From: Desulfobacula toluolica Tol2
GTDB taxonomy: Bacteria > Desulfobacterota > Desulfobacteria > Desulfobacterales > Desulfobacteraceae
Direction: 5' to 3'
Assembly: GCF_000307105.1 (NCBI RefSeq)
Contig: NC_018645.1
Location: forward strand, 2,244,578 to 2,308,577
DNA length: 64,000 bases
This document shows, one piece after another, positions 1-64,000 of this stretch. A model generated the notes under the pieces. That model was given only the letters and a program-made list of their open reading frames with translations, did no database searches and was not told where the DNA came from. The translations under genes and the position numbers were made by a program. How positions within the stretch are numbered: the first letter of the stretch is position 1; each line of letters opens with the position of its first letter.

Positions 1-1168
1 TTCCATACTGGTTGTCCTTTTTAAGCCATTGAATCACCTTTTTGTTCCCATGTTCCAGGCTTTTTTTGTCAATGCCTTTATGAATAATGGTTTGGGCAAG
101 GCACTGTGCGCTGATAAACGCGGAATAGAGCCCGTCCCTGTAGAGTCTTGCCCCCATGGCATCCCCCACCATTGATATCCTGTCTTCAAACGGGGACAGG
201 GACGGGGAAATCACCATTTTGGGGCAGCAAGAGCAGACAATGGGTGTATTGTCCGGTGTGATATGAGGTAAAATACCCCGTACATGGGGCAAAGATAGAA
301 ATTGTCTTATAATTCTGTCTGTATCTTCAGGTAAAGATGCCGAATCAATGCTTTTTCCGGTAAGTGCCACAGAGAGGTACTCATGCTTTGGAACAAGGAC
401 AATATGGTCAAGATGCAGATTCTTTGAGCCGGACACAATCAGATAAAGCTCTTTGTTCATATGTTTTTTCAGGTAGGCTCGGCCCGGTTTGAGTTCAAAT
501 ACCAGTGTGGGTCTCACCCCGGGTGGCACAAATGAGGGGTTAAGAGTTTTGTATGACCTGATAAATCGGCTTTGCCTGCGATTTTTTTCTGCGGGAGCAT
601 TCATTCCCGTGGCAATACAGACAAAGTCCGATTCAATTGAGATCTTTTTTCCTGAAAGTGAATTAACCGTCAGTATAGGTTTACGGGTGCAAGAGTATTG
701 GATGGTTTCAACAGACCCTGTGATAACAGATGCTCCCTGTTCCAGTGCTTTTTTTAAAAGAAAATTATCAAATCCCTTGTCCCAGGGGGGCCTGTCAGGG
801 GGCAGGATACCCCGGAAAACCGAACATACCTTTTGGAATGACGGTACTTTGAGCGGAAAATTTTTCCAGAGTCCGTGAATCCATATGTGGGAGAATTCTG
901 TATTCACAACTTCTTGTGGAGGTTTGAGGCTGTTTTTGGCCAGTGCATTGTACAGCCGGGGTGAAATAACACCTGCACAGAAATTACAGCCTTTGAGTGT
1001 CCATTCATTGCTGAATGGTTCCTGAATCACCCGACTGTCAATCAGGGTTATGGATAAGGTTTTTCGTGTTTCTTTGGCTTCCCGGAGAAGTTTAATGGCA
1101 AATAAAGATCCGGCCGGTCCGCAACCGACCACAAGAACTCGACTTTTGTCTTTTAATATGGTAGGCAT
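1..1168 (-). CDS. FAD-dependent oxidoreductase, geranylgeranyl-reductase-like (partial, runs off left edge)
   Basis: The minus strand is open from an ATG at 1168 to the window edge, about 389 codons with no stop, so the C-terminus is missing. The protein begins with a Rossmann dinucleotide-binding motif (VLVVGCGPAG, about residues 12-21). A cysteine-containing segment GCNFCAGVIS follows near residue 60, and a second FAD-contact motif (MVGDAMGARLYRDG) near residue 345. This arrangement is typical of the geranylgeranyl reductase / FAD-dependent monooxygenase-like superfamily, which reduces isoprenoid or related double bonds; the substrate cannot be read from the sequence. The start is fixed by an in-frame TGA about 60 bases upstream with no other ATG, GTG or TTG between. 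No clear Shine-Dalgarno site is seen. Family call is good, exact function uncertain. Confidence 0.8.
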   Translation of the reverse strand, partial: MPTILKDKSRVLVVGCGPAGSLFAIKLLREAKETRKTLSITLIDSRVIQEPFSNEWTLKGCNFCAGVISPRLYNALAKNSLKPPQEVVNTEFSHIWIHGLWKNFPLKVPSFQKVCSVFRGILPPDRPPWDKGFDNFLLKKALEQGASVITGSVETIQYSCTRKPILTVNSLSGKKISIESDFVCIATGMNAPAEKNRRQSRFIRSYKTLNPSFVPPGVRPTLVFELKPGRAYLKKHMNKELYLIVSGSKNLHLDHIVLVPKHEYLSVALTGKSIDSASLPEDTDRIIRQFLSLPHVRGILPHITPDNTPIVCSCCPKMVISPSLSPFEDRISMVGDAMGARLYRDGLYSAFISAQCLAQTIIHKGIDKKSLEHGNKKVIQWLKKDNQYG

Positions 1169-1591
1169 TCCAGTTTTGCCATTAGTTACAATAAGTACAC
1201 TTCCTGAGTTTCTGGTGGTTTGCCGAATCTTTCGAGATCATTTGACTGGAGAACTCAAGGCCTTGTTTTGTTTTTTTTCGGTTGTTGGCTTTTAATTCTG
1301 CATCCATTAGGTATGCTCATATGCTTAAATTATTTGTTCATAATAACAAAAGCAAAAAGGGTTTACAACTGAAAGCTGGCATTGTCATGGAAACGTCCTG
1401 GTTCAGCCAATCGTCATAAACCAAATTCTTGGAAATACATGATATCATCAAAGCGCCCTCAACCGGAGGTTGATGAAACTTTGCAAAGAGCCATTGAGCA
1501 ACCCGTATTTAAATGCCCTAATCCAAATGTATAGGGAACTTAAAAATAGACCGATTCTCGATAATTGTTTTTATTAGAAGCGCTATTAAAT
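1169..1591. other. Intergenic stretch without a recognised gene
   Basis: About 420 bases between the start of the minus-strand reductase and the terminator of the Cache gene. A 32-codon plus-strand frame begins at 1321 and is lysine-rich, but it has no ribosome binding site and resembles nothing I recognise. The stretch may include decayed coding sequence; nothing firm can be said. Confidence 0.5.
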
Positions 1592-1629
1592 AACAAGGGA
1601 GTGCAAATTAAGCTTTGCACTCCCTTGTT
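1592..1629. terminator. Perfect 16-bp stem terminator downstream of the Cache gene
   Basis: Left arm 1592-1607 and right arm 1614-1629 are exact reverse complements around a 6-base loop. It lies 35 bases beyond the stop codon of the minus-strand Cache gene. The following tract on the minus strand is A/T-rich rather than a clean U run; the plus side also ends in T-rich sequence, so it may act in both directions. Confidence 0.8.
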
Positions 1630-1663
1630 TGATGTTTTTAATTACACAACAGTTTCCTGCGGA

Positions 1664-2143
1664 TTAGTACATCATGCCACTTACATAGACACCTGCTCCT
1701 ACGAAAAGATCCTGATTGGGAACTCTGTAGATATAACTGATCTTTTTTGAGGGAGAAGTTTTACCGGGTTTGGGCCACATGTACTCGACCCACCCGTGTC
1801 CGACTTTTTGGGCAAGATTGACAAAATGAACAAACAATGCCTTGTCCATAGGGTCCGTCATCAGCAGGACATGTTCTTGTTGCGTCAGTTCCGGTTGTAT
1901 TGGGTGCGCCAGCACCTTGCCGTCCAAATTCATCAAAAATACATAGGAATCTTTCCAGACAAAAGGGCCTGTGGAATCATTGAATATTTTTATTGCCGCT
2001 TCTACGCCTTTTGAATTGATCAGTGCAGCCGCCTCATGACATTTTACTACACACTCATCTTTTGTTGCTGTTTCACCGGCAAAAGCATTTGCAGTAAAAA
2101 AAAGCATTGTGGCTGTGATTGCAGTGATAAGAATTTTTTTCAT
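1664..2143 (-). CDS. Secreted single-Cache domain protein
   Basis: The 159-residue protein starts with a clear Sec signal peptide (MKKILITAITATMLFFTANAFA, about residues 1-22). The rest looks like one Cache_2-type ligand-binding domain: a helical N-terminus, then FLMNLDGKVLAHP near residue 70 and a closing beta segment YIYRVPNQDLFVGAGVY near residues 137-153. There is no transmembrane helix after the signal and no output domain, so it is probably a free or periplasmic small-molecule binding protein. It follows the acetate-type transporter gene by about 57 bases on the same strand, which suggests co-transcription and a related ligand. A Shine-Dalgarno-like AGGAGG lies just upstream of the ATG. 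Family assignment is good; ligand unknown. Confidence 0.85.
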   Translation of the reverse strand: MKKILITAITATMLFFTANAFAGETATKDECVVKCHEAAALINSKGVEAAIKIFNDSTGPFVWKDSYVFLMNLDGKVLAHPIQPELTQQEHVLLMTDPMDKALFVHFVNLAQKVGHGWVEYMWPKPGKTSPSKKISYIYRVPNQDLFVGAGVYVSGMMY

Positions 2144-2175
2144 AACTCCTCCTAAAATTTATTTTGTTTTTCAAG

Positions 2176-2192
2176 CACCGAAATAATCGGTG
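2176..2192 (-). repeat. Small stem-loop between transporter and Cache gene
   Basis: CACCGA (2176-2181) and TCGGTG (2187-2192) pair around AATAA. On the minus-strand transcript it sits between the two genes and lacks a U tract, so it looks like an mRNA stabilising or processing hairpin rather than a full terminator. Confidence 0.5.
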
Positions 2193-2200
2193 TACAATCT

Positions 2201-2770
2201 TTATTTGATCCAGGGCTTACCGACCGGCAGCACATCCCTTCCAAAAACCTGGGCAAAGATGACATGTGCCATCATGTACCAGGCTGAGATGGCACACAAC
2301 ATCAGCTCATAACCTGCGACTTTGGTCATTCCGGGAAAACCGAAATGTGCAAAATCCAGCAGTATAAATCCGATAAGTAGAAGCGTAAATGTTACGGCCA
2401 TGGCGCTATGAATTTTCATGGCGGGAAACCACATGATGAACGTGTAAAGGGTCCAGACGACCAGGAACCATCCGACATCCGTCGTGCTGGAATGATAAAT
2501 TTTAAAATAATTCATCATAAAAATTATTCCCAGGGATATCCAGAAGGATCCGTAGGAAACAAAGGCACTGTAACCGAAGTTGTTACCACATTTAAATTCC
2601 TGGAAACCAGCTATCAGCTGTGCCAGTCCTCCAAAGACAAATGCCAGTGCAACGACAGGGCCTACGCCGCACCACCCGACATTATGAAACTGAAGGATCA
2701 TTGTAGTGAGACCGAAACCTGCCAAACCAACAACCGCTGGATTTCCATTTTCTGTTTCTCCATTTGACAT
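2201..2770 (-). CDS. satP: Acetate uptake transporter, GPR1/FUN34/YaaH (SatP) family
   Basis: The 189-residue protein has about six hydrophobic helices and the family signature at the start (NPAVVGLAGFGLTTMILQFH, about residues 9-28), the counterpart of the NPAPLGL motif of SatP. The length matches E. coli SatP (188 residues). Known members form hexameric inner-membrane channels/transporters for acetate and other short monocarboxylates. It sits upstream of the secreted Cache protein on the same strand and opposite the signalling island. A strong AAGGAGG Shine-Dalgarno site precedes the ATG. Acetate as substrate is inferred from the family. Confidence 0.9.
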   Translation of the reverse strand: MSNGETENGNPAVVGLAGFGLTTMILQFHNVGWCGVGPVVALAFVFGGLAQLIAGFQEFKCGNNFGYSAFVSYGSFWISLGIIFMMNYFKIYHSSTTDVGWFLVVWTLYTFIMWFPAMKIHSAMAVTFTLLLIGFILLDFAHFGFPGMTKVAGYELMLCAISAWYMMAHVIFAQVFGRDVLPVGKPWIK

Positions 2771-2968
2771 AAAAAAACCTCCTTAAATTAAAATTAAAAA
2801 TTATTTCAGTATTGATAATACTGTACTCCGCCGAAAAATTAATTCCATACTCATATTTCTTTTTGTGAAAAAAGAAAATATTTTATGTCAAAAACATGAA
2901 AGAAAGTAATTTTTGCAACAGGTTTATAGTGAGATGATATTGTCAAGTTGATGCTGCAACCGGATATT

Positions 2969-3047
2969 TATATGAAAGTCTTGAAAAATCAAAACAGTGA
3001 CTTTCATGTTTTGTAGTGGGTAAAACCAAGGTCTGCCCGTGGCAGTT
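2969..3047 (-). repeat. Dispersed intergenic repeat, copy 1
   Basis: Read on the minus strand this segment matches the copy at 36285-36374 along almost its whole length: a GGGCAGACC half, the ACAAAACATGAAAGTC core, then GACTTTCATATA. The GAAAGTC and GACTTTC parts pair as a hairpin. It lies in the divergent region between satP and the sensor kinase at 3320. Confidence 0.75.
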
Positions 3048-3083
3048 ATTTAAAAACAGCTCCCGCTTTTCTATCTTATCGAT

Positions 3084-3147
3084 TTTTACAATTCGTAAAG
3101 AATGTCGACATAATAGTTCTTTTTACAGGGTGTAAAGAATATCGACA
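3084..3147 (+). promoter_or_regulatory. Two 27-bp direct repeats upstream of a sigma-54 promoter
   Basis: Units at 3084-3110 and 3121-3147 share TTTTACA, four variable bases, GTAAAGAAT, one variable base, then TCGACA; their spacing is 37 bp. Each contains a TTTAC/GTAAA dyad. They lie 98-161 bp upstream of the -24 box at 3245, the usual distance for activator (UAS) sites. They could instead be an insertion-sequence end remnant. Confidence 0.5.
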
Positions 3148-3242
3148 CAGCTGCCTGTTTTTTCGGATTGACGACTTTTATTATTGAATTGGTATAGTAA
3201 TATATTTCAAATAGTTAACTCTTTTTGTCCACTGGATAATAT

Positions 3243-3259
3243 TTGGCATAAAGCTTGCT
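3243..3259 (+). promoter_or_regulatory. Sigma-54 promoter upstream of the REC-Cache-HK gene
   Basis: The sequence TTGGCATAAAGCTTGCT has GG at 3245-3246 and GC at 3257-3258 with exactly 10 bases between, matching the -24/-12 consensus (TGGCA and TTGC). Transcription would start near 3270, about 50 bases before the ATG at 3320. Confidence 0.75.
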
Positions 3260-3319
3260 TTTTTGAGGAACGTATATAGTCGGCTTAATTTGCCGGATAC
3301 AGGAAAGGAAAAAGGGTAA

Positions 3320-5365
3320 ATGATAAATATAAACGTACTGCTGGTGGATGATGAAGAAAGATTTCTTTTGACTACTCAAAAGTTGTTGGAAAAAAAAGGC
3401 TATACTGTCCAGACTGCCTCAAGCGGCGTGGAAGCGCTTGGGAAATTAAAAGAGCATAATATTCAGGTTGTTCTTTTGGATGTAAGAATGCCGGGTATGG
3501 ACGGGATCGCAATCTTAAAAAAAATTAAACGCGATTTTCCTTTGATTGAGGTTATTATGCTGACCGGCCATGGTACTGTGGAATCTGCTGTTGAAGGTGT
3601 GAAACTCGGTGCGGCAAATTATTTGATAAAGCCGGCTGATATTGATGATATTTCAGAAAAGATTCAAGAGGCCTTTGAAAAAAGACAAACCATCAGAGAA
3701 CAAACTCATGACAGAAAGGCATATTTTAAGAAACTTAAAGTTCGACTTGGAGTTGGGCTACTGGCTGCTTTTATGCTTCCCTATGCTGCATTTTTCGGTT
3801 ATTTCCAATTCCAGTTCAGCAAGACTTTGAAAGATACCGGCCGCTTGAATCTGGAAGCTCTTTCAAACAGCCAGAAAAATACCATTGATCTTTTTTTGCA
3901 GGAACGGGTGGCTAATATTTTTACCCTGTTTCATAGCGCTGATTTCAGTCTCAATCCTTCTCAAAATAAAATGCAAACTTACCTCCATGATTTAAGACAG
4001 GTTGATGATGCTTTTATTGATGTTGGGTTTTTGAATACACAGGGAATTCAAACCGGATATGCAGGATCATTTCCATACCTTAAGGATAAAAATTACAGCG
4101 ATGAAAGCTGGTTTAAAATTTTGTTGAATCAAAAACGCCATTATTACATCAGTAATATTTATCTTGGATTCAGAGAAAAACCACACTTTACAATTGCCGT
4201 CAGGCAGATAATTGACGGCAACCCTTATATTATGCGCTCCACACTTGATCCGGATAAATTTTATATGTTTTTAAGATCCATCAGCCGAGGAAAAGAGGTG
4301 GAATCCGCCTTGATCAATAAAGAGGGGCTGTTTCAAATTGTGGATCCTGACAGGGGTGAATTGCTTGGCAAAAGTGATTATATCCCACCTGAAAACATTG
4401 AATCCGGAGTAACGGAAATCAATAAAAACGGAGATTCAATACTTATAGGTTATGCATGGCTCAAAGAAACTCCCTGGGCACTGGTTGTCCGGCAGCCGTT
4501 GAAAATCGCTCATGCAGGGATGTATGAGAGCCGGCGTATGATGAGTATTATCCTTGTCATTATTTTTCTGGGGATTGCAGCAGGCATATGGGTTGCAAAC
4601 AGCAGGCTGATAACCCATGCTCAAGGTGCTGCTGAAAAAAGCGATGAACTGCGGCATCAATTGTTTCATGCATCAAAACTTGCTTCTGTCGGTGAACTGG
4701 CAACCGGCGTAGCCCATGAAATCAACAATCCTTTGGCCATTATCGTTGCCACAAGCGGTGTTATTCGTGATATGCTCAATCCTGAATTCAACCTTAACCC
4801 CAGTCCTGAAGAAATAGTCAAAGAGATTGATACAATTGATTCAGCGGCTTTCAGGGCAAGAACAATCACCAAACAGCTTCTTGCTTTTGGACGTAAAAAT
4901 GAACCCAAGCTTATTCCCTGTAACGTAAACCATATTCTCGATGACATCATGAGCGGGCTTAAAGAACGCGAGTTCAAGGTGGCGGATATTGAAATTATAC
5001 GGGAGTATGATCCTGGTCTGCCTGAAATCATGTTGGATCATGACCAGATTCGGCAGGTTTTCTTTAACCTTATCAATAATGCCGGGGATGCGATTTGCGG
5101 GCCGGGAAAAATTACGATTACAACGATTAGAAGTGACGAGGATATACATATTACGATTAAAGATACCGGCAAGGGAATGTCGCCCAGGCAACTGGGTGAG
5201 ATATTCAACCCTTTTTTCACCACAAAAGAGGTGGGGAAAGGAACCGGACTTGGCCTGAGTGTTTCACTGAACATCGTAGAATCACTTGGCGGAACAATTG
5301 ATGTTCAGTCTTTAGAGGGTGCCGGAAGTTCGTTTACAGTATCGTTTCCGATTCGCAGATTGTGA
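3320..5365 (+). CDS. Receiver-transmembrane-Cache-histidine kinase (receiver at the N-terminus)
   Basis: The 681-residue protein opens with a receiver domain (residues 4-120; acidic DD near 10-11, phospho-acceptor Asp54 in LLDVRMPG, Thr82, Lys104). Transmembrane helix 1 (about 143-163), an extracytoplasmic double-Cache-type sensor (about 165-405), helix 2 (about 408-428) and a HisKA domain follow, the latter with His466 in VAHEINNPLA. A HATPase domain ends the protein, with the N box near 580 and DTGKGMSP and GKGTGLGL loops. Hybrid kinases normally carry the receiver at the C-terminus; here it precedes the first membrane helix. No HAMP domain is obvious. The sensor resembles those of the kinases at 8556 and 22735. 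It is first in an operon with the receiver-transporter fusion (5410) and a lone receiver (7505), behind a sigma-54 promoter. Confidence 0.92.
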   Translation: MININVLLVDDEERFLLTTQKLLEKKGYTVQTASSGVEALGKLKEHNIQVVLLDVRMPGMDGIAILKKIKRDFPLIEVIMLTGHGTVESAVEGVKLGAANYLIKPADIDDISEKIQEAFEKRQTIREQTHDRKAYFKKLKVRLGVGLLAAFMLPYAAFFGYFQFQFSKTLKDTGRLNLEALSNSQKNTIDLFLQERVANIFTLFHSADFSLNPSQNKMQTYLHDLRQVDDAFIDVGFLNTQGIQTGYAGSFPYLKDKNYSDESWFKILLNQKRHYYISNIYLGFREKPHFTIAVRQIIDGNPYIMRSTLDPDKFYMFLRSISRGKEVESALINKEGLFQIVDPDRGELLGKSDYIPPENIESGVTEINKNGDSILIGYAWLKETPWALVVRQPLKIAHAGMYESRRMMSIILVIIFLGIAAGIWVANSRLITHAQGAAEKSDELRHQLFHASKLASVGELATGVAHEINNPLAIIVATSGVIRDMLNPEFNLNPSPEEIVKEIDTIDSAAFRARTITKQLLAFGRKNEPKLIPCNVNHILDDIMSGLKEREFKVADIEIIREYDPGLPEIMLDHDQIRQVFFNLINNAGDAICGPGKITITTIRSDEDIHITIKDTGKGMSPRQLGEIFNPFFTTKEVGKGTGLGLSVSLNIVESLGGTIDVQSLEGAGSSFTVSFPIRRL

Positions 5366-5409
5366 TGGAATACATAAACTTATTCACATTTTAACCAAAA
5401 GGAAGGGCT

Positions 5410-7485
5410 ATGGAAGAGCAAATAATAGCAAATGGCAATAATGAAAAAATCAAAGTGTTGTTGGTTGATGACGAAGACAGGTTTCGGGAGAATCTGGCAA
5501 AACAGCTGGAACACAGAGGATATGAGGTCCTTGATGCAAGCAATGGCGAAGACGCCATAAAAATTGTGCGTCACGAAAATCCACAAGTGGTAATTCTTGA
5601 CCAGAAAATGCCTGATATGGATGGTATTCAGACCTTAAAAGAGATAAAAAAATTGAGGCCTGAAGTCCAGGTCATAATGCATACAGGTCATGGCAGTATC
5701 GAATCGGCTCGGGTGACTGGAAAATTTGATGTGTTTTCTTATCTGGAAAAGCCTTGTGCCCTGGATGATCTGATTAGAGAGATAACAGCGGCCAGTCAGG
5801 AACGCGTTTATGCCATGGCCAGAAATGAAATTCCCGACGTACAGAGAACCAGCCTTAAAAACTGGCTGGTTGGTGTGCAAAATGCTCGCCCGGGAGTTAT
5901 TATCCTCGGGGTTATTATTTTTTTGACCATGGTGTTTATACCGGCACCAAAGCAGATGATAAATTTTTTATCGGCAAAGAAGACTGGTAATCTTACAGAA
6001 AGCATTGCTGGATATGCAGAATACCGCAAAATGGAAAAGGGTCAGACGATTGTAGAGTATTATGGTAAAAAAGCAAACTTGTACACCCAAACAAAAAACT
6101 GGGATGGGGCCATGGTTAAAACAGCTCCAGGTGTGGACAGGGTGGCTTTCAGGGCAAAGGTTATGATAGGAGTTCTTATGGTTGCCGCCCTTTTTTGGGC
6201 AACAGGTGCCGTGCCAATAGGTATTACGGCTCTTCTTGTGGGCGTATTGATGTATTTTTTCGGAATTTTTCCTCCCAGCATGGTGGCAAAAGCTTATGCA
6301 AAAGATTCGGTTATTTTTATCTTCGGTGTTCTTGCCTTTGCAGCTGCCATCAGTAAAACCGGTCTGGACAGGCGGATTGGTATTCTTTTGCTGGGAACCA
6401 GCACCTCCCTTCGCAAGTTTGCTCTTATTTTTGCACCTCTTCTGGCCGTAACAGCCTCTTTTCTTTCCGAGCATGCATTGGTTGCGTTTATTGCTCCTAT
6501 TTTAATGCTGGTATATATGGGAACAATCAGGACGGCGAACATAACCAAAGACAAGGGGCTGATTGTCATGCTGCTTTTAATGCTGACATTCTGTGCAAAT
6601 ATAGGCGGGCCTGGATCTCCTGCCGCAGGTGGTCGTAATGCCGTAATGCTTGGAATTTTCGGAGATTACGGCATCAGTATTTCGTTTGGTCAGTGGGTTA
6701 AAATGGGGCTTCCTTTTGTGCCGGTAATGGCGATTACCATTGCAGCATATTTTCTTATTGTTTTTAGAAATAAAGTCAAGGTCAAATCAGTCAATGTTGC
6801 TGCCGCAGTAAAACGTGAAGGGGAAAAAATCGGCAAGATGACACCTGATGAGTATAAAGCTGCAGGAGTTTTGATCCTGGTTATTATTTTATGGGTTACC
6901 TTTTCCAGCAAGGTGGGGATGGGCGGTCCGGTTATTTTATGCCTGGTTTTGTTGAATGTTCTGGGAATACTTCGCTGGAAAGATATCAACAGCATTCATT
7001 GGGATGTTGTGGCGCTTTATGCGGCCGCCAGTGCCATGGGCGTCGGTCTGGCCTCCACAGGTGCTGCGCTCTGGCTTGCAAACAGTTTTATCTCTATCCT
7101 CCCTGATAGCTTGACCTCTGGAATCGGACTGTGCATGTCCACAAGTTTTATTACCGGTATCCTCACCAATTTTATGAGTGACGGTGCCACTGTGGCTGCT
7201 GTAGGACCCATTACCGTGCCAATGGCAACCCTTTCCGGGACATCGCCGCTCATGGTTGGATTGGCAACTGCATTTGCATCTTCTTTTGCGCACATGCTGA
7301 TCATCGGCACACCGAATAATGCAATTGTTTACAGTATAGCCCGTGATCCTGAAACCGGAGAGCAGCTGGTAACAATGAAAGATTTTTTCATTCACGGTTC
7401 TGCGGTTTTTCTCCTCAGTATGGCTGTGTTGTGGATATGGGTATTTTTCGGGTATTGGAAATGGATGGGAATAGGCAGTATGTAA
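5410..7485 (+). CDS. Receiver domain fused to a DASS/SLC13-type transporter
   Basis: The 691-residue protein has a complete receiver domain (about residues 13-130: VLLVDDED, phospho-acceptor Asp64 in ILDQKMPDMDG, Thr92, Lys114) and a short linker. A polytopic permease starts at a helix near 161. An extracytoplasmic loop (about 182-250) precedes the main transporter core. The core has the DASS hallmarks NIGGPGSPAAGGRN (about 398-411) and IGTPNNAIVY (about 633-642). The usual sodium-site SNT motifs are replaced by SEHAL and SDGAT. There is one continuous frame with a single Shine-Dalgarno start (GGAAGGGCT before 5410) and no internal start with a ribosome site at the junction. It lies 45 bases after the sensor kinase and 20 before a lone receiver. 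The likely role is a di-/monocarboxylate or sulfate-type permease whose activity is tuned by phosphorylation; substrate and gating are inference. Confidence 0.92.
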   Translation: MEEQIIANGNNEKIKVLLVDDEDRFRENLAKQLEHRGYEVLDASNGEDAIKIVRHENPQVVILDQKMPDMDGIQTLKEIKKLRPEVQVIMHTGHGSIESARVTGKFDVFSYLEKPCALDDLIREITAASQERVYAMARNEIPDVQRTSLKNWLVGVQNARPGVIILGVIIFLTMVFIPAPKQMINFLSAKKTGNLTESIAGYAEYRKMEKGQTIVEYYGKKANLYTQTKNWDGAMVKTAPGVDRVAFRAKVMIGVLMVAALFWATGAVPIGITALLVGVLMYFFGIFPPSMVAKAYAKDSVIFIFGVLAFAAAISKTGLDRRIGILLLGTSTSLRKFALIFAPLLAVTASFLSEHALVAFIAPILMLVYMGTIRTANITKDKGLIVMLLLMLTFCANIGGPGSPAAGGRNAVMLGIFGDYGISISFGQWVKMGLPFVPVMAITIAAYFLIVFRNKVKVKSVNVAAAVKREGEKIGKMTPDEYKAAGVLILVIILWVTFSSKVGMGGPVILCLVLLNVLGILRWKDINSIHWDVVALYAAASAMGVGLASTGAALWLANSFISILPDSLTSGIGLCMSTSFITGILTNFMSDGATVAAVGPITVPMATLSGTSPLMVGLATAFASSFAHMLIIGTPNNAIVYSIARDPETGEQLVTMKDFFIHGSAVFLLSMAVLWIWVFFGYWKWMGIGSM

Positions 7486-7504
7486 TTTAGAAAGGAATGA
7501 CGAC

Positions 7505-7993
7505 ATGGAAAAAGAAAAAATAAATCTTTTAATCGTAGATGATGAAGACCAGTTTCTGGAATCAATCAAAAAAAGCCTGGAGTTGAGGGATTTTAATGTG
7601 ATTACAGCGAACAGGGGTGAAAAAGCTGTTGAGGCGGCTAAAAACAACACCATTGATATTGCGCTGGTTGATCTTAAAATGCCCGGAATATCAGGCGAAG
7701 AAACATTAAAACTGCTGAAGCAGGAACATAAATGGATGGAAGTTGTTATCCTGACCGGGCACGGGGCAATTGATTCTGCTGTGGAATGTACCAAGAGCGG
7801 CGCATATTCGTATCTTCAAAAGCCATGTGAGTTGGATCAACTTCTTGAAACCCTGCAGGATGCATATAAAAAAAAAGTAATGAACAGAAAACAGATTGAA
7901 GAAAAAAAGTTGAATGAACTTTTAAATATTTCCATCTCAAGCAGGCCCAGAGAGATTCTCCGCAAGCTAAGAGAAATTGACAAAGACGGCTGA
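7505..7993 (+). CDS. Stand-alone response-regulator receiver
   Basis: A 162-residue receiver with acidic pair DD near 12-13, phospho-acceptor Asp56 in LVDLKMPG, a TGHG loop (Thr about 83) and LQKPC lysine near 106. It has no DNA-binding or enzymatic output. After the receiver comes a charged helical tail ending in RPREILRKLREIDKDG. A similar PREIL tail closes the receiver at 10285, which also neighbours a DASS transporter. It is the third gene of the sigma-54 unit, 20 bases after the receiver-transporter fusion. It probably serves as a phosphate sink, shuttle or protein-docking partner for the kinase or permease; which one is not visible. Confidence 0.9.
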   Translation: MEKEKINLLIVDDEDQFLESIKKSLELRDFNVITANRGEKAVEAAKNNTIDIALVDLKMPGISGEETLKLLKQEHKWMEVVILTGHGAIDSAVECTKSGAYSYLQKPCELDQLLETLQDAYKKKVMNRKQIEEKKLNELLNISISSRPREILRKLREIDKDG

Positions 7994-8013
7994 TACCGAT
8001 TTTTGTTGATCTG

Positions 8014-8101
8014 TGTTCCTTTGGTCAGTATATGTGAGTTTTTTAGTTGTTGCCCTTACATCTTGTCGTCCTGGACACGCGGCATGCTGACCAAAGGAAT
8101 A
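8014..8101. repeat. Inverted repeat (about 13-18 bp arms) downstream of module 1
   Basis: TTCCTTTGGTCAG at 8016-8028 is the exact reverse complement of 8087-8099, and the pairing extends with few mismatches on both sides. About 58 bases separate the arms. It could be an extended terminator for the upstream operon or the scar of a small mobile element. Confidence 0.55.
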
Positions 8102-8181
8102 TTTTAAACTGTGCCAGCTTGCGTTATCGGCTCTTTTGCTATGAATTTCAGTTTTATGTCAAGGTGTTTACAAAAGCATAA

Positions 8182-8226
8182 AAATACAAGCTTGACCTCT
8201 TCTTAATAACACAAGTTTGACCCCCT
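8182..8226. repeat. Tandem CAAG(C/T)TTGACC motifs, mobile-element-end-like
   Basis: CAAGCTTGACC (8188-8197) and CAAGTTTGACCCCCTG (8212-8226) occur 24 bases apart in direct orientation. The same motif forms the right end of the inverted-repeat element at 14404-14489. This suggests shared descent from REP- or MITE-like elements. Confidence 0.45.
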
Positions 8227-8449
8227 GTCCTTATTGCTTCAGCCAATCTTTTATCACCCTTCCTTTTTTAATATTTCCTTAAAGTTAATATTGAACACGA
8301 TTGATTTTTTAATTGATTTACAAATTGAAAAAAAACCTGACATGTGTTGGAGCTGTTTTCTCTTATTTCAAATGCAGTTCGATTTATAAGAATAAAACAA
8401 TCGTTTATATTCCAATGGGTTGTGTCTTTTCTTTGTCCTTTGAATCAAA

Positions 8450-8466
8450 TCGGCATCATAGTTGCT
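8450..8466 (+). promoter_or_regulatory. Sigma-54 promoter upstream of the Cache-HK gene
   Basis: TCGGCATCATAGTTGCT carries GG at 8452-8453 and GC at 8464-8465, ten bases apart, with TTGCT at -12. The expected start is near 8477, about 80 bases before the ATG at 8556. The rest of 8227-8555 shows no gene. Confidence 0.72.
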
Positions 8467-8555
8467 ATTTGGTTGTTTATTACTTGGTTGCGATTTGGAG
8501 ATTCATTTGATGAAGTTATAAATTCCAGTATTACCATAAAAGTTAAGAGGGCATT

Positions 8556-10265
8556 ATGGATAAGAACAGTCAAGATCGTAAAGAAAAAGGGATGCGGGTT
8601 AAACGAACCATTTTAACAAATATGATTATTGTTCCATTTATCCCTTTTTTACTGGCAATCGGAGTAAGTTTCTATTTTTTTACTACTGCACTTGAAAACA
8701 AGACCGTCAACACTTTGAAAAGGATCGTACAAGATCATTGTGGTATGATCGAGTCTTTTCTGATAGAGCGCAATTCAGATCTTGAACTTATCACAAACAC
8801 CTATAGTTTTGAACAAATCAACTCGACCCAGACCATTAATGCCATATTTGAAAATTTAAAAGATCGATCCAGCGCTTTTGTTGATCTGGGGCTTTTTGAT
8901 TCTCAGGGCATCCACATAAGATATTCCGGCAAATATCCGTTGAAAGGAAAAGTATACAAAGATGAGGTGTGGTTTAAAAAAGTAATGCAGACCGGATACT
9001 ATATCAGCGATGTTTTTTTGGGGTATAGAAATGTCCCTCATTTTATAATTGCTGTGCGGCAGGGCAGCGGGGATAAAACCTGGGTACTTCGGGCAACCAT
9101 TGATACTTTGTTTTTTGACACCCTGGTATCAAAAGTGCAAATCGGAAGAACAGGAGAAGCTTATATTTTAAATAAAAATGGAATTGCACAAACCCTTAGA
9201 CGGTCTAATGGCACCCGTGTTTTGAACATGGATCCGGACTATTCCGGTTTCCCAAAATTGCAAAACACAACTCATACCTTTATTAAAGCCGATTCGGCAA
9301 AAAATAAATATGTGTATGCAACCACCTGGCTTAAAAATGGAGAGTGGCTCCTGGTGGTACGCCAGGAAAAAAAGGATGCCTATAAATATTTATATTCCGC
9401 TTTGTATATCAATATATTGATCATGGTTCTCGGCGGGGCGATTATTGTCGTCATTGCTTTGTATACAACTGAACGCATCCTCAAAAGGATTGAGCAGTTG
9501 GGGATGGAAAAGAAAAGTCTTGGAAATCAGTTGATCAGGGCTACTCAATTAGCTGAAATCGGTGAGATGGCAGCCGGGTTTGCCCATGAAATCAACAATC
9601 CACTGCAAATTATTAAAAGTGAATACTCTTTGATTGAAACCCTTTTTGATGAAGTGTTCGGTAATGAAAAAATCCCCAAAAACGAAGAGATAAAGGATAT
9701 TGAGGAGTCACTGGACCAGATCAAACTCCAGGTGAACCGATGCTCTGAAATTACTCATGCCATTTTAAAGTTCGGGCGGGAAAATGAAACAAAAGAGCAA
9801 TTGCTGCATCCTTATATTATTATTCCTGAAATTATCAAGATGATAGAAAAAAAAGCAATGGTCAGTGGTATCAAGATTGTTAAAGATATTTCAGAAGATG
9901 TTCCAGGGTTTATGGGTGATCCATCCCAGTTTCAGCAGGTGATGCTTAATCTTTTAAATAACGCAATGGATGCAATCGAAGAAAGGCATGGTTCATCAGG
10001 GGGACAATTGAGTGTCGCGGTTTGTAAGAAAAATGAAAATCAGGTTGAAATAACAATTACTGACAACGGAAGTGGTATCAGTCCTGAAAATATTGATAAA
10101 ATATTTTCTCCTTTTTTTACCACAAAGCCTGTGGGCAAAGGGACCGGGCTTGGGCTTTCCGTTTGTTACGGGATCATAGAAAGTTTTAATGGAACTATGC
10201 AAGTAAAAAGCAAACAAAATATCGGCACGACCTTTGTTATTCATCTGCCGGTTAAACATTACTAA
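8556..10265 (+). CDS. Cache-domain sensor histidine kinase
   Basis: The 569-residue kinase has helix 1 (about 20-42), a periplasmic double-Cache-type domain (about 45-283), helix 2 (about 287-307), HisKA with His344 in FAHEINNPLQ, and HATPase (N box near 475, DNGSGISP and GKGTGLGL loops). The sensor shares the sequence ISDVFLGYRNVPHFIIAVRQ-type core with the kinases at 3320 and 22735, so they probably bind related ligands. Unlike 3320 there is no fused receiver; a separate one follows 20 bases later (10285). AGAGGG lies before the ATG. The gene is the first of the second transport module and is preceded by a sigma-54 promoter. Confidence 0.92.
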   Translation: MDKNSQDRKEKGMRVKRTILTNMIIVPFIPFLLAIGVSFYFFTTALENKTVNTLKRIVQDHCGMIESFLIERNSDLELITNTYSFEQINSTQTINAIFENLKDRSSAFVDLGLFDSQGIHIRYSGKYPLKGKVYKDEVWFKKVMQTGYYISDVFLGYRNVPHFIIAVRQGSGDKTWVLRATIDTLFFDTLVSKVQIGRTGEAYILNKNGIAQTLRRSNGTRVLNMDPDYSGFPKLQNTTHTFIKADSAKNKYVYATTWLKNGEWLLVVRQEKKDAYKYLYSALYINILIMVLGGAIIVVIALYTTERILKRIEQLGMEKKSLGNQLIRATQLAEIGEMAAGFAHEINNPLQIIKSEYSLIETLFDEVFGNEKIPKNEEIKDIEESLDQIKLQVNRCSEITHAILKFGRENETKEQLLHPYIIIPEIIKMIEKKAMVSGIKIVKDISEDVPGFMGDPSQFQQVMLNLLNNAMDAIEERHGSSGGQLSVAVCKKNENQVEITITDNGSGISPENIDKIFSPFFTTKPVGKGTGLGLSVCYGIIESFNGTMQVKSKQNIGTTFVIHLPVKHY

Positions 10266-10284
10266 AAAGGAGGGAGCTTAAGCT

Positions 10285-10737
10285 ATGGAAAAAATGAAAC
10301 TTATGTTGGTTGATGATGAGGCTCGTTATCTTCAAACAACCCGAAAACTGATCGAAAAAAAAGGGTATGAAACATTAATTGCTCAAAGCGGGAAGGAGGC
10401 CCTTGAGCATCTTAAAACAAAAAATGTTCATGTGGTCATTCTTGATGTCAAAATGCCGGGGATGGATGGAAACGAGACGTTAAAGGCGATCAAAGCTATG
10501 TATCCTCTGGTGGAGGTCATTATGCTGACAGGACATGCCACTGTGGATTCGGCCATTGACGGTCTTAAATCCGGTGCTTGTGATTATCTCATGAAACCTG
10601 CCGATATTGATGAAATTATGGAAAAAGCCATAGCTGCATTTGAAAAAAGGCAAAGACTTGAGGAAAAAATCAGGACGGCTCAAACAAAAAAATATATGAG
10701 ATCCCCTCGCGAAATTCTCAAAGATGATGATGAATAA
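10285..10737 (+). CDS. Stand-alone response-regulator receiver
   Basis: A 150-residue receiver: LMLVDDEA, phospho-acceptor Asp54 in VILDVKMPG, MLTGHA loop and LMKPAD lysine near 104. It is closest by eye to the N-terminal receiver of the 3320 kinase, which suggests fusion or fission between the two modules. A charged linker ends in MRSPREILKDDDE, recalling the tail of the receiver at 7505. It lies between a Cache kinase and a DASS permease in one operon, with a GGAGG ribosome site. No output domain is present, so it probably acts by protein contact or phosphotransfer. Confidence 0.9.
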   Translation: MEKMKLMLVDDEARYLQTTRKLIEKKGYETLIAQSGKEALEHLKTKNVHVVILDVKMPGMDGNETLKAIKAMYPLVEVIMLTGHATVDSAIDGLKSGACDYLMKPADIDEIMEKAIAAFEKRQRLEEKIRTAQTKKYMRSPREILKDDDE

Positions 10738-10762
10738 AATTTTGTATACTGGAGGTTGATAA

Positions 10763-12610
10763 ATGAAAAAAGAAAAGAAAGTCACTGGATACGATAAATA
10801 TATAGACTGGAAAATTTTTTGCGTCCCGGTCATACTTTTATTTTTGGTTTTATTGATGCCGACCCCAAATGGCATGAAAGATGTTGGTACTGAATTTAAA
10901 GTTGGTCCCAAAGCCGTTGTGAACTTTATTACCACAGAACTGTTTGATAAAACCAGTTCCGATGCAGAACAATGGCAATTGCTTACCGCCAAAATGATGG
11001 AACAGAACATGCGTTTAGGAGCTTTGCAAAAAGAACGCTTTCTGAAACGAAATATCAAATGGTGCAACAAATACAAGATGGATGCCAGCCAGAAAAATTT
11101 TGATAAGGCCCATAGTTATATAAAAGACAATGTGCCTGAAAAAGAGTTCATGGCAACTATGGAAAATGCACTGAAACTCAGAAAAGAAGGGCTGACATAT
11201 GAAAATTTGACAGGAAAGGATAAAGCAGCTGCCGATAAGGGGGCCTGGCATATAAAAGTTGCTGTTGCCATGGGTTTGTTTGTTGTGGCCTGTTTTTTAA
11301 CCGAGTGTATTCCTCTTCCGGCAGTTGCCTTTTGTATCGGTCTGATACTTGTGTTCACCGGTGTGGTTTCAAGACAGGAAGTGGCCATGCTGTACTGGAG
11401 TGATGCCTGCTGGTTTATCATGGGCAGTCTTATGTTTGCTGCGGCATTTGTTAAGACAGGTGTGGATAAACGGGTCTGTATGATGATGTTCAAAAAACTG
11501 GCCGTTCCCAATACCAAATGGATTACCCTGATTTTCTTTGTCATTATTGCACCTCTGGCCGCATTTATATCGGATCATGCCCTGGCTGCCATGTTTCTTC
11601 CAATTGGGATGCTGTTATACCAGAACAGCCTGACCAACGAGGTGCCCGAGGACAAGGAACTTGCAAAGCTTTTGATGATCAGTATTGCCATGGCCTGCAA
11701 TATAGGTGGCCCTGGAGCGCCTTCCGGCGGTGCCAGGAATGTTATTATGATGACTTATTTAACGGATATGTTTGGGGTTGATATCGGTTATTTTCAGTGG
11801 GTTACTTATTGTTTTCCGTTTATAATTGTTATGATTCCTGTTACCTGGTTTGTCACAAATCTTCGTTTCAGGCCTAAAATCGTTTCTCTGGCACCTGCAA
11901 TGGATCAATTAAGAACAGAAATCGATAAAATGGGATCATGGAATTCCAAGCAGATATGGGCCCTGATTATATTTGTTATCATGGTGTTTGGATGGTTTAC
12001 GGAAAAAGTGTTTTTTAACATGGGGATTTATCCCATCCGCCTTGGCATTGGTGTTATTGCCGTAGCAGGTGCAGTGGCCTATATTCTTACCGGAGTTGTC
12101 AACTGGCGAGATTACCAGGACAAAGTGGATTGGGGGGTTGTCTGGTTGTATGCAGGCGCCATCATATTTGGAAGGACCCTGGATAATACCGGTGCAGCTT
12201 ACTGGCTGGCTCAATCCGTCATAGACTTTTTAGCACAATTTGGTATGGAAGCCGGTCTTCCCTTAATGATGGTCAGTAACGGATTGACCTCGATTCTTAC
12301 AAACCTTATGGCAGACGGTCCTGCCGCAGCTTCAGTAGGTCCGATTGCCCTTAACATGGCTGGAATGGTTCATCCCGGAACCACTTATCTGCCGTTCATG
12401 GCCATGGCCACAGCAATTGCCTCATCATTTGCCTATTGCCTGATTATCGGCACGCCTCCCAATGCAATTGTTTACGCCAGCGGATATCTTGAGCCCAAGG
12501 ATTATCTCAGGGTTGGCATTCCCATATTTTTCCTGGCCAATGTTGTATTGCTTTTTATGACAGGTGTTTACTGGTCATTCAGGGGATTTGGCACAATGCC
12601 CGGATTTTAA
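10763..12610 (+). CDS. DASS/SLC13-type anion transporter with large extracytoplasmic insertion
   Basis: The 615-residue permease has an N-terminal helix (about 17-34), a soluble helical insertion (about 37-165, rich in charged residues) and a polytopic core. DASS signatures are NIGGPGAPSGGARN (about 313-326) and IGTPPNAIVY (about 565-574). In place of the SNT sodium motifs it has SDHAL and ADGPA, like the permease of the 5410 fusion, so the two form a subgroup. The insertion makes it longer than typical SLC13 bacterial proteins (about 460-500). It sits 25 bases after a receiver and is followed by small membrane proteins. Carboxylate import is the family expectation; the substrate is not determined. 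Confidence 0.88.
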   Translation: MKKEKKVTGYDKYIDWKIFCVPVILLFLVLLMPTPNGMKDVGTEFKVGPKAVVNFITTELFDKTSSDAEQWQLLTAKMMEQNMRLGALQKERFLKRNIKWCNKYKMDASQKNFDKAHSYIKDNVPEKEFMATMENALKLRKEGLTYENLTGKDKAAADKGAWHIKVAVAMGLFVVACFLTECIPLPAVAFCIGLILVFTGVVSRQEVAMLYWSDACWFIMGSLMFAAAFVKTGVDKRVCMMMFKKLAVPNTKWITLIFFVIIAPLAAFISDHALAAMFLPIGMLLYQNSLTNEVPEDKELAKLLMISIAMACNIGGPGAPSGGARNVIMMTYLTDMFGVDIGYFQWVTYCFPFIIVMIPVTWFVTNLRFRPKIVSLAPAMDQLRTEIDKMGSWNSKQIWALIIFVIMVFGWFTEKVFFNMGIYPIRLGIGVIAVAGAVAYILTGVVNWRDYQDKVDWGVVWLYAGAIIFGRTLDNTGAAYWLAQSVIDFLAQFGMEAGLPLMMVSNGLTSILTNLMADGPAAASVGPIALNMAGMVHPGTTYLPFMAMATAIASSFAYCLIIGTPPNAIVYASGYLEPKDYLRVGIPIFFLANVVLLFMTGVYWSFRGFGTMPGF

Positions 12611-12633
12611 CTTAATTTTAAACGGATGCTGTT

Positions 12634-12798
12634 ATGAATAAACAAGTAGACATAAAACAAGACATGAAAAATACAAAATCAAAGAAAATAATAGTGAAAA
12701 ACACAAAATTGTTTTTCAGCAAAGAGACTGAACGTAAAATTTTTTTCTTTATGACAATTATCATGCTTTTTTTAGGTTTGATTACAAGACTGGTATGA
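12634..12798 (+). CDS. Small basic single-pass membrane protein (hypothetical)
   Basis: A 54-codon frame lies between the DASS permease and the Yip1-like gene on the same strand. The N-terminal half is rich in lysine (starts MNKQVDIKQDMKN). The C-terminal part is one hydrophobic helix (IFFFMTIIMLFLGLI, about 36-50). A weak ribosome site (GGATG) precedes the ATG. Its position resembles small accessory subunits of transporters, but I recognise no family; it may be a regulator or partner of the permease. Confidence 0.5.
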   Translation: MNKQVDIKQDMKNTKSKKIIVKNTKLFFSKETERKIFFFMTIIMLFLGLITRLV

Positions 12799-12854
12799 CC
12801 TGTGAACAAGCACATGATTGATTCAGACAAAGATATCTAAAGGAGAGTGCGATT

Positions 12855-13379
12855 ATGTTGGAATCAAGTTTAAAAGCATGGCAGTTTTACTCTTATTCAC
12901 TGATTCAGCTTTTGATAGAACCAGGACAGTTTTTTAAGGAGCTTCCGGAAAAGGCAACCTTGAGAAAAACTTTGGGATTTATGGTGATTTCCTGTGTTTT
13001 TTTCACCATTGCAAGTCTTTTAACCGGGGCATATTCTAAACCTGTCTGGATAATGGCTGTCATTTTTTTTGCCAATGCGTCAGGAATGATACTTATCTCG
13101 TCAGTGTTGGGGTATATTTCAATGGCAATGATTCTGGGTAAACGCACCTCTTTTTTTATCATTTTCAGTCTGTATGTATTTTCATCCGGGGTTACCCTGT
13201 TTATATCGTGGCTTCCTTTTCTCTTATGGTTTTCAGAGCCTTGGAAATGGTGGCTTATATATACGGGTTTTAAAAACACCTGCATGTTAACATGGAAACA
13301 GGTATTGTTTATTTTGCTGGTTTCCATGACCATTCAGTTTTTTTTGATATATTCAGCAATCATGGCATTCGTTAATTAA
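12855..13379 (+). CDS. YIP1-family-like integral membrane protein
   Basis: The 174-residue protein has about five hydrophobic helices. The N-terminal segment PGQFFKELPEKATLRKTLGF (about 26-45) is the P-x-x-F-F pattern common at the start of bacterial Yip1-domain proteins. The function of bacterial Yip1 proteins is poorly defined. It lies in the operon of the second DASS transporter between the small membrane ORF and the receiver-CBS protein, with AAAGGAGAG before the start. The family call is by pattern only. Confidence 0.6.
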   Translation: MLESSLKAWQFYSYSLIQLLIEPGQFFKELPEKATLRKTLGFMVISCVFFTIASLLTGAYSKPVWIMAVIFFANASGMILISSVLGYISMAMILGKRTSFFIIFSLYVFSSGVTLFISWLPFLLWFSEPWKWWLIYTGFKNTCMLTWKQVLFILLVSMTIQFFLIYSAIMAFVN

Positions 13380-13444
13380 GGATAAAATCCGATAATATCG
13401 CACAAATAGTATAAAAAGCACTGATCAATAAGGAGACAACACAA

Positions 13445-14347
13445 ATGACAAAAAAAATAAAAGTGTTAATGGTTGATGATGAAAAAAGATTCAGGGAGAC
13501 AACCAAAAAAATATTGATGAAAAAAGGTTTTGAAACAATTCTTGCAGAAAGTGGCGAGGAAGCTCTTGAAAAAATATCAGAAGCCCCTGATGTGGTTATT
13601 TTGGATATTAAAATGCCGGGAATTGACGGCCACGAGGCCCTTGCAAGAATAAAAAAAATCAATCCTGATCTGCCGGTTATCATGCTGACCGGCCACGGGG
13701 GCATACCTTCAGCAAGAGAAGCCCTGGTTGAAGGGGCGTTTGATTATCTGAGCAAACCCTGTGATATTGATTTGCTGGCGGAAAAGATAAAGGAAGCCTG
13801 TCAACTGCCCGGTGAGTTATCCGACAAAGAAGAAAGAAAGGTTACATCTGTTATGATTCCCATTACAGAGTATACCACTATAAATGAAAATAAAACCATA
13901 TTTGAGGCACTAAACGAACTTAAAAAATCCTTTATTACAAAAATGGCAACAAACCGGCTCATGGAAACCGGTCACCGGTCTATTCTTGTGAAAGGGGATG
14001 ATAACGAGGTAAACGGAATTTTAACCATCAGAGATCTTTTGGAAATGATCATGCCGGCCTATCTTACCGCACCCAAGCCATCCCTGGCAGACAGTATTGA
14101 ATATTCTCCAATGTTTTGGAAAGGAATGTTCAGTAAGGGGATCATTGCGATAAAAGACAAATGCATAAGTGATGTCATGTCTCCTTCTCCTGTTTCCATT
14201 GAGAGCAATTCCAACCTGATGGAGGCTGCATATCTCATGATTTATAAAAATGAAAGACGCCTTCTTGTGACATTGTCAGGCAAAACAGTTGGTGTGATAA
14301 GAGAACAGGATTTGTTTTTTGAAATGGAAAAAATTTTAAATTCATAG
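13445..14347 (+). CDS. Receiver-CBS pair fusion protein
   Basis: The 300-residue protein joins a receiver (about 5-120: MVDDEK, Asp54 in ILDIKMPG, MLTGHGG, LSKPCD) to a CBS-domain pair (about 135-297, with SVMIPITEYTTINE and SDVMSPSPVSIES as the two CBS openings). CBS pairs bind adenine nucleotides such as AMP, ATP or S-adenosylmethionine. The CBS part resembles the separate CBS protein at 31931-32485 (VMIPLSDYATVSE), which also accompanies a DASS transporter. It is the last gene of module 2, with AAGGAG before the ATG. A receiver linked to an adenylate sensor could integrate kinase input with energy status; this role is inference. Confidence 0.85.
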   Translation: MTKKIKVLMVDDEKRFRETTKKILMKKGFETILAESGEEALEKISEAPDVVILDIKMPGIDGHEALARIKKINPDLPVIMLTGHGGIPSAREALVEGAFDYLSKPCDIDLLAEKIKEACQLPGELSDKEERKVTSVMIPITEYTTINENKTIFEALNELKKSFITKMATNRLMETGHRSILVKGDDNEVNGILTIRDLLEMIMPAYLTAPKPSLADSIEYSPMFWKGMFSKGIIAIKDKCISDVMSPSPVSIESNSNLMEAAYLMIYKNERRLLVTLSGKTVGVIREQDLFFEMEKILNS

Positions 14348-14403
14348 GACATGAGTTGTTTTCTTTTAAAATAATTAAATTTTAGGATTTAAACTATAGT
14401 AAA

Positions 14404-14489
14404 CAGGGTCAGGTTTGTTTTATTGTGATGTTTATCAAAAATATTATTTTCTGGTAAAAAAATGCAATAATGCAAGCTTGACCCTACTG
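14404..14489. repeat. Short inverted-repeat element (MITE/REP-like)
   Basis: Left end 14404-14425 (CAGGGTCAGGTTTG...) and right end 14465-14489 (...CAAGCTTGACCCTACTG) are imperfect reverse complements over about 22 bases. The element is 86 bp with no coding capacity. Its right-end motif recurs at 8188 and 8212. The remaining part of 14348-14691 holds nothing recognisable. Confidence 0.55.
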
Positions 14490-14691
14490 ATTTTTCTACT
14501 GATTTGGCTTTGTTTGTTTTTCCCGGCCTATTTTTTTTAAAATCATATCAAATTACTTCTTTTTTGCCTGTGTCAGCTTTTTTTACAACCTGCATGATTG
14601 TTGTCTGTATTTTTTGAAAAACCGGCTGTCTTTTTTGTGCTTTGTGAACCATAGAAGCCTTATAACAGTGGATTTTGTTTTTTTTATAAAA

Positions 14692-14708
14692 CTGGCACGT
14701 CAATTGCT
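14692..14708 (+). promoter_or_regulatory. Sigma-54 promoter, near-perfect consensus
   Basis: CTGGCACGTCAATTGCT matches the -24/-12 consensus at all key positions: GG at 14694-14695 and GC at 14706-14707, ten bases apart. The start should be near 14719, about 50 bases before the first CBS-ACT gene. It is the best sigma-54 site in the window. Confidence 0.9.
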
Positions 14709-14768
14709 ACTAAAAGAATATAACAGGCAAGGGTCTGTTAAGAATGATGCGTAAATTACAGGAGATGA

Positions 14769-15455
14769 ATGATGTTGATAAAAGAATGGATGAGCAGATC
14801 CGTAATTACTATAAACTATAACGAATCTTTGAAAAATGCGGCCAAATTATTTCAGACAAAGGTGATTTCCATGCTTCCTGTTTTAAAAAACGGAGAGTTG
14901 ATTGGTATCGTAACTGACGGTGATATTAAAGAAGCCACCCCTTCTGAATCACCGGCTCTGGATAAGTTTGAAATTTTTTCATTAATGGATTCCGTTAGAA
15001 TTGAGTCTGTCATGACCAGCCCTGTTGTCACAATTCATTCTGATCATACGGTTGATGAGGCAGCTGGAATAATGTTGAGCAAAGGAATATCAGGAGTGCC
15101 GGTTGTTGATTCTGAAGGTTCGCTGGAGGGTGTTCTTACGAAAAGCGATATTTTTCGATGCTTTGTGTCTTTTACCGGAGTTTCAAACAATGGACAGGTG
15201 TTTGCATTTAATTTGCCGGACAAACCCGGCATTATAAAAAATTTAACAGATATGATAATGAACAGTGGCGGAAGGCTGTGCAGCATCATGACCTCTTACG
15301 ATGATATAGAAGAAGGACTTCGAAAAGTATTTTTTCATACCTTTGACATTGATCCCGACAATTTTGACAAGCTGGTTGAACAATTTAACAGGGCAGGGGA
15401 ACTGCTTTATGTAGCTGATCTGTCAAGGGGATTTCGGAAAATAATTAGGAGATAA
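14769..15455 (+). CDS. CBS pair-ACT domain protein (AcuB-like), tandem copy 1
   Basis: The 228-residue protein has two CBS motifs (about 1-140; WMSRSVITI and SVMTSPVVTIHSDHTV openings) followed by an ACT-like domain starting at about 149 (FAFNLPDKPGIIKNLTDMI). This is the layout of AcuB-type proteins. CBS domains bind adenylates and ACT domains often bind amino acids or other small effectors. Two ATGs are adjacent; the second (14772) has better spacing from GGAG and matches the start of the tandem paralogue. It is directly downstream of the best sigma-54 promoter and leads a unit with the paralogue, a universal stress protein and an acyl-CoA synthetase-acetyltransferase, which suggests acetate/acyl-CoA metabolism control. 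Confidence 0.85.
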   Translation: MMLIKEWMSRSVITINYNESLKNAAKLFQTKVISMLPVLKNGELIGIVTDGDIKEATPSESPALDKFEIFSLMDSVRIESVMTSPVVTIHSDHTVDEAAGIMLSKGISGVPVVDSEGSLEGVLTKSDIFRCFVSFTGVSNNGQVFAFNLPDKPGIIKNLTDMIMNSGGRLCSIMTSYDDIEEGLRKVFFHTFDIDPDNFDKLVEQFNRAGELLYVADLSRGFRKIIRR

Positions 15456-15467
15456 AGGAGGTGTAAT

Positions 15468-16151
15468 GTGGTTATACAAGAATGGATGAGCAGATCCGTC
15501 ATTACCATAGAATATAACGAGTCTTTGAATGATGCTGCCAAATTGTTTCGGACAAGGGTGATTTCCATTCTTCCTGTTTTGAAAAATGGAGAGCTTTCCG
15601 GTATTGTCACTGATGGTGATATAAAAAAAGCCACACCTTCTGATGCCACGACCCTGGATAAATTTGAGATTGTATCTTTATTGGATTCCATTAGTGTTGA
15701 GTCGGTCATGTCCAAGCCTGCTGTTACTATTCATTCTGATCATACGGTTGACGAAGCTGCCGGAATCATGCTGAGCAAAGGGATATCAGGAATGCCGGTG
15801 GTTGATAAGGCAGGTTTGCTGGAGGGTATCCTTACAAAAAGCGATGTTTTTAGATGTTTTGTGTCTTTTACAGGTGTTTCAAACAAAGGGCAGGTGTTTG
15901 CATTTAATTTGCCGGACAAACCCGGCATTATAAAAAATTTAACGGATATGATTCGGAACAGTGGTGGCAGGTTGTGCAGTATCATGACCTCTTATGATGA
16001 TATGGAAGACGGTTTTAGAAAGGTGTTTTTTCATACATTTGACATTGATTCCGACAATTTTGACAGCTTGGTTGAAAAGTTTCATGGAATAGGGGAACTG
16101 CTTTATGTGGCTGATTTGTCAAGGGGATTAAGAAAAATTATTAAAAGATAA
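15468..16151 (+). CDS. CBS pair-ACT domain protein (AcuB-like), tandem copy 2
   Basis: The 227-residue protein is a close paralogue of the preceding gene: identical stretches such as QVFAFNLPDKPGIIKNLTDM and long runs of conserved DNA point to a fairly recent duplication. The start is GTG at 15468, placed 5 bases after a strong AAGGAGGTG; an overlapping ATG at 15466 is in another frame and stops being coding. Domain order is the same (CBS pair, then ACT). Only 12 bases separate it from copy 1, so the two are translated from one message and could form heteromers. Confidence 0.85.
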   Translation: MVIQEWMSRSVITIEYNESLNDAAKLFRTRVISILPVLKNGELSGIVTDGDIKKATPSDATTLDKFEIVSLLDSISVESVMSKPAVTIHSDHTVDEAAGIMLSKGISGMPVVDKAGLLEGILTKSDVFRCFVSFTGVSNKGQVFAFNLPDKPGIIKNLTDMIRNSGGRLCSIMTSYDDMEDGFRKVFFHTFDIDSDNFDSLVEKFHGIGELLYVADLSRGLRKIIKR

Positions 16152-16163
16152 AGGAGAATTGCA

Positions 16164-16658
16164 ATGAGTAAAATAAACAAAATATTAGCATGTGTTGATC
16201 TTTCTGAATATTCTTTGATGACATTGAAGTATTCTGTAGAGTTTGCAAAAGGATCAAAGGCTCAAATCATTATTTTAAATGTTATCAATCAAAGGGATAT
16301 CAACGGTGTTGAAATGGTCAGTGGTTATTTCCCCGGTTATTTTTCAAATGAAATCAATGCACAAGACTATATCAGGGAATTAAGAAAAGATAGGCATGAA
16401 AGAATAAAAAATTTGATAGATGAAAATTTTTCCGATGAAAAATCAAAGATGACCATAAAAGTTGATGAGGGGGTTCCGTTTGAATGTATCCTGAACGCTG
16501 CAAAAACAGAGAAAGTCGATTTGATAGTGATGGCCAACAAGGGCAGGGGAAACCTGTCAAGAGTTCTTTTTGGCAGTGTTGCTGAAAAGGTATTTCGGCA
16601 TTCTTCGGTTCCGGTCGTCAGTGTAAGGGATGAAATGAAATTCATCAGGAGCAAATAA
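16164..16658 (+). CDS. Universal stress protein, UspA family
   Basis: The 164-residue protein begins ILACVDLSEYSLMTLKYSVEFA and carries the ATP-binding signature near the C-terminus: a glycine-rich MANKGRGNLSRVLFGSVAEK stretch (about 124-143), followed by PVVSVRD. This is the G-x2-G-x9-G(S/T) pattern of ATP-binding Usp proteins. It follows the CBS-ACT pair by 12 bases with an AAAGGAG site and precedes the acyl-CoA synthetase gene. The role is probably an energy- or stress-linked regulator within the same unit. Confidence 0.88.
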   Translation: MSKINKILACVDLSEYSLMTLKYSVEFAKGSKAQIIILNVINQRDINGVEMVSGYFPGYFSNEINAQDYIRELRKDRHERIKNLIDENFSDEKSKMTIKVDEGVPFECILNAAKTEKVDLIVMANKGRGNLSRVLFGSVAEKVFRHSSVPVVSVRDEMKFIRSK

Positions 16659-16739
16659 AAGAGAAATGACAGAGTGTTTGAACTGTTTTAACAGACTATG
16701 TCCGATGGGGTGGCTTTCATAAATGTGGGAGGATGAAGG

Positions 16740-19424
16740 ATGAGTACACTTAATTTGCACAGACTGTTTAACCCGAAATCAGTGGCAGTGGTTGGAGCCA
16801 GTGAAAAAAAGAGTTCGGTTGGATTTTCAATTATGAGCAATCTTTTAAAAAATGGGTTCAGGGGAGATATTTTTCCTGTTAATCCAAACCATACAAGTGT
16901 CATGGGTTTGCCTTCGTTTAAAAATATTGAAGAGATCGAATCGGATATGGACATGGCTGTCATTGCAACGCCCATACAGTTTGTTCCTCCTATTGTTGAA
17001 TCTTGTGGGAAAGCGGGTTTGGCAGGTGCTGTTATAGTATCGTCCGGCGGAAAAGAGATCGGAAAACAAGGACAGGCGATTGAAGCAAAAATTCTGGAAA
17101 AGGCCAAAAAATATAATCTGCGTATTGTCGGACCCAATTGTTTGGGAGTGGTGAACACTTCAAAGGCTCTTAATGCAAGTTTTGCACATCTGTCCCCTTT
17201 GTCAGGTAAAATTGCCTTTCTTTCCCAGAGTGGCGCAGTGTGTACCTCTGTTTTGGATCTTGCACATCGCGAAAAGATAGGGTTCAGTCATTTTATCAGT
17301 CTTGGCTCAATGGTGGATGTGGATTTTGCAGATATGATTGATTATCTGGGATCTTTGAGTTCTGTGGAAAGTATTGTCATGTACATGGAGAATATCACCA
17401 ATATTCGAAATTTCATGAGTGCGGCCCGGGCAGTTTCCAGGATAAAACCCATTATCGCCTTGAAATCAGGCAGATCAGAAGCCGGGGCCAGGGCGGCGGC
17501 ATCCCATACAGGTGCCCTGGCAGGTGAAGATGCGATTTATGACGCAGCATTTCGCCGGGCCGGAATTATACGGGTAAATGAATTTGAAGAATTATTGGAC
17601 TGTTCTGAATTTTTATCAAAACTGGGCCGTCCTTCAGTATCCGGCCTTACAATTATTACCAATGCAGGCGGGCCGGGCGTTATGGCCGCAGACGCCCTGG
17701 CCTCCCATGGAATGGAACCGGTGCAGCTCAGTTCCGAAACCATTGAAAAGCTGGATAAAATTCTTCCGGAAAACTGGAGCCGGGCAAATCCCATAGATAT
17801 CCTCGGGGATACAGCAGCCGAGATTTATATTGAGGTGGCAAAAATATGTGCCAAATCAGAAGAAACTGATGCCTTGCTGTTGCTGTGTTCTCCGGCCGGG
17901 ACAATGGATACGTTTAAGCTGGCAAACGATTTGACAAATTTTTTAAAAACCTTGTCTTGTCCGATTTTTACGGCATGGATAGGAGGGGATAATGTTCAAC
18001 AGGCCCGGCAGGTGTTAAATCAAGCCGGTATTGTGACCTATGATTCGGCAGAGCGGGCGGTCCGGGCTTTTAAAAATTTCTATCAATATGGCCGTAATAT
18101 TGAAACATTATTGGAAATTCCCGTTCGAACAGATAAAAAATTGATTATCAACCGGTCAAAGGCTGAAAATATAATCAAAAAGGCTATTTCCAACAAAGTT
18201 GACAGTTTGACGGAGATACAGGCCAAAAACCTTCTTCAATCTTATGGAATTCCAGTAAATACAACCCAGCTGGCTGAATCGGAAGCCACGGCTGTAAGAC
18301 TATCCGAGCAGATCGGATATCCGGTTGTTTTGAAAATCTGTTCAAGGCAAATTCTTCATAAATCAGATTGCGATGGAGTAATCCTGAATCTTAAAACAGC
18401 CGGCGAGGTTAAAAAAGCGTTTGCTCAAATAATTGAAAAAGCAAAGGAATTTGCGCCCAAGGCTGTTATTGAAGGTGTAACCGTTCAAGCCATGCAGAAT
18501 CCGGCAGATTATGAGTTGATCATCGGTGCTAAAACAGATCCCAATTTCGGACCGGTGATTGTTTTTGGGATGGGAGGTGTCATGACCGAAGTTTTCAGGG
18601 ATACTGCAATTGGTCTGCCTCCATTGAACAGGCTTCTTGCCCGACAGATGATCGAAGAAACCAAAATATCAAAGGTTATAAAGGGATTTAGAAATTTCAG
18701 ACCGGTCAGCATTTCATTGCTGGAGGAATTGTTGATAAGGACGGGAAGGCTGGTTACGGATTTCCCGCAAATCAATGCACTGGATATCAATCCGTTAATG
18801 GTTGAAAATGGTGAGATAACGGCTGTGGATGCCAGGGTTATTGTTTGCAAACCATCTGTTACGTCCCCCGGGCATTTGATCATCAGTTCCTATCCATGGC
18901 AGTATGAAAGAAAAGATTATACAGTCAATGGTCATGAATTTTTTATAAGGCCTCTTCGACCCAGTGATGTGGATTTGCTGATAGAGCATTTTTATTCACT
19001 GTCACCCAAAAGTATTTATATGAGATTTTTTTCACCTGTAAAACAATTGTCCAAAACCATGCTTATCAAATTAACCCAGATTGATTATGACAGGGAAATT
19101 GCTCTTGTCGCACTGATGGGAGAAGGCAAGGATAAAAAAATGGTCGGTGTATGCAGAATTATTCTAGAATCCGACAAGACCCGGGGTGAGTTTGCAACGG
19201 CCATAAGTGATGGCTGGCATGGTAAGGGGATTGGTTCATCTCTTCTCAAACAATGCCTTAAGGCAGCTCAGAGCAGGGGAGTAAAGCATGTGGTTGGATT
19301 TGTCCTGGCTGAAAATACACAAATGCTGATGCTGGGCAGAAAATTGGGATTTTCTTTAAAACGGGCTTCCAATTCAGGAGAATATGAAATAACTATTGAT
19401 TTTGAAAATATGCATTTTGATTAG
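16740..19424 (+). CDS. ADP-forming acyl-CoA synthetase fused to a GNAT acetyltransferase (Pat-like)
   Basis: The 894-residue protein has a CoA-binding domain (about 5-130; KSVAVVGASEKKSSVGF), succinyl-CoA ligase-like domains (about 150-460), an ATP-grasp domain (about 485-705) and a C-terminal GNAT domain (about 730-890) with the acetyl-CoA loop WHGKGIGSSLL. The layout matches Pat/PatZ (YfiQ) protein lysine acetyltransferases, about 890 residues. The segment AASHTGALAG keeps a histidine (His256), the position phosphorylated in true ADP-forming acetyl-CoA synthetases; bacterial Pat proteins are reported to have lost synthetase activity. So it could be an active NDP-forming acyl-CoA synthetase, a lysine acetyltransferase controlling Acs, or both. 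It lies in the CBS-ACT/Usp unit, with a GGAGGATGAAGG leader. Confidence 0.88.
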   Translation: MSTLNLHRLFNPKSVAVVGASEKKSSVGFSIMSNLLKNGFRGDIFPVNPNHTSVMGLPSFKNIEEIESDMDMAVIATPIQFVPPIVESCGKAGLAGAVIVSSGGKEIGKQGQAIEAKILEKAKKYNLRIVGPNCLGVVNTSKALNASFAHLSPLSGKIAFLSQSGAVCTSVLDLAHREKIGFSHFISLGSMVDVDFADMIDYLGSLSSVESIVMYMENITNIRNFMSAARAVSRIKPIIALKSGRSEAGARAAASHTGALAGEDAIYDAAFRRAGIIRVNEFEELLDCSEFLSKLGRPSVSGLTIITNAGGPGVMAADALASHGMEPVQLSSETIEKLDKILPENWSRANPIDILGDTAAEIYIEVAKICAKSEETDALLLLCSPAGTMDTFKLANDLTNFLKTLSCPIFTAWIGGDNVQQARQVLNQAGIVTYDSAERAVRAFKNFYQYGRNIETLLEIPVRTDKKLIINRSKAENIIKKAISNKVDSLTEIQAKNLLQSYGIPVNTTQLAESEATAVRLSEQIGYPVVLKICSRQILHKSDCDGVILNLKTAGEVKKAFAQIIEKAKEFAPKAVIEGVTVQAMQNPADYELIIGAKTDPNFGPVIVFGMGGVMTEVFRDTAIGLPPLNRLLARQMIEETKISKVIKGFRNFRPVSISLLEELLIRTGRLVTDFPQINALDINPLMVENGEITAVDARVIVCKPSVTSPGHLIISSYPWQYERKDYTVNGHEFFIRPLRPSDVDLLIEHFYSLSPKSIYMRFFSPVKQLSKTMLIKLTQIDYDREIALVALMGEGKDKKMVGVCRIILESDKTRGEFATAISDGWHGKGIGSSLLKQCLKAAQSRGVKHVVGFVLAENTQMLMLGRKLGFSLKRASNSGEYEITIDFENMHFD

Positions 19425-19459
19425 ACGGTTTTAAATATAGTTTTTCAGGGGGTATAAAA

Positions 19460-22459
19460 ATAAAGCAGTTCTTTTTTGACAAACGAGACCATGAACTTAT
19501 CCGTATTGTTAATTCAGTCTATGATGCAGATAACACCCTTGGGTATACCCGTAAATTATATTATCCTTTTTTTCACCCTCTGGGGATAAAGGAACTGGCT
19601 GAATCCAAAGGACTTAGGACTGCATATTCTATTGTAAACCTTCTCGAGTCAATGGAGAGAGGACAGATAGAAAATCGTCTGCAAGCTCTTAAAGGCCTGA
19701 ATGATGATATTTTCAGCACGGCTGACGGCCCCATGGCAAAAAATACTGCCAGGGTTCTGCTTCAAATAATGAAGGAGCTTGTCAGGGCAAAAGGAGATTA
19801 TCCTCTTCAACTGCGCCTGGCGCATGATTTTCGCATGGCAGCCTTTGGAAAACCCAGGATTGTCAGAAGACTGCTCAAACATTACCATCTTCTGGAAATG
19901 CCTGAAGAATGGAACCAGATCACCTTTGACGACCATGTGCATGATGCCAATACATCGGGCCGCAAATCTCCTACCCATCTTATCATGGATGCCTGGATAA
20001 AGGGGATTCGCCGGTTAAGAGTGATTTATTACCATTATATTGAACCCAGATTTGCCGCAGAACTCATCGAAGCTGCAAGGATTATGGAAATTGATCTTAG
20101 AATCGGTATTGAATTCTGGGCAGCTTACCGGAATAGCACTATCTCATTGATCTGGGTATCCAGGGGGCTTCCTGATGTTGATACTTTCCTGTGTTTTCTT
20201 GCCGAACCCCATGTGGTTGAATTTATGGAACAGGGAAAGGCGGTTTTAAAATTTCAGGAAAAATGTGTGTTACGCCTTTTGTCTGATTTCAATGAGCAGA
20301 AGTTTGACACCTTGTGCCGGGATTTTGATATTGATATGAAACGGCCTGTGCCAGAGGAGTTTTTGCGGTTTGCATTTCCCGGACAGCCCTCGGTTCTTCA
20401 TCTTGGAGAGTATATTCATTCTCTGGCAATTTTTGCCATGAAAGAGCGAATCAAAGATTTAAATCAGATGTTTAGTATGGCTGATGCCGAGGAACAGCAA
20501 AAGATAAAACAAATGGTGGAAAAAATGGACTGTTTTAGTGCCCAGGACATTATTTCCAACTATTTGCGCCTGTCCCAACATCATGGTATGCCCATGCTGT
20601 TTGATATCTGCAATGATATTGATTTGCCTGACAGGCTTAAAATAAATTTCAAAGAACTTCTTGTTAATATTGAAAAGCTTCATCATGGTTTTAGAATTAC
20701 CCTTAATCTGGGCGACCTGAAACCCGAAGACGTTCTTGAGATTCTTTATGAAAGCAATGGTCTGGTTACCCGGCTTGAAATCGTAAATTTAAAAGATTTT
20801 ATTCTCGGCAAGACAGATCATATCTTTTCAGTTAATGCGCTTCAAGAAGCCATTAATGACGGAAGCCTGTTAAAGCTCAAACGGGTGGTCCGGCAAATTA
20901 TCACGAGTGTGGAACAGTCTGATTATGTTGATAAGACAGACCGGTTGAAAAAACTTGTGGATGTTCTCCATGATATTGATGCACTCAAAAACATGTATTC
21001 AGTAAGGCCGCTCAAATCCAGGTTGGGCAGTGATTCAAACGGAAGATCCAATCAAACTTATGGAATGGGATTTGGTATTGTAAACACACTGACTTTCAGA
21101 GCAAAAAAAGAGATCCAAAAATATACCAGGGACAGATTGATTCTTCCGGCAAACATCAAAGTAAACCAGAGGGTGACCTCTTTTCCGATAAACAGTATGC
21201 ATCCTGTTTTAAAATGGGTGATGAATATTTTAAAACGCTTGCCCGGTCTTGATCAAATTATGCAGGTGCAAAAAAAAGAGTGGGTCTTTGAAGCCTTTTC
21301 CATGGATATGAAACAAAAAGGTAATATTGTTACTCTTGGCGGAATACAAAAGGACATCAGAAACGGTCTTCGACTTGATTTGCCGGACAGTGAAAAAAAT
21401 ATTACGGAAAAATCCTGGAACAATCTTAATACACGACTTAAAAACGGCTTTAAAGTGATTATTGGTTTTATTCCTGCATTTATCTGTTTTGCGCTTACCA
21501 AAGATTGGTGGTTTCTGGCCTATTTCGGCGCATTCATCTGGTTTGGTATTACCGGTATTCGAAATGTTTTACAATCTGTTCTCGGGGGAGGCGGCCTTCG
21601 AAGATCCTCCCTGCTCAAATGGAATGATTATATCAGCTGGGAGCGACTGACAGACTCCCTGCTGTATACAGGTTTTTCAGTTCCGCTTTTGGATTATGTG
21701 ATTAAAACCGTTCTCCTTGATAAGACTTTTGGCATAAATATAACTTCCAGTCCTATGGTATTGTATTCCTGTATGGCGCTTGCCAACGGGATTTATCTTT
21801 CCACTCATAATGCTTTTCGCGGATTTCCCAAAGGTGTTATAACCGGTAATTTTTTCAGGAGTATTCTTTCCATTCCTGTTGCAGTCGTGTTCAGCAGCAT
21901 GGTTGGCGGGATGTTAAGTTTTTTTGGTGTTGCTGCTGTTGAGGCTGTTCTTCAAAAATGGGCTACCATCATTTCAAAAGCAGCGTCAGATACCGTTGCG
22001 GGAATTATAGAAGGGACGGCAGATCGGTTTCATAATATGGGCCTTCGCAAAAGGGATATAAAAAAGAAATTTTCAGACCTGTTTGATACCTATTCAAAAT
22101 TGGAATTTCTTTTTCCTGAAGTTGAAGAACTCAAGATTCTTGAGAAATCAGAAGAATTATTTAACAGCAGAAATTCCGAGGTAAAGGATCTTGCTCGAAT
22201 GATTATTATTAATTCTCTTGATTTGTTTTATTTCTGGATGTATCTGCCAAGGGCACGAACCGTTATGATTGATATGGTTTCACGGCTGACTCCGGAAGAA
22301 AAAATTATTTTTTTGCAGTCCCAGAAAATACTGGAACACGAGCAGTATATCAGCAGGCTATTTGTTGATGGTATTCTGGGCAGGAATTTTTCACGCCCCT
22401 TATCATTTTACCTGACAACATATAAAAATTATCTGTATTCCATCGAAAAAATCAATTAA
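19460..22459 (+). CDS. Large unrecognised membrane protein with degenerate PHP-like segment; probable AUA start
   Basis: The first ATG is at 19652 (935 residues), but the frame is clearly coding upstream and stays open to a TGA at the end of the previous gene. No ATG, GTG or TTG exists in that interval. ATA at 19460 lies 6 bases after a strong CAGGGGGT ribosome site and would give KQFFFDKRDHELIRIV as the N-terminus (999 residues). Features (numbering from 19460): a HVHDANTSG stretch near 165 followed by an AAELIEAARIMEIDLRIGIEFW-like pattern recalling a PHP phosphoesterase fold, a long helical middle, and several membrane helices near 670-850. I do not recognise the family. It follows the synthetase-GNAT gene by 36 bases. 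Confidence 0.7.
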   Translation: MKQFFFDKRDHELIRIVNSVYDADNTLGYTRKLYYPFFHPLGIKELAESKGLRTAYSIVNLLESMERGQIENRLQALKGLNDDIFSTADGPMAKNTARVLLQIMKELVRAKGDYPLQLRLAHDFRMAAFGKPRIVRRLLKHYHLLEMPEEWNQITFDDHVHDANTSGRKSPTHLIMDAWIKGIRRLRVIYYHYIEPRFAAELIEAARIMEIDLRIGIEFWAAYRNSTISLIWVSRGLPDVDTFLCFLAEPHVVEFMEQGKAVLKFQEKCVLRLLSDFNEQKFDTLCRDFDIDMKRPVPEEFLRFAFPGQPSVLHLGEYIHSLAIFAMKERIKDLNQMFSMADAEEQQKIKQMVEKMDCFSAQDIISNYLRLSQHHGMPMLFDICNDIDLPDRLKINFKELLVNIEKLHHGFRITLNLGDLKPEDVLEILYESNGLVTRLEIVNLKDFILGKTDHIFSVNALQEAINDGSLLKLKRVVRQIITSVEQSDYVDKTDRLKKLVDVLHDIDALKNMYSVRPLKSRLGSDSNGRSNQTYGMGFGIVNTLTFRAKKEIQKYTRDRLILPANIKVNQRVTSFPINSMHPVLKWVMNILKRLPGLDQIMQVQKKEWVFEAFSMDMKQKGNIVTLGGIQKDIRNGLRLDLPDSEKNITEKSWNNLNTRLKNGFKVIIGFIPAFICFALTKDWWFLAYFGAFIWFGITGIRNVLQSVLGGGGLRRSSLLKWNDYISWERLTDSLLYTGFSVPLLDYVIKTVLLDKTFGINITSSPMVLYSCMALANGIYLSTHNAFRGFPKGVITGNFFRSILSIPVAVVFSSMVGGMLSFFGVAAVEAVLQKWATIISKAASDTVAGIIEGTADRFHNMGLRKRDIKKKFSDLFDTYSKLEFLFPEVEELKILEKSEELFNSRNSEVKDLARMIIINSLDLFYFWMYLPRARTVMIDMVSRLTPEEKIIFLQSQKILEHEQYISRLFVDGILGRNFSRPLSFYLTTYKNYLYSIEKIN

Positions 22460-22554
22460 CTTAAATTCGGCAAAGTCTTAAAAGTTAAACTAACAAAGAT
22501 TATTTTACAAAATACTGGTCAATTTATTGACTGTTAGTCAATTTGTTTTACTGC

Positions 22555-22603
22555 CTGTAAAAAAAACTGACATGTCTGGGCGTGGTGTCAGATGTTTTTA
22601 CAG
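22555..22603 (+). terminator. Two-part stem-loop after the large membrane protein gene
   Basis: CTGTAAAAA pairs with TTTTTACAG at the outer ends, and CTGACA pairs with TGTCAG inside, around a GC-containing loop. A T-rich tract follows at 22616-22624. It separates the gene ending at 22459 from the kinase unit at 22735. Confidence 0.6.
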
Positions 22604-22658
22604 ATTGAATAGTACTGTTTTTTTAATGTGTTATGTTATGTTACGGTTTTCGTAATGT

Positions 22659-22675
22659 TTGGCATGTATTTTGAT
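22659..22675 (+). promoter_or_regulatory. Possible sigma-54 promoter upstream of the third Cache-HK
   Basis: TTGGCATGTATTTTGAT has a good -24 element (GG at 22661-22662) but GA instead of GC at the -12 position. A dyad TTACG/CGTAA lies just upstream at about 22641-22655. Its placement about 60 bases before the kinase parallels the sites at 3243 and 8450. Confidence 0.4.
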
Positions 22676-22734
22676 ATAAAATAATAAGCAAATGAGAGGA
22701 AATAAAAATAAAAAGTGTAAAAGGGAAAAACATA

Positions 22735-24501
22735 ATGGAACAATCTTTACCAGAACGAAAAGCTTTTTATCAGATATTGACAAGAAAAATGACAGTTTTG
22801 ATATTAATTGTTTCATTTTTTCCCATGATATTAACAACCGGCATTCTTTTTTATCGATTTAACCTGACATATACTGAAAAAATCCAGGCTCACATTTCAG
22901 AACTGGTTCAACGGCACACCCAGAATATTGATACTTTTTTACTGGAAAAATTAGGGAATATTCAGTTTATAGCCCGGTATTTTGACAGTAAGCCCCAGAT
23001 CCCAACGCAATTTCTTCAAACTAATCTGACATTATTAAAAAATGAATATGGAGATGTCTTTACTGATTTGGGACTGGTCAATGAAAATGGTATTCAGTTT
23101 GCTTATGAAGGGCCTTTTAAACTTGAAAATGCAGATTATTCAAAGGCTGAATGGTTTTTGAACGCAGTAGACAAACCGTTTTATATCAGTGATGTGTTTG
23201 CCGGGTTAAGGGGACATCCCCATTTTATTATTGCCATCAAGGTTAAATCAAATGATTCCGACTATATTTTACGGTCAACCATCAATTTCGGAGCCTTTAA
23301 TTCTCTGGTGGAAAACATTCATATCGGTGAAACCGGAATAGCCTTTATTGTTAACAGTAAAGGGCAATTGCAAACCAAAACCGACATGGGATTCAACCCG
23401 TCAATCATTGCATCAATGGTTGACCGCAGGGGGCATAACAAGAATGAAACGGTTTTTGAAAAAAAACATGATGCCTCTGGAAATCAATTCTTGTGTGTAA
23501 CGTCAATGCTTAAAAACATTGACTGGATAATGGTGTTTCGTCAGGATATCAGTGATGCTTTTCATGATTTATGGAAAACACAGCTTCTCACTTTGATCAT
23601 ATTTGTTTTTGGATGCATTGCTATTCTTTCAGTCGCCTTTATGCTTCCCCGCAATATTGTCGAGCTGATTTCAAGTGCGGACAAAAAGAGCGAGGTCATG
23701 AACAAACAGGTGATTGAAAGCGGAAAACTGGCAACTATAGGTGAACTTGCCGCAGGCATTGCCCATGAAATCAATAATCCGGTTGCCATTATGGTTGAAG
23801 AGGCCGGATGGATAGAGGATCTTCTTGAAGAAGAGGATTTAAACGGATCTGAAAATTTTGATGAATTCAAGCGGGCCCTGCGCCAGATCAACACCCAGGG
23901 AAAACGATGCAAGGAGATTACTCATAAGCTGCTCAGTTTTGCCAGGAAAACGGATTCCACAATCAATGATGTCCAAATTAATGATGCCATCAAAGAAATT
24001 GTTTCTCTGACTGCTCAAATGGCAAGATATAATAATGTCATGATTAAAACAAAACTGAACCAGGGGATTCCTTATATCAGGATATCTCCTTCTGAACTGC
24101 AGCAGGTTATTCTTAATTTAATCAATAACGCCATTGATGCAATGGAAAAAAGCGGTGGAACAATTACGATTGAAACAAACGTAAGCCGGATTGAAAAGAA
24201 CCAATTGGTGGTTTCAATTGAAGATGACGGGCCCGGTATCCCAAGGGATTATCTTGACAGGATATTTGATCCGTTTTTCACCACAAAAGCAGTTGGAAAA
24301 GGGACCGGGCTTGGACTTTCAATTTGTTACGGCATTATACAGAAAATGGGAGGAGAAATTGATGTCTACAGCCAGGTCGGCATCGGGACAAAATTTCGCA
24401 TATGGATACCTTTTCAGGAAGATTTAATGGAAGAAAAAAAGAATGATACTGATAATCAGACCAAGGATAATCAGACCAAGGATAATCAGATAAATATATA
24501 A
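22735..24501 (+). CDS. Cache-domain sensor histidine kinase
   Basis: The 588-residue kinase has helix 1 (about 18-40), a periplasmic double-Cache-type sensor (about 42-280; FYISDVFAGLRGHPHFIIAI), helix 2 (about 284-304) and HisKA with His344 in IAHEINNPVA. The HATPase domain has GPGIPRDY and GKGTGLGL loops. The sensor is of the same type as at 3320 and 8556. An unusual hydrophilic C-terminal tail contains two copies of DNQTK encoded by a perfect 15-base tandem repeat, ending DNQINI. Two stand-alone receivers and a DASS permease follow within 40 bases each, the same order as in module 2. Confidence 0.92.
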   Translation: MEQSLPERKAFYQILTRKMTVLILIVSFFPMILTTGILFYRFNLTYTEKIQAHISELVQRHTQNIDTFLLEKLGNIQFIARYFDSKPQIPTQFLQTNLTLLKNEYGDVFTDLGLVNENGIQFAYEGPFKLENADYSKAEWFLNAVDKPFYISDVFAGLRGHPHFIIAIKVKSNDSDYILRSTINFGAFNSLVENIHIGETGIAFIVNSKGQLQTKTDMGFNPSIIASMVDRRGHNKNETVFEKKHDASGNQFLCVTSMLKNIDWIMVFRQDISDAFHDLWKTQLLTLIIFVFGCIAILSVAFMLPRNIVELISSADKKSEVMNKQVIESGKLATIGELAAGIAHEINNPVAIMVEEAGWIEDLLEEEDLNGSENFDEFKRALRQINTQGKRCKEITHKLLSFARKTDSTINDVQINDAIKEIVSLTAQMARYNNVMIKTKLNQGIPYIRISPSELQQVILNLINNAIDAMEKSGGTITIETNVSRIEKNQLVVSIEDDGPGIPRDYLDRIFDPFFTTKAVGKGTGLGLSICYGIIQKMGGEIDVYSQVGIGTKFRIWIPFQEDLMEEKKNDTDNQTKDNQTKDNQINI

Positions 24502-24512
24502 GGAGACTAAAA

Positions 24513-24944
24513 ATGAAAAAAATTAAATTATTGCTTGTAGATGATGAAAAACCTTTTCTCGATACCATTACCAAACGTCTTGAAAAAAGAGACGTGAGTG
24601 TTTCTGCAGTTTACAGTGGAAAGGAGGCTTTGGATGAGCTTGAGAAAAACAGAGCTGTTGAAGTGGTCGTTCTTGATGTGAAAATGCCTGGAATGGATGG
24701 TATCCAGACATTAATTGAAATTAAAAAAAGATTTCCTCTTGTGGAAGTCATAATGCTGACAGGTCATGCCACTATAGAAACAGCAATTGACGGGATGAAG
24801 CTGGGTGCATTTGATTACCTGATGAAACCTTGTGATATCGATGTGCTGGTGAGCAAAGCAAATGATGCCGCATCAAAGAAAAGAATACATGAAGAAAAAA
24901 TTACCGAAGCCCGCATAAGAGAAATTACCGAGCGGAGAGTATAA
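24513..24944 (+). CDS. Stand-alone response-regulator receiver
   Basis: A 143-residue receiver: LLLVDDEK, phospho-acceptor Asp55 in VLDVKMPG, MLTGHA loop, LMKPCD lysine near 106, then a short charged tail (EARIREITERRV). There is no output domain. It is 12 bases after the Cache kinase with an AAGGAG site, so it is the likely direct phosphate acceptor. It strongly resembles the receivers at 10285 and 28292. Confidence 0.9.
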   Translation: MKKIKLLLVDDEKPFLDTITKRLEKRDVSVSAVYSGKEALDELEKNRAVEVVVLDVKMPGMDGIQTLIEIKKRFPLVEVIMLTGHATIETAIDGMKLGAFDYLMKPCDIDVLVSKANDAASKKRIHEEKITEARIREITERRV

Positions 24945-24960
24945 GAAAAAGAGGCAGATC

Positions 24961-25374
24961 ATGAGCGGGAACAACAAGAACAGCATAAGCGTTTTGCTGG
25001 TTGACGATGAAAAAGGGTATTTGAATGTTTTGTCCAACAGGTTGTCCAGACGATCTATTATTGCAACAAAGGCATTTAGTGGTACCCAGGCCATACAGAT
25101 ACTTCGGAAAAAAGATTTTCATGTGGTGGTGCTTGACTTGAAAATGGAAGACATGGATGGAATCGAAGTTTTAAAGGTTATCAAAAGAATGGTTCCTGAC
25201 CTTCCTGTGATCATATTGACTGGACACGGTTCACAAACAGCTGCCAAAGAAGGAGTTTTATTTGGTGCATTTGATTACCTGAGCAAACCATGCGAGCTTT
25301 CGGAGTTAATGGATAAAATCCATGAAGCCCACAGGCATCAACAAAAATTGTCAGATGAGTCCCATTCTGATTAA
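24961..25374 (+). CDS. Stand-alone response-regulator receiver
   Basis: A 137-residue receiver: VLLVDDEK, phospho-acceptor Asp59 in VLDLKMED (MED in place of the usual MPG after the acceptor), LTGHGS loop, LSKPCE lysine near 107. No output domain. It is the second receiver in a row between the kinase (22735) and the DASS permease (25416). Having two distinct lone receivers in one unit suggests a branched or buffered phosphorelay, or one receiver dedicated to the permease. Confidence 0.88.
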   Translation: MSGNNKNSISVLLVDDEKGYLNVLSNRLSRRSIIATKAFSGTQAIQILRKKDFHVVVLDLKMEDMDGIEVLKVIKRMVPDLPVIILTGHGSQTAAKEGVLFGAFDYLSKPCELSELMDKIHEAHRHQQKLSDESHSD

Positions 25375-25415
25375 TGAAAAAATATAAATATGAGTTGAGT
25401 TGTTAAGGAGAAGAT

Positions 25416-26996
25416 ATGTTTTATAAGACTAATGGATTTAAACTCTGTGTTGCGGTGTTGATAGGTGTTATTGTTTTTCTTCTTCCAAGGCCGGAAGGAA
25501 CACAGTTTAAAATTTCAGGTGATACCGGCCGAATCCTTTTACAGAATGTGACACAACATTTTACTGTTATGCCTGAAGGAAAAATTCCAACAGAATCATA
25601 TGTTTTAAAGGCAAACTCACCAGGTTCTCTTGAGGGAAGAGCTAAATTTTTAGAACAAAAAGCAAAGACTTTGAATCTGGATACCGTTACTGTTGATTAT
25701 GTTAACGGGCTTTCACCAAAGGCTAAAAGATTTTTATCGATCCTTGCCGTTCTGGTCATATTGTTTGTAATTGAGCCGATTCCACTTGAAATAACTGCGG
25801 TTTGTATAGGGGTTTTTCTGGTCATCATGCAGATTACAGATGTAAAAACTGCGTGGGCTCCTTATATGCATCCGGTAGTTATTTTTATCATGTGCTGCCT
25901 GATTTTTGCAATTGCACTTGATAAAGCCGGTTTAACCAAACGTCTGGGATATTTTATCATCAAAAAAGCAGGAAACAGTATTACCCGGTTTACCTTTATT
26001 ATTGCCATAGGACTTGGACTTGCTTCATCGTTCATGCATGATGCCGCAGCCTGTGCCATTGGAATCGTGACCATGCTGCCGCTGATGCGCGCTGTTGGTA
26101 TAGAACCCCATACCAATACAGCCAAGTTTATGATGCTGTCATTGCCATTTGCCTGCTCTTGCGGCGGTATGGGAACTCTTGTGGGCGGAGGGCGATGTAT
26201 GGTTTCCGCAGCTTTTTTAAAAGAATTTACAGGTATTGAGATCACTTTTTTTGACTGGATGCTATATTGCATGCCTGCAGCGTTTATTACAGTGCCGATT
26301 GCCGTATGCATTGTGTATGTGGTTTTCAGGCCTGACCCAAAATTCAAGCTGCCTGATTTTGATGAAGATTTGGGTCCAATGACGTCACTTGAGAAAAAAA
26401 CAGTTGCCATTATAGCCTGTTCGTTTTTACTCTGGTTGACCAAGGGTCTTCACGGAATGGATTATTCCGTAACCGGTATGCTGGGCGTGGCTTGCCTGGT
26501 ATTGTTCAAAGCATTAAAATGGCGGGATATCAATGACAACCTGGAATGGGGAACGGCATTGTTTATTTTCGGCGGCGGAATTTCACTGGGCCTGGCCATG
26601 GGGTATTCCGGGGCTGCAGATTACTTTGCCCATTTGTTTTTTCCTTTGATTCAGGGAAAAGGCTGGCTGGTTCTTTTTGTTGGCGTAGGTGTTTTCGGGG
26701 CTTTGGTAACAAACGCAATGGCTAATGTTGCTGCGGCCGCGCTGATTCTTCCCATTGTCATTCCCATGGCACAGCTTGAAGGTGTGGACCCGACGATCCT
26801 GTCCCTTTGTCTGGGAACAGCCACTTCTTTTGCCATGCTACTTGTTATCGGATGTCCCCCCAATGCCATTGCATACAGTTACCGGTATTTTAAATCATCC
26901 GATCTGACTAAAGTAGGGTTGGTTGCCACACCTGTTTTATTGACGGTTTTAGTTGTGGTTGCAGCCGTGTGGTGGAGAATCCTGGGGTTAATTTAG
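25416..26996 (+). CDS. DASS/SLC13-type anion transporter
   Basis: The 526-residue permease has helix 1 (about 6-22), an extracytoplasmic loop of about 80 residues, then the polytopic core. The DASS signature is altered at the first substrate loop (SCGGMGTLVGGGRC, about 247-260) and conventional at the second (IGCPPNAIAY, about 482-491). The SNT sodium motifs are replaced by MHDAA and ANVAA. It differs from the 5410/10763 pair and is closer in style to the permease at 32583. It follows two lone receivers and precedes a soluble receiver-kinase (27034), with an AAGGAGAAG site. Substrate unknown; a carboxylate is the family expectation. Confidence 0.87.
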   Translation: MFYKTNGFKLCVAVLIGVIVFLLPRPEGTQFKISGDTGRILLQNVTQHFTVMPEGKIPTESYVLKANSPGSLEGRAKFLEQKAKTLNLDTVTVDYVNGLSPKAKRFLSILAVLVILFVIEPIPLEITAVCIGVFLVIMQITDVKTAWAPYMHPVVIFIMCCLIFAIALDKAGLTKRLGYFIIKKAGNSITRFTFIIAIGLGLASSFMHDAAACAIGIVTMLPLMRAVGIEPHTNTAKFMMLSLPFACSCGGMGTLVGGGRCMVSAAFLKEFTGIEITFFDWMLYCMPAAFITVPIAVCIVYVVFRPDPKFKLPDFDEDLGPMTSLEKKTVAIIACSFLLWLTKGLHGMDYSVTGMLGVACLVLFKALKWRDINDNLEWGTALFIFGGGISLGLAMGYSGAADYFAHLFFPLIQGKGWLVLFVGVGVFGALVTNAMANVAAAALILPIVIPMAQLEGVDPTILSLCLGTATSFAMLLVIGCPPNAIAYSYRYFKSSDLTKVGLVATPVLLTVLVVVAAVWWRILGLI

Positions 26997-27033
26997 GATA
27001 ATTTTTGTAAGATAAAGGTGTAAAGAATAAAGT

Positions 27034-28176
27034 ATGAATAACGGCAATAATGATAGGCCCGGTCTTCTTCTGGTGGATGATGAAGATGGTTTCCGAACGA
27101 CAATCGCCAAGAGGCTTGGGAAAAGAGGGTTTGTCCCTATTCAGGCTTCAAGTGGAGAAGAGTGCCTGGATATTCTTGGCCGTAAGCCTGTAGGTGTGGT
27201 TGTTCTGGATGTTAAAATGCCCGGTATAAGCGGGATTGATACATTAAAAGCTATTAAACAGGCGTATAAAAAGATTCAGGTTATTCTTTTAACAGGAAAT
27301 ATTACAGTTTCAGATGGAATTGAAGGAATAAAAGCAGGTGCTTTTGATTATTTAACCAAACCTGTGGAACTTGATCACCTGGTAAATAAAATCAAACAGG
27401 CCTTTGAAATGATTCGGCTGGAGGAAGAAAAACAAAAAGAGCTGGAATACCGTGCAAAGCTGGAAAAAAAAATGATTGATACGGAACGGCTAGTCTCTCT
27501 GGGCACCATGTCCACCGGCATTGCCCATGAAATAAACAATCCTCTGGCCATCATCAATGAATCTGCAGGTTTTATGAAGCAGGTGATCATTCAACCGGAA
27601 ATGTCAAGGATACCCCAGAAAGAAGCATTGCTGCTGGGGATAGAAAAAATAGAAAAAAGTATTAAACGGGCCCGTAAAATTACCCATCAGCTTCTGGGCC
27701 ATGTTAAAAAACAGAAATCTCAGATTTCAGAAGTTGACCTGAAAGCCTTGCTGGGTGAAACATTAGGATTGCTTGAAAGGGAAGTGGAAGAAAAAAACAT
27801 ACAGATTAAATGGAAAACAGATAAGAAAAAAAAGGTTCTATGGAGTGATCCTTATCAGATCCGTCAGATTCTCATAAATCTTTTGAGCAATGCGGTTCAT
27901 GCGGTGAAGAATAATGGTATTATTACATTGTCTTTGTGGGAAACCGATGTTGATATCAATCTTGAAATTAAAGATAATGGAATCGGCATACCTAAAAAGA
28001 ATTTAGGAAAGATATTTGATCCGTTTTTTACAACTAAACCTTTTGATGAAGGAACCGGTCTAGGGCTTTTTGTGGTTCATAAAATCATTTCCAGTCTGAG
28101 TGGTGAGGTGACGGTTGAAAGCACTTTGGGTAAGGGAAGCAGTTTTATGATTAATCTGCCAAAAAGGCTTGAATGA
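27034..28176 (+). CDS. Soluble receiver-histidine kinase (REC-HisKA-HATPase)
   Basis: The 380-residue protein has an N-terminal receiver (about 8-125: LLLVDDED, Asp59 in VLDVKMPG, LLTGNI loop, LTKPVE lysine), a coiled linker (about 127-150), HisKA with His165 in IAHEINNPLA, and HATPase (DNGIGIPK, GTGLGL). No membrane helix is present, so it is cytoplasmic and its input is probably phosphorylation of its own receiver. In the TGHG position it has TGNI. It lies 38 bases after the DASS permease and ends the module-4 unit, so it may relay from the Cache kinase at 22735. Confidence 0.9.
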   Translation: MNNGNNDRPGLLLVDDEDGFRTTIAKRLGKRGFVPIQASSGEECLDILGRKPVGVVVLDVKMPGISGIDTLKAIKQAYKKIQVILLTGNITVSDGIEGIKAGAFDYLTKPVELDHLVNKIKQAFEMIRLEEEKQKELEYRAKLEKKMIDTERLVSLGTMSTGIAHEINNPLAIINESAGFMKQVIIQPEMSRIPQKEALLLGIEKIEKSIKRARKITHQLLGHVKKQKSQISEVDLKALLGETLGLLEREVEEKNIQIKWKTDKKKKVLWSDPYQIRQILINLLSNAVHAVKNNGIITLSLWETDVDINLEIKDNGIGIPKKNLGKIFDPFFTTKPFDEGTGLGLFVVHKIISSLSGEVTVESTLGKGSSFMINLPKRLE

Positions 28177-28291
28177 AAACAATGTGCGCAAATACAGTAT
28201 AATGGTATGTAAATATAGTGAAATAATATATAATTATAGTAAGATACAATATGACTATTGAGATAATTAATTATTCAAGGAGTGAAGAAAA

Positions 28292-28732
28292 ATGATAAAA
28301 ATACCAGCAAAAGTCCTGATAGTTGATGACGAAAAAGATTTTGTTGAAATGTTTTCCCTGCGCCTGGAGCAGCAGGGTGAGAAAGTCTCCACAGCCTACA
28401 GTGGCAATGAGGCGTTGAAGGCTTTGGAAAAAGGAGGCATTGATGTGGTTTTCCTGGATATCAGGATGCCGGGCATGGACGGAATTGAAACTTTAAAACA
28501 GATTAAAAAGCTTTATCCCATTGTTGAAGTCATTATGCTGACAGGTCACGGGTCAACGGAAACCGCAGTGGATGGTATGAAACTGGGTGCATTTGATTAT
28601 TTGATGAAACCGGCTGATTTTGAAGATATAAAAATCAAACTGGAAAATGCCAGAAAACGAAAAGATGAACACGAAGAGCGAATCCGGCAGGCTGAAGTCA
28701 GGCTTCTTCTCCGGCGAAGCGGAGATGTATAG
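28292..28732 (+). CDS. Stand-alone response-regulator receiver
   Basis: A 146-residue receiver: VLIVDDEK, phospho-acceptor Asp56 in FLDIRMPG, MLTGHG loop and LMKPAD lysine, with a charged tail ending LLLRRSGDV and no output domain. It is preceded by an A/T-rich 115-base gap with several TATA-like words but no promoter I would call firmly, and by a strong AAGGAG site. It is 82 bases upstream of the membrane kinase at 28814 and may be co-transcribed with it and the NtrC-type regulator. Confidence 0.9.
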   Translation: MIKIPAKVLIVDDEKDFVEMFSLRLEQQGEKVSTAYSGNEALKALEKGGIDVVFLDIRMPGMDGIETLKQIKKLYPIVEVIMLTGHGSTETAVDGMKLGAFDYLMKPADFEDIKIKLENARKRKDEHEERIRQAEVRLLLRRSGDV

Positions 28733-28813
28733 GCGTTTATATGTATTTGTATAAAGCGGGTATGAATTAAAATTTTCTAAATTCAAGAGGTTAAAAGGTC
28801 TGCATCCGGAATT

Positions 28814-30289
28814 ATGAAAAAAATTACAGTCCAGTTGAGTCTTAAAAACAGGGTCTACCTGGTCAATGCCATCCTTTTGTGTATTACAATGGTTGGTGCG
28901 GTACTCATGGTCTGGTATACTTATAAGATAGAAAAAATTTTCAGTGATATTATTGATAAAAATATTGTGATTTATCAATCTGCTGAAGCCCTTGGCACAT
29001 CCCTTGTAAATCAGAAAGGATTTGTGTCGTATTACCTGCTTGACGGTGACCCGGCATGGATTGATCAGCTTAATAAATATAAGCAGCTTTTCAATGAACA
29101 CCTGGTAACCGTCAAGTCTTTGGTTGAAGAACAATGGGAAAAAGATTCCGTGGCTCAGATTGAATCTGAATACGATTATTATGTTAATATAAAAAAGAAA
29201 GTCATTGAATTTTATAAATCCGGTAATTATGACAAGGGAAGTAGTCTCCACAAGAATGTGCGGCAACATTTTTTTAAAATTCTGGAGTTATGTGAAGCAT
29301 TTAAAACTTTTCATAAAGACAAAATTTCAGATGCCATCAACACAAGCCGTATGGAATCCAATCAACTCAGATATATTGCCCTTCTTGCCATTATTACGGT
29401 TGTTGTCCTGAGCCTTATGATAAATTATATTTTTGCCCGCCATATCTTGGAACCTATTCGAAAACTGGCGGCAGAAGCTGATTTGCTGGGAGAATCAAAT
29501 TCTTCTGGAAATGAAGTGGCTGCATTAAAACAAAGTGTCCACGGTCTGATTGAAAATTCAGAACAGGCCCATCAACAATTAAAGCGGAGCCAGGAAACCC
29601 TTATGCAGTCGGAAAAAATGGCGTTACTGGGTAAACTGGCTGCCGGAACAGCTCATAGTATCCGAAATCCATTGACGTCTGTAAAAATGAGGCTTTTTTC
29701 ATTAAACCGGTCGTGTGATTTTACAAATTATCAACAAGAAGATTTCAATGTGATCACAGGAGAAATTAAACAGATCAATAAAATTGTTGAAAATTTTTTG
29801 GAATTTTCCCGTCCGCCCAAATTGAGGATGAAAAAAATGAGTCCTTCAATTGTTGTGGACAGTGCCCTTCGTCTGCTGGGACAGCGGTTAAAATCTTATA
29901 ATGTGAGTACCCGGTTAATCCGGCATCGTCCCCTTGCCGAAACATTTATAGATCCTGAACAGCTCAAGGAAGTGATTGTGAATATCATGATCAATGCCTG
30001 TGAAGCCATGAATAAAACCGGTTTGATTATCATCCAGGAAGAAGAAAATTATGTGGAGCCTCTAAAAAAAGTTGTGGTTATCAGAATTATTGATGATGGT
30101 GCGGGAATCTCTCAGGAAATCAAGAAGCAGGTATTTAATCCTTTTTTCACCACAAAAGATGACGGAACCGGTCTTGGTCTGAGCATAGCGTTTAATATCA
30201 TAAATGAACACGGGGGGTGGCTGGATGTATCCAGTGAACAGGGCCAGGGTTCATCTTTTATTATTACACTTCCCATAAAGGATGCATAA
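28814..30289 (+). CDS. Membrane histidine kinase with helical sensor and HAMP (NtrB/AtoS-like)
   Basis: The 491-residue kinase has helix 1 (about 11-32), an extracytoplasmic four-helix or CHASE3-like domain (about 33-185), helix 2 (about 190-212), HAMP (about 213-262), a coiled segment, HisKA and HATPase (DDGAGISQ, GTGLGL). The phospho-acceptor motif is AHSIRNPL with His281; the residue after His is Ser instead of the usual Glu, which is normally a catalytic general base. It is the only kinase in the island with a non-Cache sensor. It overlaps or abuts the NtrC-type regulator, so they form a cognate pair. Confidence 0.9.
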   Translation: MKKITVQLSLKNRVYLVNAILLCITMVGAVLMVWYTYKIEKIFSDIIDKNIVIYQSAEALGTSLVNQKGFVSYYLLDGDPAWIDQLNKYKQLFNEHLVTVKSLVEEQWEKDSVAQIESEYDYYVNIKKKVIEFYKSGNYDKGSSLHKNVRQHFFKILELCEAFKTFHKDKISDAINTSRMESNQLRYIALLAIITVVVLSLMINYIFARHILEPIRKLAAEADLLGESNSSGNEVAALKQSVHGLIENSEQAHQQLKRSQETLMQSEKMALLGKLAAGTAHSIRNPLTSVKMRLFSLNRSCDFTNYQQEDFNVITGEIKQINKIVENFLEFSRPPKLRMKKMSPSIVVDSALRLLGQRLKSYNVSTRLIRHRPLAETFIDPEQLKEVIVNIMINACEAMNKTGLIIIQEEENYVEPLKKVVVIRIIDDGAGISQEIKKQVFNPFFTTKDDGTGLGLSIAFNIINEHGGWLDVSSEQGQGSSFIITLPIKDA

Positions 30290-30290
30290 T

Positions 30291-31715
30291 ATGGATACAA
30301 TTCTGGTTATTGATGATGATGATCAATTGCGAAAAAGTTTTTGTAAGCTTTTAAAAGAGGAAAAGTATGCGGTGATCAGTGCAGCTTCAGGTGAGGCCGG
30401 CATTGAAATTGTTAAACAGAATGCTTTGGATCTGGTTATCCTGGATATGCGGTTGCCCGGGATAAATGGGATGGAAACATTCAAACAGATAAAAAAAATT
30501 GATTCAAAACTGCCGGTCATAATTGTGACTGCCTATGGCACAACCCAGATTGCCATAGAAGCCACCAAGATGGGCGCTTATGATTATGTTCTCAAACCGT
30601 TCGATGTGCCGGAGATGCTCAACCTGATCGAACTTGCAATAGAAGCTGGATATTTTATGAGATCTCCGGTTGAAGTGGATGCTGTTCCTGAAAAACAGTC
30701 AGGAGATGCCATTATAGGCCAAAGCAAACTTATGCAAAATGTATACAAATCAATCGGCCGGGTATCTCAAACCGATGCAACCGTTTTAATACTGGGAGAA
30801 TCAGGGACTGGAAAAGAATTGGTGGCAAGGGCTGTGTATCAGCATGGGATTCGGTCGGACAAGGCTTTTTTAATTATCAATTGTGTTGCCATACCTGAAA
30901 ATCTTCTTGAAAGTGAATTGTTTGGCTATGAAAAAGGGGCTTTTACCGGAGCTTCACAGCGGCATATCGGAAAAATAGAACAGGCTAACAGCGGTACTGT
31001 GTTTCTGGATGAAATCGGGGATATGCCGTTAAATATACAAGCCAAGATTTTAAGGCTGCTGCAGGAAAAAAGTATTGAAAGGCTGGGGGGTGAAGAAACC
31101 ATTCCGGTTGATGTGCGCATTATTGCTGCAACAAATAAAAACCTGGAACAGGCAATAAAAGAAGAAAAATTCCGGGAAGATTTATATTTTCGATTAAAAG
31201 TTGTGACCATTGAACTGCCGCCATTGAGAGAAAGACGAGAAGATATAAATAATTTGATTTCATATTATATGGCTAAATTTTCCACTGAATTAAAGATTGA
31301 TAATCCAAGCATTCAAAAAGAAGCGTTAACTCGCCTGAACCATTATGACTGGCCAGGAAACATAAGGGAATTGTCAAACCTGATTCAAAAAGTAATGATT
31401 TTCAACAGGGGAGCTCCGATTTCTAAGGCAGATCTTGAACAGGTTATAAATAAAAAAGAAAAAATTAAATTTACTGAAGAAATCGAATTAAATATTATTC
31501 AAGAGTGGGTACGGCAGGTATTATCCAATCCGTCTGAAACATACAGTTTTGATGATTTTATTGATACACTTTCAAGTATCGTTGTTGCCGAGGCTTTGAA
31601 AATAACCAACGGAAACCGTTCCCAGGCTGCAAAATTATTAAGTATGTCACGACCTACTCTTCATTCCAAAATTGATAAGTACAATATTAAGCTTAAAACT
31701 GAAATATCCAAATAG
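30291..31715 (+). CDS. NtrC-family sigma-54-dependent response regulator
   Basis: The protein has a receiver (VIDDDD; acceptor Asp52 in VILDMRLPG counted from 30291), a sigma-54 AAA+ domain with Walker A GESGTGKE and the sigma-54-contact loop GAFTGA, and a Fis-type helix-turn-helix at the C-terminus (NRSQAAKLLSMSRPTLHSKI). An ATG at 30282 in the same frame overlaps the kinase gene but lacks a ribosome site. ATG 30291 has AAGGA at the right distance and gives the standard MDTILVID start. It activates sigma-54 promoters by ATP hydrolysis; the sites at 3243, 8450 and 14692 are obvious candidate targets. It is a partner of the kinase ending at 30289. Confidence 0.95.
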   Translation: MDTILVIDDDDQLRKSFCKLLKEEKYAVISAASGEAGIEIVKQNALDLVILDMRLPGINGMETFKQIKKIDSKLPVIIVTAYGTTQIAIEATKMGAYDYVLKPFDVPEMLNLIELAIEAGYFMRSPVEVDAVPEKQSGDAIIGQSKLMQNVYKSIGRVSQTDATVLILGESGTGKELVARAVYQHGIRSDKAFLIINCVAIPENLLESELFGYEKGAFTGASQRHIGKIEQANSGTVFLDEIGDMPLNIQAKILRLLQEKSIERLGGEETIPVDVRIIAATNKNLEQAIKEEKFREDLYFRLKVVTIELPPLRERREDINNLISYYMAKFSTELKIDNPSIQKEALTRLNHYDWPGNIRELSNLIQKVMIFNRGAPISKADLEQVINKKEKIKFTEEIELNIIQEWVRQVLSNPSETYSFDDFIDTLSSIVVAEALKITNGNRSQAAKLLSMSRPTLHSKIDKYNIKLKTEISK

Positions 31716-31760
31716 ATATATGTAAAATATTGTGGTTAGATCTAAAGATATTTCCATATT

Positions 31761-31837
31761 AACTGCCATGTCAGGCTTGGTATTTCACTAATGTTTGCCT
31801 GCAACAAATAATGCAAGTCGCTATTTGGTTTGTCAGG
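31761..31837 (+). repeat. Dispersed intergenic repeat, copy 2 (diverged)
   Basis: It matches the start of the family (AACTGCCATG...CTTGGTATTTCA) and the core GCAACAAATAATGCAAGTCG, then diverges. Nearby ACAAATAAT and ATTATTTGT form their own inverted repeat. It lies between the NtrC-type gene and its terminator. Confidence 0.6.
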
Positions 31838-31874
31838 CAATTATTTGTTTATTAAGGCTGTCTGCAAAAATATT

Positions 31875-31914
31875 AAAGCTGTCTGTATGACTACCCATAC
31901 AGACAGCTTTTTTT
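31875..31914. terminator. Strong rho-independent terminator between convergent genes
   Basis: A perfect 15-bp stem (31875-31889 with 31896-31910) around a 6-base loop is followed by a run of seven T. It ends the NtrC unit and can also serve the convergent CBS gene. Confidence 0.9.
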
Positions 31915-31930
31915 GATGGATTACTGAATT

Positions 31931-32485
31931 TTATACCAGGATTTCGCAGACCAGATCAAAAATATCAGGCAGTCGTATAATACCGACAACCTTATCTTCT
32001 TTGAGGACAAGAAGTGACTGGTGGCAACCCAGTATAAACTGATGAACTGCCTCTGAAATCGGTGCGTTTTCATCAACATATTCCCCGCTGGAGGGGGTAT
32101 ACATGACATTTTTAACTTTCAGCTTAGATGCCTTTTTGACCAGTTCTTCCAAGGTTTCATCCCATAGGTTGAAGTTGTCAAGAAGAGATTTGAGAAAATC
32201 GTTATTGAAGCCAAATCGTGACAATCCAATATTTCCAATACTTTCAGGGTGTTCAAACTGCCGGTACTTGGGCTCAAGTGCTTTTAAGATGCATCGGATA
32301 CTCAGTTTCCCCGTAATCTGGTTATCTTTACCGTAAACCAGCACAGCTCGGTGTTTATGATTTAATTGTGTATTATTCCTGGACTGTTGAAGCTCTTTAA
32401 TAGCATTTACAAGGGTTTCCTCTTCTGAAACAGTTGCATAATCGGATAGTGGAATCATTACTTCTTTAACTTGTTTATCTTTCAT
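31931..32485 (-). CDS. CBS-domain pair protein
   Basis: The 184-residue protein is a CBS pair: first motif VMIPLSDYATVSEEETL near the N-terminus, and second motif KNVMYTPSSGEYVDENAPI near 122. LLVLKEDKVVGIIRLPDIFD follows near the end. It resembles the CBS part of the receiver-CBS fusion at 13445, but without the receiver. CBS pairs bind adenylates. It is downstream of the DASS permease (32583-34055) on the minus strand with GGAGG before the ATG, so this adenylate sensor and a permease form a unit, as in module 2. Confidence 0.85.
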   Translation of the reverse strand: MKDKQVKEVMIPLSDYATVSEEETLVNAIKELQQSRNNTQLNHKHRAVLVYGKDNQITGKLSIRCILKALEPKYRQFEHPESIGNIGLSRFGFNNDFLKSLLDNFNLWDETLEELVKKASKLKVKNVMYTPSSGEYVDENAPISEAVHQFILGCHQSLLVLKEDKVVGIIRLPDIFDLVCEILV

Positions 32486-32510
32486 GATTGTTCCTCCTCA
32501 ACTTGGGTAA

Positions 32511-32557
32511 TTATTTTACCAGTATGGACATTCCCATGATAGGAGAGAGTGTCAAGG
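32511..32557 (-). pseudogene. 3' end remnant of a duplicated DASS transporter gene
   Basis: On the minus strand this piece encodes LTLSPIMGMSILVK and a stop, nearly the same as the last residues of the intact permease that ends at 32583 (WPIMGMPILVK and stop). The nucleotide match runs for over 30 bases at 72 bp spacing. The rest of the second copy is absent, which suggests a tandem paralogue mostly lost by deletion. Confidence 0.65.
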
Positions 32558-32582
32558 TAATAAAATAATACCACAAGCATTA

Positions 32583-34055
32583 TTATTTTACCAGTATCGG
32601 CATACCCATAATCGGCCATACAACTGCAACTGCAACTGCAATTACAATCATTAGCATTATACTGGCAGGAATTCCAAAGAGGAAAAATTCTCCTGTTGTA
32701 AACTGTTTTGAATCATAGGCAATGGCATTGGGTGCCGCACCAACAAGCAACAGAAACGGCATACCTGCGGTGACAAGAGCGGCAAAAAGGATAACTTCAG
32801 GTGCCACACCCAGATAGGGTGCAATAACCAAAGCAACCGGCAGGGAAATGGCAATGGCTGCAACATTCATGATAAAATTGGTCATGATCATGACAAAAAA
32901 TGCAATACTCATGATAAAGACAAAATAGTTTGATTTCTGGAACATGGTCAGCCAGTTGATGGCCAGCCATTCTGCGGCACCTGTTTCCCAAAGGCAGAAC
33001 CCAATACTCATGGCACCGCCGAACAGCAGGATAATATTCCAGGGAATGGATTCAAGATCCTTGATATCCAGTATACGCAATACAAAAAAGAGAATTGTTG
33101 AAGTCAAAATGATGGCGGTTTTGTCAACCGGTTTTAAAAACGGGACAAATTGTTTCACAGACATAACAAAAATACAGGCAAAAATGATTATTGCAGCAAT
33201 GATTTCATTTTTTGTGATTTTTCCCATTGCAACACTCAGTTTTTTTGCTTTTTCGCGAAGCCCCGGAATAGTTGCTCTTTCAGGCTTGAAAAAAATCATG
33301 AAAAATCCCCACAAAAGAAAGGTCATGGCCCATCCAACAGGGAACATATAAAAGGTAAGTTCAAAAAAAGAGACGTCTCTTCCGATAATATCCTTGAAAA
33401 AACCAAGAGCAACTGCACCCCTTGCCGCACCCAGAAGGGTTACGATACTTCCGGCACCGGCAACAAAAGCCATTCCCATGAACAAGCCTTTACCGAATTT
33501 GGTGGGAGTTTCATCATCCGTATACATACTGTAAATAGTCATTAAAAGCGGATACATGGTTGCAGCCACGGCAGTATGGGCCATGATATGGGTCAGGGCA
33601 GCGGTTACAACAAAACACCCCAGATAAATCATGCTGGTTTTTTCCCCCACAACAGCCAGCATCTTATAGGCCAGGCGTTTTGTCAGACCTGTTTTGGTGA
33701 AGACCATGCCAATGACAAGCGAAGCAAAAATAAAAAGGACTGACGGGGTCATAAAATCCTTAAATGCCGAATTTGCAGGCCGGATCATAAACAGAACCTG
33801 CAGCACACCGATGGTAAGACTTGTAACACCAATGGGAACCACTTCAAACACCCACCAGGTACCCCCTAAAAGAAACACGGCCAGGGCACCCTTGGCCTCT
33901 TTGCTCAACACAAAATGTTTTCCTGTAGGATCAATGGCATCCGGCCATGGCGGTGCAAAATTAACAACAAAAAAAAGTGTAAGACCAATTAAAAGAAAAA
34001 GGACACGTTTCCAGTCAAAATTCGAACCTGTTAAAGCTGTTGCATCAGTACTCAT
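32583..34055 (-). CDS. DASS/SLC13-type anion transporter
   Basis: The 490-residue permease has the usual SLC13 length with no large insertion: an N-terminal hydrophobic helix (LFLLIGLTLFFVVNFAPPWP), the core, a first substrate loop GAGSIVTLLGAARG (about 200-213) and a second VGAAPNAIAY (about 439-448). The sodium-site motifs read AHTAV and MNVAA instead of SNT. It is the only DASS gene in the window without a receiver or kinase beside it, and is paired with a CBS protein downstream. A TAGGAGAA-type ribosome site precedes the ATG at 34055. Confidence 0.88.
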   Translation of the reverse strand: MSTDATALTGSNFDWKRVLFLLIGLTLFFVVNFAPPWPDAIDPTGKHFVLSKEAKGALAVFLLGGTWWVFEVVPIGVTSLTIGVLQVLFMIRPANSAFKDFMTPSVLFIFASLVIGMVFTKTGLTKRLAYKMLAVVGEKTSMIYLGCFVVTAALTHIMAHTAVAATMYPLLMTIYSMYTDDETPTKFGKGLFMGMAFVAGAGSIVTLLGAARGAVALGFFKDIIGRDVSFFELTFYMFPVGWAMTFLLWGFFMIFFKPERATIPGLREKAKKLSVAMGKITKNEIIAAIIIFACIFVMSVKQFVPFLKPVDKTAIILTSTILFFVLRILDIKDLESIPWNIILLFGGAMSIGFCLWETGAAEWLAINWLTMFQKSNYFVFIMSIAFFVMIMTNFIMNVAAIAISLPVALVIAPYLGVAPEVILFAALVTAGMPFLLLVGAAPNAIAYDSKQFTTGEFFLFGIPASIMLMIVIAVAVAVVWPIMGMPILVK

Positions 34056-34129
34056 GTTAATATTATTCTCCTAAAGTTAATATAATTCTTCCAGGGTTAT
34101 ATCGACCCCTTAAATTCATAAATTGGTCT

Positions 34130-34159
34130 TAAATAGGATGGGAAGTTGCTTTTTGTCAA
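34130..34159 (-). promoter_or_regulatory. Candidate sigma-70 promoter for the minus-strand DASS-CBS unit
   Basis: On the minus strand TTGACA (34159-34154) and TATTTA (34135-34130) are 18 bases apart, about 75 bases before the ATG at 34055. The -35 is consensus, the -10 weak. Confidence 0.45.
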
Positions 34160-34207
34160 GGAAAGTCTGGTAAAATTTTTATTAGTCAAGTTGTTTTTTT
34201 TCTTTTA

Positions 34208-34235
34208 TTGACAAAATTTGATTTTTTTATATAAA
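34208..34235 (+). promoter_or_regulatory. Candidate sigma-70 promoter for the Ehr/Hyf-like operon
   Basis: TTGACA (34208-34213) and TATAAA (34230-34235) are 16 bases apart, with the start of the first gene at 34325. Both boxes are near consensus and lie in an A/T-rich stretch. Confidence 0.5.
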
Positions 34236-34324
34236 TGTAAAGTTTTGCTTTAAAAAACAAAAGTTATACAGCAGTGAACAGCAAATAAAAATAAAGTGGG
34301 AGAATTTATGAGAGCGGGGAATTT

Positions 34325-36286
34325 ATGAGTCAATTTTTTATATCAATAATGATGATTTTATTTGGAGGCTTTTTCTCCCTTGTTTTTGCACAGCACAGCA
34401 AATCAACAAAAATTATTACAGTTGTTTTGTTGAGTGCAGGATGTCTTTCAGGGGTTATCACTGCAGTTGCACAACTTATGGGGACAGGCAGTGATATGGT
34501 GGCGTTCTTTGAATACTTAAATGGTTTTTCACTGGCCTTTCAAATGGACGGACTTTCCGCATTCTTTTTGATGGCCATTTTCGGTGTTTCTCTGCTTGCC
34601 GCCATTTACAGTTTCCATTACATGAATCAGACAGAAAATTCAGTGAAAATCGCGGTGAACTATTTGTTTTTCAGTTTCCTGATTGCAGCCATGGCATTGG
34701 TTGTAACTGCATCAAATATAATCACCTTCATGCTTTTTTGGGAAATCATGTCCCTGTCTTCTTTTTTTCTGGTCATTTACAATTATGATTTGCCTGAAAA
34801 CAGAAAAGCCGGGTTTTTATATTTTGTTTTTTCCCATGTTGGTGCCATGTTCATATTCGCTGCATTTGGAATTATTTACGGTTACACCGGGAGCTTTGGA
34901 TTCGGCTCAATGGCGGCTATTCCCGACTCCGCAAAAATTGTGATATTTATTTTTTCGTTTGTCGGATTTGGTTCAAAAGCAGGTGTATTTCCCTTTCATG
35001 TCTGGTTGCCCCATGCACATCCTGCAGCCCCGAGTCATATTTCTGCGGTCATGTCAGGAGTTATGATCAAAACCGGTATTTACGGTATCATAAGAATGTA
35101 TGCCCTGCTGAATTTTCACACGCCGATTTTCGGAAATATTGTTCTTATTGCCGGGGTGGTTTCAGGTGTCCTGGGGGTTGTATATGCCCTGGGCCAGCAC
35201 GATCTCAAACGATTGCTGGCTTATCACAGCGTTGAGAATATCGGCATTATTTTAATAGGTCTGGGTATCGGCATGATTGGAGTTTCATCCGGACATCCGC
35301 TGATGGCAGTTCTTGGATTTTCCGGCGGATTTCTTCATGTTCTCAACCATGCTGTTTTTAAGTCACTTTTGTTTATGGGTGCAGGCATGGTTCTTCACAA
35401 AACAGGAAGCAGTTCCATTGATGCCCTGGGCGGTTTGCTTAAATCAATGAAAATCACTGGAACAACTTTTATTATTGGATCTCTGGCCATTTCAGGGCTG
35501 CCGCCTTTTAACGGATTTGTCAGTGAATTTTTGATTTATATGGGCGGATTTAAAGGGGTTGCCCTTGATGAGTCTGCTTTTGTTATGAGCATTGTTGCCA
35601 TTATCAGCCTGGCGATTATCGGAGGACTTGCACTGGCTTGCTTTACCAAAGTGGTGGGGGTTGTTTTTCAAGGTGAGCCCAGGACCAAAGCCGCAGAGAA
35701 TGTAAATGAAAAAGGTTTAACCATGCTGGTATCCATGTCGATTCTTGCGGGCACCTGTATTCTTATCGGTATATTTCCATGGATTTTTATTCAAATGTCC
35801 GTTAAAGCAGTTTGTGCTTTGGGACTGGATTACGGCAATATCCCGTTAGCGCCCTTTGAGGGGATGGCAGTCAATATTACTCTTGCTGCAATGATTTTTC
35901 TGGTTGTTTTATTGCTGGTGATTGCACTTCGTTGGTATTACTACCGGGGAAAAACCATCACCAGATCCGGGACCTGGGGATGCGGTTTTACACGGCCCAC
36001 GGTCAGAATGCAGTATACAGGGTCATCCTATGCAGCATTCTTGCTTGAGTTTTTCAGTCCGGTGGCACCGTTAAAAGAAGATCATCCTCCAATCAAGGGA
36101 CTGTTTCCTTTAAAAACATATTACCGCAGTCACGTACATGACATTGCAGAACTTCACATGGAAAAAGTTATCGTTCGTCCGTTGCTGAGCCTGTTCGATA
36201 AATTAAGATGGATTCAGCACGGGGATATTCATCTGTATATTGGCTATATTTTACTGGCGATTGTATCAGTATTGTTTTTCATATAA
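34325..36286 (+). CDS. hyfB: Hydrogenase-4-like subunit HyfB (antiporter-like membrane subunit)
   Basis: The 653-residue polytopic protein belongs to the NuoL/MrpA-like family: conserved LFWEIMSLSSFFLVIYNYD (about 138-156), KAGVFPFHVWLPHAHPAAPSH-type block (about 218-238) and HxVEN-type LLAYHSVENIGII (about 297-309). These carry the lysine and histidine residues of the proton pathway. About 16 helices are expected. It is first in a six-gene cluster with HyfC, E, F, G and I counterparts. Its TAA is overlapped by a dispersed repeat. The role is ion translocation coupled to electron transfer by the peripheral arm. Confidence 0.88.
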   Translation: MSQFFISIMMILFGGFFSLVFAQHSKSTKIITVVLLSAGCLSGVITAVAQLMGTGSDMVAFFEYLNGFSLAFQMDGLSAFFLMAIFGVSLLAAIYSFHYMNQTENSVKIAVNYLFFSFLIAAMALVVTASNIITFMLFWEIMSLSSFFLVIYNYDLPENRKAGFLYFVFSHVGAMFIFAAFGIIYGYTGSFGFGSMAAIPDSAKIVIFIFSFVGFGSKAGVFPFHVWLPHAHPAAPSHISAVMSGVMIKTGIYGIIRMYALLNFHTPIFGNIVLIAGVVSGVLGVVYALGQHDLKRLLAYHSVENIGIILIGLGIGMIGVSSGHPLMAVLGFSGGFLHVLNHAVFKSLLFMGAGMVLHKTGSSSIDALGGLLKSMKITGTTFIIGSLAISGLPPFNGFVSEFLIYMGGFKGVALDESAFVMSIVAIISLAIIGGLALACFTKVVGVVFQGEPRTKAAENVNEKGLTMLVSMSILAGTCILIGIFPWIFIQMSVKAVCALGLDYGNIPLAPFEGMAVNITLAAMIFLVVLLLVIALRWYYYRGKTITRSGTWGCGFTRPTVRMQYTGSSYAAFLLEFFSPVAPLKEDHPPIKGLFPLKTYYRSHVHDIAELHMEKVIVRPLLSLFDKLRWIQHGDIHLYIGYILLAIVSVLFFI

Positions 36287-36374
36287 CTGCCACGGGCAGA
36301 CCTGGTATTTCATCCTGGTTTGCCCACAACAAAACATGAAAGTCGCTGTTTGGATTTTTGAAGACTTTCATATA
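36285..36374 (+). repeat. Dispersed intergenic repeat, copy 3 (best full-length copy)
   Basis: It starts inside the TAA of hyfB (AACTGCCACGGGCAGACC...) and ends at GACTTTCATATA. It has two pairings: GGGCAGACC with GGTTTGCCC and GAAAGTC with GACTTTC. The copy on the minus strand at 2969-3047 aligns along its whole length. Confidence 0.8.
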
Positions 36375-36404
36375 AAAAAAAATAAATTCAAATGGGAAAA
36401 TTTT

Positions 36405-37325
36405 ATGATTGAATCCATTATTCTTTGGTTTCTTGCAATTTTAACGGCACCTTTTTTTTCAGCAGTTATTCTTAAAATAAAGGCTTTTTTCGGAGGGAAA
36501 AAAGGACCGCCATTGATGATTAATTATTACACACTGATCAAGCTTTTTAAAAAAGGATCGGTTTACAGCAACAGTACCACAGTTGTATTTAAGCTCGGGC
36601 CGATTGTGTCATTTGCTTGTGCCATCACTGCACTCATGTTTCTGCCCATTGCCGGATATCCTCCGATTTTTTCATTTAACGGGGATATTATTTTTGTTTT
36701 ATACATTATGGGACTTGGCCGTTTTTTTACAATTGCAGCCGCAATGGATACAGCTTCCCCGTTTGAGGGTATGGGGGCGGCAAGAGAAGCTTATTTTCCG
36801 ATTATTTGTGAAGCTGCAACTTTTATGATTTTAATCTTGTTTTATGGATTGACCGGCGAGCTTCAGTTATCCGCTTATTTTGCGGGAAAAAACACCCTTG
36901 CATTGTGGAATATGGCAGGTGCCCCATTATTGTTTGTAGTGATTTCCTTTTTTATTATTCTGTTGACGGAAAATTCAAGAGTTCCTGTTGATGATCCTGC
37001 CACACACCTTGAGCTTACAATGATCCATGAAGTTATGGTTTTAGATCACAGCGGACCTGATTTGGGCTTGATTGAGCTGGGCTCTTTTTGTAAGCTGTTT
37101 TTCTATTCAACCCTTATTTCACGGCTGATTTTGCCCTTTGATCCGGGCATTCCCGGACTGGTTTTGGGTTTGTATATTGCCGGGCTTGTTATTGTATATA
37201 TGGCTGTTGGAATTATGGAATCCATCATGGCCCGTTATCGAATGGATAAAGTTCCGCAATTTGTCCTGACATCCTTTGCATTGGCCTTTTTTGCAACCAT
37301 TATTACATTGGAGTTTATCAAATGA
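36405..37325 (+). CDS. hyfC: Hydrogenase-4-like subunit HyfC (NuoH-like)
   Basis: Starting from ATG 36405 the protein is 306 residues; the frame is open upstream into the repeat, but GGGAAA before 36405 and alignment to HyfC/HycD choose this start. It is a NuoH-like membrane subunit with conserved KKGPPLMINYYTLIKLFKK near residue 32, MDTASPFEGMGAAREA near 114 and the acidic ENSRVPVDDPATHLELTMIHE segment near 190-210. This is the region that contacts the peripheral arm. The stop overlaps the next start by four bases. Confidence 0.88.
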   Translation: MIESIILWFLAILTAPFFSAVILKIKAFFGGKKGPPLMINYYTLIKLFKKGSVYSNSTTVVFKLGPIVSFACAITALMFLPIAGYPPIFSFNGDIIFVLYIMGLGRFFTIAAAMDTASPFEGMGAAREAYFPIICEAATFMILILFYGLTGELQLSAYFAGKNTLALWNMAGAPLLFVVISFFIILLTENSRVPVDDPATHLELTMIHEVMVLDHSGPDLGLIELGSFCKLFFYSTLISRLILPFDPGIPGLVLGLYIAGLVIVYMAVGIMESIMARYRMDKVPQFVLTSFALAFFATIITLEFIK

Positions 37326-37966
37326 TGCTATATCCGGTTGACACTATTTTGTCTCTTGTCCTGCTTTCGGTTTTGTTCTCTTTTGGTTCAAGCCGTCTGC
37401 CCGGGCTTATTAAAGTCGTTGCCTTTCAAGGAATTGTGGTATCTATCGTTCCTCTTTTTATCGGGCATGACATGACGGGCGGCAGCATTGTTTTTACCCT
37501 TGTCACTTTATCCATAAGGGGCATTATTATTCCAATGAGCATTTACATGGTCATAAAAAAAGTGGCTATTCAAAGAGAAGTGCAACCCATTATCGGATAT
37601 CATGCCTCAATGCTCTGTGGTCTTGGATTAATAGTTGCAGCAACATTCATCAGCCGTCAGCTGAATATTGCGTCTATCAGTGAATATACGCTTTTATTTC
37701 CCACTGCCATAGCTCTTCTGGTTACGGGAATGTTTCTTCTGATGGCCCGGCGTAATGCAATTGCAATGGTATTGGGGTATATCATAATGGAAAATGGTAT
37801 TTACCTTGTAGGAACTACATTTTCAGTTCGTGCCCTTCATATTGTTGAATTCGGTATTTTGCTCGATGTGCTTGCCGGCGTTATGATAATGGCCATTATA
37901 CTTCAAAATATCAAACAAACGTTTGATGATGTTGATACCGCTCACCTCAGAACATTAAAGGAATAG
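37322..37966 (+). CDS. hyfE: Hydrogenase-4-like subunit HyfE (NuoK-like)
   Basis: The 214-residue protein has about seven hydrophobic helices and a NuoK-like core (NAIAMVLGYIIMENGIYLVG, about 141-160) with glutamate in the membrane. The length fits HyfE. Its ATG overlaps the hyfC stop, so translation is coupled. It is part of the membrane arm of the complex. Confidence 0.85.
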   Translation: MMLYPVDTILSLVLLSVLFSFGSSRLPGLIKVVAFQGIVVSIVPLFIGHDMTGGSIVFTLVTLSIRGIIIPMSIYMVIKKVAIQREVQPIIGYHASMLCGLGLIVAATFISRQLNIASISEYTLLFPTAIALLVTGMFLLMARRNAIAMVLGYIIMENGIYLVGTTFSVRALHIVEFGILLDVLAGVMIMAIILQNIKQTFDDVDTAHLRTLKE

Positions 37967-37976
37967 GTGTTATTTT

Positions 37977-39452
37977 ATGGTAGAAATTGTTTTTCTGGCT
38001 CCTTTTATCACTGGTATTCTGGCTTTTTTTCTTCCCAAACGGGCCGGTCGTCAGCTGTTAGTCGGTACTGGAGCAATTCATCTTTTTTTGTCCCTTCTTC
38101 TTTGGAAAAATAGACCTGAATCAATTTTTAAAGACTATTTTGCCGTGACTCCGGAAGGATTGTTATCGCTTTTGGTGATTTCTTTGTTGTTTTTTTTGAT
38201 TTCCATTTATACGATCGGGTATTTGAAAGAAAATAACATTCAAAAAGAAAATATTTTTTCAGGATCAATTCTTTTGTTTTTGTCAACCATGACAATGGTA
38301 ACCCTATCCGACCATATCATGGTCTTGTGGATTGCCATTGAAGCGACAACTCTTGCCAGCGCACCGCTGATTTATACCCACAGATCTTCGGCATCCCTTG
38401 AAGCAACCTGGAAATATGTCCTCATATGTTCTGTAGGGATTGCCATGGCGCTTTTAGGATCGGTTCTTATTACCCTTGCAATGGACATTGGTAACGTTGA
38501 TGTACCGCTCTCCTATCCGGCACTTGTAAGTGTCGCCCAAAAATTAGACCCCCTGTGGCTTAAAGCCGGGTTTGTTTTCATATTGGTTGGGTACGGGACA
38601 AAAATGGGTCTGGCTCCGATGCACACCTGGCTTCCTGATGCCCACAGCGAAGCTCCTAGTCCTGCTTCAGCCCTTTTGTCAGGTGTGCTGTTAAACTGTG
38701 CCTATCTGGGTATTTTTAAAACAAATAAAATTATGCATGCAGCTGGACTCGGCGATTTTGCCGGCATGATTCTGATTGTTTTTGGTTTGATGTCCATTCT
38801 GGCAGCCGCAACCTTTATTCTTAAACAAAATGAATATAAACGAATGCTCGCTTATTCCAGTATCGAGAATATGGGGATCATCGCCTTTGGAACAGGTGTA
38901 GGTGGTTTGGGTGTTTATGGTGCCGTGCTGTGCATGATTCACCACAGCCTGATTAAATCCTCCCTGTTTTTGTCATCCGGAAATATTTTACTGGGATACA
39001 AAGATCGGCTGATTAAAAATACAGGCGATATGATACGCTGCATGCCAAAAACCTTTATTGCTTTTTTTGCCGGATTTGCAGGTATTGCAGGGTTTCCTCC
39101 GTTTGGGATTTTTATTGGGGAGCTGTTTATTATTGTGGCTGCATTTCGAACCGGTCACTATGTTGCAGTGGGAATTTTTATTCTGAGCCTTTGTGTTATA
39201 TTTGCCGGATTTGCAAACCAGGTAATGAAAATGGCCTTTAATAATTTTGATAACAATAACGACAATTTTGATAATGACAGCTCTGATAAAGGTGATTCAA
39301 ATAAAAAGGTTTGTTTAACAGAAAAAGCCAGCCTTGTATGGCCGCAATATATACTGCTGTTAACATCTCTTATATTGTGCTTTTTTATCCCGGACACATT
39401 ATATCAAACCATTGTTGAGGCAGTAACTGCAATAGGCGGAGGACTTAAATGA
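37977..39452 (+). CDS. hyfF: Hydrogenase-4-like subunit HyfF (NuoN/NuoL-like)
   Basis: The 491-residue antiporter-like subunit has WIAIEATTLASAPLIY (about 118-133), the KMGLAPMHTWLPDAHSEAPS block (about 210-229) and LAYSSIENMGII (about 289-300). A low-complexity hydrophilic loop rich in Asn and Asp (FDNNNDNFDNDSSDKGDS, about 423-440) interrupts the last helices and is unusual. The 3' end overlaps hyfG by four bases. It is a second ion-pumping subunit of the complex. Confidence 0.87.
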   Translation: MVEIVFLAPFITGILAFFLPKRAGRQLLVGTGAIHLFLSLLLWKNRPESIFKDYFAVTPEGLLSLLVISLLFFLISIYTIGYLKENNIQKENIFSGSILLFLSTMTMVTLSDHIMVLWIAIEATTLASAPLIYTHRSSASLEATWKYVLICSVGIAMALLGSVLITLAMDIGNVDVPLSYPALVSVAQKLDPLWLKAGFVFILVGYGTKMGLAPMHTWLPDAHSEAPSPASALLSGVLLNCAYLGIFKTNKIMHAAGLGDFAGMILIVFGLMSILAAATFILKQNEYKRMLAYSSIENMGIIAFGTGVGGLGVYGAVLCMIHHSLIKSSLFLSSGNILLGYKDRLIKNTGDMIRCMPKTFIAFFAGFAGIAGFPPFGIFIGELFIIVAAFRTGHYVAVGIFILSLCVIFAGFANQVMKMAFNNFDNNNDNFDNDSSDKGDSNKKVCLTEKASLVWPQYILLLTSLILCFFIPDTLYQTIVEAVTAIGGGLK

Positions 39453-40957
39453 CGAACGCTTTTTTAGAAATTTCAAACGGTGAGAAAATATCACGGGAAA
39501 AAATTCCTCACCTGCCCTTTAATGCATTTTATGATAATGTTTTGAGCATTGTAGAAGAGGGTGGGAAGGTGGTCCAGTATTTTGCTTATCAGGAAAAAGA
39601 CTCTATCAAGCTCATGGCAGTTTTGCGAACCAATAAACTTCTTGTGGCCGGCTGTGACGCACCTGAGTTTTATCCGTCATTTACTCAAAAACATGAGCTG
39701 TTTCACCTGTTTGAAAGGGAAATTGCCGAACAATTCGGCATAAGGCCCGAGGGGCATCCCTGGTTGAAAATGGTCAGGTATCATCCCAACTGCCGGAATG
39801 TAGAGGATGTTTTTGGTAATGATTATAAAGAAGACATTCCGGGCAGGTACGAGTATTATCAGGTGGAAGGCGATGAAATCCATGAAGTGGCTGTCGGGCC
39901 TGTTCATGCCGGTGTCATAGAACCCGGTCATTTCCGGTTTAATTGCATTGGCGAGCGCGTCCTTCATCTGGAAATACAACTGGGATACCAGCACAGGGGT
40001 GTTGAAAACCTTTTTTATAATGTTCAAGCAAAAAGATTGCCCATTCTGGCTGAAAATATTGCCGGAGATACCACAATTGGTCACGGTCTTTGCATGGCCC
40101 AGGCGGTTGAGGCAATGACCCGGGTTCAACCGGATACCGGGGCTAAAATAATTCGAACCATTGCCTTGGAACTGGAGCGGATTGCCAATCATATCGGTGA
40201 TCTTGGGGCCTTGAGCGGAGATGTTGCCTTTTTGCCGCCAGCCAATTATTTTGGCCGTATGCGAGGCGATTTTTTGAATTTGTCGCTTTTGATATGTGGA
40301 AACCGGTTTGGAAAAGGCCTGGTACGCCCCGGAGGAGTCTGTTTTTCACTCTCTGATGATATTCGCAAAACCCTGAATGAAAGGATCAGAGAATTAAAAC
40401 CCCAGGTGGAACATGTTCTTGATCTTCTTTTTTCTGCTGCAACCGTACGGGGCCGTTTTGAAGACTGCGGCATTGTCAGCTGCCATGATGCCGGGCAATT
40501 GGGTCTGGTCGGACCGGCTGGCAGGGCCAGCGGTATTCCCTATGATGTGAGAAGAAGTTTTCCCACAGAATATTACGGCCAACTGGATATTCCTGAAAAC
40601 AAAAAAAAACAATGTGATGTATATGCCCGTGCAAAAGTGAGATATGATGAAATTTTGCAATCAATTCATATTATTCAATCTTTGATCAATGTACCTGTCG
40701 ACACCCGATGTGTGAATGACAGCAATTATAATCTTGCGCCGTCTTCTTTTGTGGCCACGGTCAATGAGGCTTGGCGAGGTGAAGTATCACATGTGATGTT
40801 GACGGATGACAACGCAAAAATACTTCGGTACAAGGTCAAAGATCCCTCTTTTCACAACTGGAACGGTCTTGCAATGGCGCTGCGGAATACGGGAATATCG
40901 GATTTTCCATTAAATAATAAAAGTTTTAATCTTTCCTATTGCGGATTTGATCTTTGA
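39449..40957 (+). CDS. hyfG: Hyf/Ehr large subunit (NuoC-NuoD-like fusion) lacking NiFe cysteines
   Basis: The 502-residue protein joins a NuoC-like 30-kDa domain (about 20-125) to a NuoD/NiFe-large-subunit-like domain (about 130-500; LQLGYQHRGVENLF, then RIANHIGDLGALSGD). In NiFe hydrogenases two CxxC motifs hold the metal centre (R-x-C-G-x-C near the N-part, D-P-C-x-x-C at the end). Here the corresponding regions read ENIAGDTTIGHGLC and KDPSFHNWNGLA, with no CxxC pairs. So it probably does not bind NiFe and is not a hydrogenase, as in the Ehr (energy-converting hydrogenase-related) group known from Geobacter. There is no maturation protease tail. Confidence 0.87.
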   Translation: MTNAFLEISNGEKISREKIPHLPFNAFYDNVLSIVEEGGKVVQYFAYQEKDSIKLMAVLRTNKLLVAGCDAPEFYPSFTQKHELFHLFEREIAEQFGIRPEGHPWLKMVRYHPNCRNVEDVFGNDYKEDIPGRYEYYQVEGDEIHEVAVGPVHAGVIEPGHFRFNCIGERVLHLEIQLGYQHRGVENLFYNVQAKRLPILAENIAGDTTIGHGLCMAQAVEAMTRVQPDTGAKIIRTIALELERIANHIGDLGALSGDVAFLPPANYFGRMRGDFLNLSLLICGNRFGKGLVRPGGVCFSLSDDIRKTLNERIRELKPQVEHVLDLLFSAATVRGRFEDCGIVSCHDAGQLGLVGPAGRASGIPYDVRRSFPTEYYGQLDIPENKKKQCDVYARAKVRYDEILQSIHIIQSLINVPVDTRCVNDSNYNLAPSSFVATVNEAWRGEVSHVMLTDDNAKILRYKVKDPSFHNWNGLAMALRNTGISDFPLNNKSFNLSYCGFDL

Positions 40958-41026
40958 TTATAAAAAGTGTGAAATAATAAGATTTAAACATCATGTTAAA
41001 TGAGAAAATAATAAAGAGAATATTAA

Positions 41027-41773
41027 ATGTTCACTACACTTAAAAATAGATTTGAACAAGGTTACAGGACATGTGACTATCCTAATGAAAAACCCGCTGT
41101 ATTTGAGCGTTATCGTGGAAAACCCATGATAAAAAAAGTTGTTTCTCCTGACCTTGTAAAAATGTGTGCAAATGCGTGTCCCCAGGATGCCATTGATATA
41201 GAACAAGAAAAAATTGATATGGGCAGGTGCGTATTCTGCGGCACATGCGAACGTATTTCAAAAGGGGAATTTGTAACATTTACCCGGGATTTTGAGACGG
41301 CAACTGCCGGCAAACAAGATCTGTTGACCAATGGCAATCTTCCCGCTCTTGCCGAACACTCAAAGCAGCATTTTAAAAAATTGTTCGGCCGGTCTTTACA
41401 GCTTAGGCAGGTATCGGCAGGGGGGTGTAATGCCTGTGAAGCCGATTTAAATGTATTGGCAACACCGTTTTTTGATCTGGCCCGTTTCGGCATAAACTTT
41501 GTGGCATCCCCACGTCATGCAGACGGCGTTGTTGTGACCGGACCTGTATCCAAAAATATGAAAACAGCTTTGCTGCAGACATATGAGGCCATTGCAGATC
41601 CAAAAGTCGTCATTGCTGTTGGAAGTTGTGCCATAACAGGCGGTCCCTTCAGAGGAAGTCCTGAAATAACCGAAGGTGGTCTGGATTCCATTTTGCCTGT
41701 GGATCTTTTTATACCGGGTTGTCCTCCGCATCCGCTTACAAATCTTCATGCGTTGTTGACATTTTTCAAATAA
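41027..41773 (+). CDS. hyfI: Hyf/Ehr small subunit: ferredoxin-like segment fused to NuoB-like domain
   Basis: The 248-residue protein has an N-terminal ferredoxin-like part (CANACPQDAI near 47 and CVFCGTC near 67). It keeps one CxxCxxC set and one C-P, enough for a single [4Fe-4S] cluster instead of two. The NuoB-like domain (about 120-245) has all four N2-type cysteine positions: CNAC, GSCAITGG and PGCPPHP. In other systems these are separate subunits (NuoI/HycF-like and NuoB/HycG-like). It is last in the six-gene cluster and would pass electrons to or from the large subunit. Confidence 0.87.
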   Translation: MFTTLKNRFEQGYRTCDYPNEKPAVFERYRGKPMIKKVVSPDLVKMCANACPQDAIDIEQEKIDMGRCVFCGTCERISKGEFVTFTRDFETATAGKQDLLTNGNLPALAEHSKQHFKKLFGRSLQLRQVSAGGCNACEADLNVLATPFFDLARFGINFVASPRHADGVVVTGPVSKNMKTALLQTYEAIADPKVVIAVGSCAITGGPFRGSPEITEGGLDSILPVDLFIPGCPPHPLTNLHALLTFFK

Positions 41774-41940
41774 CGGCCATGGCAGATTGATCTGCCACAA
41801 TAAGAAATGAAAGATATTTTATTCCAACATATTAGAAGTTCTTTCATATAGACTGCAAAGGGTGCATTTGTTTTTTTGTCCAGATTTACTCACAACAAAA
41901 ATTGAAAGTCGCTGTTTGGATTTTTAAAGACTTTCATATA
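41772..41940 (+). repeat. Dispersed intergenic repeat, copies 4 and 5 in tandem
   Basis: 41772-41850 starts within the hyfI TAA and contains a perfect GGCAGA/TCTGCC hairpin and ends in CTTTCATATA. 41851-41940 follows without a gap and aligns over its full length with the copy at 36285, ending GACTTTCATATA. Together they fill the gap before the EIIA gene. Confidence 0.7.
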
Positions 41941-41963
41941 TATAAAAAAGTAAGGAAGAATAA

Positions 41964-42638
41964 ATGGAGTATTCAGTTTTTGATTTATCAAAACTGCTGG
42001 GAGTTGTCCCGGATACCATCGAACGCTGGGTACGGCAGGGAAAACTGCCGGTTTCCAAAACTGGTGCAACGTATCGATTTCATATAAGTGAATTAAAAAA
42101 GTGGGCATCCACACATAATATTTGTCTGAATCTTTCAGATGAAGACGCTCCTGAAAAAAAGGGGGATTCCATCATCTCCTTATCTGATGCCGTGAATAAC
42201 GGCGGGATTTATTTTGATATTCAAGGAAATGATGTAAATAGTGTTTTAAAGGATGCCATTGAAAAAATGTCAATCATCCCGGATGATTTTAAGACGGATC
42301 TTCTTGATCGTTTGGTTGAAAGGGAACAGGCTCTTTCGACCGGGATCGGAAACGCGATTGCCATACCCCATCCCAGAGAGCAATTGAGCTATTTAAACAA
42401 TCCTGTGGTTTCCATCTGTTTTCTTGCTGATCCAGTAGAATATAATGCATTGGACAACCAGCCCGTATCAATCCTTTTTTTTATATTATGCCCGGAATTG
42501 AAAATGCATTTGCATTTATTATCTGCTTTATCTTTTTGTTTAAGAGACCGTCAGTTTATAAGTTTTCTTAAATCAAAACCCAATCAGGACAAGCTGATTG
42601 AAAAAATTGAAGTTCTTCAAAAAGCCAATCCAATGTAG
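41964..42638 (+). CDS. Helix-turn-helix-PTS EIIA fusion regulator
   Basis: The 224-residue protein has an excisionase/MerR-like helix-turn-helix (about 4-50; FDLSKLLGVVPDTIERWVRQ) and a PTS EIIA type-2 (nitrogen/fructose-like) domain (about 72-220). The domain carries the phospho-histidine motif GIGNAIAIPHPR, His near 135. No permease or other PTS gene is nearby, so it is probably a regulatory EIIA in which phosphorylation controls DNA binding or a partner. It is followed by the CLC channel gene after about 27 bases. An AAGGAAG site precedes the ATG. Confidence 0.85.
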   Translation: MEYSVFDLSKLLGVVPDTIERWVRQGKLPVSKTGATYRFHISELKKWASTHNICLNLSDEDAPEKKGDSIISLSDAVNNGGIYFDIQGNDVNSVLKDAIEKMSIIPDDFKTDLLDRLVEREQALSTGIGNAIAIPHPREQLSYLNNPVVSICFLADPVEYNALDNQPVSILFFILCPELKMHLHLLSALSFCLRDRQFISFLKSKPNQDKLIEKIEVLQKANPM

Positions 42639-42664
42639 TTGTAAATAATGGAGCAGCAAAATTC

Positions 42665-44392
42665 GTGGTTACTATAAAAAACTGGTATAAAACCCTATAC
42701 CATAAAATGTTTCATCTGGATGACAGGTTGCTGCTCATCATTGCAGGCTCCATTGCCGGAATCTGCAGTGGTCTGGCCGCAGTTACCCTTCGTTTATCCC
42801 TTGAGTTTGTTCTGGAGTGGTTGCATCCATTCCGTCACTATTGGTGGGCATTTGTTTTGCCCGGTATAGGTGCGATGCTGTCCTCTCTTTACCTTGACAG
42901 GATTGCCAGGGAAGGTGCGGGACATGGTGTGCCGGAAGTCATATATGCTGTTTCAAGATATGGCGGATTATTGCGTTTTAGATCCAGTTATTCAAGATTG
43001 ATTTCCAGTCTTTTGACCATTGGAAGCGGTGGATCTGCCGGGCCGGAAGCCCCTGTGGTCATGAGTGGATCTTCTATTGGTTCCAATATAGCCAAATTGC
43101 TTGGTTTAAACGAACGGCAACGCATTACTCTTGTCGGTTGCGGCACGGCAGGTGCCATTGCATCTATTTTCAATGCTCCCATTGCAGGTCTTGTTTTTTC
43201 CATTGAAGTGATTCTGGGAGAATGGAAATTTGTGAATATTATTCCCATTGCAATTGCTGCCGTGGCAGGTGCAGAAATCAGTAATGCCATTATTCCGGAA
43301 CAGGTTATTTTCAACCACCAGCTTTTTCAAATCGGATTTCCGGATATCATGGCAAGTGTTGGTCTTGCCGTTTCTACCGCCATAATATCGGTTCTGTTTA
43401 CAAAAGCGTTAAGGCAGACAGGAAAATTTGCTAAAAAATCTTCTTTTCCTTTATGGGTTCGAGCTGTTGTCGGCGGTTGCACAGTCGGTGCCATCGGAAT
43501 GTTCATGCCGGTTGTGCTGGCAGAAGGATATCATTTTATTCAGTCAATGATTTCAGGTACCTTTTCAATGGGTATTTTTATTACGCTTGTGGCTGTTTTT
43601 GCGAAAATTTTTGCCACAGCCATGACATTGGGGTGGGGAGGATCAGGAGGAATATTTGCTCCCTGTCTGGTTATAGGAAGTCTGACCGGTATTTTATTTC
43701 ATAAAATTTTGTTTATTTTATTCCCATCTGCCGGGGTTGCCAGCGAAGGTGCGTATGCCCTGCTTGGTATGACGGGAATTATCAGCGGGGTGATGCAGGC
43801 GCCTTTGACCGGAATTTTTCTGATTGCTGAAATCACAGGCGGTTATGAAACCATGCTGCCTCTAATTGTTGTATCCTCCATTTCATCAACCATGAGTCAC
43901 TATATTGAACCGGCATCTTTTTATTTTAAAGAGTTGATAGAGCGAGGACAGTTTTTAAGACCTGGTACGGATGCTAGGATTTTGTCTGATTTGAATGTCA
44001 GTGAACTAATTGATACAGGGTTTATAAAGGTATCGGAAAATATGGTTTTCAGAGAATTTATTGAGATCATCAAAACTTCAAGTCAGAATTTTTTTCCTGT
44101 AATTGAGGACCGGACAGATGACTATAAAGGAGTGATTCAAATTAATGCCATTCGAAAATTCACCTTGGATCCAGGGATGTATGATATGATTTTTTTAAAC
44201 CAGATCATGGATACTGAAGTCATTACAGCTTCTTTGGAAAATGATCTGCAAGAGGTGCTGGATATGATGGATATCAATCGTATGGATAGCATACCGGTTG
44301 TTGAAAATGACAGGTTTATAGGCATGATATCAAAAACAAGAATACTTGATTTGTATCGCAGGGAACTGATCATGCAGACCAGTGTCCGTTAA
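42665..44392 (+). CDS. CLC-family chloride channel/antiporter with CBS pair
   Basis: The 575-residue protein (GTG start, GGAG 13 bases upstream) has a CLC core. The anion-pathway motif reads GSGGSAGPEAPVV (about 119-131), keeping the gating Glu in GPEAP where E. coli ClcA has GREGP, and a second loop GWGGSGGIFAPCL (about 322-334) follows. The C-terminal part (about 435-570) is a CBS pair that could sense adenylates. The Glu favours a Cl-/H+ antiporter or fluoride-tolerant CLC; the mode cannot be told from sequence alone. The gene continues the unit with the EIIA fusion and a Usp-like protein. Confidence 0.87.
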   Translation: MVTIKNWYKTLYHKMFHLDDRLLLIIAGSIAGICSGLAAVTLRLSLEFVLEWLHPFRHYWWAFVLPGIGAMLSSLYLDRIAREGAGHGVPEVIYAVSRYGGLLRFRSSYSRLISSLLTIGSGGSAGPEAPVVMSGSSIGSNIAKLLGLNERQRITLVGCGTAGAIASIFNAPIAGLVFSIEVILGEWKFVNIIPIAIAAVAGAEISNAIIPEQVIFNHQLFQIGFPDIMASVGLAVSTAIISVLFTKALRQTGKFAKKSSFPLWVRAVVGGCTVGAIGMFMPVVLAEGYHFIQSMISGTFSMGIFITLVAVFAKIFATAMTLGWGGSGGIFAPCLVIGSLTGILFHKILFILFPSAGVASEGAYALLGMTGIISGVMQAPLTGIFLIAEITGGYETMLPLIVVSSISSTMSHYIEPASFYFKELIERGQFLRPGTDARILSDLNVSELIDTGFIKVSENMVFREFIEIIKTSSQNFFPVIEDRTDDYKGVIQINAIRKFTLDPGMYDMIFLNQIMDTEVITASLENDLQEVLDMMDINRMDSIPVVENDRFIGMISKTRILDLYRRELIMQTSVR

Positions 44393-44400
44393 AATTATAT

Positions 44401-44416
44401 AACGGCCATGGCAGAT
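44401..44416 (+). repeat. Dispersed intergenic repeat, copy 6 (fragment)
   Basis: Only the first 16 bases of the family (AACGGCCATGGCAGAT) remain, identical to the start of the copy at 41772. It lies just after the CLC gene. Confidence 0.5.
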
Positions 44417-44443
44417 CAACTAAAAAAACTAAAGGAGAAGAAG

Positions 44444-45271
44444 ATGAATTATAAATTACTTCATATTTTCAGAAATACACCCTTTGGCAGGGAAACATTT
44501 CTTCAATCATTGTATTTTTGTAAAACAATCAATGCATTCCCTGTTGCATACATTCCAAAGAGTGATAAATTTTTGATGTATTTTTCCAATGATGCCGTAC
44601 AGGTTGATCTTGACCATTCTTATCTGACTTCCCCAGCCACGGCCAGACAGCATGCTGAAGAGTTGTTTGATGAAATAAAAATCAAACCCATGTTTTATGA
44701 GCCAAAAAATTTTACAGCCTCATCTTTACCGGATATTTCAACTAGTTTTGATTATCTGTGCTGTCCTAGATCTGTCAGTGACTTGTCTTCAAAAATAGGC
44801 CTGGGACATATCGGGCCAAAGGTCAGAAGGATTATCAAGCATGCAACGTTCCCGATTCTTATCACAAGCCCGGTATTCAAACCCTGGACAAGTATTTCCG
44901 TTTTTTTCGGCGGTTCTAAAAATGCAGTGAATGCACTGAAACTAGGACTTAAAATTGCCATGGCTTCAAGCCTTTCATTAAATATTTACACATTGCTGGA
45001 GAAAAAGAACAAAGCTTTTTATAAAGATTTGATAAAAAAAGAGGGGTTGGATGAACCTGTCAGCCAGTTATCCAACCAATGGTATTTTTATAAAAAATCA
45101 GAGTTTGATACTATGTTGTACAATGTTCCCCATAATTCACTCATTGTTTTGGGAGCATATGGACATGGAATTATCAAGGATATACTGCTTGGCAGCAAAA
45201 TGGAGCAGATCCAGTCAACTGTGATGAATAACCTTCTGGTTACAGGTCCTTATTGTTCTATATCCATATGA
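44444..45271 (+). CDS. Tandem universal-stress-like protein
   Basis: From ATG 44444 the protein has 275 residues; an in-frame ATG at 44408 lies inside the repeat fragment and lacks a ribosome site, whereas AAAGGAGAAG precedes 44444. The C-terminal half contains ISVFFGGSKNAVNALKLGLKIA and VLGAYGHGIIKDILLGSK, the latter a recognisable Usp ATP-loop-like pattern. The N-terminal half is more diverged. It follows CLC and precedes the trkH fragment, an ion-transport context typical of Usp regulators. Confidence 0.7.
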   Translation: MNYKLLHIFRNTPFGRETFLQSLYFCKTINAFPVAYIPKSDKFLMYFSNDAVQVDLDHSYLTSPATARQHAEELFDEIKIKPMFYEPKNFTASSLPDISTSFDYLCCPRSVSDLSSKIGLGHIGPKVRRIIKHATFPILITSPVFKPWTSISVFFGGSKNAVNALKLGLKIAMASSLSLNIYTLLEKKNKAFYKDLIKKEGLDEPVSQLSNQWYFYKKSEFDTMLYNVPHNSLIVLGAYGHGIIKDILLGSKMEQIQSTVMNNLLVTGPYCSISI

Positions 45272-45277
45272 TGGAAA

Positions 45278-45511
45278 ATGAAAGTATTAACTGAAAAATT
45301 TACCAGGTCTCTTTCCAGATCCCCTGGTAGGATTTTAATGTTCGGTTATATGTTACTCATTGCACTGGGATCATTATGCTTAATGTTGCCCCTGTCGACT
45401 GCCTTAGGACATTTGAAATTTATTGACGCCTTGTTTACTGAAGCCTCTGCCGTTTGTGTGACAGGTCTTACTGTTATGGACACCCCCGGTACTTTTACCC
45501 TTTACTGTTGA
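45278..45511 (+). pseudogene. Truncated trkH/ktrB potassium transporter gene (5' fragment)
   Basis: The 77-codon frame matches only the N-terminus of TrkH/KtrB: helix 1 (RILMFGYMLLIALGSLCLMLPL) and the first pore loop with selectivity sequence ASAVCVTGLTVMDT. Normal proteins have about 450-490 residues and three further repeats. The frame stops at 45511 and the sequence then runs into the end of a convergent gene. The remainder appears deleted and no trkA is nearby. It follows the Usp gene by 6 bases. Confidence 0.8.
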
Positions 45512-45533
45512 CAGGAGCTTTTGTTTTTTTTCA

Positions 45534-47492
45534 TCACAACAATTTCAAGTCCCAGTTCCACAGGCCTGGCCGGTTTTTGATTTTTATGCCGCGGGGTATA
45601 TTCTCATGGATATTGACAAATAGTGAAAATCCGGCTTTTTTCAGTTGTTCTTTTTTTGATGTTAAATCCAGATACCAATTGGGAAAAACAAAATAATTAT
45701 TATTGTGTTTTGAAATCCAGGCGGTTTCTCCTTTAGGGCTTGTAAACGCCTGGTTTATTTTCAGATCTTTGGAAATAACCCTTGAAATACTCAATGGCCA
45801 GTTGCCATAAATTACCACACCAAGGGGCAGGGCGCTTGTTTGAGGCAAAGAACAAAAAGTTTGCTGATCAAGCTCCGGGCTGACGATGGCACCTGAAAAT
45901 CCTGAAGATTTTAAAGTAGTTATCGTCATGCTGTTGGTGATATTGCAAAAAGGTCCTGCCCAAAGATTTAACTGCTTTGGATTTTTAAACAAAGAAAGCT
46001 GCCATAAAGCATTTAAAACAAAGTTTTTTGCTCCTTTTTTCTGTGCTTTAGCAATATACTCGGAACATATTGATTCTTCACCTGGAAATAAAATAGGGTC
46101 CAGCCACAGCCAGTTCTTGGGCGATGGAGGTGAGGAGTATCCCTGGGCAGAAATCCATACGCCTGTCTCTGCCGTATTGTTTTGTTGTTGAAGCCTTCCC
46201 CTTGAAAGGGTGATTTCCCTGGTTCTATTTTTCGATTTTACAGTTTTTGGAACAATTTGAGTCTTAAATCTATTCTCAACAGGACGTATGGATGTTGTTT
46301 CTATGTCTTGAAGTTCTGCATCAAGGCTTTTAATAACAGTTGCAAGTTCTGCTCCTCTTCTGTCTATAAGATAGACAGGAGTTCCTTTTTTAACTTTAAA
46401 TTTAGACTGTTTGCTTAAAAAGAATTTGCCTTTTTTAGGCACAGCCCGGGTGACTCTTTGAATGCTATGAAATTGATCATCTTCAAAGCCTATTCTTAAA
46501 AGATCTGAAGGTAAGAGGGCTTCCCTTGTTATAAAAAAAGGAGATGCAGGATTTTGTATTCGTCCTGCAAACAGTCCTGAAGCTGTTTCTGATGAGTGTT
46601 CCAAAGGATTCATGATCCGTTGTGACAGCAGATTGTAATGGCTGAATTCTCTGCCCATGGCATAATCAAGAAAGGAAAGAGCCTCCTTTTTTTTTTTAGG
46701 ATCATCTCGCAAGAGTTTATATGCTTTAACCGCATAATAAACATAATGGGGGCTTTTTTTTCGGCCTTCAATTTTCCAGGTGGTTATTTCAGGGATTTGT
46801 TTTAATATTTTTACCAGCACATCAGCGGAAAAATCCATACAGGAAAAATGTCTTTTTTTGTGCCCTTTTTGTTCGTACATCCTTCTGCAGGGTTGAACAC
46901 ACCTGCCCCTCAGGGAACTTTTTCCACCAAACCATGAACTCCAATAGCATCGCCCGGAAATAGAATAGCAAAGCGCTCCGTGGACAAACATTTCAAGTTC
47001 CATGTCTTCTGCAGGAGTATGTTTTGCCATTTCTTTGATTTCATCAATACTAAATTCCCTTGGCAAGACAACTTTTTTAAATCCCAATTGGTTTGCGGTT
47101 TTCAAGCCGGAAGGGAAAGTGCAATTGCCCAGGGTGGAAAGGTGCAGTTCTTTGTTTAAACCTGCTTTGTTTGCCAGGTTTATCATGGCAAGATCCTGGA
47201 CGATCAGGGCATCAAAATCAACATACCTGCACAGTTTGCAAAGGATTTTGAACACTTTTTCCTGTTCGGATTCTTTGATAATGCAATTAAACGCAATATA
47301 GACTAAAATATTTTTGGATTTTGCAAGTGTTGTAAGTTTTGCAAGTTCTTCAATACTGAAGTTCTCAGCTTCCATGCGTGCGGAAAACATTTTCAGGCCA
47401 CAGTATATAGCATCAGCACCTGCTGCAATGGCAGCTAAAAATGAATTTTTATCACCGGCTGGTGCAAGAATTTTTGGGGTATTTAAGCTCAT
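45534..47492 (-). CDS. U32-family peptidase-like protein
   Basis: The 652-residue protein begins with the U32 core (ILAPAGDKNSFLAAIAAGAD, about 8-27). It has ELEMFVHGALCYSISGRC near 170 and the cysteine-bearing RGRCVQPCRRMY near 195. U32 members such as TrhP/RlhA act in RNA hydroxylation; others are called collagenase-like proteases. The long C-terminal part is less conserved. It is convergent with the trkH fragment and ends 23 bases from it. Confidence 0.85.
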   Translation of the reverse strand: MSLNTPKILAPAGDKNSFLAAIAAGADAIYCGLKMFSARMEAENFSIEELAKLTTLAKSKNILVYIAFNCIIKESEQEKVFKILCKLCRYVDFDALIVQDLAMINLANKAGLNKELHLSTLGNCTFPSGLKTANQLGFKKVVLPREFSIDEIKEMAKHTPAEDMELEMFVHGALCYSISGRCYWSSWFGGKSSLRGRCVQPCRRMYEQKGHKKRHFSCMDFSADVLVKILKQIPEITTWKIEGRKKSPHYVYYAVKAYKLLRDDPKKKKEALSFLDYAMGREFSHYNLLSQRIMNPLEHSSETASGLFAGRIQNPASPFFITREALLPSDLLRIGFEDDQFHSIQRVTRAVPKKGKFFLSKQSKFKVKKGTPVYLIDRRGAELATVIKSLDAELQDIETTSIRPVENRFKTQIVPKTVKSKNRTREITLSRGRLQQQNNTAETGVWISAQGYSSPPSPKNWLWLDPILFPGEESICSEYIAKAQKKGAKNFVLNALWQLSLFKNPKQLNLWAGPFCNITNSMTITTLKSSGFSGAIVSPELDQQTFCSLPQTSALPLGVVIYGNWPLSISRVISKDLKINQAFTSPKGETAWISKHNNNYFVFPNWYLDLTSKKEQLKKAGFSLFVNIHENIPRGIKIKNRPGLWNWDLKLL

Positions 47493-47799
47493 TTGTTTTG
47501 TTATCCAAATTTGATTTTATAAATGAGTACTATTGCAATTTTTACAAAATTTGTCAAAATAATGAACTTGTAACTTATGACAACCAAAGAGGTATTTTCT
47601 CCTTTACGGGAAGATTATCTGCCTAAATAAGTATAAGGCCCGATAGATGCCATTGGCATTGCAAAATACTATAAGCCTTTCAGATAGTTAATCTAAAAAG
47701 CATGTTCTTGTCACTTCTGTATTTCTATGATATGAATTTTGTTCATTTGATTATTGAAATAATTTTAAAAAGGCTTTTTATGCAAATAAGGATTTATTT
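47493..47799. promoter_or_regulatory. Divergent intergenic region with a possible sigma-70 promoter
   Basis: 307 bases between divergent genes. TTGTCA at 47708-47713 and TATGAA at 47731-47736 with 17 bases between could be a plus-strand promoter for the gene at 47800. Nothing else recognisable was found. Confidence 0.35.
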
Positions 47800-49212
47800 A
47801 TGGATCAGTTAAAGCAACTTAATGATAGAATTATCAGTCGTGTTAATATTAATTTAGAAGAGTTTGGTTTTGATACGGAAAGTTTTGTAAAAAATTCCCT
47901 TGAATATGATAAAATGTTAAAATTTTATGCGTTTTATGGTATTACCTCTCGACACCCCATTTATTTTCATTTCAAAAAGTCAAATCTTGCCGGCAGTTAT
48001 TTTTTTGGGAAATGTTATGTGGGAAGATCTACCATATACAAAAGTGACATAAGGGGGGATGAATTAAAAAGAAAAGGTGATACGATACGTTGTTCAAAGA
48101 ATATTCCCCTTGTTGAAGATGAAACAATCACTATAAAGGACAGTCTTCTTTATAAAACGCTGGTACACAGCAACTCGCATAACCCTGAGAGTCCTGAAGA
48201 ATTTGGCATTCGAAATACTATTTCAGCCCATTACGCAAATATTCATGGGTCAACCCTTGAAGGATGTTTTCTGGGGCCTTTTGCAACCGTGGATTTGATG
48301 AACCTGCATTCCTGCATTGTCGGTGAATTTTCCTATGTTCAGACAGGGGAGCTTTTTCACAGGAAAATTGATCCCGGAACAGTGTGGATAAGAAATCACA
48401 ATTTTGAATTTAAATATAAATTTGAAAAAGAAATTCTGGATGATTTTGTAGGGGTGAATTCTTTATATCAGCCCCGCGGCATCATATACGATTTTGTTAA
48501 GGAACGGGAGCAGGATTACGAGAAGTTATTTGATGTAGTGAATCTTGAACCCATAGATGCGCCGGCAACTTCAGCTGTCAGCAGATATGCGGTTGTTTTA
48601 AGTAAAACACATATTGGTGAAAACGTTCTTGTCGCTCAAAGTGCTTTTTTGGATAATGCTGTAATGGGAGACGGGTCCAATGCCCAGGAAAATTCTTATA
48701 TTATTCATTCAACCCTTGTCGGCTTGAATGTGACGGCACATGGCGGGAAAATAATACATTCAAACATTGGATTTGAAACCTTTGTCGGATTTAATTCATT
48801 TTTAAATGGAAAACCTGATGCAACCATTGACATTGGTGAAGGATGTATTGTTATGCCGCATACAATCATAGATCCTGATGTGCCCATTAAAATACCTGGA
48901 GAACATCTGATATGGGGGTTTATCCGTTCTGAAGACGATTTGAGAAACAACACCATTTCATTGGATAAACTTGCTGATGTAAGGGATAGTTTGCGAATAG
49001 GAAGAATGGTTTTTTCCGGCAAGGGTTCTGTTTTTATTGATGGCTTCAAAAGGAGAATCAGTCAAATTTTATTGGCAAATGGAGCTCTTTTTAATAATGG
49101 TGAAAAACGAGGCCATGCCCAGGATGACCAGAACATATCTTTTAACACCATTCAGCCATATACTACGGGAGAACTTAATGGCTTGTATCCTTCCATAAGG
49201 ATTAAACCATAG
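47800..49212 (+). CDS. Left-handed beta-helix (hexapeptide-repeat) protein, transferase-like
   Basis: The 470-residue protein contains stretches of hexapeptide repeats (e.g. VLSKTHIGENVLVAQSAFLD near 268, then IDIGEGCIVMPHTII near 347), the left-handed parallel beta-helix seen in acyl- and nucleotidyl-transferases. No nucleotidyltransferase domain precedes it. It resembles DUF4954-type proteins, which have no proven function. The gene starts a block followed by an LdcA-type peptidase. The fold is clear, the activity is not. Confidence 0.65.
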   Translation: MDQLKQLNDRIISRVNINLEEFGFDTESFVKNSLEYDKMLKFYAFYGITSRHPIYFHFKKSNLAGSYFFGKCYVGRSTIYKSDIRGDELKRKGDTIRCSKNIPLVEDETITIKDSLLYKTLVHSNSHNPESPEEFGIRNTISAHYANIHGSTLEGCFLGPFATVDLMNLHSCIVGEFSYVQTGELFHRKIDPGTVWIRNHNFEFKYKFEKEILDDFVGVNSLYQPRGIIYDFVKEREQDYEKLFDVVNLEPIDAPATSAVSRYAVVLSKTHIGENVLVAQSAFLDNAVMGDGSNAQENSYIIHSTLVGLNVTAHGGKIIHSNIGFETFVGFNSFLNGKPDATIDIGEGCIVMPHTIIDPDVPIKIPGEHLIWGFIRSEDDLRNNTISLDKLADVRDSLRIGRMVFSGKGSVFIDGFKRRISQILLANGALFNNGEKRGHAQDDQNISFNTIQPYTTGELNGLYPSIRIKP

Positions 49213-49255
49213 ATTTGTAAAATATGAGGGTTGGGGCGGGGGATCTTAAATATGA

Positions 49256-50155
49256 ATGATAGAGATCAGCAATTATAGGATGGGCACAACACCTTTACAA
49301 CCGGGGGGGGTATTAGGTGTCTGCGCGCCATCCTCTCGCTTTGACCCTGAAACATTAAACAGGGGAATCCGGGTTTTAGAACAGTTGGGGTTTGAGGTTA
49401 GAGTTCCTGAAGAAATCTTTCAAAAGAAGAGGTATCTTGCAGGGGATGATAAGCTGCGAGCAGGTCTGATAAACAGGCTTTTTTCAGATCCTGACATTGA
49501 TGCAATTATTTGCGCCCGGGGTGGGTTTGGTGCTATGCGAGTCCTGGATCATCTGAATTGGAATCTGATCAGGCATCATACCAAACCGTTTATTGGGTTC
49601 TCTGATTGTACGGCAATATTGCTTTCTATCATTGATCAAACAGGAAACAAAGTTATTCACGGCCCCAATGTGGTTTCATTTGCCGACGCCCCTCAAAAAA
49701 CCATTGATTCTTTTTATGATACCATCCAGGATTCGGTTGACGCCATTAAAGTTTCAGCCGGGCAAATCATCAAACCCGGTAAGTGTACAGGCGTATTAAA
49801 AGGGGGCAATATCACCACCATTGCCCATCTGCTGGGGACACGGTTTCAACCGGACTTTAAGAATTGTGTTCTGTTCATGGAAGACATTGGAGAACCGGCA
49901 TATAAGATTGACCGTATGCTGACTCAGATGAAAATGGCCGGATTGTTTGTTGGTATCCGGGGTGTCATTACAGGGTCTTTTGAGAACTGTGACAATATTG
50001 AATACCTGAAAGAAATCCTGTCGGAAATATTTGATGAGTATACTGTTCCCGTGTTGTCAGGCTTGGATGCCGGTCATGGCAAGATTAATTTATCTTTATG
50101 CATGGGAACTGATGTTGAAATAGATACGGTAAATTCAAGAATCCACTGGATTTAA
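49256..50155 (+). CDS. ldcA: LD-carboxypeptidase (muramoyltetrapeptide carboxypeptidase, S66)
   Basis: The 299-residue protein has the S66 signature blocks: GVCAPSSRFD near 20, ARGGFGAMRVLDHL near 88, the nucleophile serine in FIGFSDCTA near 115, and the histidine in GLDAGHGKINLSL near 275. LdcA removes the terminal D-alanine from murein tetrapeptides in the cytoplasm during cell-wall recycling. The start is ATG 49256; an overlapping ATG at 49252 stops soon. The next gene, a beta-lactamase-like hydrolase, starts 6 bases later, so both act in peptidoglycan turnover. Confidence 0.88.
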   Translation: MIEISNYRMGTTPLQPGGVLGVCAPSSRFDPETLNRGIRVLEQLGFEVRVPEEIFQKKRYLAGDDKLRAGLINRLFSDPDIDAIICARGGFGAMRVLDHLNWNLIRHHTKPFIGFSDCTAILLSIIDQTGNKVIHGPNVVSFADAPQKTIDSFYDTIQDSVDAIKVSAGQIIKPGKCTGVLKGGNITTIAHLLGTRFQPDFKNCVLFMEDIGEPAYKIDRMLTQMKMAGLFVGIRGVITGSFENCDNIEYLKEILSEIFDEYTVPVLSGLDAGHGKINLSLCMGTDVEIDTVNSRIHWI

Positions 50156-50160
50156 TTCCT

Positions 50161-51243
50161 ATGGGAAAAGATAAAATTTCCAAGCTGATGGAACAGGCGA
50201 TTTTAAAGGGTATTTTTCCGGGTGCAGTCTTATTGTGTGCCGTAAATCAGAAAATAGTCTTTTTTGAAGCTTATGGAATGGCAGATCTTTTTAATAAAAG
50301 AAAAATGAGAAAAGACAGTATCTTTGATCTTGCCTCCTTGACAAAACCTTTGGCTACAGCACTTGCCGTATTAAAGCTTGTTGAAAAAAGACAGGTTTTT
50401 TTGGATCAGAAGATCGGATCCATTCTGGAAGAATTTAAAACAAGTGATAAAGCAGATATTACTATTGATATGCTGCTTAGACACACTTCAGGCTTTCCAG
50501 CTCACCGTGAATATTTTAAAAAAATCATAACAACAGACAAATTGCCCAGGCAATGCCTTAGAGATTTTCTTGTCCATGAACCGCTTGAAAATAGAGTTAA
50601 TACATGTCAGGTTTACAGCGATCTTGGCTTTATGCTCATTGCATGGATCATTGAAACGATAACCTGTCAAAGGCTGGATCATTTTGTATCAGAGCAGATA
50701 TATCGTCCCCTTGGAATTGATGACCTGTTTTTTATAAAACTGAATCAACACAATGAAAAATTAAAAAAGTACCGGCAAAAAATTGTTGCCACCCAGCAAT
50801 GCCCTTGGAGAAAAAGAGTTCTTGCTGGAGAAGTGGATGATGACAATGCCTGGGCTGCAGGAGGGATAGAAGGGCATGCCGGGCTTTTTGGTAGCGCCGA
50901 TTCAATATATAAACTTTGCTGTGAAATATTGAATGCAGTGCAGAATAAAAAAACAATTGTCTTGCCACCTGATATTATAAAAAGTTTTGTATTAAAGAAA
51001 AATAAGTATGACATGGTCGCAGGGTTTGATACCCCTTCAAAAGAAAATTCTTCTTCAGGCCGATATTTTTCAAAATCATCCATAGGTCATCTTGGATTTA
51101 CAGGAACCTCTTTCTGGATTGATCCTGAAATATCAAAGATAATTATTTTTCTAACCAATCGGGTACATCCGTTAAGATCCAATGAAGGGATTAAAAAATT
51201 TCGTCCGCAACTGCATGATTTAATACATGCTCAATTAATATGA
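50161..51243 (+). CDS. Serine beta-lactamase-like hydrolase (class C / PBP-like)
   Basis: The 360-residue protein has the S-x-x-K motif SLTK (about 60-63, in FDLASLTKPLATALA), a Y-S-D in QVYSDLGFML near 156, and HLGFTGTSFWID near 306 in place of the KTG box. This is the arrangement of the beta-lactamase / esterase / DD-peptidase family. There is no clear signal peptide, so it may be cytoplasmic. It follows ldcA by 6 bases, suggesting muropeptide or amide hydrolysis. The substrate is uncertain. Confidence 0.82.
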   Translation: MGKDKISKLMEQAILKGIFPGAVLLCAVNQKIVFFEAYGMADLFNKRKMRKDSIFDLASLTKPLATALAVLKLVEKRQVFLDQKIGSILEEFKTSDKADITIDMLLRHTSGFPAHREYFKKIITTDKLPRQCLRDFLVHEPLENRVNTCQVYSDLGFMLIAWIIETITCQRLDHFVSEQIYRPLGIDDLFFIKLNQHNEKLKKYRQKIVATQQCPWRKRVLAGEVDDDNAWAAGGIEGHAGLFGSADSIYKLCCEILNAVQNKKTIVLPPDIIKSFVLKKNKYDMVAGFDTPSKENSSSGRYFSKSSIGHLGFTGTSFWIDPEISKIIIFLTNRVHPLRSNEGIKKFRPQLHDLIHAQLI

Positions 51244-51296
51244 AATATTGTGAATTAAGAATTTTTAGGCTTGTAAAAAATTGCTAAGTCTGTTAG

Positions 51297-52409
<1,113 letters not shown>

Positions 52410-52413
52410 TTTC

Positions 52414-53226
52414 ATGTTTTCGCACAAACAGTTTATTTTTCTTGGAGTTGCTTTGTTTATTGCCATGAATTTTACGGTAATAACTATGGGCAGTACTGAA
52501 TCTTTGCCAGCTCAAGGCCTTGAACGATTATTTATTTCCATCACATCTCCGATTCAGCAGGGTGTTACTAAAACTATTCATTTTACACGCAATATCTGGA
52601 ACACATATTTTATGACCGTCCTTGCAGTTCAAGAGAATGTTGAACTAAAAAAGCAACTTGAAAAAACAATAGAAATTAAAAATCAGTGCAAAGAATTGAA
52701 ACTTGAAAATATCCGGCTTAAGAAATTTGTTGATTTTACCGGCTTGGTTCCAGATACTTATGTGGCAGCTCAAGTTATTGCAAGAGATCCATCTCCATGG
52801 TTTAAAACCATTATGATTGATAAAGGGGAGAAAGATGGTCTTGTAAAAGGAAGTCCCGTGCTTGTTTCCGAAGGAATTGTCGGACAAACAATTAAAGTTG
52901 CACACAATTACTCCAGAGTTCTTTTGATCACTGACAGAAACTCTGCTGTTGATGCGCTTGTTCAAAATTCCAGGGTACGAGGTATTGTAAAAGGAAACAA
53001 TACGGTCAAATGTTCTTTTGTATATGCATTGAGAAAGGATGAGGTCAAAGAGGGCGAAATGATTATTTCATCCGGTTTTGATCAGGTATTTCCCAAAGGG
53101 CTTAAAATAGGCAGTGTTTTAAAAGTGACAAAAGTTCATTCTCAACTTTTCCAGGATATCATCATAGAGACCAGTGTTGATTTTGACAAAATAGAAGAAG
53201 TCCTTGTGTTGAAAAATATCAGATGA
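52414..53226 (+). CDS. mreC: Rod shape-determining protein MreC
   Basis: The 270-residue protein has an N-terminal membrane helix (about 8-26), a coiled coil (about 70-105) and the periplasmic beta-rich MreC domain (ARDPSPWFKTIMIDKG near 125, GSVLKVTKVHS near 230). It links MreB with PBP2 and RodA. It begins 4 bases after the mreB stop codon. Confidence 0.95.
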   Translation: MFSHKQFIFLGVALFIAMNFTVITMGSTESLPAQGLERLFISITSPIQQGVTKTIHFTRNIWNTYFMTVLAVQENVELKKQLEKTIEIKNQCKELKLENIRLKKFVDFTGLVPDTYVAAQVIARDPSPWFKTIMIDKGEKDGLVKGSPVLVSEGIVGQTIKVAHNYSRVLLITDRNSAVDALVQNSRVRGIVKGNNTVKCSFVYALRKDEVKEGEMIISSGFDQVFPKGLKIGSVLKVTKVHSQLFQDIIIETSVDFDKIEEVLVLKNIR

Positions 53227-53248
53227 ATTTTATTGAGCGTGTTCAATA

Positions 53249-53785
53249 ATGAATACATTGTTTTTCATCATTCTCACTTTGTTTTTAATTGTTATACAAA
53301 CAATTATCCTCCCATCTTTTGAATGGTTTGCCCAGTGCTTTGACCTGCTGATCATAAATGTCCTTTTTTTAAGTCTTATTTCATCTCACTATTCAATGGT
53401 TGCTGTTATTATAATTATTGGATGTATAATGGACAGCATATCCGGTGTGCCATTTTGCTTTCATATTTTTTCATATTTATGGATTTATATCATAGTACAC
53501 TTGGTTAAACATTTTTTTTTCAAACGAAGCATTCTTTTTATCTTTATTATCAGTATTTTATCCGTTGTTATCCAACATGGTTTGCTTTTGTTTTCTGTTT
53601 TTGTCAATCAAGGCCTTAACGCTGTATTGGAATTTGATTTCACTCTTTTGATAAGACAGGCTGTTTGGGGATTGGTTTTTATTCCAATAGGTATATGGCT
53701 GGTAAAGATTTTGTGGCAGAACTGGATTTTTATAACTAAATCAATGAGAAAACAGATGGCTAAAAAATACAGGGGCTATAATTGA
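53249..53785 (+). CDS. mreD: Rod shape-determining protein MreD
   Basis: The 178-residue protein has five hydrophobic helices, the composition of MreD. Identification rests mostly on position between mreC and mrdA; sequence conservation in this family is weak. Its stop overlaps the TTG start of mrdA. Confidence 0.9.
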   Translation: MNTLFFIILTLFLIVIQTIILPSFEWFAQCFDLLIINVLFLSLISSHYSMVAVIIIIGCIMDSISGVPFCFHIFSYLWIYIIVHLVKHFFFKRSILFIFIISILSVVIQHGLLLFSVFVNQGLNAVLEFDFTLLIRQAVWGLVFIPIGIWLVKILWQNWIFITKSMRKQMAKKYRGYN

Positions 53786-55626
53786 TCGAATTCAGTAAAA
53801 ATTCGGATAGAGAATTGATAAAGCAAAGGCTTGTAGGCGCAAGTATCTGCATTCTTCTTGTCTTTGCTATTTTGTTCCTTAGATTGGTATATCTTCAAAT
53901 TATCAAGGGTGAAGAATACAGGCTTTTGTCTGAAAAAAATGCCGTGCGCCTTAAAAGTATTAAATCCTCCAGGGGCCTGATTTTTGACAGGAATAACAGA
54001 CTTTTGGTTGATAACAGACCTTCGTTTAATCTCAAGATTGTGCTTGAAGATGCAGGAGATGTTGAAAAGACAGTCAAAAAACTTGCAGAATTGATTCGTA
54101 TACCTCTCCAGGAACTCATGGATACAATTGATCGTGCAGGAAAAGGTTCGTTTTACAAGGCTGTGACATTAAAAGATGATATCTCAAGGGAACAGCTTGC
54201 CATTGTTGAATCTCATAAATTTGATCTTCCTGGTATTCATATTGATATAGAACCCACACGACATTATATCCATAAAAAAACTGCTGCTCATCTTTTAGGG
54301 TATTTAGGTCAGGTAAACAGCACTGAATTGAGAAGTGGTAAATATCCTGATATCAAGACAGGAGACTCAATCGGCAGGTATGGTATTGAAAAAAGTTTTG
54401 AAAAATATCTTCAGGGAAAAAGAGGAGGGCGGCAGATAGAAGTCGATGCCAATGGGAGGACGATTAAGATTTTGAAAACAGTTGAACCAATTGCAGGGCT
54501 TGATTTGAATCTTACATTGGATCTTGATTTGCAGAAGACGGCAGAGAAATTGTTTGACAACAGGGATGGTGCTGTTGTCGCTATTGATCCTAACAATGGG
54601 GATATTCTTGTGATGGCAAGCAATCCAAGTTTCGATCAAAATGATTTTATCGGCGGCATCAGTACAAAAAATTGGGAAACATTGATTTCCAATCCGGGTA
54701 AACCAATGACCAACAAAGCAATTCAGGCAGAATACCCCCCGGCATCCACATACAAAATAATTACCTCATTTGCAGCCCTCGAAGAAAAACATATCGACAG
54801 TCATTCAACGGTATATTGTCCGGGGTTTTTAAAATATGGTAATAGACGCTATCGTTGCTGGAATAAACATGGGCATGGCGAGATGAATGTTATTAAAGCC
54901 CTTACGCAATCATGTGATGTTTTTTTTTATCAGGCGGGAGACAAAGCAGGTGTGGATACGCTGGCACAATATGCAAAGGGCTGTGGACTTGGGAAAAAAA
55001 CAGGTATTATGCTTGATAATGAAAGAAAAGGGCTTGTCCCGACTTCTGCCTGGAAAAAGAAACGATACAATGAAGCCTGGCAAGGCGGGGAGACCCTTTC
55101 AATTGCTATAGGGCAGGGTTTTAACCTGGTTACTCCCCTTCAAATGGCTGTCTTTATGGCAGCTGTGGGAAACGGGGGAACTTTGTACCGGCCTATAATC
55201 GTCAAAACCATTGAAGACAGCCATGGAAGTATTATTAAGAAAATAGATCCTGAAATTACCGGAAGTTTGCCGGCAAGCTCAGAAACATTGGATATTGTTA
55301 GAAAGGGTCTTTTAAACGTTGTTCAGGGTGACCGGGGGACCGCAAGAGGAATTAGGCTCACAGGTATTGAAATAGCTGGTAAGACAGGGACTGCACAGGT
55401 TTTCAGTATTAAAAAAGGTGAAAAGATAGATCCTGAAAAGTTACGGTATAATTTGCGGGATCATGCATGGTTTATTGCTTATGCTCCAGCTGAAAAGCCG
55501 GTTATTGCGGTTTCTGTGATCATTGAACATGGAGAACACGGATCAAGTTCAGCAGCACCTGTTGCAGGAGCTTTAATTGAGCAATATATTCAAACTTTAT
55601 CACAAAAAGAAACCGTAATGGAGTAA
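53782..55626 (+). CDS. mrdA: Penicillin-binding protein 2 (transpeptidase)
   Basis: The 614-residue protein has an N-terminal membrane helix (about 20-40), a dimerisation domain and a transpeptidase domain. The active-site motifs are S-T-Y-K in PPASTYK near 322, S-C-D (SxN-like) near 378 and KTGTAQ near 533. The start is TTG at 53782 after AGGGGCT, overlapping the mreD stop; no ATG fits. It crosslinks lateral-wall peptidoglycan with RodA. SCD instead of SxN is usual for PBP2. Confidence 0.95.
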   Translation: MIEFSKNSDRELIKQRLVGASICILLVFAILFLRLVYLQIIKGEEYRLLSEKNAVRLKSIKSSRGLIFDRNNRLLVDNRPSFNLKIVLEDAGDVEKTVKKLAELIRIPLQELMDTIDRAGKGSFYKAVTLKDDISREQLAIVESHKFDLPGIHIDIEPTRHYIHKKTAAHLLGYLGQVNSTELRSGKYPDIKTGDSIGRYGIEKSFEKYLQGKRGGRQIEVDANGRTIKILKTVEPIAGLDLNLTLDLDLQKTAEKLFDNRDGAVVAIDPNNGDILVMASNPSFDQNDFIGGISTKNWETLISNPGKPMTNKAIQAEYPPASTYKIITSFAALEEKHIDSHSTVYCPGFLKYGNRRYRCWNKHGHGEMNVIKALTQSCDVFFYQAGDKAGVDTLAQYAKGCGLGKKTGIMLDNERKGLVPTSAWKKKRYNEAWQGGETLSIAIGQGFNLVTPLQMAVFMAAVGNGGTLYRPIIVKTIEDSHGSIIKKIDPEITGSLPASSETLDIVRKGLLNVVQGDRGTARGIRLTGIEIAGKTGTAQVFSIKKGEKIDPEKLRYNLRDHAWFIAYAPAEKPVIAVSVIIEHGEHGSSSAAPVAGALIEQYIQTLSQKETVME

Positions 55627-55629
55627 AAC

Positions 55630-56736
55630 ATGTTTGACCGGAGACTGATAAAAAATTTTGATTGGGGATTGGTTTTATTGATTTTTTTAATCGGGTCTGT
55701 GGGGCTTGTTATTTTATTCAGTGCGTTGACTGCAGGAAATGATACAGGAACAATTCCTGTCTTGTTTAAAAAACAAATTATGTGGATGGGTGCAGGGTTG
55801 TTTATAATCATGATAGCAGTGATGATTGATTTTAAGGAACTGGACAAATTAAATTTATTTATTTATATGTTCTGCATTGGACTTTTGATCAGCGTTATTC
55901 TTTTCGGGCAAATTGGGGGTGGATCACGACGATGGCTTGTACTTGGTCCATTAAGAATTCAGCCGTCTGAATTGATGAAAATTGCTTTGATCATAAGCCT
56001 TGCTTCGGTATATTCAACTTCAATATCCCAGACAGGACTCAATTTTAGGAAATTGATTAAGCCGTTTGTTTTATGTACAATTCCATTTGTTTTAATCGTA
56101 AACCAGCCTGATCTTGGAACTGGATTGCTTTTGCTTTTAATTGCCGGCTCAATTACCCTTTTTGTCAAATTGGAACGAAGGGTTTTTTTTACTCTGTCAG
56201 GGTTGTGTATTGCTGCCGCACCCTTGGTATGGTTTGTTTTAAAAGATTATCAAAAATTCAGAATTTTAACTTTTTTAAATCCTGACCGTGATCCGCTTGG
56301 CAGCGGATACCATATTATTCAATCAAAAATAGCCATTGGATCGGGAATGCTGACAGGTAAGGGGTTTTTAAAAGGAACACAGAATGCACTTTCTTTTTTG
56401 CCTGAACAGCATACTGATTTTATTGTTTCTGTTCTTGCCGAAGAGTGGGGACTTTTGGGATGCAGTGTTTTGCTGATATTATATGTTTTTATCTTGTTCT
56501 GGGGTGTGAATATTGCGTATGGCTGCCGGAATATGTTTGGCTCTATTTTAGCATTTGGTATTACAATTATGATTTTTTGGCAGATTTTTATCAATATAGG
56601 CATGGTCATGGGACTCATGCCCGTTGTTGGCGTGCCTTTGCCCCTTGTGTCCTATGGAGGTTCTTCTGTGATTACCAATATGGTGGGATTTGGAATTCTT
56701 TTGAATATCAGTATGCGTAAATTTTCTTCCAAATAA
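55630..56736 (+). CDS. rodA: Rod shape-determining glycosyltransferase RodA
   Basis: The 368-residue SEDS-family protein has about ten membrane helices and the conserved LGGGSRRWL-type block here as IGGGSRRWLVLGPLRIQPSE near 95. NPDRDPLGSGYHIIQS near 217 and VVGVPLPLVSYGGSS near 336 follow. RodA polymerises lipid II together with PBP2. It begins 3 bases after the mrdA stop codon and ends the operon; a dispersed-repeat fragment starts within its TAA. Confidence 0.95.
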   Translation: MFDRRLIKNFDWGLVLLIFLIGSVGLVILFSALTAGNDTGTIPVLFKKQIMWMGAGLFIIMIAVMIDFKELDKLNLFIYMFCIGLLISVILFGQIGGGSRRWLVLGPLRIQPSELMKIALIISLASVYSTSISQTGLNFRKLIKPFVLCTIPFVLIVNQPDLGTGLLLLLIAGSITLFVKLERRVFFTLSGLCIAAAPLVWFVLKDYQKFRILTFLNPDRDPLGSGYHIIQSKIAIGSGMLTGKGFLKGTQNALSFLPEQHTDFIVSVLAEEWGLLGCSVLLILYVFILFWGVNIAYGCRNMFGSILAFGITIMIFWQIFINIGMVMGLMPVVGVPLPLVSYGGSSVITNMVGFGILLNISMRKFSSK

Positions 56737-56760
56737 AGGCCATGGCAGATTGAACGGCCG
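56735..56760 (+). repeat. Dispersed intergenic repeat, copy 7 (fragment)
   Basis: GGCCATGGCAGATTGA, identical to the start of the copy at 41772, begins at the rodA stop codon. GGCC at both ends forms a short hairpin. The rest of 56761-57048 has no recognisable gene. Confidence 0.5.
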
Positions 56761-57048
56761 CAAAAAAAATAAAATAGGTTTTAATGTCGGAGGGTCAAAA
56801 ATTCTTTGCTTTACTCAGTAACCTGTCAGGTTAATAAATAGAGATAAATAATCTTGGTAAATTAAGCCTGTTTTTTTTGATCAATTCTTTTGTTTTATTG
56901 AACTTTGTGGAAAATTTATGATTTTTCCGGTTTTCTCAGAGACAAAGACGGATTGAAAAGTAGAGGCCAATACCTTAAATATTTTATCATTCAATATTGA
57001 CAAATGATGGCCCGGATGGTACTCAAGTCTCGATTTGATTGGAATATG

Positions 57049-57072
57049 GACTGTTTTTGAGTTAAAACAGTC
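57049..57072 (+). promoter_or_regulatory. Perfect 9-bp stem-loop upstream of the atp operon
   Basis: GACTGTTTT (57049-57057) and AAAACAGTC (57064-57072) pair around a 6-base loop, 56 bases before the atpF' ATG. It could be an operator dyad or a leader hairpin; no clear promoter was found beside it. Confidence 0.4.
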
Positions 57073-57127
57073 AGTAAGATATAAGTAGTTGATCTTTTTA
57101 TAATTATTAACTGGCGGAGGGGATTTT

Positions 57128-57559
57128 ATGATAACTGTGATTCCTGATATATCTTTAATGTATCAGATGATCAATTTCCTGGTTCTGCTTTTTGTGCTTA
57201 ATCTGGTTCTTTATAAACCAATTCGTAATGTTCTTCTTGAAAGAAAGGCAAAAATTGAAGGGATGCAAAATGGGGCTGAAAAAGCCGCAGGCGACCTTAT
57301 TGCCGGAGAAGATGCTTACAAAAATGGATTAAAAGAAGCCAGATCTGAAGGCTTGAAAACAAAAGAAGCCTTTGTGGAAGAAGCATCTCAAGAAGAAACG
57401 GAAATAATTGACAGGATTAACAAGAAGGCTCAGGCCAATCTTGCTGAGATTAAACAGCAGGTGGCAGATGAGACTGAGCAGGCCAGAAAGGCGCTTGAAG
57501 GTGAAATTGAGGCATATGCCAAAGCCATCGGCGAAAAGATTTTAGGGAGGGCTTGCTGA
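57128..57559 (+). CDS. atpF': ATP synthase subunit b' (F0)
   Basis: The 143-residue protein has an N-terminal membrane helix (about 8-28; MINFLVLLFVLNLVLYKPI) followed by a long, highly charged alpha-helix, the stator stalk form of b/b'. It is shorter and without the signal-like leader of the next b gene, so it is called b'. A strong GGCGGAGGGG site precedes the ATG. It starts the atpF'-F-H-A-G-D-C operon; its TGA overlaps the start of atpF. Confidence 0.9.
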   Translation: MITVIPDISLMYQMINFLVLLFVLNLVLYKPIRNVLLERKAKIEGMQNGAEKAAGDLIAGEDAYKNGLKEARSEGLKTKEAFVEEASQEETEIIDRINKKAQANLAEIKQQVADETEQARKALEGEIEAYAKAIGEKILGRAC

Positions 57560-58149
57560 TGAAAAAATGTAGAATGAACAAGGGATTGCTGCTCGTTTCC
57601 GGCTTTGTTGTCTCGCTTGTTTTGTGTGGTGTTGCTTTTGCATCTTCGGATGGGGGGCATGGTGGTGTGCATAATGCCTGGCTTCAAATTGATACCTGGA
57701 AAGTATTGAATTTTGGTATTCTTGCTGTTGTTGGATTTCTTCTTGCAAAGAAACCGGTTGCCGAGTTTTTCGCATCCCGCGCAAAAAGCATTGCAGATGA
57801 GATTGAAGCACTTGAACAAAAAAAAGCTGATGCTGAAAAAAAACTTGCCGAATATCAAGCCAAGTTTAAAAATCTTGACCAGGAATCTAAACAGATTGTT
57901 GAGGATTACACAAAACAGGGTGAAGAAGCCAAAGCAAGAATTATTGCACAAGCAGAAGCACAGGCTGAAAAACTGGAAGATATGGCTAAACGCAATATTG
58001 ATCAGGAATTCAAGTCTGCAAAAATCAAACTTCAACAAGAAATTGTTGAAAAAGCACTGGATAAAGCTGAAGAAATTATTAAAGCCTCTATTAAACCAAA
58101 AGATCAGAACAAGCTTGTTGATGACTATTTGAAAAAGGTGGTGGCATAA
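57559..58149 (+). CDS. atpF: ATP synthase subunit b (F0)
   Basis: From ATG 57559 the protein has 196 residues; a TTG at 57553 is in frame but AGGGAGG at 57544-57550 fits 57559. It has a signal-peptide-like N-terminal helix ending at a VAFA-like site (about 7-30), then a second membrane helix (about 48-66, VLNFGILAVVGFLLAKKPV) and a long charged stalk helix. The extra leader is common in deltaproteobacterial b subunits. Its stop overlaps the atpH start. Confidence 0.92.
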   Translation: MKKCRMNKGLLLVSGFVVSLVLCGVAFASSDGGHGGVHNAWLQIDTWKVLNFGILAVVGFLLAKKPVAEFFASRAKSIADEIEALEQKKADAEKKLAEYQAKFKNLDQESKQIVEDYTKQGEEAKARIIAQAEAQAEKLEDMAKRNIDQEFKSAKIKLQQEIVEKALDKAEEIIKASIKPKDQNKLVDDYLKKVVA

Positions 58150-58700
58150 TGAAAAATTTAGCAGTTTCCAGGCGTTATGCCAAGGCATTGATTCTTATCG
58201 GCCAGGAAGACGGCCAGGCAGACCATTATAATGCAGAGCTTGATTCCATTGTCAAGCTCTTTGATACGCAGGAAGGTTTTGAAACAGCGTTGACAAATCC
58301 TTTGTACAACAAAAATGATAGAAAAAAAGTTCTGCAGACTGTTTTAGCTGCAACAAATTTATCTGCCATTATGAAATCTTTCCTGATTCTTTTGTTTGAT
58401 AAAGGTAGAATTGTTTTTTTAAGAGAAATTGCTTCCTATTATAAAGATCTGGCAGATGAGCTTAACGGTGTTGTTAAAGCCAGTATTGTTTCAGCAACTG
58501 AGTTGTCGGCAGGCGCAATTGGCAAAATTAAAAAAGCGTTGTCAAATAAGACCGGTAAAAATATTGTTTTGAATGTTGAACAAGATCCAAGTCTCATTGG
58601 TGGTGTGATTACAAAAATCGGTGATCTTGTTATGGACGGCAGCGTAAAAACTCAGCTGATTAATATGAGAGAAACATTAAAAAAAGGTGAGAGTGTCTAA
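58149..58700 (+). CDS. atpH: ATP synthase subunit delta (F1)
   Basis: The 183-residue delta/OSCP subunit has the N-terminal motif [13 protein letters not shown] and the C-terminal [22 protein letters not shown] typical of the family. It connects the b stalk to the F1 head. Start and stop codons overlap neighbours, indicating coupled translation. Confidence 0.95.
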
Positions 58701-60214
58701 TGGAAATTAAAGCAGAAGAAATAAGCCAAATAATAAAAGACCAGATCAAAGGTTTTGATGCACAGGTCGACCTGAGTGAAACAGGTGTTGTTCTTTCGGC
58801 GGGTGACGGTATTGCCCGCGTATACGGTCTTGAAAAAGTAAAAGCCATGGAGCTGGTTGAATTCCCCGGCGGAATCTTAGGACTTGCATTAAACCTTGAA
58901 GCCGATAATGTTGGTGTTGCGATCCTTGGTGATGATAAATTAATTAAAGAAGGTGATGTTGTAAAGCGTACCGACCGTATTGCTTCGGTTCCAGTTGGTG
59001 AAGAACTTTTGGGGCGCGTTGTGACCACAACAGGCGATCCGGTTGACGGTAAAGGCCCGATCAATTCTAAAAAATATATGAACATGGAATTGGTTGCCCC
59101 TGGTGTTATTGCCAGAAAGTCCGTTCATGAACCCTGTTATACCGGTGCAAAAGCTGTTGACGGCATGACTCCTGTTGGCAGAGGTCAACGCGAGCTGATC
59201 ATTGGTGACCGCCAGATTGGCAAAACTGCTGTTGCTGTTGATGCTATTATTGCTCAAAAAGAAAGTGACATAAAATGTGTTTATGTTGCCTGTGGTCAGA
59301 AAAAATCAACTGTTGCCCAGGTTGTTGCCGCACTTGAAGAACACGGTGCCATGGAATATACAACTGTTGTTATTGCATCTGCTTCTGAATCTGCAGCCAT
59401 GCAGTACCTGGCACCCTATGCCGGATGTGCAATGGCTGAATATTTCAGGGATAAAGGTGAGCATTCCTTGATTATTTATGATGACCTTTCAAAACAGGCA
59501 GCAGCTTATCGTCAGGTATCCCTGCTTCTCAGACGTCCACCGGGACGTGAGGCTTTTCCTGGAGATATTTTCTACAACCATTCTCGTCTGCTTGAAAGAT
59601 CTGCAAAACTCAGTGATGCAGAAGGTGCGGGTTCTTTAACAGCGCTTCCGATTATTGAAACCCAGGAAGGTGATGTTTCCGCATTTATTCCGACAAATGT
59701 TATTTCCATTACAGACGGTCAGATTTTTCTGGATAAAGACCTTTTCTTTGCAGGTATTCGTCCTGCTATTGATGTTGGTCTGTCAGTCTCCCGTGTTGGT
59801 GGTGCAGCCCAGGTTAAGGCAATGAAACAGGTTGCCGGTACCCTTCGTCTTGATCTTGCTCAGTTCCGTGAGCTTGAAGCATTTGCAGCGTTTGGTTCAG
59901 ACCTTGATGCTGCCACACAAAAGCAGCTGACCCGTGGTGAACGCCTTGTCGAACTATTGAAACAACCCCAGTTCAAACCGCTTCCAATGGAAAAAATGGT
60001 CACGGCCCTTTATGCCGGAACCAAAGGGTATATTGATAAATATCCAAGAGAGGCTGTTGCAAAATATGAAGAGGGTCTTTATCCGTTTATTGAAAATCGT
60101 TTCTCTGAAATTTTTTCCGGTTTAAAGGAAAAACAAGAAATTACAGCAGAAATTGAAGGTAAACTGAAACAAGCCCTGGAAGCCTATGACGAAGAATTCA
60201 AGGATACGATATAG
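58700..60214 (+). CDS. atpA: ATP synthase subunit alpha (F1)
   Basis: The 504-residue alpha subunit has the P-loop [15 protein letters not shown] (about 170-184), the arginine-finger region near residue 365 ([12 protein letters not shown]) and the usual family length. It is non-catalytic but nucleotide-binding. Confidence 0.98.
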
Positions 60215-60272
60215 TAACTTTGGAATTTATCGTGACATTATTCACTAATAATAGGCTTGAAAGGTAGATTAT

Positions 60273-61166
60273 ATGGCAACTTTAAAAGAAGTACAATCAA
60301 AGATAGTCGGCGTAAAAAAGACTAGACAGATTACCTCTGCCATGAAAATGGTTGCCACTTCACGATTACGCGGTGCTCAGAACAACATGGAGGCATTTAA
60401 GCCCTATGCCGGCAAGTTTGCCGAAGTTTTGGGAAGCATTGCCGGTAAATCCGGTGAGGATGCAAGTCCATTGCTTGTTCCCCGTGATGAGGTTAAAAAA
60501 GTGGCCCTCATTCTCTGTACATCTGACAGGGGACTTTGTGGTGGTTTTAATACAAATTTAATTGCAAAAGCTGATAAATTTATTCAATCAGAGCTTGATG
60601 GAAAAGATGTCTCCTTTATCTGTTTTGGTAAAAGAGGAAGGGACTGGGCAAAAAAACAACCTCAACCCATTGAAGATGAATTCATTGGTGTTGTGGGAGG
60701 CAATGTTGAGTTCTCTGTGGCATCCTCTTCCGGACAGAAAATGATAGAAAATTTTCTTTCCGGAACTGTTGATGAAGTATATCTGATTTATTCTGAGTTC
60801 GTGAACATGGCAAGACAAAACCCAACAATAAAACAGATTCTTCCCATTCCTTCTCTTGAAGATGTGGCAGAAGAAAAAGAAGTGGACAAAGATGCAAAAT
60901 TCTTACCCGAACATCTCTGCGAACCTTCTTCTGATGCATTGCTTGGCGAGATGCTGCCAAAGAATATTTTCATTCAGATATATGATGCACTGCTCCAGAC
61001 ATCCACCAGTGAACATGCGGCTCGAATGAGTTCCATGGAAAATGCTACCAAAGCATGTGATGACATGGTTGGAGAACTTCAGACAATATTCAACAAAACA
61101 AGGCAGGCCGGTATTACGGCGGATCTTATGGATATTGTTGGTGGTGCAGAAGCCCTTAAGGGATAA
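60273..61166 (+). CDS. atpG: ATP synthase subunit gamma (F1)
   Basis: The 297-residue central stalk subunit starts with TRQITSAMKMVATSRLR (about 17-33) and ends with the conserved NKTRQAGITADLMDIVGGAEAL. It has the SDRGLCGGFN loop near 85. It is 58 bases after atpA. Confidence 0.97.
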   Translation: MATLKEVQSKIVGVKKTRQITSAMKMVATSRLRGAQNNMEAFKPYAGKFAEVLGSIAGKSGEDASPLLVPRDEVKKVALILCTSDRGLCGGFNTNLIAKADKFIQSELDGKDVSFICFGKRGRDWAKKQPQPIEDEFIGVVGGNVEFSVASSSGQKMIENFLSGTVDEVYLIYSEFVNMARQNPTIKQILPIPSLEDVAEEKEVDKDAKFLPEHLCEPSSDALLGEMLPKNIFIQIYDALLQTSTSEHAARMSSMENATKACDDMVGELQTIFNKTRQAGITADLMDIVGGAEALKG

Positions 61167-61204
61167 ATTTAAGATATACTTAATTTAAGAAAACAGCTTT
61201 ATAG

Positions 61205-62620
<1,416 letters not shown>

Positions 62621-62637
62621 GCATCCGGAGGGATATT

Positions 62638-63045
62638 ATGGCTGAGAAATTATTTCTTGAAGTCGTTACGCCGCAAAAAGCAATTGTCAGTGAAGAGGCT
62701 GAAATTGTTATCGCTCCGGGTTCTGAAGGTGAGTTTGGAGCGCTCAAAGGGCATACCACATTCCTCACATCTTTGAATGTTGGAACGCTTCGCTATAAAG
62801 ACAACAGTGGAAAAGAAAGGTATCTTTTTATTAATGGCGGATTTGCAGAAGTTTTACCGGACAAGGTTACTATTCTAGCTGAATCTGCTGAACGTCGAAT
62901 GAATATTGATGTTGAAAGAGCGACTCAGGCTAAAGAGCGGGCTGAAAAACGTCTGGCCTCAAAGGCTGCCGATATTGATCTTGTGAGAGCTGAAGCTGCA
63001 ATGAGACGTGCAATCCACAGACTTAAGATTAAAAATATAAAATAG
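62638..63045 (+). CDS. atpC: ATP synthase subunit epsilon (F1)
   Basis: The 135-residue protein has the N-terminal beta-sandwich (LFLEVVTPQKAIVSEEAE, GSEGEFGALKGHTTFLT) and a helical C-terminus. It ends the operon before a terminator; genes for subunits a and c are not in this window. Confidence 0.95.
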   Translation: MAEKLFLEVVTPQKAIVSEEAEIVIAPGSEGEFGALKGHTTFLTSLNVGTLRYKDNSGKERYLFINGGFAEVLPDKVTILAESAERRMNIDVERATQAKERAEKRLASKAADIDLVRAEAAMRRAIHRLKIKNIK

Positions 63046-63104
63046 GGTGAGTTTGAATTAAGTATATAAATTATACATGAAAAACTGCCTGTACTATAAA
63101 ATAG

Positions 63105-63139
63105 GGGGTACTTCAGAGTTTTTGGAGCACCCCTTTTTT
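63105..63139 (+). terminator. Rho-independent terminator after the atp operon
   Basis: GGGGT pairs with ACCCC, and inside it CTTCA with TGGAG, followed by a run of T. It lies 60 bases after atpC and places the start of the next gene downstream of 63139. Confidence 0.75.
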
Positions 63140-63184
63140 AAATTATGTGTTCATATGTTTTTTTTGAAAACTGCGTCAATTACT

Positions 63185-63946
63185 ATGGGTGTTGATATGG
63201 ATTATAAAGATGTAGGAATTGTTATTCTTGCTGCGGGCAAGGGAACCAGAATGCGCTCAAATATTGCCAAGGTGCTTCATAAGGTTGCTGGAACAAGTAT
63301 GATTGTTCATGTTATTGAATGTGCAAAAAAAATTACAGCAGATAATATTTATGTCGTTATTGGCCATCAGGCCCAATTAGTGAAAGAAGAAGTTAACCGA
63401 TATTTTAAAGTGGATTTTGCTTTTCAAAAACAGCTTTTGGGTACAGGTGATGCGGTTAAAGCAGCCATTCCAGGGTTGAAATCAGGCATTAAGGACATTC
63501 TTGTATTATGTGGAGATGTACCATTGATTCAGGAAAATACATTGCGAAAGCTGGTGAATGAGCATAAAAAAAAACAGGTAAAAATAACCGTTCTTGCGAC
63601 CGATATTGAAGAGCCCGGCAGTTATGGACGCATTGTCCTTGATGAATACAATCATCTTCTTTATATTAAAGAGGATGCAGATGCCACTGAAATTGAAAAG
63701 AAAATTAAAAAGGTCAACACTGGAATTTATTGTTTTGATAAAGAGCTTCTTATATCTGCTATTGATAAGATTAAACCTGATAATATTCAGGCTGAATATT
63801 ATTTAACTGATGTTATTGGGATTGCAAAAAAACAAAATGAATCCATCCAGGTTTTAACCATGGATGATCCAAGAGAAGTTATGGGAGTAAATACGCTTGA
63901 AGACCTTGGCAAAGTCGAGTGTCTTATTCAACTGTTGGGCAAATGA
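63185..63946 (+). CDS. GlmU-like N-terminal nucleotidyltransferase (short form)
   Basis: From ATG 63185 the protein has 253 residues (63197 is an alternative); the longer frame from 63077 crosses the terminator and is rejected. It has the nucleotidyltransferase signature VILAAGKGTRMRSNIAKVLH (about 12-31), LLGTGDAV near 85 and CGDVPL near 108, as in the uridyltransferase half of GlmU. GlmU normally continues with a left-handed beta-helix acetyltransferase to about 450 residues; here the frame stops after the first domain. The acetyltransferase may be a separate gene to the right, or the enzyme is a sugar-1-phosphate uridylyltransferase. Confidence 0.82.
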   Translation: MGVDMDYKDVGIVILAAGKGTRMRSNIAKVLHKVAGTSMIVHVIECAKKITADNIYVVIGHQAQLVKEEVNRYFKVDFAFQKQLLGTGDAVKAAIPGLKSGIKDILVLCGDVPLIQENTLRKLVNEHKKKQVKITVLATDIEEPGSYGRIVLDEYNHLLYIKEDADATEIEKKIKKVNTGIYCFDKELLISAIDKIKPDNIQAEYYLTDVIGIAKKQNESIQVLTMDDPREVMGVNTLEDLGKVECLIQLLGK

Positions 63947-63952
63947 ATTGCC

Positions 63953-63982
63953 TTGACTTTATGAAATATTTTGAATTATACT
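63953..63982 (+). promoter_or_regulatory. Candidate sigma-70 promoter at the right edge
   Basis: TTGACT (63953-63958) and TATACT (63977-63982) are 18 bases apart, just after the nucleotidyltransferase stop codon and facing right. It would drive a gene beyond the window. Confidence 0.5.
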
Positions 63983-64000
63983 AAACCACAATAAGCTTTG

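Follow-up and report, generated by a model that had tools for sequence, protein, structure and literature searches.

A receiver domain fused to a DASS-type permease

In the window, the whole 64,000-nucleotide stretch of Desulfobacula toluolica Tol2 that we analysed (contig NC_018645.1, positions 2,244,578 to 2,308,577), a single gene encodes a 691-amino-acid protein in which an N-terminal receiver domain is joined to a DASS-type permease (Table 1). The frame runs from ATG to TAA over 691 codons with zero internal stops, and the letters aaggaaggg stand ahead of its ATG. Pfam places Response_reg at residues 16–125 (E = 7.6e-28; 97.3 bits against a cut-off of 30.2) and Na_sulph_symp (PF00939) at residues 240–687 (E = 1.8e-37; 129.9 bits against a cut-off of 27). 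Na_sulph_symp and CitMHS are the sole transporter families that match the protein, SLC5/SSS being absent, and the Pfam scan found neither HisKA nor HATPase in it, nor any domain beyond receiver and permease. An AlphaFold2 model (pLDDT 85.0, pTM 0.77), for which the input alignment comprised 58 sequences (the window protein and those from 57 of 80 loci), shows a receiver fold and a DASS fold; at E values up to 1e-3, PF00072 matches all 58 of these aligned proteins and PF00939 matches 57.

The initial annotation, made from the letters alone, had described one uninterrupted frame from receiver to permease lying directly behind a Cache kinase. The open frame and the two Pfam domains bear this out, and the gene starts 44 bases past a gene for a REC-dCache-HisKA-HATPase kinase. 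The receiver was also said to be complete in its active-site residues, and Asp20, Asp21 and Glu22, Asp64, Thr92 and Lys114 are all found.

Table 1. Features of the fusion gene and its surroundings in the window
Feature	Coordinates	Strand	Basis
REC-dCache-HisKA-HATPase sensor kinase, likely phospho-donor	3320..5365	+	Pfam; dCache_1 41.6 bits, just below the cut-off of 45
REC-DASS fusion gene	5410..7485	+	One ORF, 691 aa; Pfam Response_reg and Na_sulph_symp; AlphaFold2 model
Receiver domain, about residues 15–126	5452..5787	+	Pfam 16–125; Foldseek match to the phosphorylated NtrC1 receiver 1zy2
Asp64, predicted phospho-acceptor	5599..5601	+	D in 93/93 fused homologues covering both ends
Thr92, receiver switch residue	5683..5685	+	T in 93/93
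Lys114, receiver active-site lysine	5749..5751	+	K in 93/93
Linker, residues 127–160; short helix 149–154; conserved W152, G155, R160	5788..5889	+	Spacing and model secondary structure
First membrane helix, residues 161–176	5890..5937	+	Helix in the model
DASS-type transporter core, residues 242–687	6133..7470	+	Pfam 240–687; Foldseek matches to human NaS1, NaCT and VcINDY
SEHA (353–356), replacing the first SNT motif	6466..6477	+	VcINDY alignment; SEHA in 91/93 fused homologues
SDGA (590–593), replacing the second SNT motif	7177..7188	+	VcINDY alignment; SDGA in 93/93
Stand-alone receiver, 162 aa, paralogue of the fused receiver	7505..7993	+	Pfam; starts after 19 bases past the fusion gene
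dCache histidine kinase of the neighbouring unfused system	8556..10265	+	Pfam
Stand-alone receiver just upstream of the unfused DASS gene	10285..10737	+	Pfam
Unfused DASS paralogue, 615 aa, SDHA and ADGP motifs	10763..12610	+	Above the PF00939 and TIGR00785 cut-offs

Distribution of the fused gene

Among named genomes we recovered 178 relatives, and the best 80 of these 178 are all fused in one ORF. The 106 fused ORFs include 94 with distinct last 600 residues, and 93 of these cover both ends. The record titles of the best 80 of 178 relatives, mostly metagenome-assembled genomes (MAGs), span at least eight phyla and include Desulfobacula, other Desulfobacteraceae, Zixiibacteriota, Acidobacteriota, Pirellulaceae (Planctomycetes), Gemmatimonadota, Calditrichaeota, Krumholzibacteriia, Fibrobacteria and Abyssobacteria; the best named relative among them is a Desulfobacula MAG (88%). 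Some of the MAG taxon labels must be wrong, because a locus labelled Phycisphaerales (L121) is nearly identical to one labelled Desulfovibrionales (L126). Two records are firmer, those of a Desulfatitalea alkaliphila strain (L099) and of a Gemmatimonadota chromosome of 5.5 Mb (L149), the latter also a MAG.

Within the order, at least 25 of 291 sampled genomes carry the fused gene (transporter-part query, up to four candidates scored per genome), and two further hits with 72–83% identity end at contig edges (G286 and G034). Its occurrence is patchy, as only two of the seven genomes in this sample classed as own or same-genus have it. Across the phylum, the transporter-part query (up to three candidates scored per genome) matches at least 13 of 395 genomes, of which at least three are fused (G000, G105 and G480). 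The whole-fusion query matches at least 4 of the 395, one of them the split G435, and is a poor count because two candidates were scored per genome and receivers crowd the first look. Among 200 sampled genomes of the phylum to which L149 belongs, the fused gene was found in three, two of them already among the named-genome relatives.

Two candidate departures from this pattern were rejected. Read-through or a programmed stop had been considered for five loci with one flagged stop each (L014, L016, L019, L022 and L023); these stops are taken as terminal, the ORF scan giving uninterrupted fused ORFs in the same genomes (L043, L045, L047, L050 and L051). In G435, the match of the whole-fusion query spans a TAG and a TAA, with a receiver gene 18 bases before an unfused DASS gene, as a fission might leave it. 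A broken fusion was ruled out here by the receiver tree, in which this receiver lies outside the fused clade, so that only the neighbourhood is shared.

The recovery of 94 distinct fused ORFs answers the call in the initial annotation for a search for the same domain pair across genomes. The uninterrupted ORFs of the homologues contradict a hidden stop or frameshift between receiver and permease, and the fusion in 80 of 80 kept relatives contradicts a pair always encoded as two proteins. That the fusion might be an inert remnant, or an artefact of assembly or gene calling, is hardly credible: we found nothing in its favour, the distinct ORFs include those of the named strain and the 5.5 Mb chromosome record, the phosphorylation site is invariant (93 of 93) and the fused proteins form one clade in each of two trees, of DASS domains and of receivers. 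The receiver–permease fusion is real, neither a local accident nor a sequencing error.

Origin of the fusion

A quick tree built from 77 DASS domains (41 fused, selected from the 94, and 36 unfused) gathers the fused domains in one clade (SH-aLRT 98) that adjoins an unfused clade of about 540–610 amino acids. Likewise, the 25 fused receivers form one clade (support 99) in a quick tree of 145 receivers, drawn from 35 chosen loci, with the stand-alone downstream receivers as its sister (support 90; 22 of 23 fall there, and L098 elsewhere). The fused clade is kept (99) in a 59-row tree that includes other receivers, in which the sister relation to the downstream receivers is not settled. Monophyly of the fused domains in both kinds of tree favours a single fusion, and one event that later became widespread would fit this. 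The sister grouping in the 145-row tree makes it likely that the two receivers of the module are duplicates.

Receiver–transporter pairing also exists without fusion. PF00939 matches the D. toluolica genome (one contig of 5,197,905 bases) eight times; four of these matches are inside the window, where an unfused paralogue lies downstream of its own dCache kinase and receiver genes (Table 1). The upstream neighbour is a receiver gene in 15 of 23 loci of the DASS clade of this paralogue. Among DASS genes of the unfused sister clade, 19 of 32 have a receiver-containing neighbour (7 of these REC-CBS) and 25 of 32 a kinase neighbour; the corresponding counts are 19 of 23 and 3 of 23 in the 617-aa unfused clade, 8 of 9 and 6 of 9 in the 526-aa clade, and 0 of 6 and 3 of 6 in the 490-aa clade. 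In the 59-row receiver tree, the neighbouring receivers of the sister and 617-aa clades belong to several receiver lineages, and it is this adjacency of unfused DASS genes to receiver genes of differing descent that indicates pairing without fusion.

A conserved receiver and a linker of near-constant length

Asp64, Thr92 and Lys114 are present in every fused homologue that covers both ends (Table 1), and the other receiver residues are nearly as constant among these 93 ORFs (D20 in 92, D21 in 91 and Y111 in 87). In the N-terminal part of the model, the Foldseek match to the NtrC1 receiver 1zy2 stands at rank 41. The distance from K114 to P161, at which the first membrane helix starts, is 47 residues in 89 of the 93, 48 in three and 49 in one, and W152, G155, R160 and P161 are each at least 90% conserved in the fused ORFs. 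The initial annotation had proposed that linker and phosphorylation residues be checked for conservation, and both are conserved. A linker of near-constant length suggests mechanical coupling of the two domains, not a loose tether. Residues 131–160 fall in blocks of pLDDT 63–72, and the contacts between receiver and permease are not readable from the AlphaFold2 model.

Nine positions (18, 26, 63, 78, 83, 84, 87, 89 and 104) are conserved in the fused receivers and variable or different in the downstream receivers; E78, R83 and P84 are among those that set the fused receiver apart. In the model, position 26 lies in the first helix of the receiver. In other systems this helix is a contact of the kinase. 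A shortened alpha-4 was considered as a further peculiarity of the fused receiver and rejected: from T92 to K114, all but one of the 93 fused ORFs span 22 residues and the remaining one spans 18, and the downstream receiver of the window likewise has 22 (T84 to K106).

These features also bear on a different role for the fused receiver, as a phosphate sink or as a phosphorylation-dependent tag for dimerisation, placement or turnover, with the transport cycle itself unaltered. Two receivers beside one kinase are a known phosphate-sink arrangement, and DASS carriers are dimers, which would suit a dimerisation tag. A precedent for the latter is the single-domain receiver EpsW, which when phosphorylated is reported to favour the dimer of a membrane enzyme, EpsZ (PMC12802240). 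A sink, however, needs no tether of near-constant length (47 residues in 89 of 93), and E78, R83 and P84, peculiar to the fused receiver, suggest a dedicated partner surface; we regard such a role as quite unlikely. If the receiver instead acts on the permease, residues 78–84, which lie on helix 3 and the following loop, are a candidate contact between the two.

A divergent carrier with altered binding-site motifs

The best Foldseek matches to the model are human NaS1, NaCT and VcINDY; ranks 1–39 are all SLC13/INDY, Pho90 or plant chloroplast dicarboxylate carriers, and ArsB stands at rank 40. The fusion matches the VcINDY variant 5uld in phmmer at 4.6e-26, and scores 172.4 bits for TIGR00785 (dass subfamily), under the cut-off of 198.6. 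In VcINDY, each hairpin tip is described as carrying a Ser-Asn-Thr motif that contacts the substrate carboxylate and helps to bind Na+ (PMC9098524). The residues of the fusion that align with these two tips are S-E-H (353–355) and S-D-G (590–592). The statement in the initial annotation that both DASS substrate-loop motifs are present is therefore only loosely right: the conserved loops, GGPGSPAAGGRN and GTPNNA, are found, with both tips replaced. GGRN is kept in 93 of 93 fused homologues.

Because the SNT motifs are changed and the score falls below the TIGR00785 cut-off, the permease is best regarded as a divergent carrier of the DASS fold. Its substrate and coupling ion are not transferable from known DASS carriers, as the binding-site motifs differ, and for the same reason transport by the fusion is putative and not assured. 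SEHA and SDGA also occur in the unfused sister clade (in 33 of 34 and 31 of 34, respectively), so the binding site was most simply altered before the fusion. Many unfused relatives from this clade align from about residue 20 of P0002, which corresponds to residue 159 of the fusion, near the first membrane helix. The N terminus of DASS carriers is cytoplasmic, and the same orientation in the fusion would place the receiver on the correct side of the membrane.

A conserved neighbourhood of kinase, second receiver and CBS gene

We counted upstream context where more than 2.3 kb was available (75 of 94 ORFs, the other 19 being left out) and downstream context where more than 700 bases were available (86 of 94). 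In 70 of the 75 fused loci, a histidine kinase is encoded on the same strand no more than 1.5 kb upstream, five being without one by the cut-offs used; most of these kinases have a Cache domain and a few lack it. The nearest upstream gene is a CBS gene in 33 of 75 loci; on the downstream side, 77 of 86 loci have a stand-alone receiver as their closest gene. At the other nine downstream positions we found a CBS gene (four), a Cache kinase (two), a REC-CBS gene (one) or none (two); at L149, one of the last two, a receiver ORF overlaps the fusion beyond the allowed cut-off. In the window, the stand-alone receiver directly downstream was absent from the initial annotation, and a gene for a REC-CBS protein also lies further along from the fusion gene.

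Phosphorylation residues are conserved on both sides of the fusion. All 68 complete systems, which comprise a Cache kinase, the fusion and a downstream receiver, have the phospho-acceptor histidine in the kinase, and the Asp, Thr and Lys of the stand-alone downstream receiver are kept in 82 of 82. The gene order, the intact receiver site and the near-constant linker support a conserved covalent receiver–permease protein with an intact phosphorylation site behind a Cache kinase. An NtrC-type AAA gene occurs within 5 kb in 10 of the 40 loci with 5 kb on both sides, and in 30 there is none. Six long receiver ORFs near such loci may include one or more other regulators. Among the 75 of 173 listed flanking proteins that were scanned, no family recurs in more than two, and these scanned proteins gave no lead to a substrate. 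Because an NtrC-type gene is absent within 5 kb in 30 of 40 loci and no family is found in more than two of the scanned flanking proteins, the transporter itself is the most evident output. Pfam finds no output domain on the stand-alone receiver of the window.

Signalling might also run in reverse. The permease, whether working or binding only, would then act as co-sensor and engage the kinase through the fused receiver; substrate occupancy or flux would alter kinase or phosphatase activity, and the stand-alone receiver would be the true output. There are published transporter co-sensors, described for DctA with DcuS (PMC4280142), and published transporter–kinase fusions such as CbrA (PMC13022988). 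The changed binding-site motifs would suit a binder that transports poorly, and the stand-alone receiver is conserved as well as the fused one. Docking alone, however, needs no Asp or Lys in the fused receiver, yet both are invariant in 93 of 93; moreover, the stand-alone receiver in the window is without a Pfam output domain, and the flanking proteins that were scanned show no recurrent transcription-factor family (2 of 75 at most). We consider reverse signalling unlikely.

Proposed control of the permease by its kinase

The reading that we prefer, and hold to be probable, is that the kinase phosphorylates the fused receiver and so controls transport, which would make the protein a response regulator with a secondary transporter as its output. 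A path from the kinase through Asp64 to the carrier is favoured because the phosphorylation site and linker are conserved, the operon is conserved, no other output is evident in most loci and the distances of receiver and kinase covary. Between the fused receiver and the kinase core, given transporter distances, the partial correlation is 0.34, a value reached in 0 of 500 permutations, in a crude test in which a few row pairs without overlap were assigned a fixed distance. The corresponding values are 0.14 for the downstream receiver and the kinase core, 0.15 and 0.19 for the Cache domain with the fused and the downstream receiver, 0.53 for the Cache domain with the kinase core, and 0.08 for the two receivers of the module.

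In the proposed sequence of events, the dCache domain of the upstream kinase would bind a signal outside the membrane, and the kinase would autophosphorylate on its conserved histidine. On the cytoplasmic side, the fused receiver would then take over the phosphoryl group at its conserved Asp64. A shift in the receiver could be carried by the near-constant linker and its short helix to the first membrane helix, and so alter the rate, direction or affinity of an elevator-type carrier. We infer from this that uptake may be gated by phosphorylation. The same kinase probably has the stand-alone receiver as a second target, which would serve as a phosphate sink or as a partner of the fused receiver, and the CBS protein encoded upstream may, judging by its domain, supply an input on energy state.

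Relation to known systems

The permease shares its fold and overall sequence with VcINDY, NaCT and NaS1, from which the fusion differs in its added N-terminal receiver, in SEH and SDG for SNT, and in its score below the TIGR00785 cut-off. To our knowledge, DctA has no receiver within the transporter. The DctA–DcuS pair resembles the present system as a C4-dicarboxylate carrier paired with a two-component system, and differs in that the transporter is described as co-regulating the kinase (PMC4280142). Transporter and two-component domain also share one polypeptide in the SLC5-STAC kinases CbrA and CrbS (MxtR) (PMC13022988, PMC7918813). In the CbrA type as described there, an SLC5 transporter joined through STAC sits on the kinase as its input, and the regulator CbrB is a transcription factor, whereas here the receiver sits at the N terminus of a DASS-fold permease. 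MxtR does have a C-terminal REC, but within a hybrid kinase (PMC7918813). The ammonium transporter–kinase of Candidatus Kuenenia stuttgartiensis is likewise a transporter fused to a two-component domain, although that domain is a kinase, the transporter has the ammonium transporter fold and the protein is described as a sensor or transducer (PMC5764959). In EpsW–EpsZ, a receiver likewise acts directly and post-translationally on a membrane protein, but the two are reported as separate proteins and the target is an enzyme, not a transporter (PMC12802240).

Outputs named in a 2025 review of two-component systems are the binding of DNA or RNA, enzymatic activity and protein binding; its main text contains neither ‘transporter’ nor ‘permease’ (PMC12471899). 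Our literature search (top-ranked matches, largely open-access, with architecture databases outside its scope) found no description of a receiver–DASS protein, in agreement with the initial annotation, which knew of no characterised example; a phrase search of the literature for membrane-bound response regulators found no papers. We therefore rate transporter–kinase fusions and a receiver that acts on a membrane enzyme as known, and a response regulator with a transporter-type output as probably new.

We give about even chances to the broader reading that the fusion represents a further output class, in which the effector is a secondary transporter set by aspartyl phosphorylation, within an old and widespread module, and with a rebuilt acidic binding site, hence a substrate and coupling ion that have gone unrecognised. 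The module in that reading consists of a Cache kinase, often a CBS protein, the receiver–transporter and a second receiver. If this is true, a cell could alter uptake without new transcription, and post-translational gating of carriers, a general question, could be studied in a single polypeptide for which on and off variants of the receiver are known. Because the module recurs in sulfate reducers and in several mostly uncultured phyla, its substrate may matter to their physiology.

Fused and two-gene arrangements in other genomes

Two loci encoding the receiver–DASS fusion in metagenome-assembled genomes (MAGs), L121 and L126, are almost the same, with end branches of 0.009 and 0.0071 in the DASS-domain tree, despite MAG labels that disagree (Phycisphaerales versus Desulfovibrionales), so a binning error is likely in one of the two. 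A single Pirellulaceae MAG has two copies of the fusion (L087 and L100), each on its own contig. At the locus L173 (2817–4901, minus strand), an unfused DASS gene is preceded by a receiver gene in the same frame, with a gap of 18 bases; this is the order of the fusion, but in two separate genes and with a receiver from a different lineage.

Gene neighbourhood and DASS paralogues

The receiver–CBS architecture encoded in the window (Table) also adjoins unfused DASS genes in other genomes. After the tandem CBS pair come genes that we take, from their translations, to encode a universal stress protein in one case and a large protein in the other; the latter resembles an acyl-CoA synthetase of the ADP-forming type, with an acetyltransferase part at one end.

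Table. Features of the window
Position	Strand	Feature	Basis
1664–2143 and 2201–2770	-	Small, secreted-looking Cache-domain protein, adjoining GPR1/FUN34/YaaH-family transporter gene	Family matches
5410–7485	+	DASS-fold paralogue (the fusion)	Clade motifs SEHA/SDGA
10763–12610	+	DASS-fold paralogue	Clade motifs SDHA/ADGP
13445–14347		Receiver and pair of CBS domains in one protein	Family matches
14769–15455 and 15468–16151		Tandem CBS proteins, much alike	Translations read
25416–26996		DASS-fold paralogue	Clade motifs HDAA/ANVA
32583–34055	-	DASS-fold paralogue	Clade motifs AHTA/MNVA

Less than 30 kb of the window holds four DASS-fold paralogues, and the canonical Ser-Asn-Thr motifs of the DASS binding site are absent from all four when the motifs are read by clade. 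The binding sites appear to have been rebuilt throughout a two-component-associated DASS group.
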